DNA from: Candidatus Hydrogenedentota bacterium
Lineage (GTDB): Bacteria; Hydrogenedentota; Hydrogenedentia; Hydrogenedentales; CAIZGN01
DNA length: 36,916 nt
Direction: 5' to 3'
NCBI GenBank assembly: GCA_903932505.1
Contig: CAIZGN010000628.1
Span: forward strand, 1 to 36,916
The notes beneath the pieces were generated by a model that saw only the letters and a program-made list of their open reading frames with translations, was not told the origin of the DNA and made no database searches. Within the stretch, counting starts at the first letter, position 1. Every line of letters starts with the position of its first letter. Made by a program: the position numbers and the translations under genes. Shown here one piece after another: positions 1 to 36,916 of this stretch.

Positions 1-958
1 AATATACGCCACCATTCTTCCGGTCGAGGCCATAGGCGACGCAGTGGTCATAAAGAGGGCGCAGTTTGTCCTTGTAGTCATTCAAATCCAAGCCCAAAAT
101 ATCAATCGAATGCTTCAACAGCCAGCCAAATTCCACATTGTGGCCGAAACTTGTATTGTTCAGCGGACGACCCTCCGTATCCTCCACATCGCGGTCGGAA
201 CCCCACACGTTCTTGAAGAGGATCGCCCGCAGAGGGGTAAAGTCAAAGGCAAACTGCGCGATACCGGTGCCGAATTCCTTGTTGACCATGCGTTCAAAAA
301 TGAGATTGATGACCGCGATAGTATCCGCACGGTGCTGCGGGTTTTTAGTGGCTTCATACAGGCTGGTGAACGCTTCCATCAGGTGCATGTGTACGTCAAA
401 GGACTTGCGGTCGCCACCATAGACGCCGGGCGCTTTCGGGCTCCAGTCTTCCTCGAAAAACTCGCCGAAGCCGCCATGCTGAATGTCCGCCGCCTTGGTG
501 CGTAGACATTCCCACGTTTTCACGGCATATTCCAGCGCACGTGCATCACCCGAAAGCATGGCGTACTCGCTCAGGGCATAGATGGCGAAGGAATGGCCAT
601 ACATGATCTTCGCGCGGTCGCGCGGTGTTCCGTCTTTCTCCGTGATCCAATACCATCCGCCATTCTTCTGATCCCAGAACTTGTCCATGAAGAAATGAGC
701 ACCCTGCCGCGCGAATTCCTCGAACTTCGGATCACCGTAGCCCTGCCGCCGTGCGGAGGAATAGGTGTAAATCATGCGTGCCTGACAGACGGCGGTCTTA
801 TCGGATTCCCCGGTGGGATTCCCCTTTTCGTCCAGATACGTCAAATATCCGCCGTATTCCGTTTCCTGGCCATGAGTGAGCCAGAAAGGAAGCAATTCTT
901 CGTAAAGGTGCTTCCGCATTTCTTGTAGCATCAATTCAACACGCGCACGCTTGCTCAT
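1..958 (-). CDS. AGE-family sugar epimerase/isomerase, 3' end beyond the window
   Basis: About 319 codons are visible from an ATG at 958; the frame is open to the left edge, so the C-terminal part is missing (family members are usually about 390-420 residues). The translation begins MSKRARVELMLQEMRKHLYE and has features of the N-acylglucosamine/cellobiose 2-epimerase family, an (alpha/alpha)6 barrel: GGY near residue 37, GGWYW near residue 100, a YGHSFAIYALSEYA segment near 120 and an SFGHNVEFGWLL segment near 270-280 that carries a conserved His. Family members interconvert sugars at C2 or ketose/aldose forms; which sugar is used cannot be read from the sequence. The start is supported by AAAGGA about 8 bases upstream and a promoter-like sequence behind it. 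No signal peptide is seen, so it is probably cytoplasmic. Confidence 0.85.
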   Translation of the reverse strand, partial: MSKRARVELMLQEMRKHLYEELLPFWLTHGQETEYGGYLTYLDEKGNPTGESDKTAVCQARMIYTYSSARRQGYGDPKFEEFARQGAHFFMDKFWDQKNGGWYWITEKDGTPRDRAKIMYGHSFAIYALSEYAMLSGDARALEYAVKTWECLRTKAADIQHGGFGEFFEEDWSPKAPGVYGGDRKSFDVHMHLMEAFTSLYEATKNPQHRADTIAVINLIFERMVNKEFGTGIAQFAFDFTPLRAILFKNVWGSDRDVEDTEGRPLNNTSFGHNVEFGWLLKHSIDILGLDLNDYKDKLRPLYDHCVAYGLDRKNGGVY

Positions 959-998
959 GAGGGCATCCTTTCGAGTTGACAAGGTTCTAGATGGCTTA

Positions 999-1028
999 AG
1001 TATAGAGAAAAAGGGCCTCTAAAGGCAA
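999..1028 (-). promoter_or_regulatory. Possible sigma70-type promoter for the AGE epimerase
   Basis: On the minus strand TTGCCT (1023-1028) and TATACT (999-1004) are 18 bases apart and lie about 40 bases before the epimerase ATG. The -10 box is good and the -35 box is moderate. Seen by eye only. Confidence 0.35.
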
Positions 1029-1088
1029 TTGAGACGCCAATTATCAGCCCGTCCAAGCTGTGCAACCCACACGTCAAAGGGCGAAGGC

Positions 1089-1117
1089 TTGACGAACCCC
1101 TTCCGTCACCCTATAAT
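1089..1117 (+). promoter_or_regulatory. Strong sigma70-type promoter for the MshEN-domain gene
   Basis: TTGACG (1089-1094) and a perfect TATAAT (1112-1117) are separated by exactly 17 bases. Transcription would start near 1124, giving a leader of about 38 bases. The leader holds a small hairpin (CCACC-gat-GGTGG, 1128-1140) and an AAAGGGG ribosome binding site before the ATG at 1162. Confidence 0.7.
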
Positions 1118-1161
1118 CAGAAGAACCCCACCGATGGTGGATCTATAAGAAAGGGGTTTTC

Positions 1162-2364
1162 ATGGAACGCCCGAATGAAGAAGTGCTAGCCCGTCTGAGT
1201 CAGGCTGTGGATTCGCTGGATGACCAAATCGCTTTGGCGCACGCCGTCTTGTCGGATCAGTTGAACGATGCCCTGCGTCCGCTCAATGTGCAAGATGAGG
1301 ACACCGCGAGCGCGAGCCAACCCGTGAGCCTGCCGAATCTGGAACCTTCTCCCGAGGCTGTGGAAAACCATGCCTTGCATGAGCGCGTTGCCGTACTTGA
1401 GCAGTCTCTTGCGGAAACACGGGAGCATCTGGACGCCTCCGAGGCGCGTGCGGGCCTGTTGGAAAAAGACCTGGCATCCACCCGCGAGAGTCTGGCGGGG
1501 CTCACCACCCAGTTGGAGGCGGCGCGGGAAGAATCGGCGCAGCTACGAGACCGTGTAGAGGACGCGGAGGAAGAGTTGGAAGAGGCGGAGTCGCTCATGG
1601 CCACTCTGGAAGCGAAAACTGCAGAGGAAAAAGCGGAGGGCGCGCGGTCGCACTCCGAGGCGCAACAGGCATGGTCGCAGATCGCCTCCATGGAAAAGGA
1701 GCGCCAGAAATTGCTCGATGCGCGGACAACTGCGGAGTCCGCCCTCCACGAGACCGAAGCCCGTGCCCAAGCGAGCGAGTCTCAATGTCGCGAGGCGCTG
1801 GAGCGCATCCGTACCTTAGTGTCGGAGGTCGAACAATTGCGGGCCGATTTGCAGGAGGCTACCGAAACAGCTTCCATCGAGAAAGCCCCGGTCCTTGTGG
1901 AGCACACGTTCCGTGCGCGCGACGCGCAAGGCCGCAAACGTCGGTTTGGCGAGGTGCTGGTGGAAGCGGGTGTACTCACGGAGGCGCAGGTCGCGGAGAT
2001 AGCCCGGGAACAGGCGGTGAACCCCCAGCGCAAGTTTGGCACACTGGTCGTGGAACTGGGATACAGCACCGAAGAGGTGGTGGCCCGGGTCTTGGCGGCG
2101 CAATTGAGTCTGCCCTATTCCGCGCTGGAAGACGAGGATATCGATAGGAGGGCCGTGAAGCTGGCCTCCGCCAATCTCGCCCGGCAACACCAATGTGTGC
2201 CCGTCCGCCGCGAAGGGGACGTGCTGTGGCTGGCGATGGCCAACCCCTTGGATCTCATCGCCATTGAGGACATCGAACTGACGACCTCAATGCGGGTGGA
2301 ACCCCTCGTGGCAAAACCCGCCAGCATTCAATTCGTGATCGACCGATACAGCCCGGAATCATGA
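1162..2364 (+). CDS. Coiled-coil protein with C-terminal MshEN (GspE N-terminal) domain
   Basis: A 400-residue protein. Residues about 70-235 are a long Glu/Ala/Arg-rich coiled coil. Residues about 255-398 match the MshEN domain found at the N-terminus of type II secretion and type IV pilus assembly ATPases. Two copies of the MshEN signature are visible: R261-F-G..L..AGVL...Q and RK-F292-G..V..LG......Q, the second followed by LSLPY. In the family these tandem motifs bind cyclic di-GMP. The ATPase domain that normally follows is absent, because the gene stops right after the domain. It is therefore more likely a c-di-GMP-responsive scaffold or regulator than a secretion motor; this is inference. 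No membrane segment or signal peptide is seen. AAAGGGG precedes the ATG. Its 3' end overlaps the convergent SDR gene by 6 bases. Confidence 0.82.
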   Translation: MERPNEEVLARLSQAVDSLDDQIALAHAVLSDQLNDALRPLNVQDEDTASASQPVSLPNLEPSPEAVENHALHERVAVLEQSLAETREHLDASEARAGLLEKDLASTRESLAGLTTQLEAAREESAQLRDRVEDAEEELEEAESLMATLEAKTAEEKAEGARSHSEAQQAWSQIASMEKERQKLLDARTTAESALHETEARAQASESQCREALERIRTLVSEVEQLRADLQEATETASIEKAPVLVEHTFRARDAQGRKRRFGEVLVEAGVLTEAQVAEIAREQAVNPQRKFGTLVVELGYSTEEVVARVLAAQLSLPYSALEDEDIDRRAVKLASANLARQHQCVPVRREGDVLWLAMANPLDLIAIEDIELTTSMRVEPLVAKPASIQFVIDRYSPES

Positions 2365-3255
2365 GTGCAGAAGGGTCTGCAAGGCACCTTCCAGATCCCG
2401 ATGACGAAACAGGTATCCGCCCTCGGTGAGGTATCTCGGCACTACGCGTGCGCCCTCCAGCAGCAGCCCCTGCCCCATCTCACCCAAGGCCGCCCGAACC
2501 AGCGGTGAAGGTACGGCAAACCACGCGGGACGGCGAAGAGCCCCCGCCAGGATCCGGGAAAACTCAAGATTGGTGACCGGTTGCGGCGAAACGGCATTCA
2601 CCGGCCCGGACAGGTCGTTGTGGGCGATCGCGAATTTCAGAATCCCGACCAGATCTTCCAGCGTCACCCAACTCATGTAGTTCTGCCCGGCACCGAACGG
2701 CCCGCCAAGCCCGAGGCGGAAAGCGGGTAGCATCTTGGGCAACGCGCCACCATCGCGGCTGAGGACAATGCCTATCCGGGGATGCACAACGCGGATACCT
2801 GCCGCACGCGCGGGGTCGGCGGCCGATTCCCACGCTTGACAGACCTCAGCGAGGAAGCCGGTGCCTGGCGCACTTTCCTCGTTCACCACCTCGTCACCCC
2901 GGTCGCCATAGTAGCCGATGGCGGAAGCGGACAAAAGCACCCGGGGTTTTCGGGCGCAGGCGGCTAGGGCACTAGACAACAATGTGGTGCCCTGTACCCG
3001 GCTGTCCAGAATACGGGCCTTGCGTGCTACAGTCCAGCGACCGGCGGCGATGCTCTCGCCCGCCAGATGAACCACAACGTCCAATCCCTCGAGGCCGTCC
3101 TTGTCAATAGTCCCCCTCTCAGGATCCCATGCACACTCCGAGTTGCCGCGAGCCTCACGTCGCACCAGGCACACGACGCGATGCCCCTCGTCCTCCAAAT
3201 CACGCACCAACGCCCGTCCCACCAGCCCGGTCGCGCCACTCACCATGATACGCAT
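2359..3255 (-). CDS. TIGR01777-type SDR nucleotide-sugar epimerase-like protein (YfcH family)
   Basis: A 298-residue extended short-chain dehydrogenase/reductase-like protein. It opens MRIMVSGATGLVGRALV, a Rossmann GxTGxxGxxL nucleotide-binding loop. Near residue 110 comes the family hallmark SAIGYYGDRGDEVVNEE followed by FLAEVCQAWE. The C-terminal part fits the DUF1731 tail typical of TIGR01777/YfcH proteins. The biochemical role of this family is not well defined; NAD(P)-binding is expected. The ATG at 3255 is chosen because AGGGAAGGG lies just upstream; an upstream TTG at 3285 would overlap the yqeY stop and add ten non-family residues. It lies 26 bases behind yqeY on the same strand, probably cotranscribed, and converges on the MshEN gene. 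Confidence 0.88.
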   Translation of the reverse strand: MRIMVSGATGLVGRALVRDLEDEGHRVVCLVRREARGNSECAWDPERGTIDKDGLEGLDVVVHLAGESIAAGRWTVARKARILDSRVQGTTLLSSALAACARKPRVLLSASAIGYYGDRGDEVVNEESAPGTGFLAEVCQAWESAADPARAAGIRVVHPRIGIVLSRDGGALPKMLPAFRLGLGGPFGAGQNYMSWVTLEDLVGILKFAIAHNDLSGPVNAVSPQPVTNLEFSRILAGALRRPAWFAVPSPLVRAALGEMGQGLLLEGARVVPRYLTEGGYLFRHRDLEGALQTLLHS

Positions 3256-3281
3256 AGAAAAACCCTTCCCTGCCTGTCCGC

Positions 3282-3728
3282 TCAACCGCCCAAAACCCGG
3301 CGGCAGACCTCGCTGAGCACCTTGCCATCCGCAGCGTCACCCAATTCCTTCTTCAGCATACCCGTCAACTTGCCCGCGTGATTCATTTCGGGATGCTCGG
3401 CAAGATAGGCACGTGCCTTCTCTTCCAACTGCGCTTCCCCGAGCTGGGCGGGGAGAAACTCCTCTATCACCAGAATCTCTGCCCGTAATTTGTCGACTTC
3501 CACCTGCTGGCCAAGCCCCTGATAGGTTTCGAGGCTCTGCTGACGCTTGCGCACCTCGGTGCGCAGGCTTAGGATGGCTTGCTCATCCGTAATTTCGGTG
3601 TCCTTGGACGATTCCTTTTCGACCATCAGGAGGGCTCCCTTGGCCATGCGCAGGCATTCCAGTCGAGCCTTATCCTGATTCTTCATTGCCGTTTTCAATG
3701 CGTCATTGATCGCCGTTTTGATGCTCAT
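3282..3728 (-). CDS. yqeY: YqeY/GatB C-terminal-like protein
   Basis: A 148-residue protein beginning MSIKTAINDALKTAMKNQDK, with the helical YqeY pattern: KDK.RL..LRM...AL early, RTEVRKRQQSLETYQ, an EILVIEEFLPAQL segment, and a GKLTGMLKKELG..ADGK..SE..RR.L ending. It resembles the tRNA-binding C-terminal domain of the GatB amidotransferase subunit as a free-standing protein; its exact role in bacteria is unsettled. The ATG at 3728 is preceded by AGGAGTGG. A longer frame to 3836 only adds residues unlike the family. Length agrees with the usual 147-150 residues. It is first of a two-gene minus-strand unit with the SDR gene. Confidence 0.92.
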   Translation of the reverse strand: MSIKTAINDALKTAMKNQDKARLECLRMAKGALLMVEKESSKDTEITDEQAILSLRTEVRKRQQSLETYQGLGQQVEVDKLRAEILVIEEFLPAQLGEAQLEEKARAYLAEHPEMNHAGKLTGMLKKELGDAADGKVLSEVCRRVLGG

Positions 3729-3912
3729 GTGTCGCCACTCCTGATGTATTGAACCCGCTGGTCGCCGGGCATGCCTACTGACCGGCAAACCGCCGTTCCG
3801 TGGACAGTATATCCCCCGGAGTGTGCCGCGCTCCACCCCGGGACGCTACCGCACCCTGCCCGGCAACTCATTGTCGCTCCGAAAAACCGCGAAACACTAT
3901 ATTTTGTGGATC

Positions 3913-3958
3913 GAAGTAGAACTTCCACTACCAATGTGGTATATTTAGGGGGTATAAT
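3913..3958 (+). promoter_or_regulatory. Divergent yqeY/rnhA intergenic region: two inverted repeats and a TATAAT box
   Basis: The 345-base gap between yqeY and rnhA (3729-4073) holds no gene. Two 13-bp dyads stand side by side: GAAGT-aga-ACTTC (3913-3925) and TACCA-atg-TGGTA (3929-3941). A perfect TATAAT follows at 3953-3958. The -35 position would fall inside the second dyad and has no good match, which fits an activator- or repressor-controlled promoter. On the minus strand a TATAGT sequence near 3895-3900 could serve yqeY. Confidence 0.4.
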
Positions 3959-3999
3959 ATTGGACGTGGGATCAGATGATCCTCGAATGCTCGAAAAAT

Positions 4000-4022
4000 A
4001 AACAAGATTACCCGTCTTGTTT
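4000..4022. other. Hairpin in the rnhA leader
   Basis: An 8-bp stem AAACAAGA / TCTTGTTT encloses a 7-base loop (ttacccg), with T-rich sequence on both sides. No plus-strand gene ends before it, so it is not an ordinary terminator; it could attenuate the rnhA transcript or be an operator. Confidence 0.35.
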
Positions 4023-4073
4023 TTGTTATACTTCGTATGTGGTTCAAGGTATTGTCGGGACAGGAATTGCAAC

Positions 4074-4568
4074 GTGGATACCCCGCTCAAACAGGTTATC
4101 ATCTACACCGACGGCGGTTGCGACCCCAACCCAGGCACGGGGGGCTGGGCGGCCGTGCTTCGATGCGGCGGTGCCGTGAAGGAATTGTCGGGCGGGGCAA
4201 CGGACACCACAAACAACCGCATGGAAATGACGGCGGCTATTCAGGCCCTCGAATCCCTGAAATACCCATGCCAAGTAGAACTCCATACGGATTCGCAGTA
4301 TCTGCAGCGGGGTATAACCGAGTGGCTTCCGAATTGGAAGAGCCGGGGATTTCGCCGCAAGGGGGGCGAAGTCCTGAACGCAGACTTGTGGCGGCAGTTG
4401 GATGAAATTTCTGCCCGTCACGAGGTTCGCTGGCTGTGGGTACGCGGCCACGCGGGCAACCCGATGAACGAACGATGTGATGAGTTGGCCGCAGCGGCCA
4501 TCTTGGCGCAAAAACGCAGGGAAAGTGGTTCGGGCCTTCGTCCGACCCGAATTTCTGCAGACGGATGA
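4074..4568 (+). CDS. rnhA: Ribonuclease HI
   Basis: A 164-residue RNase HI, which cuts the RNA strand of RNA-DNA hybrids. All catalytic landmarks are present: the first Asp in IIYTDGGCDPNPG, the Glu in NNRMEMTA, the Asp in HTDSQYL, and the RGHAGNPMNERCDELA segment with the loop His and final Asp. The basic-protrusion-like region (WLPNWKSRGFRRKGG) is also present. The start is taken as GTG 4074 because CAGGAA lies just upstream and the family begins near here; an in-frame ATG at 4017 would add 19 residues unlike the family. It overlaps the kinase gene by 4 bases (ATGA type), so the two are probably translationally coupled. Confidence 0.93.
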   Translation: MDTPLKQVIIYTDGGCDPNPGTGGWAAVLRCGGAVKELSGGATDTTNNRMEMTAAIQALESLKYPCQVELHTDSQYLQRGITEWLPNWKSRGFRRKGGEVLNADLWRQLDEISARHEVRWLWVRGHAGNPMNERCDELAAAAILAQKRRESGSGLRPTRISADG

Positions 4569-7378
4569 TGAAAAAGTACATGACACCGGGAAAACAGCCC
4601 AAACCGCAGCTGCTCATGTATCTCGTTCCGGTCGTAATCGGCCTGGGCGGCATCCTGTTTTCCCAGATGCAGTCCGACCTCGTCATCCGTGTCGTTTTGC
4701 TGTGCGCCTCCCTGGCCATTCCCCTTTTCGCGGGCGGTGTGCTCCTTGCTCGCCACCGGACAGGACGCCTTGAGCGGGGGGTGCTTTTCGCGGCCGTCTT
4801 TCTGCTGGTACTCGGCGCGGGTGTAAGCATTTCCGGACTGTCTAATGTTGAGTTCACCGAATCCTTTCTCCGGGTTGGCGCCGAGCGACATGTCCGCATA
4901 CTCGGCCTCTTCTCACTGCTGCTCGGTCTCTTCGTGGTGCTTTTCAGCGTCGCCAGAACGGGCGAAGATATCGAGGAGATGGGTGCCTATTTCCACTACC
5001 TTGCCGGTCACATGACGGAGGGTTTTATATTCACGCAGTCGGACGGGGTCGTCCTCATGGTGAATGACCGTCTGCTCTCAATGATGGATCTGCGTCGCCA
5101 GGATCTCATTGGCCGCAATGTGCTGGATGTGGCCCGAAGCCTGAACTTGCCTGAGGTCGAGGCACAGCTTGATAACCGCAACCGCAGCATCGCCTCCGAA
5201 TACGAGATTGCCTTCTATGTTCGCGGGGAAAAACGTCGACTGTGGTTTAGCGGAACGCCAATATACGACCGCCAAAACCGTTTCGCGGCGGTACTCACCA
5301 CAGTGCGGGACATCACCGAGCATGTCAACCTCAAATTGCGGGCGGAGCGATATGCGGATCGCCTGCAAGAACTCGTGGACGCGCAGGGCAAGAAACTGAT
5401 CCAGTCAGAGGAACGTTATCGAAAACTCCTCACCACCATGAACGAGGGCTTCGCGGCAGTGGACGCGGACAGGCGGATTCGTTTCGCGAACGAGCGGTTG
5501 TCCGAATTGCTGGGAATTCCCCTGTCGGATCTAATAGGCCGCAACCTTTTCGATTTTGTGGATGCGATCAGCCGGGTTCACCTGTTTTCCCTGTTGTCCG
5601 AGGGAGGCGGTGCGCGGTGCGAGCTCAATTTCCTGGATCACGAGGGCGAATTCGTGCCCACGCTTGTCGCCTCGGCGTACATGCGGGATCCCGACGGCGA
5701 AACCCCGCTTCACTCCCTCGTGATCACCAGTCTCGTCGAACAGAAGGCACTGCAGCGAGAACTCGAGGTGCGCGCCATGGCCCTTGAGCATGTCAATGAG
5801 GAATTGCGTATGCACGGCCGCGCCAAGGACGGATTCCTCTCCAATGTCAGCCATGAGTTGCGCACGCCGCTGAGCACGGTGCAGGGCTACGCAGAGATGC
5901 TGGAAAGTGGCGCTCTTGGGCCGCTGGAGGTTGCCCAGGCCGGGGCTGTCAAGGTCATGCGCAGAAACCTGACCAGACTCCTCGAACTCATCACCGAAAT
6001 GATTGAGTTCAGCCGCATGGAGATCTGGGGCATTACCCTGAATGCGAGTCTCTTCAACCCCGGTCGCTTGCTCCGGGATGCGGCATCCACCATTCACCCC
6101 CCGGCCCTTGCCAAGGACATCAGTGTTAATGTCTTTGTCACGGACGATCTGCCTCCGATGTGGGGCGACTACGCGAAACTGAACCAGACGCTGGGTATCC
6201 TGTGCAACAACGCCGTGAAATTCACTGGAGAAGGCGGGAATATTCGCCTGAGCGCCCAGCGGCGCGGCGAGCACGGACTGGCCCTCACGGTGTCGGACAC
6301 GGGCATCGGCATTGATTCCGTCTACCGGGAACGCATCTTCCACAAGTTCTTTCAGGTCGACAGTTCGAAGACCCGGCAGTATCAGGGAGCGGGCATAGGG
6401 CTTTCAATTGCCAAAACGATCGTAGAGGCCCATAGAGGCGAGATTGAAATGGAAAGCGAACTGGGGAAAGGTTCCGCCTTCACCGTGGTCCTGCCCGGTA
6501 TGCTTTTCGAGCGTACCGACGGGGCGGAGCCAGCCGAGCCCTTACCCGCACTTCGTGCCCTCATGGTGGACGAAGGCGGAGAAATGGACGAACCGGTTTC
6601 CGGTCTGCTCAACGGAATCGGCTGCACTGTCCATACGGCCGAAAATATTTACGAATGTCTACGGCAGGCTGAAGTCGAGGAACCGGACTTCTTCATACTC
6701 AATGACAGCCGACCGGACGTGGAAGAAATGGCGGTTCTTGATCTCCTTCGCCAGCACCCTGCCACCAACCACACACCGGTTCTGGTTCTGTCCGCCGGAC
6801 GCTCGTCACGCATGAGGGAAGCAGGCGTGCTTTGGCACGATGTCACCGTCATGGACAAGCCATTCACGGTGGAGCAACTGGTCGCCGCCGTCCGCCGACT
6901 CTGCCTCGACGAGAGGCCCGAACCCGGTACGTTGGACGCCCCCACCGCCGCCACGGGGGAGCCACACCGGCCCCGAGTTCTCATTCTGGATTCCGATCCC
7001 GGCATGATCGAGTGGATGGAAATGGCCCTGCTGGAACGCCAGATTCCGTTCCAGTGCGTGCAAAGCGCGCATCAGGCCGTTGCCTTCGCCGATGAGAACC
7101 CGCCCGACGTAGTCTTCGTCGATGTGGACATTTCCAGCGAGCACTTAGTCGATCGGATGGGCATTATCATGTGTTCCGACATCCTTAGAAAAGCCCGCAT
7201 TTATCTCATGTCGGGCGGCACACCGCCGCCCGCCCCTGATGGGGTCTCGGGCTTCTTGCAAAAACCATTTACCATTCATGAAATGGATGCACTGATCTAT
7301 ACGGGAGTACCGCCAACGACCACTTCGGACGACAAGGCGTCCATAGCGGCGGGAACTTATGACAAAGGAGGACATTAG
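4565..7378 (+). CDS. Hybrid sensor histidine kinase (4 TM, 2 PAS, HisKA-HATPase, 2 REC)
   Basis: A 937-residue membrane sensor kinase. Four hydrophobic segments lie within residues about 15-130. PAS domains lie near 150-260 and 280-400 (both with the GRN.(L/F)D pattern) and are joined by a helical linker. HisKA has SNVSHELRTPLS with phospho-His H430. The HATPase shows N-box (NQTLGILCNNAVKF), G1 (DTGIGI) and G2 (GAGIGLSI) motifs. The first receiver (about 663-775) has D669/E670 and the DKPF lysine, but the phospho-acceptor position reads ILN713-D, so it is probably a pseudo-receiver. The second receiver (about 818-920) keeps D853 and K900. The start overlaps the rnhA stop; ATG 4565 and ATG 4568 cannot be told apart and the ribosome site is weak. 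The signal sensed is unknown. Confidence 0.92.
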   Translation: MMKKYMTPGKQPKPQLLMYLVPVVIGLGGILFSQMQSDLVIRVVLLCASLAIPLFAGGVLLARHRTGRLERGVLFAAVFLLVLGAGVSISGLSNVEFTESFLRVGAERHVRILGLFSLLLGLFVVLFSVARTGEDIEEMGAYFHYLAGHMTEGFIFTQSDGVVLMVNDRLLSMMDLRRQDLIGRNVLDVARSLNLPEVEAQLDNRNRSIASEYEIAFYVRGEKRRLWFSGTPIYDRQNRFAAVLTTVRDITEHVNLKLRAERYADRLQELVDAQGKKLIQSEERYRKLLTTMNEGFAAVDADRRIRFANERLSELLGIPLSDLIGRNLFDFVDAISRVHLFSLLSEGGGARCELNFLDHEGEFVPTLVASAYMRDPDGETPLHSLVITSLVEQKALQRELEVRAMALEHVNEELRMHGRAKDGFLSNVSHELRTPLSTVQGYAEMLESGALGPLEVAQAGAVKVMRRNLTRLLELITEMIEFSRMEIWGITLNASLFNPGRLLRDAASTIHPPALAKDISVNVFVTDDLPPMWGDYAKLNQTLGILCNNAVKFTGEGGNIRLSAQRRGEHGLALTVSDTGIGIDSVYRERIFHKFFQVDSSKTRQYQGAGIGLSIAKTIVEAHRGEIEMESELGKGSAFTVVLPGMLFERTDGAEPAEPLPALRALMVDEGGEMDEPVSGLLNGIGCTVHTAENIYECLRQAEVEEPDFFILNDSRPDVEEMAVLDLLRQHPATNHTPVLVLSAGRSSRMREAGVLWHDVTVMDKPFTVEQLVAAVRRLCLDERPEPGTLDAPTAATGEPHRPRVLILDSDPGMIEWMEMALLERQIPFQCVQSAHQAVAFADENPPDVVFVDVDISSEHLVDRMGIIMCSDILRKARIYLMSGGTPPPAPDGVSGFLQKPFTIHEMDALIYTGVPPTTTSDDKASIAAGTYDKGGH

Positions 7379-7382
7379 TCCA

Positions 7383-8504
7383 TTGAACATTGCAAGAATT
7401 ATCCGGGTGTTGATGATTGTAGCCGCTGTACTGTACGGAGCCGCGCTGTGGGCCGAAGGAAATCCGTTGAGCGTTATCTGCGTGGAGTCGGAAACCGGTC
7501 TCGTACTCCATGAGGAAAACGCCGACATCGTCCGCCCACCGGCGAGCATGGTAAAGCTCATGCAACTGTTGTTGCTCGAAGACGGCATCGCCTCCGGAAC
7601 CTTTTCGTTGGACTCCCCCATCAGGGTCTCGGAATTTGCAAAATCGATGGGCGGCACCCAGGTCTTCCTCAACGCGGGTGAGTCACACCCCCTCCGGGAG
7701 ATGATCCCAGCTGTCACTGTGGCCTCGGCCAATGATGCCGCGCAGGCGATCTGCGAGTCTCTCTGGGGCAGCGTCCCCGCTTATTTGCAGGCCATGAATC
7801 AGCGTGCAGCCCAACTGGGAATGACGCGCACGGTTTTCCACAGTGCGCACGGTCTACCTCCCGCCCGGGGTCAGGAATCAGATATGACTACGGCGCGGGA
7901 CATGGCCCAGCTCGCAAGAGACTGCTGCAGACGCCCGCAGATACTAAGTTGGACATCGATTCCCCAATTGGCCTTTCGACCCAAGGATGTCCCAAAGCAC
8001 AGCACCAACAAATTGCTGGGGCGACTCGCAGGTTGTGATGGATTGAAAACCGGTTACACCCGCGCTGCTGGATTCTGTATCACCGCCACCGCCAAACGAA
8101 ACGATATCCGCCTCATTTGCGTTGTCATGGGCGAGGCCTCGAATCGCGGGCGATTCGATACAGCCGGTGCCATGCTTGAGAAGTGCTTTGCCGAAGTGCA
8201 ACGGGTGCGCGTGGTTCAGGGTGGTTCCTATCTTACCCGCCCGGTCACTATCGTCAACGGCGAAGAGCGCGCGGTGCGCATGGCCGCTCAGGACGATATC
8301 TGGGTCACGGTTAAGGCGACCGATGTCCCCCGCTTGGAAACATTCACGGTATGCCCGGAACGGGTTTCCGCGCCCCTCTCGGGGCAGGCTGCCGTGGGAG
8401 AAGTGCGGGTGCAATTGGGCGAGGTTGTGCTGGCCCGCACCCCACTGGTGACTCCGTACGATTTGGTGGAGGCGACGAAATCCGCCGCCCTCTGTGTGCG
8501 GTAG
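7383..8504 (+). CDS. D-alanyl-D-alanine carboxypeptidase (peptidase S11)
   Basis: A 373-residue exported penicillin-binding protein of the low-molecular-mass DacA/DacF type, which trims the terminal D-Ala from peptidoglycan stem peptides. Numbered from TTG 7383: SxxK is S55-M-V-K58, SxN is S115-A-N117 and KTG starts at K222. A C-terminal PBP5-like domain follows (about 265-365). The N-terminus after the TTG is a clean signal peptide ending near ALWA. The TTG is chosen because a strong AAAGGAGG (7364-7371) sits 11 bases upstream; the in-frame ATG at 7359 lies before that site and would put a charged MTKEDISP extension on the signal peptide. It begins 4 bases after the kinase stop, suggesting cotranscription and a link between envelope sensing and wall maintenance. 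Confidence 0.9.
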   Translation: MNIARIIRVLMIVAAVLYGAALWAEGNPLSVICVESETGLVLHEENADIVRPPASMVKLMQLLLLEDGIASGTFSLDSPIRVSEFAKSMGGTQVFLNAGESHPLREMIPAVTVASANDAAQAICESLWGSVPAYLQAMNQRAAQLGMTRTVFHSAHGLPPARGQESDMTTARDMAQLARDCCRRPQILSWTSIPQLAFRPKDVPKHSTNKLLGRLAGCDGLKTGYTRAAGFCITATAKRNDIRLICVVMGEASNRGRFDTAGAMLEKCFAEVQRVRVVQGGSYLTRPVTIVNGEERAVRMAAQDDIWVTVKATDVPRLETFTVCPERVSAPLSGQAAVGEVRVQLGEVVLARTPLVTPYDLVEATKSAALCVR

Positions 8505-8541
8505 CTTGGAGACCGCCAACGAAGTTCTAACGAGGCCTCGC

Positions 8542-9618
8542 ATGCGCATCGTCTTCTTTGGTAATGCCCCCGTGTCCAACGCCGCCATCCGATATCGGGT
8601 GGTGAAGTTCGCCACCATGTTCGAGTCCGAGGGGCACGAGTGCGTGGTCTGCCTGCCCTCCGGCCCGGGGCTGCGCGAGCGCTTGTGGAACCGGGGCAAC
8701 CGTTGGACCAAACTGGCCTACTTGTTTCTTCAACTCGGACGGCGCTTCGCGCAGCTGCGACATGTCCCAGGCGCGGATGTGGTGTTTTTTCGCGGCCCGG
8801 TCTTCCCCTATGGGCCACCCCTCTTTGAGCGCATCATCCACGCAATCAATCCGCGCATGGTCTTCGACATCGACGACGCAATCTGGGAGCCGCCCGCCCA
8901 CGTGGACAGTCCCTTCCTGCGCTTTGTCGATTTTGGATGGGTAAGAAAGATGTCGGCCATGTGTGCGCACGCCATCGTGGGCAATAACCATCTGGCAGCG
9001 TATGTGCGACCGCTCAACCCCAAGCTCACCATTGTCCCCACCTGCATTGACATGGAGAAACACCGCGCCAAAATCTACGGGGATTCCGAAGGCCCGGTGG
9101 TACTGGGTTGGACGGGATTGAAAAACAACCTGGGGCATCTCGAAATTATCGCACCGGTTCTGCAGGCGCTGGCAAAAGCGCACCCCTTCCGCCTCTCCGT
9201 GGCCTCCGGCGAGGAGTATCATCTGGAGGGGGTCGATGTTGAAAATCATTATTGGAACATCAAACACGAGATCGACTATCTGGCCAATGCGGATATTGGC
9301 ATCATGCCTTTGAAGGACACGCCCCGGGCGCGCGGAAAATGCGCCTTCAAAGCGCTGCAGCACATGGGCGTGGGCACCCCGTCTGTCATTTCCCCGGTGG
9401 GCATGAACGCCGAAGTCATCGAAGACGGCGTGGACGGGTTTCTGGCCAACACGCCCCAAGAGTGGAAAGAAAAACTGGAACGGCTCATACTGGAGCCGCA
9501 GTTGCGTCGGCGAATGGGTGAGGCGGCCCGAAAAACCGTCCAAGAACGCTATTCGCATGAAGCCAACTATCCCAAAATCAAGGCGGCCTTCGAAATGGTG
9601 GCCGCGCTCAAACGGTGA
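8542..9618 (+). CDS. Family 4 (GT4-type) glycosyltransferase
   Basis: A 358-residue GT-B fold glycosyltransferase. It begins MRIVFFGNAPVSNAAIRYRV; the middle has a VLGWTGLKNNLGHL segment opening the second Rossmann domain; the C-terminal donor-binding region reads RGKCAFKALQHMGVGTPSVISPVGMNAEVIEDGVDGFL. The position equivalent to the first Glu of the GT4 EX7E motif is not acidic, as in some family branches. Donor and acceptor are unknown. The ATG at 8542 has GAGG 6 bases upstream; the GTG at 8494 lies inside the previous gene and adds 16 residues. The next gene begins within a few bases of its stop, so both probably serve one surface-glycan pathway. Confidence 0.88.
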   Translation: MRIVFFGNAPVSNAAIRYRVVKFATMFESEGHECVVCLPSGPGLRERLWNRGNRWTKLAYLFLQLGRRFAQLRHVPGADVVFFRGPVFPYGPPLFERIIHAINPRMVFDIDDAIWEPPAHVDSPFLRFVDFGWVRKMSAMCAHAIVGNNHLAAYVRPLNPKLTIVPTCIDMEKHRAKIYGDSEGPVVLGWTGLKNNLGHLEIIAPVLQALAKAHPFRLSVASGEEYHLEGVDVENHYWNIKHEIDYLANADIGIMPLKDTPRARGKCAFKALQHMGVGTPSVISPVGMNAEVIEDGVDGFLANTPQEWKEKLERLILEPQLRRRMGEAARKTVQERYSHEANYPKIKAAFEMVAALKR

Positions 9619-9623
9619 CTGGA

Positions 9624-10826
9624 ATGATGAAACCATCGAACTATCCCGAAATCGGAATCGCCCAAGAGTGGCTCGAGGAAATCAGTGCCTGGGTCGACAG
9701 ACAGGGTCTGCGGGGTTTTGAACCGGACGACCTGTGGCGGCACCCGTGGCTTGTGGAACTCCGACCCTACCCCCTTGCGCAGCAGGCGGTCGAAATTCTT
9801 TGCGATATCTTTCCATACACCTCGCGTCATATCCTCGGCATTGAACCCACAGAAGACACCGAAAGCCATGCCTTGGTCGCACTCGGCAAACTCCGGCATT
9901 TTGAGCTCAGTCAGGACGAGCGTTTTCTCGACGCAGCCCTGCAGCACCTCGAGTGGGTTCAGCAAAAGGCCGCGCCGGATATCCAAGGGCTGGGCTGGAG
10001 TAATGCGCAAGGCCGCCCCACTTGGGCAGCCACTACGACGATGGCCGATGCCTTTTTTCTGGCCCACGCGACAACGAAGAAAGACGTCTATCTGGAACAA
10101 GCGCAGCGCATCACGGACTTTATCCTCCTCGACCTGCCGCGCACCACGGAAAGTGATGACACGGCCTGTTTCGGTGCCGGAGTCGCCGATGCCCGGCGGG
10201 TGCATCACGGCAACCTCGGTGCTGCGCTCCATCTTCTGAAAGTATCTCGTCTCACCGGAAAAACCGAGCTCGCCGAAGTTGCAGAACCTGCCATTCAATT
10301 CACGGTCAAACGCCAGCGCCCCGATGGCGCGTGGCATTTTGGCGAATACGCCGGGGAGAACTCGCCGCCCCGCGAAACACCCGATCGCATAGCGCACCAT
10401 CCCAACGCCACAATTTTGCATGCCCTGTACCAAATCCAAGCGCTGCGCCCAGAACAGGACATCGAATCCGCCCTGCGCTGCGGCTTCTCCTACTATTACC
10501 AGAACCTGCTGGTCGACCGCCAGATGCCTAAACAGTCGGACAGTGCCTCCCCGGTGGATATTCGCGACTGCGCTTCGGCGATACTCTGCTGCACCGCGCT
10601 GGCCCCGCTTTTCGCGCCCGCAGAACGCGCCGCCATCGCGGCACTCCGCTGGACATGGACGCACTTGCGTGCGGCGAATACCGCTGAACTACACTACCGA
10701 AAATACCGATGGTTCACCTCGCGCATCACGTTTCCCGGCTGGGGCGTCGCCTCGATGTATCACGCGGTAGCCGAATATCTGCATCATTTTCTGGGGAAAA
10801 CGACCAAGGCGGCCGAGGGGGACTGA
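9624..10826 (+). CDS. Alpha-helical (six-hairpin-like) toroid protein, function unknown
   Basis: About 400 residues of helical hairpins with spaced aromatic and Gly residues (LGKLRHFELSQDERFLDAALQHLEWV, ARRVHHGNLGAALHLLKVSRLTG, ATILHALYQIQAL). This resembles the (alpha/alpha)6 barrels of six-hairpin glycosidases and polysaccharide epimerases or lyases. A QRPDGAWHFGEY segment near residue 235 looks like a repeat loop of such barrels. No signal peptide is seen. I cannot name a catalytic residue. Start uncertain: GTG 9615 overlaps the glycosyltransferase stop as GTGA, while ATG 9624 and 9627 follow directly; ATG 9624 is used. Position between a glycosyltransferase and a prepilin gene suggests a role in polysaccharide handling (inference). 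Confidence 0.7.
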   Translation: MMKPSNYPEIGIAQEWLEEISAWVDRQGLRGFEPDDLWRHPWLVELRPYPLAQQAVEILCDIFPYTSRHILGIEPTEDTESHALVALGKLRHFELSQDERFLDAALQHLEWVQQKAAPDIQGLGWSNAQGRPTWAATTTMADAFFLAHATTKKDVYLEQAQRITDFILLDLPRTTESDDTACFGAGVADARRVHHGNLGAALHLLKVSRLTGKTELAEVAEPAIQFTVKRQRPDGAWHFGEYAGENSPPRETPDRIAHHPNATILHALYQIQALRPEQDIESALRCGFSYYYQNLLVDRQMPKQSDSASPVDIRDCASAILCCTALAPLFAPAERAAIAALRWTWTHLRAANTAELHYRKYRWFTSRITFPGWGVASMYHAVAEYLHHFLGKTTKAAEGD

Positions 10827-10828
10827 CC

Positions 10829-11497
10829 ATGAGGAGGCACTCAGATCCAAAATCGCACGGGGGCACGCTCGGGTTCTCGTTGGTTGAATTGCTCGTGGTC
10901 ATCGCGATCATCAGCATCCTCGCCGCATTCTATGCGGCCACCCTGTCCAAAGCCATGCGAAAGGCCAAGGAAGTACGCGCCAAGGAAGGTATTCGTCAAG
11001 ACAACATTGGCCGCATGGCCGACAATGCCAACGGCGGCGGAAGCAACGCCTCACAGTCCGACGAAGACCTCCGCCAGAATTGCCGCGCCTCCTTCCGGCG
11101 ATACATTGACCTCGGCCAATCCGAGCGCTCCTGCGTTACGGAGCTCCTGTACGTGGTGCAGGATGCCACAGAATTCAAAGCCTACTACCACACCCTCATC
11201 GACCCCGCAAACACCGAGGCCATCGAATACAATGGGCAGAACCCCGTGGTAAAGGACGAGAGCGGTAATAAATACACCCTGTCCCCCGTCCCCTTCTCCG
11301 GTTCATCCACCATTCCGGTCATGTGGGAATTTGTGGCCGTCGAGATGGCCAAGACCACCCTCAACGGTCTGGGCCTCAACGTACTCTATGCCGATGGACA
11401 CACGGACTACGTCACCTATCCCGGAAAATTCCCCGCCTGCCGCGAGGTGGCCGAGTGTTCCCAGCAGTTCATCGAGGACTACCCCGGACAGCAATAG
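10829..11497 (+). CDS. Prepilin-like protein (type IV pilin / type II pseudopilin N-terminus)
   Basis: A 222-residue protein with a class III prepilin leader: a short charged start, then GTLG/FSLVELLVVIAIIS, with cleavage expected between Gly and Phe and Glu at mature position 5. One long hydrophobic helix follows and then a soluble domain. The C-terminal segment NGLGLNVLYADGHTDYVTYPG resembles the 'ADGH' motif at the end of DUF1559-like prepilin proteins of Planctomycetes and relatives. It should be processed by a prepilin peptidase and inserted in the inner membrane; the system it serves is not in this window. ATG 10829 is 2 bases after the previous stop, with GAGGGG upstream, so it is the third gene of the glycosyltransferase group. 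Confidence 0.85.
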   Translation: MRRHSDPKSHGGTLGFSLVELLVVIAIISILAAFYAATLSKAMRKAKEVRAKEGIRQDNIGRMADNANGGGSNASQSDEDLRQNCRASFRRYIDLGQSERSCVTELLYVVQDATEFKAYYHTLIDPANTEAIEYNGQNPVVKDESGNKYTLSPVPFSGSSTIPVMWEFVAVEMAKTTLNGLGLNVLYADGHTDYVTYPGKFPACREVAECSQQFIEDYPGQQ

Positions 11498-11552
11498 ACA
11501 CACGAAACACAACGGAACGAGAATAAGGACTCCCGCTCCCTAGGGCCAGCCA

Positions 11553-12347
11553 CTACCTTTCACCCTTGGCAGGCTTCTGGCTGCCTTGGTTTACGATAAT
11601 CGGACGATCTGGAAGGTGAAATGCATCGGTGTGTCCTTCCTCTGGGACAAAACCCAACTCGCGCGCTTTATCCTCACTCAATGCAGCGCGAACGTCCATG
11701 CTAACCTCTAAAAGGGTCTTAGGTGTGCTGTACTGCTTTTGAAACGCAATACTTCCATCCGCATCCCACAGGATATATCGGCCCATCACAGCCACGCTAC
11801 CCGGGGAGTTTCCGACAATCGGATAGACACACTTGAGATGTCCGTCCTTCACATCGAAGTTGAAAAGCCATGACCGCCCACTGTTTGCGGTTGAAACAGT
11901 GCCGTCCATAGGGCGCATTTTATACCGGGGCGTGGTGTAGTTCAGACTGATGCGCGATCCGTCCGGGGCAACGACAATAACGTATTGTAAATGCTTGTTC
12001 GGGCGGGAGTATTGGAATTCCTTCGTCCCGCCGTCAGGCGATGCGATCTTTATGATTGCGGCATCGCCGAGTGGACTGACCTTCACTTCCTTCCGGCCAG
12101 GAAGTGCCATGATCTCGTCTTCCGTTTTGACGTCGTACTCTTTGGCCAGCCGGGCCAGCGACATCATGGCTTCCCGGACCTCCCCGGGCGCATTGACGTA
12201 CGCTTTAGTCTCAACCCATTTTGCAGGGTAGTCCCGCTCGTCTTCCCGGCCCGAGATTGCCGGGATTCCTTCAGCCTCCGCTCCGTCCGAGGCCATAACG
12301 AGCATTGCGCAAAGTACGGGACCCGGAAATCCAACTGCCGTGACCAT
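11553..12347 (-). CDS. Exported protein of unknown family, tandem paralogue 1
   Basis: A 264-residue protein and one of three tandem paralogues (with 13063-13803 and 13831-14628). An N-terminal hydrophobic stretch (MVTAVGFPGPVLCAMLVMAS) looks like a signal peptide. Shared blocks in order: RDYPAKWVETKAYVNAP near 38, MALPGRKEVKVSPLGD near 80, NYTTPRYKMRPMDG near 137, ILWDADGSIAFQKQYSTPKTL near 192 and a KARELGFVPEE tail. I recognise no named domain or catalytic motif. It is closer to paralogue 3 than to paralogue 2 (shared HLQYVIVV, EEGHTDAF/EERHTDAF). The ribosome site GGGAGG lies inside the 3' end of the IS66-derived frame just upstream, so the gene now depends on sequence at the IS junction. 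Confidence 0.75.
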   Translation of the reverse strand: MVTAVGFPGPVLCAMLVMASDGAEAEGIPAISGREDERDYPAKWVETKAYVNAPGEVREAMMSLARLAKEYDVKTEDEIMALPGRKEVKVSPLGDAAIIKIASPDGGTKEFQYSRPNKHLQYVIVVAPDGSRISLNYTTPRYKMRPMDGTVSTANSGRSWLFNFDVKDGHLKCVYPIVGNSPGSVAVMGRYILWDADGSIAFQKQYSTPKTLLEVSMDVRAALSEDKARELGFVPEEGHTDAFHLPDRPIIVNQGSQKPAKGER

Positions 12348-12350
12348 TGG

Positions 12351-12788
12351 CTATACCTCCCGTATTTGCCGGTTAATCCACGCCTGAAATGCCACCTTAT
12401 TTCGGTACTGGCCGGCTGGGGGGCAGTGTTTCATTGTCCATCGATGACGTGAATCGCAGGCCCCACAGCGCCATCTCGCTGGAGTAGTTCTTAACACAAT
12501 TTCACCCTTCGGATGCACCACAATGCGCCGTCGACCCCGCAACTCTACCTCAATCCCCGAGCCCCTCTCCGGAACCGCATTCAAAAGACGCACTTCCGCG
12601 AAAGGAACCGAAATCCCGAGCGCGTTCCGCCGCTTCAACTCGCGCTTCCACCAGTGATACTGCCATACCGCCAGCTTATGCCGCCGGCAATACGCCGCGA
12701 TCGACAATTCCGACTGCCCACGCGTCGCAATCTGCGAGCGCCAATACGATTCCCGCGCTAAAGTGTTCTCCCCGGAAATCCCGGCCAT
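12351..12788 (-). pseudogene. IS66-type TnpA (accessory ORF), probably truncated
   Basis: A 145-residue frame starting MAGISGENTLARESYWRSQI, with GGAGGG upstream. Residues 12-50 (YWR...Q.ELSIAAYCRRHKLAVWQYHWWKREL) match the helix-turn-helix part of IS66-family TnpA, and the middle (GIEVELRGRRRIVVHPKGE) matches the usual TnpA C-terminal strand region. After about residue 100 the sequence is Cys/His-rich and unlike TnpA as I know it. No tnpB or tnpC follows; instead the frame ends 3 bases before exported paralogue 1. It is best read as an IS66 fragment fused to resident sequence. Confidence 0.6.
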
Positions 12789-12866
12789 AGCTATCCCTCC
12801 ATCACTATAGAGGGATTCTCCCACACCCGCGGGAAAATCAAAACACGCACTTCACCGGACGTTTAC
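12351..12866 (-). mobile_element. IS66-family remnant with one terminal repeat
   Basis: The minus-strand sequence starting at 12866 (GTAAACGTCCGGTGAAGT) resembles the terminal inverted repeat of IS66 elements and lies 78 bases before the tnpA start. The opposite end, tnpB and tnpC are missing, so this is a dead end-fragment. The inner boundary, set here at the tnpA-like stop, is uncertain. Confidence 0.5.
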
Positions 12867-12925
12867 CAATGAACGTATCACCACGCCGCTGATCGTCTCA
12901 TAATACGTGGTTTTCAATACTCAGC

Positions 12926-13068
12926 ATTCCAGGGTAACGGGCGAAGGGCTTGGGCAGTGCCCGTTATAGCATGTGCAACATATGAAACCGTTACCTGGAA
13001 ATAGGGGTGTCTTCCCGTTTTGGGCAGCCGCTGGTCTTGGACATCCCTTGTTTCCCATACCCCTATTT
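12926..13068. repeat. Nested palindromes (REP/MITE-like) after tandem paralogue 2
   Basis: Three interlocking inverted repeats: TAACGGGC (12935-12942) with GCCCGTTA (12959-12966); ATTCCAGGGTAACGG (12926-12940) with a near-complement at 12988-13002; and AAATAGGGGT (12999-13008) with a perfect complement ACCCCTATTT (13059-13068). The last arm contains the stop codon of paralogue 2. The block has no coding logic and looks like a small palindromic repeat element. Confidence 0.55.
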
Positions 13069-13803
13069 GTTGGTGTTTTTGGGCAACGGCCGAAGAAGAA
13101 TATCATCTTCGCCGGGCGGGCGAAAACCCAAGGCGGAGGCCTTTTCGTCGCCCAATGCCGCGCGAATGTCCGCTCCCAAGTCAAAGAGGGTCTTTGGAGT
13201 CGTATACTCTTTCTGAAACAACACATTCCCCTCCTCGTCCCAGAGAAGGTACAGGCCCAAAATCCCCCCGGACGGCGGCGTTATCGATTTGGGCCTGCCA
13301 CTGTCCAAATAGAAATCAATGATCCATAACCGTTGACTATTGGCCGCCCTGAACGTGCCAAGCATTGGCCGCATCTTATAGCGAGGCGTAGTATAATTGA
13401 CACCGATAAGCGAACCGTCTGGTTTGGTTAGACTGGCGACAGCCAAGTGTCTTCGCTTCCGGTAGTATTGAAACTCCTCGATCTGGCCATCGGACGATGA
13501 GATCTTTATGTTGACGTCATCGCCAAGAGGATGCTCCTTTACTTCTTTCCGTCCCGGCATCGCCAAGAGGTCTTCTTCGGTCTTTCCGTCATATTCCTTC
13601 GCTACACGGGCCACCGACATGATCGCATCCTGGATGTTCCGCGGCGCCTGAACATAGGCATTGCTCTCCGCCCATCTCGCGGGAAAGTCCCGTTCACCCT
13701 CCTGGCCCGATATCGCCGACACCTTTTCACCCTCCGATGCGGCAGAGGCATGAAACAAGATTGCAAATAGAAGCGAAAACAGCAGTCCTCTTCCTTTACT
13801 CAT
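13063..13803 (-). CDS. Exported protein of unknown family, tandem paralogue 2
   Basis: A 246-residue paralogue of the proteins at 11553-12347 and 13831-14628. The signal peptide is clear: MSKGRGLLFSLLFAILFHASAASEG. Shared blocks: RDFPARWAESNAYVQAP, LLAMPGRKEVKEHPLGD, NYTTPRYKMRPMLG, LLWDEEGNVLFQKEYTTPKTL and ADIRAALGDEKASALGF. The C-terminus is shorter and Pro-rich. The ATG at 13803 is chosen over 13827 because GGGGGGAG lies just before it. It starts 27 bases after the stop of paralogue 3, so the two are cotranscribed. It is the most divergent of the three copies. Function unknown; export to the periplasm or outside is inferred from the signal peptide. Confidence 0.78.
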   Translation of the reverse strand: MSKGRGLLFSLLFAILFHASAASEGEKVSAISGQEGERDFPARWAESNAYVQAPRNIQDAIMSVARVAKEYDGKTEEDLLAMPGRKEVKEHPLGDDVNIKISSSDGQIEEFQYYRKRRHLAVASLTKPDGSLIGVNYTTPRYKMRPMLGTFRAANSQRLWIIDFYLDSGRPKSITPPSGGILGLYLLWDEEGNVLFQKEYTTPKTLFDLGADIRAALGDEKASALGFRPPGEDDILLRPLPKNTNK

Positions 13804-13830
13804 AAAGACTCCCCCCAACTTGTCCATCCA

Positions 13831-14628
13831 CTATTTCTCGCCCTCGACAGGGATCTGACCGTCCTGGTTCATTACATTCGAGTTCTTGGGAGGGTTAAAC
13901 GCATCGGTATGTCTTTCTTCGCGGACAAAACCCAACACGCGGGCTTTCTCCTCGCCCAGTGTGGCGCGAACGTCCGCGCCGATCTCGGAAAGCGTCTTCG
14001 GCAATTTGTACTCTTTCTGAAATGCAATATTCCCATCCGTATCCCACAGTATAAACCAGCCCAGGAAACCCGCGTCGATGCGCCTGTTGCCGACCCACGA
14101 CGTGGCACTCTTTAGGTGCCCATCGTTCTTCACATCGAAGTCGATACTCCAAGTTCGTCCACTCTTGGCGTTTGAAACAGAGCCGTTCATCGGCAACATT
14201 CTGTAGCGGGGTGTGGTGTAGTTGAGAAGAACCCGGGAGCCTTCCGGGTCAACAACTATAACGTACTGCAAGTGGTTCTCTGGCCGGATAAAATGGAATT
14301 CCTTGCTTCCACCATCGGGCGAAGAGACCTTTATGTTTACCGTGTCACCGAGTGGGTGGATCTTTACTTCTTTCCGGCCGGGAAGCGCTATAAGCTCGTC
14401 TTCCGTCTTGGTGTCGTACTCTTTGGCCACCCGGGCCAGCGACAGCATGGCTTCCCGGATCTCCGCGGACGCATTGACATACGCTTTGGTCTCAACCCAT
14501 CTTGCAGGGAAGTCCCGCTCGCCTTCCTGACTTGATGTTGCAGGCATATTCCCATTCTCCGACGCGACCGCAAGCAGCGGTCCAAAACATATCGCCATGG
14601 CCACTGTTCCTACCATGATTCGCTCCAT
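13831..14628 (-). CDS. Exported protein of unknown family, tandem paralogue 3
   Basis: A 265-residue paralogue and the promoter-proximal copy. Signal peptide MERIMVGTVAMAICFGPLLAVAS, or starting at the second Met (14616), which has GGAG 6 bases upstream and aligns with the start of paralogue 1; the two starts cannot be separated. Conserved blocks: RDFPARWVETKAYVNAS, LIALPGRKEVKIHPLGD, NYTTPRYRMLPMNG, WFILWDTDGNIAFQKEYKLPKTL and ADVRATLGEEKARVLGF. The repeated W-D-x-DG-x-x-x-FQKEY pattern suggests a beta-rich fold (inference). It lies 84 bases behind the papain-fold-like gene in the same transcriptional direction, suggesting a functional link. Confidence 0.78.
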   Translation of the reverse strand: MERIMVGTVAMAICFGPLLAVASENGNMPATSSQEGERDFPARWVETKAYVNASAEIREAMLSLARVAKEYDTKTEDELIALPGRKEVKIHPLGDTVNIKVSSPDGGSKEFHFIRPENHLQYVIVVDPEGSRVLLNYTTPRYRMLPMNGSVSNAKSGRTWSIDFDVKNDGHLKSATSWVGNRRIDAGFLGWFILWDTDGNIAFQKEYKLPKTLSEIGADVRATLGEEKARVLGFVREERHTDAFNPPKNSNVMNQDGQIPVEGEK

Positions 14629-14712
14629 TGCCTTCCCTTTCTTCTTCGCTCCTGTGTATATGGTCTGTATTCCTCAGTAGGGCATTCTCCGATATGGTCT
14701 CCTCTGGAATTC

Positions 14713-15618
14713 TCAGTAATTATGATTTGTGAGCCTCGGGCCGAGTATGCCAGGACAATTCCCGGAAAACGAAACTCCATAATTGATATAGGTGCCATGC
14801 GCATCGGGAAGGCCTACGCCGGCCGCCGCAGCAGCGCCGATTGCTGCATCGGTACAGTTGAAGGTTTCCACCTCATACGACGGAGTATTTTCCAGCAGGT
14901 TCTTGGTGTACTGCAAACCGGCAACGAGTTGGTCGTAGGTTATCTCGTAAGTTTGCCACGAGTCATACGAGTGTTCGGAATCGTCTTGGACACGGCCCGG
15001 ACATGGTATCCAGGTCTTACATCCGCTGGAACTCGTTGTGCTGGCCTGGCCGTTCGGCCAAAACCCAAAGGTACCAAGACTAGAGGTAAGGCCCGTCGGA
15101 ATGCAAGCCCCGTCGAATTTCCAGAACGTATGACCACACTCCTCGCCGATGACGACAAAGACCGTGCCCGATCCAGGATCCGGCTCATCGACGTAAACCG
15201 TGAGTTTGCCCTTCCTTTCTTTGAAGTGCGCGACGATCCACGAGTTCCCGGATATATTGAAATCGACATAAGGCCGGTGCGTCCCATTTATGCTACTAAC
15301 GCTACTTTCCCAATAATCGAATTGATATCTGGACGGACAGGACACCGATGTATCTAGTTCGATCAGGATATTGAACGCATAGTAGGCCGAAAACACAGAG
15401 CTCTGGTATCCATAACCCGGAGGGTTGACCTCAAATCTACATGTTTCGTCCCCCCCGGCAGTGCCGACCGTAAGGTTGTATTGACTTGGAGGATTGTTCT
15501 GAGCCGCAAGAACACTCTGGACGATCGCAGTGCTCACAACGGTGAACAGCGCGGCGATAAGTGCGCAGAAGAAGAATAGGACGGTTCAGACCCGGGTTTT
15601 CGTAAAGAATGGATTCAT
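14713..15618 (-). CDS. Secreted papain-fold-like (permuted NlpC/P60-type) protein with InlB-like repeat, TGA in the signal peptide
   Basis: From ATG 15618 (AGGGG 8 bases upstream) the frame reads MNPFFTKTRV, then TGA at 15586-15588, then TVLFFFCALIAALFTVVSTA and about 270 more residues. Without the TGA this is one ordinary signal peptide ending near LAAQ. After it come a divergent InlB B-repeat-like region (F.YWESS...V.F...SWIVAHF, about 30-130) and a domain with GHTFWKF, then GTFGFWP, then YEVETFNCTDAAI. A His before a Cys in this arrangement is typical of permuted papain-like (LRAT/NlpC-P60-type) hydrolases; catalysis is inferred. Restart at GTG 15537 would lose the signal peptide core. It is either a recent pseudogene, a base-call error, or readthrough. 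Confidence 0.65.
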
Positions 15619-15648
15619 GGCGTTTCCCCTATAGAAGAGTTGTTGCTG

Positions 15649-16863
15649 TCAAGGTTGGGAAAGAGTCTGGGCTTGTGCCATTGCCCGCAAAGGGTCGATC
15701 TTCTCCTGGAGCTTGGTGGCGAGCAGGGTGTTAGGGAATCGCGCTGCGAGGCGTTCCACGAGTTGGAGTGCTTTGGCGGGTTGTCCCAGTTCTGCAAGCT
15801 TGTCGGAACCCTGCTGGATGCTGTTCTTGAATTCCTCGTACATGATGCGGTCGGGAACGGCGGGGATGTCCTCCGTATCGAGGAGGGCCTGGGCATCCTC
15901 GATGATGGCGGCGGGATCGCCCTGATTGCGTGCGACGCTCATGCGGATAAGATGGGCGCGGAAGCGGACGCGCGGGTCATCGCAGTTGGCCAGGGCCCCC
16001 TCTGCGGCCTTGCGCACGGCCGGCGCGTGTTCGGGATCTTGGAAGGCTTCGATGAGGCTCAGCGCCGCATAGCGTTCGGCCCAGGGGCCTGCCCCCGCCG
16101 CCAATTGATGCAAACGCGCCATGCAGGCGGGGACGGCATCGCCCGGCTTGCCGGCGTTCGTGCTTTCATGGATGGCGCGTCCCACGGTGTCTTGGCGCAA
16201 TCGTTGCCCCAGCGGGCGGAGGTTGCCGTCGTTGTCTTTGCGGTCCAGTACTTCGCGGAAACCGGCTACGCCTTCCTTGCGTTTCATATACAAGGGCAAG
16301 CGTTGCGCTTCTTGGGCCAGGTATTCGCTGGGAAACTCTTTGATAAACCGTTCGCGGGCTTCATGTCCGATCTCGGTGTCCCAATAATAGTAGGGGTCGG
16401 ACATGATAAACAGAGCGCCCATGCGCACCGGTTTGTGATCGCCCCAGCTTAATTCGAAAAGATTGCGTCCGCACTCGTCGACTTCCTTTTGCTGCAAGCC
16501 GGTGTCGTCGGTCATCCGCATCAGGGTGACCAAGAACCGGTCCATAGGCCGGTTCTTCTCGTCGAGTTTCCCTGCATAGAGGGTCCGGCATTCCTCGTTC
16601 GTCATGAGGTATTCGTTGGTGAAGAGCAGCAATTGCACCAAGCCCAAGGCAGGCGCGGCAAGATCGGGACGGTCCGGCGGAATGGCCCGCAAGGCGGCAA
16701 GCAGATCGAGCACGGCATCCAGCCGCTGGCCGGCTTCGATGCGATCGAGGGCGCTTCTTCGCGCCTCGTCCAGGGCCTGCGGCGAATCGCTGGCAGACCA
16801 GCTACTCACGGCGGGGAAGATTAAGAGAGACATAATAACCACTGGATTGAAAAACCGGGACAT
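15649..16863 (-). CDS. Secreted helical-repeat protein, function unknown
   Basis: A 404-residue protein starting MSRFFNPVVIMSLLIFPAVSSWSAS, a clear signal peptide. The rest is almost all alpha-helical, with repeated Ala/Leu/Arg pairs of helices (ARRSALDRIEAGQRLDAVLDLL, ERYAALSLIEAF, LAELGQPAKALQLVERLAARFP) that look like degenerate TPR repeats. No catalytic motif is seen. AGGAGG lies 8 bases before the ATG, and a consensus promoter stands 36 bases further up. It is the first gene of a minus-strand group that continues, after a 30-base gap, with the papain-fold-like protein and the paralogues, so it may help assemble or present them at the envelope (inference). Confidence 0.8.
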   Translation of the reverse strand: MSRFFNPVVIMSLLIFPAVSSWSASDSPQALDEARRSALDRIEAGQRLDAVLDLLAALRAIPPDRPDLAAPALGLVQLLLFTNEYLMTNEECRTLYAGKLDEKNRPMDRFLVTLMRMTDDTGLQQKEVDECGRNLFELSWGDHKPVRMGALFIMSDPYYYWDTEIGHEARERFIKEFPSEYLAQEAQRLPLYMKRKEGVAGFREVLDRKDNDGNLRPLGQRLRQDTVGRAIHESTNAGKPGDAVPACMARLHQLAAGAGPWAERYAALSLIEAFQDPEHAPAVRKAAEGALANCDDPRVRFRAHLIRMSVARNQGDPAAIIEDAQALLDTEDIPAVPDRIMYEEFKNSIQQGSDKLAELGQPAKALQLVERLAARFPNTLLATKLQEKIDPLRAMAQAQTLSQP

Positions 16864-16898
16864 GATGAAGCCTCCTGCTTGTTGCTACCCTAGTTTCG

Positions 16899-16927
16899 AC
16901 TCTACAGCATGTGCGCAGTTTTGTCAA
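16899..16927 (-). promoter_or_regulatory. Strong sigma70-type promoter for the secreted-protein group
   Basis: On the minus strand a perfect TTGACA (16922-16927), a 17-base spacer and TAGAGT (16899-16904) are followed by a leader of about 30 bases carrying AGGAGG before the ATG at 16863. Confidence 0.75.
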
Positions 16928-17060
16928 GTACATTTTCCGGTTGATCGACGAGAGTGAATTTTGTCGAAGATCGGTGGAAACCAAGGATAGGCATGAGCTA
17001 CCCTTATTCTATCGCAAACCTGCCGCGCGGTGTGGCGCAAGAAACGATGTCAGGTCTGCA

Positions 17061-17082
17061 TTCCCACGGTGGACCGTGGGAA
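17061..17082. repeat. REP-like palindrome
   Basis: TTCCCACGGT-gg-ACCGTGGGAA is a perfect 10-bp inverted repeat, preceded by GCA and followed by CGAG. Palindromes with TTCCCACG...CGTGGGAACGAG are scattered through many bacterial genomes. It lies in the divergent gap 45 bases before the oxidoreductase start and could also affect that leader. Confidence 0.6.
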
Positions 17083-17126
17083 CGAGAAGCAAGTAGGATG
17101 TTTCCCTTTCTTACAGGAGCCCCGCC

Positions 17127-18491
17127 ATGAAAAACGAAGATATGCCAAACACCACTTCTCCGTCGCGCCGTCAGTTCATGGGAGGCGCGTTCGCGGCCGC
17201 CGCCCCCTTCATGATCGTGCCACGGCACGTCCTCGGCGGCGTTGGTCACACGCCCCCAAGCGAGAAACTCAACATCGCGGGTATCGGCGTGGGCGGACAA
17301 GGTGCCGGGGATCTCAACGAACTCCGCACCGAGAATATCGTGGCCTTGTGCGACGTGGACGAGCAACGCGCGGCGGAAACCTTCGCCCGATTTCCAAGCG
17401 CCAAGCGCTATCGCGATTTCCGAGAGATGCTCGACAAGGAAGAGAAGAATATCGACGCCGTCGTGGTGGCCACGCCGGACCACAATCACGCGGTGGCCAG
17501 CATGGCGGCCATCAAGCGGGGCAAGCACGTCTATTGCGAAAAGCCGTTGACCCGCACCGTATTCGAGGCCCGTGCCATCGCCAAGGCCGCCCGAGAGGCC
17601 AAAGTCGCCACGCAAATGGGCAATCAGGGCATGGCCTTCGAGGGGAATCGCCTCATCAACGAGTGGATTGCGGACGGGGCCATCGGCGCGGTACGCGAAG
17701 TGCATGTGTGGTCGGACCGGCCCACGCACAACGGCAAACTGTTCTGGGCCCAAGGCATCGAACGGCCCACGGACACGCCCCCCATCCCCGCCACGCTCGA
17801 CTGGAATCAGTGGCTCGGTCCCGCGCCGTTCCGCCCCTATCATCCCGCCTACGCTCCCTTTGTTTGGCGCGGCTGGTGGGATTTCGGATCGGGCGGTCTG
17901 GGTGACATGGGCATCCACAACATCGCCCCCATATTCTCGGCGCTCAACCTCGGCGCGCCTTCGAGCATCGATTCGAGCTCGACCTTGGTATTCAAAGAGT
18001 CAGTGCCGTTGGCCTCGACCGTGCATTACGAATTCCCCGCGCGCGGGGATAGGCCGTCCGTCCGCCTGCATTGGTATGACGGCGGAATGCTCCCCCCCCG
18101 GCCGGAGGAGCTGGAGAAGGGCCGGGAACTGAATCGCGAGGACGGAATTATCTTCGTGGGCGATCGCGGAAAGATCTTGGTGGAAGGGTGGGGAGGAAAC
18201 AATCCCATGCTGATTCCCGAATTGAAGATGAAGGATTACAAGCAGCCCCCGAAGACCTTACCCCGCTCCATCGGGCACCACAAGGAATGGATCGAGGCAT
18301 GCAAGGGCCGGGGCACGACACGCTCCAATTTCGATTTCGCAGGACCGCTCACCGAAGCGGTGCTGCTGGGCACGGTATCGGTTCGGACGGGCAAGCGCCT
18401 CCTCTGGGACGCGGAAAACCTGCGCGTCACCAATGTCCCGGAGGCCAACGACCTGCTGCATTACCAATATCGCGAGGGCTGGACCCTGTAG
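17127..18491 (+). CDS. Gfo/Idh/MocA-family oxidoreductase, Tat-exported
   Basis: A 454-residue NAD(P)-dependent oxidoreductase. A twin-arginine signal (SRRQFMGGAFAAAAPFMIV, residues about 13-31) sends the folded protein across the inner membrane. The Rossmann domain begins KLNIAGIGVGGQGAGDL, has a CDVDEQRA acidic turn and the motif CEKPLT with the family lysine K139. The C-terminal domain has WRGWWDFGSGGLGDMGIHN, a conserved segment with Asp and His near the active site. The family oxidises or rearranges sugars and related polyols; the substrate is unknown. AGGAG precedes ATG 17127. Such Tat-exported members are abundant in Planctomycetes and allied groups, which is one reason for the taxonomic guess. 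It stands alone between the divergent group and the methyltransferase. Confidence 0.92.
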   Translation: MKNEDMPNTTSPSRRQFMGGAFAAAAPFMIVPRHVLGGVGHTPPSEKLNIAGIGVGGQGAGDLNELRTENIVALCDVDEQRAAETFARFPSAKRYRDFREMLDKEEKNIDAVVVATPDHNHAVASMAAIKRGKHVYCEKPLTRTVFEARAIAKAAREAKVATQMGNQGMAFEGNRLINEWIADGAIGAVREVHVWSDRPTHNGKLFWAQGIERPTDTPPIPATLDWNQWLGPAPFRPYHPAYAPFVWRGWWDFGSGGLGDMGIHNIAPIFSALNLGAPSSIDSSSTLVFKESVPLASTVHYEFPARGDRPSVRLHWYDGGMLPPRPEELEKGRELNREDGIIFVGDRGKILVEGWGGNNPMLIPELKMKDYKQPPKTLPRSIGHHKEWIEACKGRGTTRSNFDFAGPLTEAVLLGTVSVRTGKRLLWDAENLRVTNVPEANDLLHYQYREGWTL

Positions 18492-18528
18492 GCCAAGAGG
18501 CCATCAATTCTGTTCGCAGACAAGAAAA

Positions 18529-18558
18529 TTGGCGGAAAATCGGCGGACGTGGTAAGCT
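18529..18558 (+). promoter_or_regulatory. Weak promoter candidate for the methyltransferase-TPR gene
   Basis: TTGGCG (18529-18534) and TAAGCT (18553-18558) with an 18-base spacer, about 35 bases before the ATG at 18594. Matches are only moderate. Confidence 0.25.
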
Positions 18559-18593
18559 AGGCGCGGCCATGGGGCCTTGGAGAGGAACGCGTT

Positions 18594-19529
18594 ATGCCCG
18601 TAAGCACGTCTGTGCAGATTAGCCACTGTTTGGCGCATATCATTCACCTCAATCCGCGATCCGTGCTGGATGTGGGTTGCGGTTTCGGTATGTGGGGCTT
18701 TCTCTGTCGCATGTACCTCGACGCGGGAGCGGAACGGGTGCTGCCGAAGGATTGGCAGGTGCGGGTCGATGGTATTGAGTATTTCGAGCCGTACATCCTT
18801 GACCATCAACGCTCCCTCTATGACCATATTACCATCGGAGACATCCGAGATCTGGCACCGAAGGTCGGCGAGTATGACCTCATTATCGCCGGGGATGTCA
18901 TTGAGCATCTGGACAAGGACGATGGGAAGCGGGTCATCGCGCAGTTATACGCAAAGGCCCGCCGTGCGCTCCTTATCAATATCCCGCTGGGTTTGGGTTG
19001 GGATCACCCCGAGGCCCACGGCAATCCCGGCGAGCTCCACCGAAGCCAGTGGTATGTGGAGGACTTCTTGCCGTATCCCTCAGTGCATATGCCGTTTCGC
19101 CTGCCCTGCGGCGATTATGGCGTGTTCTATCTGCCCAAAGATGTCTCCCCCGAAGACCGCGCGTCCGCGCTGCTTGGAGCCGCCGAACATGCGGACGGAA
19201 AAGGCGCGTTGGCAGAGGCGGCGGGATACCTGCGCGAGGCGCGGGCTATCGCGCCGACCTTTCGCGACCCCTTGTATTATCTCGCCGACATTCTCGTCCG
19301 CATGAACGCGGTCGAAGAGGCCGTGACGCTCTTCCGAGAGGCCGTGAAAGCCGACCCCAACGATCACGATGCCGCGCTTTTTCTAGCGCGACTCCTGACG
19401 GCGCGCGCACGCAGTGGCGATGCCGGAGCCGGACGCGAGGCAGGCGAAACGCTGCGGACACTTCTGGCCGGGCAGGAAGTGCCGTTTGCATGTCGCACCA
19501 GCGCGCAGGAACTATTGGAACGTCTGTAG
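18594..19529 (+). CDS. SAM-dependent methyltransferase with C-terminal TPR repeats
   Basis: A 311-residue fusion. Residues about 20-150 are a class I methyltransferase: motif I VLDVGCGFGMWGF, an acidic residue after the second strand in VDGIEYFEPY, and motif IV-like YDLIIAGDVIEHLDKDDG. Residues about 195-310 are helical hairpins of TPR type (ALAEAAGYLREARAIAPTFRDPLYYLADILVRMNAVEEAVTLFREAVKADPNDHDAALFLARLL), which usually hold a protein or peptide partner. The acceptor is unknown; small-molecule or protein methylation are both possible. GGAGAGG precedes the ATG. It reads in the same direction as the next genes, with a 50-base gap. Confidence 0.85.
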   Translation: MPVSTSVQISHCLAHIIHLNPRSVLDVGCGFGMWGFLCRMYLDAGAERVLPKDWQVRVDGIEYFEPYILDHQRSLYDHITIGDIRDLAPKVGEYDLIIAGDVIEHLDKDDGKRVIAQLYAKARRALLINIPLGLGWDHPEAHGNPGELHRSQWYVEDFLPYPSVHMPFRLPCGDYGVFYLPKDVSPEDRASALLGAAEHADGKGALAEAAGYLREARAIAPTFRDPLYYLADILVRMNAVEEAVTLFREAVKADPNDHDAALFLARLLTARARSGDAGAGREAGETLRTLLAGQEVPFACRTSAQELLERL

Positions 19530-19579
19530 ACAACAAGCCGACAGCGTCCAGCGGGACGCCGTCTTCTGGATGATCACAC

Positions 19580-20446
19580 ATGAATGAGGCACAGTATCCG
19601 TTCGAAAACCATTTCCTAGACCTCGGCGGTATCGAGTATCACTATCTCGACGAGGGCGAAGGGTCGCCTGTGGTCATGCTGCATGGCAACCCCACCTGGT
19701 CGTTCTATTACCGCAATCTTGTGCTCGCCCTGCGCGAGACGCACCGTTGCATTGTGCCCGACCATGTTGGTTGCGGGCTTTCGGACAAGCCGGACGACGC
19801 GCAGTATCCATACACGCTATCGCGGCGGGTGGACGACCTGGAAACCCTGCTGGACAAGCTGGGCGTACGCGAGAACATCACTCTCGTGGTGCACGACTGG
19901 GGCGGCATGATTGGCATGGCCTTCGCCGCGCGACATCCCGAACGCATTTCGCGGTTTGTCATCATGAACACCGCCTGCGGGCCACTGCCCGAAAGCAAGC
20001 GATTCCCACGCGCACTTGCGCTCGTGCGCACCCCCCTGGGCGCGTTTCTGGTGCGCCGACTCAACGCCTTCGCCCGGGTAGCCTCGCACGTGTGCTGTAC
20101 GCGCAGGAAAATGAACAAGGAATTACGCGACGCCTACTGTCGACCCTACGACTCCTATGAAAACCGGATCGCGACCTTGCGCTTCGTAGAGGACATCCCC
20201 CTCTTCCCCACCGACCCCAGTTATGCCATCGTGGCGCATGTCGCCCAATGCGCGGGGCTCTTTCAGGACCGTCCCATGCTGATCGGCTGGGGAATGCGTG
20301 ATTTCGTGTTCAGTCACCACTTTCTCGAGGACTGGCAACGCCGTTACCCGAAAGCGCAGGTACACCGGTTCAATGATTGCGGCCACTACGTCCTCGAGGA
20401 CGCCGCCGAGGAACTTATCCCGCTCATAACGGCTTTCATCGCTTAG
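19580..20446 (+). CDS. Alpha/beta hydrolase of the haloalkane dehalogenase / OleB type
   Basis: A 288-residue alpha/beta hydrolase. HGNPTWSFYYRNL forms the oxyanion loop. The nucleophile elbow is VVHDWGGMIG with Asp D106, not Ser. The acid is probably D241 (WGMRDFVF) and the base H269 (GHYVLED). An Asp nucleophile in HDWGG is typical of haloalkane dehalogenases and of OleB, the beta-lactone decarboxylase of long-chain olefin synthesis; the wording PDHVGCGLSDKPDDAQYPYTL is especially OleB-like. No oleA, oleC or oleD lies in this window, so the reaction is unsettled. No signal peptide. It is followed 47 bases later by a class III aminotransferase. Confidence 0.87.
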   Translation: MNEAQYPFENHFLDLGGIEYHYLDEGEGSPVVMLHGNPTWSFYYRNLVLALRETHRCIVPDHVGCGLSDKPDDAQYPYTLSRRVDDLETLLDKLGVRENITLVVHDWGGMIGMAFAARHPERISRFVIMNTACGPLPESKRFPRALALVRTPLGAFLVRRLNAFARVASHVCCTRRKMNKELRDAYCRPYDSYENRIATLRFVEDIPLFPTDPSYAIVAHVAQCAGLFQDRPMLIGWGMRDFVFSHHFLEDWQRRYPKAQVHRFNDCGHYVLEDAAEELIPLITAFIA

Positions 20447-20493
20447 GTAGGCCTATTAAAACTCTTCAAAAATCTCCCCTTGGAGGAAGCATC

Positions 20494-21864
20494 ATGGCAA
20501 CCAGAGAATTTCCGCTGGTACCCCGCGCGGTGCAGGAAGTCCATACGGCGCACCGCACCATTGGCACCCCGATCCCGGTTCCGGAATCGATTCCCCTGCT
20601 CCAACACCTGCGCGCAGCCGAACCCCGGAGTATGGGCGGGCAGCCACCAGTGCTTTGGGATCATGGACAAGGCTTTATCGTGGGCGACAAATGGGGAAAC
20701 CGCTGGATCGATTTTTCAAGCGGGGTCTTGGTGACCGCCAGCGGACACGGCCACCCCAAAATTGTGGCGGCCATCGAAGGCATGGCCCGGCAGGGGTTGT
20801 ACCACGCCTATGGCTTCCCCACAGAGATTCGCGCGCAACTCATAGACGCCCTGCAAGCGCGGTTGCCCGAGCCGCTGGCCCGGGTCTTTCTGTTGACCAC
20901 CGGCTCCGAAGCCACCGAATGTTGCATCAAGCTTGCGCGCACACGCGGCCTGGCCTTGGGTGGACCGAAGAAAAGTGTGTTCATCACCTTCGACCATGCC
21001 TTTCACGGGCGCACGATGGGTGCCCAGTGGGCAGGGGGAATTCCCGGACTCAAGACCTGGCTGGGCGACCCAGACCCCCGTTTCGTCAATGTGCCCTTTC
21101 CCGATGGATTCCGCCAGAAAGACGTGTCCTTTGACGTGTTCGAGACCACGCTCGCCAAATTGGGGGTGGTTCCCGACAACGTGTGCGGCGTAATGAGCGA
21201 AACCTTTCAGGGCTGCAACGCCACTTTGATGCCCCCCGCCTATGCCCAGGCGCTGCGCCGCTGGTGCAATGCGCACAAGGCGCTCATGATTTTCGATGAA
21301 GTACAAGGCGCCTTTGGACGCACCGGCAAAATGTTCGCCTTCCAGCATCTGGATGTAGTACCTGACCTTGCCGCCTGCGGCAAAGGAATTTCAGGCGGCA
21401 TGCCACTTTCCGCCGTGCTGGGTACAGCCGAATTAATGGATATGTACGGTCCCGGCGAAATGACCAGCACCCATTCCGCAAATCCCGTCTGTGCGGCGGC
21501 GGCACTCGCCAACCTGGAAGTCATCCAGAGCGAAGGCCTTATTGAGAACGCCGCACGCCTTGATCCGGTGCTCAAAGCCGGAGCAGCCCGCATCGCCGAA
21601 GCCGCCAAGGGATCGCTGGGTGCGTGCAGTGCCGTCGGTCTTGTTGCGGCCCTTCAATTCGCCCAACCCGGCACCACCACCCCCTCGCCTGAACGCGCGT
21701 GGGAAGTCGTCAAACGCTGCGTCGAACGCGGACTCCTGCTCTTCTCCCCCGTGGGCGTGGGCGGCGGTGCCATCAAAATTTGCCCGCCACTGGGCATCAC
21801 CCGAGAAGCGCTCGAAGAGGGTTTGTCCGTCTTGGAGACCGTCGTGACCGAAACAGCCGAATAA
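20494..21864 (+). CDS. Class III PLP-dependent aminotransferase
   Basis: A 456-residue aminotransferase of the 4-aminobutyrate/acetylornithine type. FSSGVLVTASGHGHP near residue 73 is typical of the N-terminal part, TTGSEATECCIKLAR holds the cofactor phosphate, FHGRTMGA follows, D268 in MIFDEVQGAFGRTG pairs with the pyridine nitrogen, and K297 in ACGKGISGGMPLSA is the Schiff-base lysine. Substrate unknown: omega-amino acids, diamines or similar amines. ATG 20494 is used because GGAGG stands just upstream; the frame extending to 20377 overlaps the hydrolase gene and is not family-like. Same direction and close spacing suggest cotranscription with the hydrolase upstream and the membrane protein downstream. 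Confidence 0.93.
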   Translation: MATREFPLVPRAVQEVHTAHRTIGTPIPVPESIPLLQHLRAAEPRSMGGQPPVLWDHGQGFIVGDKWGNRWIDFSSGVLVTASGHGHPKIVAAIEGMARQGLYHAYGFPTEIRAQLIDALQARLPEPLARVFLLTTGSEATECCIKLARTRGLALGGPKKSVFITFDHAFHGRTMGAQWAGGIPGLKTWLGDPDPRFVNVPFPDGFRQKDVSFDVFETTLAKLGVVPDNVCGVMSETFQGCNATLMPPAYAQALRRWCNAHKALMIFDEVQGAFGRTGKMFAFQHLDVVPDLAACGKGISGGMPLSAVLGTAELMDMYGPGEMTSTHSANPVCAAAALANLEVIQSEGLIENAARLDPVLKAGAARIAEAAKGSLGACSAVGLVAALQFAQPGTTTPSPERAWEVVKRCVERGLLLFSPVGVGGGAIKICPPLGITREALEEGLSVLETVVTETAE

Positions 21865-21879
21865 CTCGGCGGAAAAAAC

Positions 21880-22371
21880 ATGGACACAACCGTTCCCACC
21901 AACAACCCCTGGCGCTGGCCCACTGTAGCCTTGTGGGCGCTCTTCTTCATCGCCGGACTTCTGCCCGACGAAACATTTGAAGCCCTTCGAATCGTATCCG
22001 GTGTGGTGACCGCCCGCGCCGCGATCAACTCCCCCTGGGTATTGCCCCTCGCACAATGCGCCTTCCTCTTCCATTTCGTTCTCGGGGCCTGTCAACGCGC
22101 AAGAATACACCCCCACCAAGCAAGCGCCAAAGCCCTACAGATCGCCATCCTCGCGCTCATCGCCTTCCTGCCCGTTGAACTCAGCCAGCTCCTGAACATC
22201 CAACACAGCCCCATCCCCGAATTGCGCATGTTCTACTGCGCCATCGCCATCATCAAGGCCAGTACCTGGCTATATCTCTTTCAACTCATCGCCCGCTACC
22301 ACCTGCAAGGGCCCCAAGTGCTGCGCGCCCTCTGGGTCATTTTCCCCAGCGCACGACACCCCCATCCCTAG
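21880..22371 (+). CDS. Small integral membrane protein, function unknown
   Basis: A 163-residue protein with four hydrophobic segments, roughly at residues 14-28, 52-70, 84-104 and 115-140, joined by short basic loops. No known family is recognised. It starts 15 bases after the aminotransferase stop, with only a weak purine-rich ribosome site (GGAAAAAA). It ends about 70 bases before tRNA-Ala. Pro- and His-rich at the C-terminus. It is real by position, hydrophobic pattern and codon use rather than by homology. Confidence 0.65.
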   Translation: MDTTVPTNNPWRWPTVALWALFFIAGLLPDETFEALRIVSGVVTARAAINSPWVLPLAQCAFLFHFVLGACQRARIHPHQASAKALQIAILALIAFLPVELSQLLNIQHSPIPELRMFYCAIAIIKASTWLYLFQLIARYHLQGPQVLRALWVIFPSARHPHP

Positions 22372-22400
22372 CCCACCCACTCATCGAACAAATCACGAAT

Positions 22401-22430
22401 TTGACTCCATTGGGCGATATTTGCTAGGAT
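22401..22430 (+). promoter_or_regulatory. Promoter of tRNA-Ala
   Basis: TTGACT (22401-22406), an 18-base spacer and TAGGAT (22425-22430) stand 10 bases before the mature tRNA 5' end. Confidence 0.6.
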
Positions 22431-22440
22431 TCCCCGCGTT

Positions 22441-22518
<78 letters not shown>

Positions 22519-22528
22519 CGAAAGCCTT

Positions 22529-22566
22529 GCCGCCCAATGGGTTATGAAAACAGCCTCTTGGGCGGC
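22529..22566 (+). terminator. Hairpin just inside attL, possible replacement tRNA terminator
   Basis: GCCGCCCAA (22529-22537) pairs perfectly with TTGGGCGGC (22558-22566) around a 20-base loop, followed by TTTCCTTTG. It lies 12 bases after the tRNA. The element has separated the tRNA from its original terminator (29203-29255), and this hairpin could take over. The T-run is poor. Confidence 0.45.
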
Positions 22567-22583
22567 TTTCCTTTGCCTTGCGC

Positions 22584-22605
22584 CATGTGTCCCGTATGTG
22601 TCCCA
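22584..22605. repeat. Left arm-type repeat pair (2 x ATGTGTCCC)
   Basis: Two ATGTGTCCC units 11 bases apart, together a 22-bp sequence repeated exactly at 28981-29002 near the other end. The 11-base period puts both units on one face of the helix. Best read as integrase arm-binding sites 65 bases inside attL. Confidence 0.7.
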
Positions 22606-22677
22606 CCGCGCCGAAAAAACGGGATCGTATACCCGCGAAGTTTTCCCTATACTTTCGCCCGCCTGAACACGAAACGA

Positions 22678-22702
22678 CCCCGCGCTAAGGAAAAACGCGG
22701 GG
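22678..22702 (-). terminator. Possible terminator of the element's gene string
   Basis: CCCCGCG (22678-22684) pairs with CGCGGGG (22696-22702), 37 bases after the stop of the small-terminase-like gene. The minus-strand tail TCGTTTCG is only moderately T-rich. Confidence 0.45.
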
Positions 22703-22739
22703 CCGGGAAAAGGGGGCCGTGGTGGCCCGTGCGTGGGGG

Positions 22740-23147
22740 TTATGGTTTAGCCATGGCTTGCTCAAGAGCAAGGAGCCGGGTTTCGACTTCCACATGTGCC
22801 GCCAGTTTCAGGGCGGTATCTAGAATGCCCAAAGCCGCGCGAACGCGGACGGCCTCTGCGGCATTGCCGTCCCGCACAATGGCCCGCAAGACTTCCACGG
22901 CTTCAACCGCACCCGCTGAAAGCCCGCGTGTGGCTTCCCTCAGTGCGTCGCATTGCGCCATGGCCATGGCTTCGCGGAATGCGTCCGTGGACGCCCACCG
23001 ATACGCGGTTCGCTGTGGAATGTTCTCGGCCTTCGCGGCCTTGCGTATGTCGCCATGCTCGAATACGGCGTTTGCAAACTTGCGGATCTTGAGTTCTTGC
23101 GGGCCGCCTATCGGTGTGCCACTGGTTGCCATTTTCTTGGACTCCAT
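22740..23147 (-). CDS. Small-terminase-like helix-turn-helix protein
   Basis: About 135 residues from ATG 23147 (GAGG 9 bases upstream; ATG 23132 is an alternative). The segment [32 protein letters not shown] is a homeodomain-like HTH as in phage small terminase subunits of the phBC6A51 type. It is followed by long helices ([54 protein letters not shown]) that would oligomerise. In phages such a protein recognises DNA for packaging; in satellites a private copy redirects packaging. No large terminase is present, so it would have to work with a helper's. It follows the 103-residue gene by one base (TAG-A-ATG). It could instead be a transcription regulator. Confidence 0.65.
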
Positions 23148-23148
23148 T

Positions 23149-23460
23149 CTATCCAGCCTCAAGCGCTTGGGCGTTCGGGCCATGCGTGGGTATGGGTGGC
23201 GTTACGTTCGTGCCTTGTGGGGCAACGTGGGCGGTTTCTTGGGTATCCACGCGCCGCCAATGGCCGTTTGCGTCCCGTTGCCAGTCTTCAAACAAGCGCC
23301 GCGCCTCTTCGGGTGGAGCCGGGTCCGCTGCCACAAGTTCGGCGATTGCATCCAGCAGCTCATCGTCGGTCATCGAGCGATACGGATTCTTCGCGGTCTC
23401 GACCGTCGCGAGTCTGGTTTCAAGCTCGTTCAACCGTTTTTCCAATTGAGCGTGCGTCAT
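23149..23460 (-). CDS. Small coiled-coil protein of the element, function unknown
   Basis: 103 residues from ATG 23460, one base after the stop of the 73-residue gene (TAA-C-ATG). It starts MTHAQLEKRLNELETRLATVE, a short coiled coil, followed by SMTDDELLDAIAELVAADP and a Pro-rich, low-complexity tail (HVAPQGTNVTPPIPTHGP). A frame open up to 23541 gives a longer N-terminus that overlaps the upstream gene and is rejected. No known family. Its place directly before the small-terminase-like gene suggests a packaging or DNA-binding partner role (inference). Confidence 0.65.
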   Translation of the reverse strand: MTHAQLEKRLNELETRLATVETAKNPYRSMTDDELLDAIAELVAADPAPPEEARRLFEDWQRDANGHWRRVDTQETAHVAPQGTNVTPPIPTHGPNAQALEAG

Positions 23461-23461
23461 G

Positions 23462-23683
23462 TTACGCGCTGAAGAGACTGGACAGGTCGGCCAGTCCGCG
23501 CGACTCACAAAGCACAACCAAACTGTCGCTGCATTCTGCACGCGCTCGGGTGTTCACTGACTCGATTTCTGCGGTGGTCAATCCGAGCTCGCGCATGATG
23601 TCCTCGTTTTGCATGGTGAGGTAGCTGTTGAACCGTGGTCCTTGCGGCAATACTGCCATTCTGCTTGAATCATTTCGTTGCAT
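23462..23683 (-). CDS. Small protein of the element, function unknown
   Basis: 73 residues from ATG 23683, with AAAGGA 5 bases upstream. The middle (MQNEDIMRELGLTTAEIESVNTRARAECSDSL) is helical and resembles phage head-morphogenesis or assembly helper peptides only in general style; no family is recognised. Tightly coupled to the following 103-residue gene. A 34-base gap separates it from the 79-residue gene before it. Confidence 0.55.
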   Translation of the reverse strand: MQRNDSSRMAVLPQGPRFNSYLTMQNEDIMRELGLTTAEIESVNTRARAECSDSLVVLCESRGLADLSSLFSA

Positions 23684-23717
23684 GGTGTTCCTTTCGTTTT
23701 GGCCGTGTGGCCGATTG

Positions 23718-23957
23718 TTATTTCATCAAGATCAACCGCGCTGCAGTGTTTGAGCCTTGCGCGGTATAGATGCTCGCTCTCAAAAAATCGTTCATATCCA
23801 ACTTTGTCGGTGGTTCCATTGCCGTGCCTGCGCCTGCATTGGCGTTTGGATGAGCCGGTGCGGACGTTGCCAGCGCCACGCCAGCGGATGCGCGAAGGTG
23901 CGTAATGGCCTGCCGATCCACCTCGGCCCTCAGAAAATCATTCATGGCGTCGTTCAT
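23718..23957 (-). CDS. 79-residue protein with a duplicated MNDFLRA motif
   Basis: It starts at ATG 23957, which overlaps the stop of the coiled-coil gene as ATGA. The sequence MNDFLRA occurs twice, at residues 5-11 and about 55-61, joined by an Ala/Pro-rich linker (SAPAHPNANAGAGTAMEPP). Short linear motifs repeated on a flexible linker suggest it binds a partner at two places (inference). No known family is recognised. Confidence 0.6.
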   Translation of the reverse strand: MNDAMNDFLRAEVDRQAITHLRASAGVALATSAPAHPNANAGAGTAMEPPTKLDMNDFLRASIYTAQGSNTAARLILMK

Positions 23958-24550
23958 GCGGCTTCCCCTTCGGTTTCCACTTGCTCGGGCCGGGGCGCCA
24001 CAAACAAATTGCCTTCGGTAATCCGAAAACGTTCGTCGAAGTCGGGCCGAAAACTTCCATTTAGCGTGTCCATGCGAACCGGGAACCGCTCGGCCCGCGA
24101 GATCGGCACGAGGGGGCTTCCCCATTCCCGGCAAAGCTCCTTGTGATCGGCGACGAGGGCGTTGTGCTGCTTGTAAGCCGCGTTTACCTCCTTGGCCAAT
24201 GTCCGGGCCCGCTCATAATGTCCAAGAAGCTCTTGGGCCTGCTCGCGGGCCTGCTCGCCTATCTTCGCGAGGTTGTCCGCGCAAACCGCCGCTGCGTGTG
24301 GAAGCGCGTCCAACCGGGCTTGCTTGAGTGCCGTTTCGATCAGGGGCAAGCGTTCGCGGGCTTGGCTAAGACCCACTTGGGCGGCGTCCAATGCTTTCCG
24401 CGCCTTGCCCTCGGAGGTGGTGTCGTCTTTGCCCACGGCAGCCGCCCAATCTTTTTGTGCCTGGGCTAGTCGGGCCTCAAGCCCTACCACTTCGCGTTGT
24501 TCGTCGGAAAGTCGACTTTCCAAACGCGATACCGTTTCGAGTGTGTTCAT
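23954..24550 (-). CDS. Coiled-coil protein of the element, function unknown
   Basis: 198 residues from ATG 24550 (AAAGG 6 bases upstream; a longer frame to 24595 has no such site). Residues 1-140 are almost continuous heptads (LETVSRLESRLSDEQREVVGLEARLAQAQKDW; ERLPLIETALKQARLDAL; AREQAQELLGHYERARTLAKEVNAAYKQHN). The last 50 residues are less regular (GSPLVPISRAERFPVRMDTLNGSF). Scaffold- or head-assembly-like proteins look like this, but nothing specific is recognised. It lies downstream of the primase-polymerase gene, across the repeat cluster proposed as an origin. Confidence 0.65.
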   Translation of the reverse strand: MNTLETVSRLESRLSDEQREVVGLEARLAQAQKDWAAAVGKDDTTSEGKARKALDAAQVGLSQARERLPLIETALKQARLDALPHAAAVCADNLAKIGEQAREQAQELLGHYERARTLAKEVNAAYKQHNALVADHKELCREWGSPLVPISRAERFPVRMDTLNGSFRPDFDERFRITEGNLFVAPRPEQVETEGEAA

Positions 24551-24614
24551 GTTCTGCCTTTCGTGGGCTTCCGCCCGGTTCCGTTTTCCGCCCATATTGT
24601 TGGTGGTGTTGGTT

Positions 24615-24733
24615 GACTGACGGACGGAAACGGAAGTACCCCCCCTATAGGGGTACTTTCCGTCAGTCCTTCAGTCACTTGTAGGTGAAGGACGTGAAGT
24701 ATTTCCTTCACCTTTCCGTCAGTTCCTTCAGTC
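24615..24733. repeat. Repeat cluster after the primase gene: candidate replication origin
   Basis: Inverted repeat GACTGACGGA (24615-24624) / TCCGTCAGTC (24659-24668) encloses a second palindrome AAGTACCCC (24634-24642) / GGGGTACTT (24650-24658). A separate palindrome AGGTGAAGGA (24683-24692) / TCCTTCACCT (24704-24713) follows. A direct repeat of about 21 bases, CTTTCCGTCAGT(T)CCTTCAGTC, occurs at 24656-24676 and 24712-24733, overlapping the primase stop codon. Iterons and dyads at the 3' end of a rep/primase gene are the usual place for satellite origins. Confidence 0.6.
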
Positions 24734-26884
24734 TTGGTTTTCATGTTTTTCACACCATGGTGTCGCGAGATGGGTGGGCTTCACAAACTGCGTTTTGACC
24801 TCCACAAACAAATGGGCGGCCTCTTCAAGTTCGTCGATCATGGCCGTTAGCTCCTTGATCGTGACCGCGCGCCCGTCGCACAAATCGGCGATCTTATCTC
24901 GGACTATTGAACCATGCTCGCGGGCTACTTTGTGTCGCGAGTGACCCATCAACTGTGTTTTGGTCACGTCCTCAGAGCTCAGAACGGTGATGACCGAGTG
25001 CCGCAATTGTGCATCTTCAGCAGCCCGGCGTGCGGCAATAGTTCCCGCCGCATCGAATGGAATCAACACGCCACCCAATTCGGGGCCGGTCAACCGTTGG
25101 AGATATATGGGCTTCCCCTCTTCGCCTAAATTGCTTTTGCCGTGTCCAAGCACCAATATAGTTCCGGTGTCTTCGGGCAAGCCCTTGGTCTCTTCCGGGG
25201 TCGCAAGTCGTAATGTCAGCCGGGATCGTACCGCGCCCTCCTGCGCAGAAGAACCGCGTGCTGTGGCGTCCAAGGTGTTCTTGCCGGTGTGACATATCAG
25301 CAATAACGCGCAGTCCCGAGGAAGGACTGACCTCAGACACGCCATGACAGGGGCCATATCATCCGCATCATTTTCTTTCGCAACGCCGCCCATGACGGCG
25401 CTCAAGGTGTCGAGTACGAAGAGCCGGGTCCGGTTCACTTGCAGATGATTCCGTATCGCCATCAAATCGGGGCCGGGCAGTATTGCGCGGTCCGGGCCTC
25501 TGGATAGCGCCCGAAGCAAGCATGCTGGCAGTATCGAAAGGTACTCGCGCAGCTGCTCGCATTTGTTTTCAGTCAAATTAAAAGCGCGTGCGATTTTCTG
25601 TAGCCGACGGTGAACCTCTATCCCGTCCTCCTCCAACGTGGCGAGAACAACATGACCGGAACGGGGTGGGGCCATGCCGGGGATCAAGTTCGCTCCCGTC
25701 GCCACAGACACGCCAAGGGTCGCGCCAAACCAGCTTTTGCCAACGCCGGGCGGCGCAACCAACGAGGTGACAACGCCAGCCGGAACCGCGTAGCCGAGCA
25801 CGAAGTCGGTCGGCGGGATCGCTTTCGTGTCCCAGTTTTCGCCAAGGTTGTACCACGGCAAATCGGTGGTCGGGGCCGTGCTGGTCGCGTCATCACCAGG
25901 GGAGACCTCTGGCGTGTCCACGCCGGTGTGCCATACGGTATCATCCCATGCCAACGCTCGGGGCGCCGGTCGCGCAGCCACGGTCCGGGGCTTCGCCGCG
26001 CCGGACTTCCAACCGGACTCAATAGTCTTTCGGGCTTCGGCTTCTGGTAGTCCCGCAATCAGTGCGGCGGTCAACAAGCGGGTCTTCGGGTATTCGGGAT
26101 AGGGCCAAGTGTAGCCAGACAGCTTGTGCGCGACCCTGTTCAGCGTGGCGTTCCGCGTGCCCTCTGGGGCCGCCGCGATGACCGCGAGTTCGCCTTGAAG
26201 AGCAGTTTCGAGGTACTTATCCGAGCATGAAATGGGGGGCAATGTGGTCGCTGCTGAAGGCCGGGTGTCCCGTTCCTTGCGCGTCAGTCGCTCGTGCAAT
26301 TCGACCGGCCATGGGGCCAGAGGCATATCCTCGGGAGCACGGTCAGCAGCCCACCGGTAGGGCTCGCCATTATCCGGGTGGATACTGCCGGGGTAGACCA
26401 CTTGGCCGCCATCGCCACGCACGTCCACATTCGCAGCGATTTTACTAGCGCTGTTCTTTACGACGACGCCGGGAGGTGCAGCATAGTACAGGTGCATACC
26501 GCCCTTGCCCGTTATTGCCGTTACGGTTTCTCCTGTAAACCCATCGGGCAATCCAGCTAAGGCTCTTGTATTCTTGTCTGCGTCGAGGTCCAGCACGATC
26601 ACGCCGCTAGCTGCTCCGGTGCGCAGACCGATGTTTCCCGAGGCCGCCCATGCACGTGCGGTCTCAAGGGATTCTCGCGGGGCCGTAGACCATCCGATGT
26701 CCACGGGTTTCTTACCGACCAGTGGGGTGAAGCTCCACCCGCGATTGTGGCCGTCGCGGACATTCGCGACCCTTGCGTCCGCCGCCGATTGGGTGTACAA
26801 TAACGGTGTCGATTCTGTTTGTTGCCCTGGTTCACAGCCGGGGCTTTTTTGTTGTGGCGGCGAAAGTGCCGCTTCCGTCGTCAT
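24728..26884 (-). CDS. Primase-polymerase fused to a RepA-like AAA ATPase
   Basis: 718 residues from ATG 26884, which overlaps the HTH gene stop as ATGA. The N-terminal half (about 25-220) is a bifunctional primase-polymerase (AEP) domain: catalytic D99-L-D101 in VIVLDLDAD, GKGGMH131 and the VDVRGDGGQVVYPGS block. The C-terminal half is a RecA/RepA-type ATPase: Walker A APPGVGKS with K383, Walker B RLFVLDTLS with D491, then LLICHTGK. Together it would prime and unwind DNA to start element replication; phage satellites and plasmids carry such fusions. The frame extends to 26968 but the added residues are not family-like. The origin-like repeats overlap and follow its stop. Confidence 0.9.
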   Translation of the reverse strand: MTTEAALSPPQQKSPGCEPGQQTESTPLLYTQSAADARVANVRDGHNRGWSFTPLVGKKPVDIGWSTAPRESLETARAWAASGNIGLRTGAASGVIVLDLDADKNTRALAGLPDGFTGETVTAITGKGGMHLYYAAPPGVVVKNSASKIAANVDVRGDGGQVVYPGSIHPDNGEPYRWAADRAPEDMPLAPWPVELHERLTRKERDTRPSAATTLPPISCSDKYLETALQGELAVIAAAPEGTRNATLNRVAHKLSGYTWPYPEYPKTRLLTAALIAGLPEAEARKTIESGWKSGAAKPRTVAARPAPRALAWDDTVWHTGVDTPEVSPGDDATSTAPTTDLPWYNLGENWDTKAIPPTDFVLGYAVPAGVVTSLVAPPGVGKSWFGATLGVSVATGANLIPGMAPPRSGHVVLATLEEDGIEVHRRLQKIARAFNLTENKCEQLREYLSILPACLLRALSRGPDRAILPGPDLMAIRNHLQVNRTRLFVLDTLSAVMGGVAKENDADDMAPVMACLRSVLPRDCALLLICHTGKNTLDATARGSSAQEGAVRSRLTLRLATPEETKGLPEDTGTILVLGHGKSNLGEEGKPIYLQRLTGPELGGVLIPFDAAGTIAARRAAEDAQLRHSVITVLSSEDVTKTQLMGHSRHKVAREHGSIVRDKIADLCDGRAVTIKELTAMIDELEEAAHLFVEVKTQFVKPTHLATPWCEKHENQD

Positions 26885-27093
26885 GCGCAAACACTTTCTT
26901 TGACATGCGCGTCCAACCACGCATCCAGATCGCCAACGCGATAGAGCACGCGCACGCCGATCTTGCAAAACTTGGGGCCGGGTGTTTCGGAACGGGTTCT
27001 GCCCCTCATTCTGGCACGCCTCAGAAATGGAATCGACATTCCACAGTACGCGCTCGCCTGTTTTTCGTTCAACACATTGGCCATTTGGTTCAT
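26881..27093 (-). CDS. AlpA/Xis-like helix-turn-helix protein
   Basis: 70 residues, from ATG 27093 with AAGGAGA 7 bases upstream. MANVLNEKQASAYCGMSIPFLRRARMRG...GPKFCKIGVRVLYRVGDLDAWLDAH is the MerR-type winged helix of the HTH_17/AlpA-excisionase family: N-terminal LNEKQAS.Y.G.S...LRR, then the PK..KIG.RV.Y...DLDAWL wing. Such proteins help excision as directionality factors or regulate the element. The iteron pairs at 27161-27244 lie just upstream and could be its sites. Its stop overlaps the primase start, so both are translated together. Confidence 0.83.
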   Translation of the reverse strand: MNQMANVLNEKQASAYCGMSIPFLRRARMRGRTRSETPGPKFCKIGVRVLYRVGDLDAWLDAHVKESVCA

Positions 27094-27160
27094 GTTTTCG
27101 TCTCCTTGGTTTTGCGACTCGCGCCGCGTTTACCAGAGACTACCGCGTGTTTTTCGCTTG

Positions 27161-27244
27161 GAAAGTAGAAAGAAAGTAGGAAAGCCCGCGCACCCTTGTA
27201 TTTATTGGGCGGCGGGCCTCGAAAAGAAAGTAGGAAGAAACTAG
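27161..27244. repeat. Paired GAAAGTAG iterons around a hairpin, upstream of the HTH gene
   Basis: GAAAGTAG at 27161, 27172 and 27226, and GAAACTAG at 27237. Spacing within each pair is 11 bases and the pairs are exactly 65 bases apart. Between them GCCCGC (27184-27189) and GCGGGC (27212-27217) can pair around an AT-rich loop (TTGTATTTATT). The block overlaps the stop of the 144-residue gene. Probably Xis, replication-protein or regulator sites. Confidence 0.6.
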
Positions 27245-27675
27245 AACCGTGGTTTGTGTTGTATTGTGGGTATCATTTTGGTCACCTTGGAAAGCATTTT
27301 CTCGCGCTCTTTGACAAGCCAACGGTTAAACGAAGCCGGATCTATGCGGCGGTTTTTTCGCGTGCCGATACTTTCAAGGCCACCCGGCACGCACGCCTTG
27401 GTTATCGCGGTTCCGGCGGCTTCAATGGTGATGCTTTTCAGCGCCGGATAGTCCCGCGTGAAGCCTTCGCGCATATCGTAAAACTTTTGAGCGGCTTCCC
27501 CATGCGTGTGCCAGCCGGGCGGCGCCTTCGGTTTCGTGGCTGGTTCGGGAATGCCTTCAGCCTCACGCCACAGACGGCGAATGTGATCGCTCATGACGGC
27601 GCTCACCTGACGCTCGCGCTCGCGTTCAAGCGCAAGCAAGGCTTTGCTCGCTTCAATGGTTTCTTCAGGTGTCAT
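27241..27675 (-). CDS. 144-residue protein next to the integrase, function unknown
   Basis: It starts at ATG 27675, overlapping the integrase stop as ATGA. The N-terminal third is helical and charged (EETIEASKALLALERERERQVSAVMSDHIRRLWREAEGIPEP); the middle is basic and Pro-rich (ATKPKAPPGWHTHGEAAQKFYDMREGF); the C-terminus (RKNRRIDPASFNRWLVKEREKML) looks like it could bind nucleic acid. No known family is recognised. Cotranslation with the integrase suggests a role in recombination or its control. Confidence 0.62.
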   Translation of the reverse strand: MTPEETIEASKALLALERERERQVSAVMSDHIRRLWREAEGIPEPATKPKAPPGWHTHGEAAQKFYDMREGFTRDYPALKSITIEAAGTAITKACVPGGLESIGTRKNRRIDPASFNRWLVKEREKMLSKVTKMIPTIQHKPRF

Positions 27676-28967
27676 TGTGTGTTTTCCTTCGCGAATTCGA
27701 GCACGTTGGAGGCGTTTCCTCTGTCCAGCAACGCCACCGCCGCCGCCCGGTTGGCCGGTGCAAGGTGCGCATACCGCAAAACCATTTTTATGTCGGAATG
27801 GCCCAACAATTCGCGGACAACGTTCAAGTCCGCGCCCGCCTGTACCAGTTTGCTTGCGAAGTCATGGCGCATGTCATGCCAGCGGAACGCTCCGAAAAGT
27901 CCAGCGGCCTTGAGTACTTCGCGCCATGCGCCGTTACAGTGATCAAACTTGAGGCCCGTTTTCGGAGACTTGAACACAAGGCCCGTGCTGCCTGTTTGCT
28001 CGCGCCACGCTTGAAGCGTTTCCCGCGCCGTTTGGTTCAATGGAACATGGCGGCTTCGCGCGTTCTTAGCCACGGTGCCGCGCACCACAAGCGACGGGGC
28101 CGGGCCTTCAAGAGTTATGTCTCGCCATTCGATACTGAATAATTCATTTCTGCGAAGGCCACTATTCAGACTCAACAAAACCATGGCCCTCAAGTGATCG
28201 GCAAATTTGCACTTGCGAAGATCCGGCAACTCTTCAAGGTTTCGCGCCCGCCGCCATGCGTTGTAGCGGGTGCGGCGTTCCCTCAATTCATTCTCGCGGA
28301 AATTCAGTGCCGCCAAGAGCCGCGTCCCCTCTGCGGGTTCCAAGAAACGCGCCACCGCGCTTGTGTCCGCGCGGCCCAGCTTGATACCGGCCAACGGGTT
28401 TTCCGCCAGCATACCCCATTCCACGGCCTTTGAAAATGCCGCCCGCAATGCGGCGAAGTCTCGGCCTATCGTGGTTTCGGTGGCCGGTTTTTTGCGGCCT
28501 TTCAGTGGTGTTTTCAGCCGCGCGGCCCGGTGCTTTTCAAAGTCCCATTTGGTGAGTTCCGCCAACCGTTTGCTCAACAATGGCACAAAACCGCTCAGAA
28601 TGCGTGCTACTGCGTCCTTGTGGCTTTTCAAGCGGCCCGCCGCCCATGGTTGATAGTGCTCGGAAACGAATTTCCCCAGCGTCAGATCGGCGAGGTTCTC
28701 GCGCCGCGCCTGTGCCGGATCTTCCCCTTGGACAATGGCGGCATAGTGTTCGGCGGCCTTCTCGCGTGCCTGGGCACAAGCGAGCAAGGAGGCGTCGCCG
28801 ATCCGCACTCGGCCTCGAGCGCCGGTGGAAAGCCTGTATCGAAAGTAGAACATTTTGGCGCCCGACACCTGCACGCGGACTGATAGTCCCTTGGTGTCGG
28901 TATCGGCAACCTCGTATGGCGTTTCCTTTGGCGTGAGTTTTTCAATGGCCTTGTTTGTGAATTTCAT
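27672..28967 (-). CDS. Tyrosine recombinase (DUF4102-type integrase)
   Basis: 431 residues from ATG 28967, with GGAGA 5 bases upstream; the frame to 28979 adds only four residues. The N-terminus (about 1-85) is the DUF4102 arm-binding domain of P4-like integrases (KFTNKAIEKLTPKETPYEVADTDTKGLSVRV). A SAM-like core-binding domain follows. The catalytic domain has R272 in NSGLRRNEL, H364-x-x-R367 in WHDMRHDF, a GHSD motif and nucleophile Y399 in LRYAHL. It carries out site-specific recombination between the element and tRNA-Ala. It is the gene nearest attR and is read inward from a promoter at 29008-29036; arm-type repeats cover its leader. Confidence 0.95.
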   Translation of the reverse strand: MKFTNKAIEKLTPKETPYEVADTDTKGLSVRVQVSGAKMFYFRYRLSTGARGRVRIGDASLLACAQAREKAAEHYAAIVQGEDPAQARRENLADLTLGKFVSEHYQPWAAGRLKSHKDAVARILSGFVPLLSKRLAELTKWDFEKHRAARLKTPLKGRKKPATETTIGRDFAALRAAFSKAVEWGMLAENPLAGIKLGRADTSAVARFLEPAEGTRLLAALNFRENELRERRTRYNAWRRARNLEELPDLRKCKFADHLRAMVLLSLNSGLRRNELFSIEWRDITLEGPAPSLVVRGTVAKNARSRHVPLNQTARETLQAWREQTGSTGLVFKSPKTGLKFDHCNGAWREVLKAAGLFGAFRWHDMRHDFASKLVQAGADLNVVRELLGHSDIKMVLRYAHLAPANRAAAVALLDRGNASNVLEFAKENTQ

Positions 28968-28980
28968 GGCGCTCTCCATT

Positions 28981-29002
28981 CATGTGTCCCGTATGTGTCC
29001 CA
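28981..29002. repeat. Right arm-type repeat pair (2 x ATGTGTCCC) over the int start region
   Basis: Exact copy of the 22-bp sequence at 22584-22605. It begins 14 bases before the integrase ATG and ends 6 bases from the -10 box, covering the expected transcription start. Integrase bound here should block its own promoter (inference). Confidence 0.7.
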
Positions 29003-29007
29003 AGAGA

Positions 29008-29036
29008 ATTATACGCCAATGCAAACGAAAATACAA
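29008..29036 (-). promoter_or_regulatory. Integrase promoter
   Basis: On the minus strand TTGTAT (29031-29036), a 17-base spacer and a perfect TATAAT (29008-29013). Transcription would start near 29001, inside the arm-type repeat, and read the whole gene string of the element. Confidence 0.65.
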
Positions 29037-29144
29037 CCAGTAAACAGGGAGACGCTATTTTAGCCCTGTATTCATTGGGTGAAATGATACCGTTCCGTAT
29101 TCACAAGTTTACAGCGGAACATAGGGAAAGCAAGCAAGAACGGT

Positions 29145-29191
29145 TTCGCAATGCGGAGGCCAGGAGTTCGATCCTCCTCAGCTCCACCAAC
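29145..29191. repeat. attR: 47-bp copy of the tRNA-Ala 3' half
   Basis: A perfect copy of 22472-22518 without the 5' half of the tRNA; it is therefore not a functional gene. The integrase gene starts 178 bases to its left. Confidence 0.95.
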
Positions 29192-29202
29192 GTAAATAAT
29201 TT

Positions 29203-29255
29203 CCCCTGAAAGACAGGTTCTCAAAAAGACCGGTTTCTCAGGGGTTTTCATTTTC
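29203..29255 (+). terminator. Original tRNA-Ala terminator, displaced by the element
   Basis: CCCCTGA (29203-29209) pairs with TCAGGGG (29238-29244), with extra pairing of GAC/GGT-rich inner parts, then TTTTCATTTT. It lies 12 bases after attR; without the element it would lie 12 bases after the tRNA's repeat end. Confidence 0.7.
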
Positions 29256-29331
29256 TCCCCCCGCGACTAGGTGCAATCTCCCCGCAGGAACGCCTATCAT
29301 ACGTCCACTTTCAACAAGGAGGAGAACCTCG

Positions 29332-30489
29332 ATGCACAGAACCTATACCCGATACTGGATGCTTGGCGCGGCACTCATACTTGCGGCCCGAATACACGCC
29401 GCAGAAACAACGCCCTTGCCCGCCCCCGAAAAGCCGGGCCCCTACGCCGTAGGGGTCACGACCATGCGCTTTGACGACAGTACGCGCACGGATGCCACAA
29501 CCAAGGCACCCCGCGTCCTCATGACCGAAATCTGGTATCCGGCCACGGAAGACGCGCGGTCCCTCCCCAAGAATCGCCTGATGGATTTCTTTGAGCGCAC
29601 GGAAAATCCGGAACTCGCCCTTGTGCTGCAACTCGGCTTCCGTGCAAACATCGTCGAAGCCGACAAAGCCTTCCAGAATTTCGCGGTGCGCGATGCCCGG
29701 GTTGCCGACGGCTTGTTTCCCTTGCTCCTGTTCTCCCATGGCAACGGAGGACTCCGCATGCAAAACGCTTTCTGGTGCGAACACATGGCCAGCCACGGCT
29801 ATATCGTTGTGGCCCCGGATCACACTGGAAATTGCGGAGTAACCCTCATTGACGGGCAATTGGTGTCCTTCGACGACTCCAAGGAGGGTCGAGAGAAATC
29901 ACGCATCGACCGTCCCAAGGATCTGTCATTCCTCATCGACAAAATGGACCAGTTCAACAAGGGCGGAGACAGTCGCTTTCGCGGGAAACTCGACCTCGAG
30001 CACATCGGTGTCGCGGGCCACTCCTTCGGCGGCTTTACCTCCGTGTGGATGGCTGACAGCGACCCGCGCGTCAAGGCCATCGCCCCTATGGCCGGCGTCG
30101 CAGAAACCTGCCAGAACGTGACCCTGCCCGCCATGGCGCTCATCGCCACCGAGGATGACACCCTCGGTCTTGAGCGTACCGAGGCCATCCGCAAGTTCTA
30201 TGACGCGCGCACAGGCCCCGCCTACGCCGTCGAATTCAAGAACGCCGGACACTACTCCTTCACCGAGATGTATCAGCTTAACCCCACCTTCGGCGACGGC
30301 GTGGGCAAAGGAAAACGCCTGGCCTCCGGCGAAGCCCTGGACTACATCGGACGAGATACCGCCTTCCACCTCACCAACGCCTACACCACCGCGTTCTTCG
30401 GAAAGTTCCTCAAGGGCCAGACAGGGTATGACGTTTATCTGGAAGCCAACCACGACCCGAAGGAACTTGAGGTGAAATGGAAGAAGTAA
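29332..30489 (+). CDS. Secreted alpha/beta hydrolase (PAF-acetylhydrolase/dienelactone hydrolase-like)
   Basis: 385 residues with a signal peptide (MHRTYTRYWMLGAALILAARIHAAE). The core has a FPLLLFSHGNGG oxyanion segment, the nucleophile elbow GVAGHSFGG with S231, an acid in LIATEDDTLG near residue 270 and base H307 in KNAGHYSF. A stretch RPKDLSFLIDKMDQFNK precedes the elbow as in bacterial platelet-activating-factor acetylhydrolase-like esterases. It probably cleaves small esters or lipids outside the cytoplasm. AAGGAGG stands before the ATG. It stands alone between the displaced tRNA terminator and the toxin-antitoxin pair; a weak TATCAT box lies about 35 bases upstream. Confidence 0.87.
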   Translation: MHRTYTRYWMLGAALILAARIHAAETTPLPAPEKPGPYAVGVTTMRFDDSTRTDATTKAPRVLMTEIWYPATEDARSLPKNRLMDFFERTENPELALVLQLGFRANIVEADKAFQNFAVRDARVADGLFPLLLFSHGNGGLRMQNAFWCEHMASHGYIVVAPDHTGNCGVTLIDGQLVSFDDSKEGREKSRIDRPKDLSFLIDKMDQFNKGGDSRFRGKLDLEHIGVAGHSFGGFTSVWMADSDPRVKAIAPMAGVAETCQNVTLPAMALIATEDDTLGLERTEAIRKFYDARTGPAYAVEFKNAGHYSFTEMYQLNPTFGDGVGKGKRLASGEALDYIGRDTAFHLTNAYTTAFFGKFLKGQTGYDVYLEANHDPKELEVKWKK

Positions 30490-30500
30490 GCCGCGCAAGA

Positions 30501-30530
30501 TTTACTGGAGCGTAGCCAGTAGGATACAAT
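30501..30530 (+). promoter_or_regulatory. Toxin-antitoxin promoter with built-in operator
   Basis: TTTACT (30501-30506), 18 bases, TACAAT (30525-30530). The dyad TACTGG (30503-30508) / CCAGTA (30516-30521) lies over the -35 box and spacer, where the antitoxin could bind. The expected start falls on the toxin ATG at 30537, so the message may be leaderless. Confidence 0.45.
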
Positions 30531-30536
30531 GAGAGC

Positions 30537-30827
30537 ATGATAGAGATCCGCAAGACCGATACTTTCGCGAAATGGCTCGACGGCTTGTCGGACATTCAGG
30601 CGCGGGCCCGCATTCTTGTTCGAATGGATCGTTTGAGGGAGGGTAATCTTGGGGATGTTAAGCCCGTGGGCGAAGGGGTCTCGGAACTACGGATTGCTCA
30701 TGGCCCAGGCTATCGTGTGTATTTTATCAAGCGAGGAACAGAGCTAATCATCCTTTTGGCGGGTGGCGACAAGCGAAGCCAAACGTCGGACATCAAAACT
30801 GCGATACATCTCGCACGGAATCTCTAA
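30537..30827 (+). CDS. higB: HigB/RelE-superfamily toxin
   Basis: 96 residues, the usual size for the 'addiction module killer protein' (TIGR02683-type) group. MIEIRKTDTFAKWLDGLSDIQARARILVRMDRLREGNLGDVKPVGEGVSELRI, then GYRVYFIKRGTELIILLAGGDKRSQTSDIKTA. The RVYF strand, the LAGGDKR(T/S)Q block and the preceding basic residues are the family signature. Members are ribosome-dependent mRNA interferases. It stands before its antitoxin, the higBA order, with the toxin stop lying against the antitoxin ribosome site, so antitoxin synthesis is coupled to it. Confidence 0.88.
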   Translation: MIEIRKTDTFAKWLDGLSDIQARARILVRMDRLREGNLGDVKPVGEGVSELRIAHGPGYRVYFIKRGTELIILLAGGDKRSQTSDIKTAIHLARNL

Positions 30828-30837
30828 GGAGGTTATC

Positions 30838-31140
30838 ATGCCCAAGACCTTAACAACCCAATACGATACCGCTGAACATCTTCGGACCCCCGAAGAAATG
30901 GCTGCATATCTGGAAGCATGTATGGAAGAGGCGCATGGCGATGCCGCCTTCGTAGCCAAAGCCTTAGGCAATATCACCCGCGCCAAAGGCATGTCGCAAG
31001 TGGCACGCGATGCAGGTCTGTCGCGTGAAAGCCTCTACAAGGCCCTGTCCGGGGAACGCAACCCGAGCTTTGACACCATCCTGAAGGTTATCGGTGCTCT
31101 GGGGCTGAAGTTACACGCCGAACCCGCACTGAAGCGCTAA
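30838..31140 (+). CDS. higA: HigA-type antitoxin, HTH
   Basis: 100 residues from ATG 30838 with a perfect AAGGAGG 6 bases upstream. TTQYDTAEHLRTPEEMAAYLEACMEEA is the N-terminal part that wraps the toxin; GNITRAKGMSQVARDAGLSRESLYKALSGERNPSFDTILKVIGALGLKL is a Cro/CI-type HTH (TIGR02684-type antidote). It should neutralise the toxin and repress the pair's promoter. An alternative start upstream (30763) lies inside the toxin gene and is rejected. Confidence 0.9.
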   Translation: MPKTLTTQYDTAEHLRTPEEMAAYLEACMEEAHGDAAFVAKALGNITRAKGMSQVARDAGLSRESLYKALSGERNPSFDTILKVIGALGLKLHAEPALKR

Positions 31141-31275
31141 CGGCATCCTAGCCAAGCCCGCTAACTCGCGTGCATGAGCGTGGAGAAGCATCATGACACC
31201 CTTACCCACGCTGAAAACAGTCGGACTGGTCTTGCGGCCGTTTTCAAAGCGTGAGATAGGCCACGGTCGCCGTCG

Positions 31276-31364
31276 CAAGATTTCTCGCATTCGCTCGAAA
31301 TGACCGCCCGCGTTGACCTACGGCTCTCTTTGCCTGTCATTTCGAGCGCAAGCGAGAAATCTTG
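31276..31364. repeat. MITE/REP-like inverted repeat, 29-bp arms
   Basis: Arms at 31276-31304 (begins CAAGATTTCTCGC) and 31336-31364 (ends GCGAGAAATCTTG) match in 27 of 29 positions as inverted copies, with 31 bases between. No frame is conserved across it. It fills the gap between the antitoxin gene and the URO-D-like gene (31141-31413), which otherwise shows nothing else. Confidence 0.7.
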
Positions 31365-31413
31365 TCCCACGACCACCCGAAACGCCGCACTTGCAATTCG
31401 GCTTCTTACTCGC

Positions 31414-32568
31414 TCACCCGAACACCTGACGCATGCGTTCGCAGTAATACTGGACATTGTCCCACTCGCCATCGGGTGCGATGCGGTGGTCGGGGCAGGG
31501 CAGATAACCACCCAAATCGACCAGCGGTTTGAGGCGTTCGATTTCCGCGTCGATGGCGGCGCGGTCTTGCGAAAAGACGACCTTGTTCATGCCGCCCACA
31601 CCGAGCAAGCCCTTGCCATATTTCTCGCGCCATGGCGCGATGCTGGCATTCCAGGTCCCCACTTCGATGGGGAACATCGTGTTGACGCCGTTTTCGACCC
31701 ATGTGGGCACAAGCGCATCGATGCACCCGTCGCAATCCACAGACACCACGGTGATGCCATGCTGGTGACACAAATCCGTGATGCGGCGGTAATGCGGTCC
31801 CACTTTTTCGTGAAAGACGGAAGGGATCACGAGCGGGCCGTTCTTGAAGCAAATATCCTCCCAGAAATGGGCGAAATCGAATTTCGCGCCAGTCTCAAGG
31901 ACGGATTTCGTGCAGCGGTAACAAAGGTCGCCCACGGTGTTGATAATCTCGTCGTAAAGTTCGGGATCTTCCATCATCATATAGCTGACGCCGGTCACGC
32001 CGACGATGTCCCGGATGATGCCGAAAAGACTTCCGCAGAAGATGCCAAGCGGTTCCTCACGCTCGCCGGTACACAAGTGGTCGGAACCACCCGCATCAAA
32101 ACGCACCATTCTGTCGCCGACCCGGGTACGAGATTCCGTGACGCGATCCTCGTGATAAACCAGACGGTGTTTATAGTGCTCTTCCCAGTCCTTGCGGGTC
32201 TTCAACAAATGGTCGATCTCGGCGGGTATGGATGTGGCCCCTTTCTTGCGCAAGACGATAACCCCATCCCGATTGAGCACCTTTTCCATGCCGTCGTCCA
32301 TCGTCTCAACAACTTTTTCCTCAAACCACGGCCGCAATCCGGTGCCCACGCCGAAGCAGTTGCTCCAGTTAAAGTCGAAACCCAGTTTCCGGGCGATGGT
32401 CACATCGTGCTCGTTATTGTCGCCCCAACCCTTGGCCTCTTCCTGCGTGATATGGCCTTCCCCGGCCCATTTCTCGAGCGTTTCCCGCCAGTATCCGAAA
32501 TGGACGACCGGAAGCCGGTCATAGGATTCATAATTTAACACGGCCATGGCGCGTTGCCGATTATTCAT
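31414..32568 (-). CDS. URO-D-superfamily protein (probable methyltransferase)
   Basis: 384 residues of the uroporphyrinogen decarboxylase/methyltransferase TIM-barrel family. It starts MNNRQRAMAVLNYESYDRLPVVHFGYW, has a DPELYDEIINTVGDLCYRCTK helix, FDFAHFWEDICFKNGPLVIPSVFHEKVGPHYRRITDLCHQHG and VVSVDCDGCIDALVP; the last blocks resemble the metal/corrinoid methyltransferase branch rather than true HemE. Paralogues of this kind are very numerous in Planctomycetes-like genomes and may demethylate sugars or amines; the substrate is unknown. AAGGAAG lies before ATG 32568. It lies 33 bases behind yhbY on the same strand. Confidence 0.85.
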   Translation of the reverse strand: MNNRQRAMAVLNYESYDRLPVVHFGYWRETLEKWAGEGHITQEEAKGWGDNNEHDVTIARKLGFDFNWSNCFGVGTGLRPWFEEKVVETMDDGMEKVLNRDGVIVLRKKGATSIPAEIDHLLKTRKDWEEHYKHRLVYHEDRVTESRTRVGDRMVRFDAGGSDHLCTGEREEPLGIFCGSLFGIIRDIVGVTGVSYMMMEDPELYDEIINTVGDLCYRCTKSVLETGAKFDFAHFWEDICFKNGPLVIPSVFHEKVGPHYRRITDLCHQHGITVVSVDCDGCIDALVPTWVENGVNTMFPIEVGTWNASIAPWREKYGKGLLGVGGMNKVVFSQDRAAIDAEIERLKPLVDLGGYLPCPDHRIAPDGEWDNVQYYCERMRQVFG

Positions 32569-32601
32569 GACGAGTCTTCCTTCTTATGATTCTTTGCCGC
32601 C

Positions 32602-32904
32602 CTAGGGCAGGGCAATCTTCCGTTTTTCGGGATCGGATTGTTCCCGGTACAGTATCGCAACATGCCCGATCATGCCGGCGACCTGGCTCTGCGTCCGCGT
32701 GGCCAGCGTTGCGATCAATTCACGCTTCTCTTCCTTATGATCGTTGAAACGAACCTTGACCAGCTCGTGTGAATCCAAGGCATCCTTCGTCGCAGTCACC
32801 AAAGCATCACTCACGCCCAGTTTACCCACCAAAATGAGTGCATCAAGCTTCTGGGCAATCCCCCGCAGGAATTTCCGTTGTTTACTGGTCAGTTCTTCCA
32901 TCAT
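32602..32904 (-). CDS. yhbY: YhbY-type CRM RNA-binding protein
   Basis: 100 residues forming one CRM domain: LTSKQRKFLRGIAQKLDALILVGKLGVSDALVTATKDALDSHELVKVRFNDHKEEKRELIATLATRTQSQVAGMIGHVAILYR. The GKLG loop (GxxG-like) and the HELVKVRF strand are diagnostic. YhbY proteins associate with pre-50S ribosomal particles. It overlaps the end of the RND pump gene by 23 bases in another frame; ATG 32904 and 32901 are both possible, with GGCGAATTGG-type sequence upstream, so the ribosome site is weak and translation may be coupled to the pump gene. Confidence 0.9.
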   Translation of the reverse strand: MMEELTSKQRKFLRGIAQKLDALILVGKLGVSDALVTATKDALDSHELVKVRFNDHKEEKRELIATLATRTQSQVAGMIGHVAILYREQSDPEKRKIALP

Positions 32905-35900
32905 CCAATTCTCCTATAAGTACTGCGGCAGGGAGGACAGACGTCCCCGGCTGCTGCTTATCCTTCAGCTTCAGCCACCGCCGCTTTTCCACCTGGAAGA
33001 AAAGCACCGGCAAAAAGATATCAATAACTTCGTCCGCGATCAACAGTCCACCGAGCACAGGCGCGGCCATCGGGGCCATGACCTCGGCACCCGTGCCATG
33101 CGCCCACAACATGGGTGCCAATCCGACAATGGCTGTGGCCTCCGTCAGAAACTTCGGCCGCAGCCGGTGTACCGCGCCGCACAGCACCGCCTCCTCGAGT
33201 GCGGCCACGCTGGGCAAGCCAGCAAGACCACCCCGTTCTTCAATCGCATCGCGCAAGTATACCAGCATGATGATGCCGGTTTCCGTAGCCATGCCAAAAC
33301 ACGCGATATAGCCCACCCAAACCGCCACGCTAAAATTGTAGCCGAACAACGCCTGAAACAGAACGCCACCCGCCAGCGCACCCGGCACGGCCATCATCAT
33401 CAGGGTGGCATGAGCCAGATCGTTGTAGGTGATGTACAGAATAACAAAGATCAGCAGAAGCACGGCAGGAAACACGATACGAAGCGTCTTCCGCGCGCGC
33501 AATTGATGCTCGAATTGTCCCGTCCATTCGAGATAGCTGCCTTGTGGCAGCTTCACTTTCGACTTCACCGCGCGCTGCGCCTCCTCGACAAACCCGACAA
33601 TATCCCGGCCACGCACGTTCAATTGCACATAAGCACGCAGAAGTCCATTCTCGCTCTTGATCATCACCGGACCTTCCACAACCTGAATATCGGCCACATC
33701 GCGCAGATAGACCGCCGGTGTTTCCTTCATCGGGGATGCGCTTTCCCCACCGCCCATGCCGCCTCGCGACACCAGCGTGTTCTTGATGGTTTCCTCGTCC
33801 ATGCGGTAATCGCGGGCATAGCGCAACCGCACAGGATAGCGCTCCAGGCCTTCCACGGTCGTGGTGATCGGTTTGCCACCCAGCGCCACTTCCACGATGT
33901 CGAGAATATCGCCCACATTGACCCCATAGCGCGCAGCGCGGGCGCGGTCCACATGGATTTCGACATAGCCCTTGCCCACGCTCTGATCGGCCACCACATC
34001 GGATGCGCCGGGAACGCCACGCAACACCCCGGCCACCTCGTTCGAGATGGATTGCACCTGATCAAGCGAAGGCCCGTAAACTTTCACCGCCAATTGCGTG
34101 CGAACCCCTGTAGCAAGCATGTCCACCCGATTGATAATCGGCTGCGTCCAGATGTTGGCCCAGCCCACCTCATGCACCGCCTTGTCGAGCTCCGCCACGA
34201 GGTCGGCCTTCGTCTTCACCCAAAGGAAGGCGTTCTTTCCAAAGGTCTGCGCCAGGGTCTCCGGTGCTTCGCCAAAGGGGACCTCCTTCTTCCATGCGCC
34301 GAGCATGGTGGCGGATGTTTCGAGTTCCGCCAATAACGCCCGCTCGAATTCCAGCATGGCGACGTCAAAGTTTTCCAAGTTCATCCGGTGCGCCCAGGCC
34401 ATTGCCGCCTCGTTACGATAATGATCAAGCGCCTCAGACGCCTGCTCGTAGAAATCCTTGCGAACCCCGCCAAAGGACTCAGCGATCGCAGCGAGGCCGG
34501 ATTCTAAGGGCGTCTCGATGGTCGCCAGCAAATCTGTGCGCACAGGATCCACAAACCCTTGCGCACCCATCGCCGTGACCAATTCATCAGCGAAATGTTC
34601 CACATCCGTGAGTTGCGGATTCAGGAGGAAACGTGGCACCTGTTTTTCACGAAGGCCGTCAATGAGCCCAAGCAACTCCGCATCCCCGAGTGGTTTTTTC
34701 CAGCCATCCAGCGCCGACACACTCGACACGACACGATCCGCCACGAACCGCAGCGACTCTCCCGCCCGCTGCTCGTCAAACTCAAGGATGCGCCCGGCCA
34801 AACGTGTCCGCATCGCCGCATCATAGCGATCCAGCGCAGCAACCGCCACGCTGTCCAGGAAGGAAGCGTACCCCGCTTCCTCCTGTGCGCCCAGCGTCCC
34901 TTTTGCACGCATAAGACCAGCCACCCGCTCCGCCTCGGCCCGCGCGTCCTCAATCCGTATTTTGCGCTTCAGCCAATGGTCGGCGGGACGCAGATTGATT
35001 ACCGTCTCGACCATATCAAGCGGCGCGGGATCAGTCGGCGTATCCGCGCGCCCCGCTTTGCCCGTCACCATCTCCACCTCGGGCAATAAGCGCAACAGCG
35101 CGTCGCGTGCCTTGAGATCGTCGGCCACACCCGTCACCGACGCACGCGGCGCGGTCACAGGCATGTCCATGATGCTGCCCTCATCCAAAGGTGGCATGAA
35201 CTCCCGTCCCAGATGCCGCGCCACAAGGAATCCAGAGGCCAGCAGCAGAACAAACAGCCACACCACCAGTTTGGGGCGTTTCATGAGCATGCCGAGCAGC
35301 GGACGGTACATTTCGATGACACTGCGGATGAGCCAGTTGTTCTCCTCGCGCGACATACGCCCGCGAATCAGCAGCGGTATCAACGCAGGCACCAGCGTGA
35401 TCGAAATAATCGCCGTGCCGATGAGCGCAAAGGTCTTGGTGAACGCCAGCGGATGAAAGAACTTGCCCTCCTGCCCCGTCAGCGCGAATACCGGCAGGAA
35501 CGAGATCACCATGATAACCACCGAGAAGAAGATGGGCCGTCCCACCTGACGCAAGGCCCCCACGACAATCTCCGTGGTGTCCCCTTCAACCTTCCTGTCG
35601 CCAAAATGCTGGCTCAGGCGGTGGGTCGCGTTTTCGAGCATGACAATTGACTGATCCACCAAAATACCGATCGAAATGGCGATACCCGACAAGGACATGA
35701 TGTTGGACGATATGCCGAAGACCCGCATCAGCATGAAGGCGATGAGCACCGACAGCGGCAGGGTGATCACCACCACAAAAACGCTGCGAACATGCATAAG
35801 GATAAGTAGGATGGCAACCGCCGCAATGAGGGTCTCGTGCTCAAGCACGCGGGTGACCGTCTCGATGGCACTTTCGATCAAGCGCGTGCGCTCGTAGAAC

Positions 35901-36856
35901 GGCACAATCCGCACACCCTCGGGTAGACCCTTCTGCAATTCGCGGATCTTCGCCTTGACCTGTTGCGTCACCGAGAGCGGATTCTCGCCGAAGCGCATCA
36001 TCACCACGCCACCGGTGGCCTCACGCCCGTCCTTCTCAAGCACACTGCGCCGGAACTCGCTGCCCATCTGCACTGTCGCCACATCACCCACCAGAATCGG
36101 CACCCCGCCGCGCTCCACCACCACCGTTTTGCGGATATCCTCGACCGACTGAATCCACCCCACACCCCGAATGAGATACTCGGCATTCCCCTTCTGCACC
36201 ACCCGGCCACCTACCGCATTGTTGCTCCGGGCAATGGCCTGATACAGCTCGCCCAAGGTGAGGTTATACGCCCGCAACCGATCAGGCATGATGTCCACCT
36301 GATATTCACGAGGAAACCCGCCCACACTCGCCACCTGCGCCACACCCGGCACGCTGTTGAGCTGATAGCGCACATACCAGTCCTGAATCCCGCGCAGCGT
36401 GCCAAGGTCGTAGCCATCCCCTTCCACCGTGTACCAGAATATCTGCCCCAACGCCGTCGCATCAGGAGCCAAATACGGCACCACACCCTCCGGCAGGAAA
36501 GTACTCGCCAGTGCCAATCGCTCAAGCACACGCTGCCGCGCAAAATAGAAATCCACCGAGTCATCAAAGATGATGTTGATCATCGAAAAATTAAACTCGG
36601 ACGAAGACCGCACAGCCTTCACCCCCGCCAGACCCTGCAGGTTCACCGACAGCGGATACGTGATTTGATCCTCAATTTCCCGAGGACTGCGCCCCATCCA
36701 ATCGGTGAAAACAATAACCTGATTCTCAGAAAGGTCAGGAATGGCATCCACAGGGGTATGTTCAAGCACATAGACACCCACCGCGGCCACAGCCACGAAT
36801 GCCAATATCACCACAAACTTGTTGCGGCAGGAGAATTCAATGATGCGTTCGATCAT
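32882..36856 (-). CDS. cusA: CusA-type heavy-metal RND efflux pump with large insertion
   Basis: 1324 residues; the usual length is about 1050. N-terminus MIERIIEFSCRNKFVVILAF is TM1; the TM4 segment is SIGILVDQSIVMLENATHRL, closer to CusA (Cu/Ag) than to CzcA. GKAGRADTPTDPAPLDM and ANIWTQPIINRVDMLATGV are HME-RND periplasmic signatures, and the last TM part has LRPKFLTEATAIVGLAPMLW. The extra length is a helical block of about 257 residues (about 631-887) between LRPADHW and LVAELDKAV in the periplasmic loop, where other family members have some ten residues. It should export metal ions through a CusB/CusC-like partner. The stop of an upstream frame (TAA at 36896-36898) may be the end of that partner gene. 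Confidence 0.93.
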   Translation of the reverse strand: MIERIIEFSCRNKFVVILAFVAVAAVGVYVLEHTPVDAIPDLSENQVIVFTDWMGRSPREIEDQITYPLSVNLQGLAGVKAVRSSSEFNFSMINIIFDDSVDFYFARQRVLERLALASTFLPEGVVPYLAPDATALGQIFWYTVEGDGYDLGTLRGIQDWYVRYQLNSVPGVAQVASVGGFPREYQVDIMPDRLRAYNLTLGELYQAIARSNNAVGGRVVQKGNAEYLIRGVGWIQSVEDIRKTVVVERGGVPILVGDVATVQMGSEFRRSVLEKDGREATGGVVMMRFGENPLSVTQQVKAKIRELQKGLPEGVRIVPFYERTRLIESAIETVTRVLEHETLIAAVAILLILMHVRSVFVVVITLPLSVLIAFMLMRVFGISSNIMSLSGIAISIGILVDQSIVMLENATHRLSQHFGDRKVEGDTTEIVVGALRQVGRPIFFSVVIMVISFLPVFALTGQEGKFFHPLAFTKTFALIGTAIISITLVPALIPLLIRGRMSREENNWLIRSVIEMYRPLLGMLMKRPKLVVWLFVLLLASGFLVARHLGREFMPPLDEGSIMDMPVTAPRASVTGVADDLKARDALLRLLPEVEMVTGKAGRADTPTDPAPLDMVETVINLRPADHWLKRKIRIEDARAEAERVAGLMRAKGTLGAQEEAGYASFLDSVAVAALDRYDAAMRTRLAGRILEFDEQRAGESLRFVADRVVSSVSALDGWKKPLGDAELLGLIDGLREKQVPRFLLNPQLTDVEHFADELVTAMGAQGFVDPVRTDLLATIETPLESGLAAIAESFGGVRKDFYEQASEALDHYRNEAAMAWAHRMNLENFDVAMLEFERALLAELETSATMLGAWKKEVPFGEAPETLAQTFGKNAFLWVKTKADLVAELDKAVHEVGWANIWTQPIINRVDMLATGVRTQLAVKVYGPSLDQVQSISNEVAGVLRGVPGASDVVADQSVGKGYVEIHVDRARAARYGVNVGDILDIVEVALGGKPITTTVEGLERYPVRLRYARDYRMDEETIKNTLVSRGGMGGGESASPMKETPAVYLRDVADIQVVEGPVMIKSENGLLRAYVQLNVRGRDIVGFVEEAQRAVKSKVKLPQGSYLEWTGQFEHQLRARKTLRIVFPAVLLLIFVILYITYNDLAHATLMMMAVPGALAGGVLFQALFGYNFSVAVWVGYIACFGMATETGIIMLVYLRDAIEERGGLAGLPSVAALEEAVLCGAVHRLRPKFLTEATAIVGLAPMLWAHGTGAEVMAPMAAPVLGGLLIADEVIDIFLPVLFFQVEKRRWLKLKDKQQPGTSVLPAAVLIGELDDGRTDQ

Positions 36857-36916
36857 GCCTTCAGCATTCCTAGAATATGCCTGTACTCTACATGATTAAG
36901 AGGCCGGAGCAAAACT

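Follow-up and report, generated by a model that had tools for sequence, protein, structure and literature searches.

The two tandem repeat pairs found near the ends of a 6.7 kb element are, in our reading, arm-type sites of the tyrosine integrase that the element encodes, and the pair on the int side would also be the operator through which this integrase limits its own synthesis. As a conclusion drawn from sequence, this reading is given a probability of about 87%. The identity, uniqueness and geometry of the pairs, their conserved anatomy in relatives, the register of the -10 box and the co-variation of the repeat letters with the DUF4102 arm domain were all computed, and it is from these that we infer binding, its stoichiometry and repression. 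In the circular form of the element, the pairs would flank the attP core in the same orientation, about 65 bp away on one side and about 142 bp on the other. The N-terminal beta-sheet domains of integrase protomers would bind adjacent 11-bp units from the same side of the helix, and the catalytic domains would occupy the core, giving an intasome for integration into, or excision from, tRNA-Ala. Since the int-side pair coincides with the place where int transcription is expected to begin, directly behind the -10 box, bound integrase would there block initiation and limit its own level.

Identical repeat pairs within a tRNA-Ala element

The element occupies positions 22472-29191 of the window (that is, the whole stretch of 36,916 bp that was analysed) and is bounded by a 47-bp direct repeat corresponding to the 3' part of tRNA-Ala(CGC). 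The intact tRNA gene (22441-22516, plus strand, detected by ARAGORN), which is the integration target, stands at the int-distal end together with the left att core copy (22472-22518, plus strand); the right copy (29145-29191, plus strand) is a 3' fragment of this tRNA. The recognisable genes of the element are all on the minus strand, and comprise int, a 144-aa ORF, an AlpA/HTH_17-like gene, a primase-helicase gene and small ORFs. The integrase (27672-28967) matches PF00589 and PF13356 (Arm-DNA-bind_3, or DUF4102; 63.3 bits compared to a cut-off of 27). Its catalytic residues are intact: R272, K301, H364, R367 and H390 are invariant among 44 relatives, and Y399 nearly so. The 144-aa ORF (27241-27675), which overlaps the int stop codon, has no family match. 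The assignment of the next gene (26881-27093) as AlpA/excisionase-like is weak (PF12728 at E 3e-4, below the curated cut-off; phrog_66 at E 2e-4), and it is followed by the primase-helicase gene, with Prim-Pol and AAA_25 domain matches (24728-26884). A terminator-like hairpin (22675-22705, minus strand), predicted by consensus scan only, marks the end of the gene string.

The relatives of the integrase and of the genome itself point to Candidatus Hydrogenedentota as the host. A pattern search of this 5.9-Mb genome (740 contigs) returned the 22-bp sequence CATGTGTCCCGTATGTGTCCCA in exactly two copies, on the same strand, at 22584-22605 and 28981-29002. The copies are 100% identical, and each consists of two units spaced by 11 bp. 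The second-best matches in the genome differ by three mismatches and lie on other contigs. The unit itself, ATGTGTCCC on the plus strand, or GGGACACAT in the int sense with a period of 11 bp, occurs four times in the window, as the two tandem pairs, compared to 0.31 times expected from shuffles. The left (P'-like) pair, assigned by this repeat count and by the anatomy of second pairs in relatives, begins 65 bp past the end of the left core copy; the right pair, read on the minus strand in the int sense, stops 142 bp short of the right copy. The initial annotation had described an identical 22-bp pair of 11-bp-spaced units, located 65 bases inside attL and over the expected int start, and had taken the pairs for integrase arm sites. 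Positions, identity and spacing were confirmed, and the genome count, with the exact pair at the two element sites only, ruled out numerous copies elsewhere. The reading of the pairs as arm sites is strongly supported by their uniqueness, their attP geometry, the conservation of the anatomy and the co-variation with DUF4102 reported below.

Repeat pairs in integrase relatives

Integrases were picked by similarity to that of the window, and came from Hydrogenedentota, Synergistota, Pseudomonadota and other groups; two further phyla yielded zero integrases at a strict cut-off. Viral contigs, which mostly end at the int start codon, were of no use for the region upstream. At 92 dereplicated loci, tandem repeats (at least 8 of 9 bases matching) were counted in the 85 bp preceding int, for periods of 6 to 30. 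A pair of period 11 was present at 75 loci and one of period 10 at 12, with all other periods at 2 loci or fewer. In the controls, counts reached at most 7 loci in a zone further upstream, and at most 2 in shuffles. The letters of the pair vary by lineage (TGGACTTA, TGCACCCA, TGCTGTCA, TGCTGGTA, TGGAGTAA, TGTGCCAA and many more); once aligned, the units share the frame T-G-N5-A, in which the five inner positions are variable. A fixed motif was rejected as an explanation, GGGACAC tandem pairs being absent from every other relative; what is conserved is the 11-bp geometry only.

Second pairs were sought at the loci with enough surrounding DNA. In 17 elements, the same pair was found again downstream of int, in unchanged orientation and near a tRNA-type att direct repeat. 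Real patterns gave 18 second-copy matches, compared to a total of 1.6 with shuffled patterns. In these elements the core is placed 92 to 153 bp before pair 1 and 44 to 89 bp after pair 2, a geometry that the distances in the window (142 and 65 bp) fit, and ARAGORN detected an intact tRNA (of the kinds Ala, Arg, Met, His, Pro, Leu, Asp or Glu) beside pair 2. With arm repeats on both sides of the core, in the same orientation and near int, the layout is that of a P4-type attP. Compared with P4, the core is inverted relative to the arms, and int consequently lies at the end remote from the intact tRNA, both in the window and in each of the 17 relatives (loci L012, L017-L019, L021-L023, L025, L031, L039, L045, L068, L128-L130, L132 and L133). 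Two further arrangements were observed. At locus L125 (G018), the int-side pair is preceded, at a distance of about 55 bp, by an additional tandem pair that is nearly identical to it (TGGTGCTTAGGAGGTGCTTA); at L043, the second pair is not downstream but upstream of int, 416 bp upstream of the int-side pair, as if this locus were an attP-like junction or adjoined another element.

The predicted int promoter and its putative repression

Although the ORF has an earlier ATG (28979, its first), the integrase start is best placed at ATG 28967, behind GGAGAG. In the int sense, the right end of the element reads TATAAT-TCTCTT-GGGACACATACGGGACACAT-GAATGGAGAGCGCC-ATG. A perfect TATAAT (29008-29013, minus strand), the predicted -10 box, ends 6 bp ahead of the first GGGACACAT unit, so that the pair would span roughly +1 to +20 of the predicted int transcript; the ribosome site and ATG 28967 come after the pair. 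The -35 box is weak (TTGTAT, 3/6, at 29031-29036). This makes the int promoter a prediction, and it also explains why a generic promoter scan missed it. The overlap between the integrase site and the int promoter is thus present by position, with the promoter itself predicted only.

A strong -10 hexamer was searched from -5 to +35 bp around unit 1 in 65 representatives. It was found near pair 1 in 50 of them, at a median of 6 bp upstream (interquartile range 5-6), whereas the start codon follows the unit at anything between 25 and 84 bp. Among the 17 elements with a second pair, none had a -10 before that pair, compared to 8 before the first pair of the same elements; the -10 is therefore not merely part of the arm site. 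So narrow a spacing would be expected if self-repression had been selected for, although shared ancestry could contribute to it. A different explanation would be that the arm sites are real and that their overlap with the int promoter is incidental, without repression: core and int are close together and the promoter has to fit between them, and most members of the TGGACTTA group, as well as L019 and L031, have no clear -10 beside the pair, so that operator overlap is not universal. We consider this unlikely, given that the spacing from -10 to unit is tight where the start codon is not, and that the integrases of P4, KplE1 and PAI I are all reported self-repressors.

These three systems are among the closest known to ours. 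The P4 record (NC_001609) annotates tandem 12-bp pairs as 'attP arm sequence repeat' at 3942-3965, 16 bp before int, and at 4151-4174; the core (4078-4097) lies between them, and the far pair is 54 bp beyond it. As in the present element, tandem arm pairs in one orientation are found on both sides of the core, one of them just before int. Repression of the P4 int promoter by Int itself is reported, according to a citation in PMC7286903. The P4 units differ in having a 12-bp period and the sequence GGGGGCAT, compared to 11 bp and GGGACACAT here. In the KplE1 prophage, the integrase promoter lies partly within the att region, its -10 is overlapped by an IntS arm site, and IntS represses itself (PMC2951348), which parallels the overlap of integrase site and predicted promoter seen here. 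The P4-like integrase IntI of PAI I of E. coli 536, which also resembles the system proposed here, was shown to repress its own promoter, and a role of IHF was shown there (PMC7286903).

The position of int also sets P4 and KplE1 apart from our element. The P4 core reads the tRNA 3' end in the int sense and int adjoins the intact tRNA, and intS of KplE1 adjoins argW in the same sense; in our element and its 17 relatives, with their inverted core, int is found at the opposite end from the tRNA. P4, IntS and IntA all differ in this respect from the tRNA-distal placement in this clade. The genome survey in the KplE1 paper dealt with integrase genes adjacent to tRNA genes (PMC2951348), so that this clade would largely fall outside it.

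Int comes first in a string of genes on one strand. The initial annotation had proposed that the integrase represses its own promoter, and with it the whole string. The first part is well supported by the position of the -10 and the pair in relatives, and by what is reported for P4, KplE1 and PAI I; the second part is not supported, as a 147-bp gap with repeats of its own precedes the alpA-like gene. This gap holds four GAAAGTAGGAA-type units, arranged as two tandem 11-bp pairs (27161-27182 and 27226-27247) 54 bp apart, which are possible operators of AlpA. A separate promoter for alpA is described in Gram-negative PICIs, whose genes are arranged in the same order (PMC10111431). Tandem pairs with a period of 10-12 bp, but with different letters, also precede the alpA-like gene in several relatives.

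Co-variation of repeat letters with the arm domain

If it is the arm domain that recognises the repeats, changes in their letters should go with changes in this domain rather than elsewhere in the integrase. The comparison of arm repeats with DUF4102 among relatives, also put forward in the initial annotation, shows that they track the arm domain and not the catalytic domain. Partial Mantel tests on 65 representatives gave r = 0.486 for the arm given the catalytic domain (0 of 999 permutations), compared to -0.008 for the catalytic domain given the arm (552 of 999) and -0.006 for the core-binding domain given the arm; the control in these tests is the rest of the same protein, shared ancestry is only partly removed, and the set amounts to about 32 effective independent sequences. 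In sliding windows of 60 residues, values were 0.44, 0.44 and 0.34 from residues 1, 16 and 31, and 0.16 or less from residue 46 on, with the catalytic domain near zero or negative. The signal is thus limited to the first 75 to 90 residues. Among pseudomonads, three repeat types occur in integrases whose catalytic domains share up to 82% identity; of the columns that are fixed within and different between these three groups, the arm domain has 22, the core-binding domain 5 and the catalytic domain 2.

In an AlphaFold2 model (mean pLDDT 91.4), the co-varying stretch, approximately residues 17-55, falls on strands 18-21, 28-32, 38-45 and 51-58, that is, on the predicted four-stranded sheet of the arm domain. 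In the lambda and Tn916 integrases, a beta-sheet of the arm domain enters the major groove. With about 32 effective sequences, per-position mutual information was too noisy for single residue-base contacts, and the claim is therefore made at the level of the domain only. The closest solved structure is the arm domain of the HPI integrase (3jtz and 3rmp; sequence E 2.4e-5), the model superposing on 3jtz with a TMt of 0.90; the title of the 3rmp record refers to the basis of attP recognition by P4-like integrases. At about 26% identity, other contact residues and other arm letters are to be expected in our integrase.

The same data bear on whether the pairs are instead sites of the excisionase, namely an AlpA-like recombination directionality factor (RDF), or of another regulator coded by the element. 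Such factors also use direct repeats one helical turn apart, as described in PMC7498355 for Apl of phage 186, and an AlpA-like gene is present inside the element and often in its relatives. A co-inherited RDF, however, would correlate with all integrase domains alike, and the letters track the arm domain only. The different tandem 11-bp repeat GAAAGTAGGAA before alpA is a better candidate for an RDF operator, and in P4, where tandem repeats are laid out in the same way, the record names them arm repeats of attP. We therefore regard this explanation as very improbable, and assignment of the pair to AlpA was rejected on the domain-specific co-variation. Chance or a generic host repeat, for which nothing was found in favour, is already refuted by the uniqueness of the pair in 5.9 Mb, the excess of units in the window (4 compared to 0.31) and the period-11 pairs at 75 of 92 related loci, and has practically no probability left.

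Tandem arm pairs are already annotated in P4, and self-repressing integrases are reported for P4, KplE1 and PAI I; the unexpected yield of the analysis is the co-diversification of repeats and arm domain, which makes a recognition code of DUF4102 testable. A literature search covering few subscription journals did not find such co-variation or an 11-bp arm geometry described. Returning to the arm-site reading, we lean towards a fixed frame (two TG.....A units with an 11-bp period, about 6 bp after the int -10) in which the inner letters changed repeatedly together with the arm beta-sheet, each element thus having a private address read by its own integrase for both recombination and self-repression. 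If this is true, a code would exist by which DUF4102 domains recognise DNA, and sequence alone would suffice to predict att sites, the ends of elements and the operators of int. Integrases of this type drive many genomic islands, satellites and prophages, and arm sites are known for few of them; were the pair before int an arm site in general, arm sites, element ends and the int operator could be located in uncultured bacteria from their sequence. The repeat letters and the arm residues change in pairs, in some cases between close relatives, and these changes provide test cases for the code and for the question of how co-resident elements avoid cross-reaction.

Gram-negative PICI satellites have the same unidirectional order of int, alpA and primase (PMC10111431). 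In the present element, in which the alpA assignment is weak, neither a packaging gene nor a helper was identified, and the host, judged from its relatives, belongs to Candidatus Hydrogenedentota. A 147-aa ORF near its left end (22740-23183, minus strand), which has no Pfam or PHROGs match, has an N-terminal half that looks like a helix-turn-helix; on visual inspection, the protein is reminiscent of a small terminase subunit, and this would be in keeping with a satellite.
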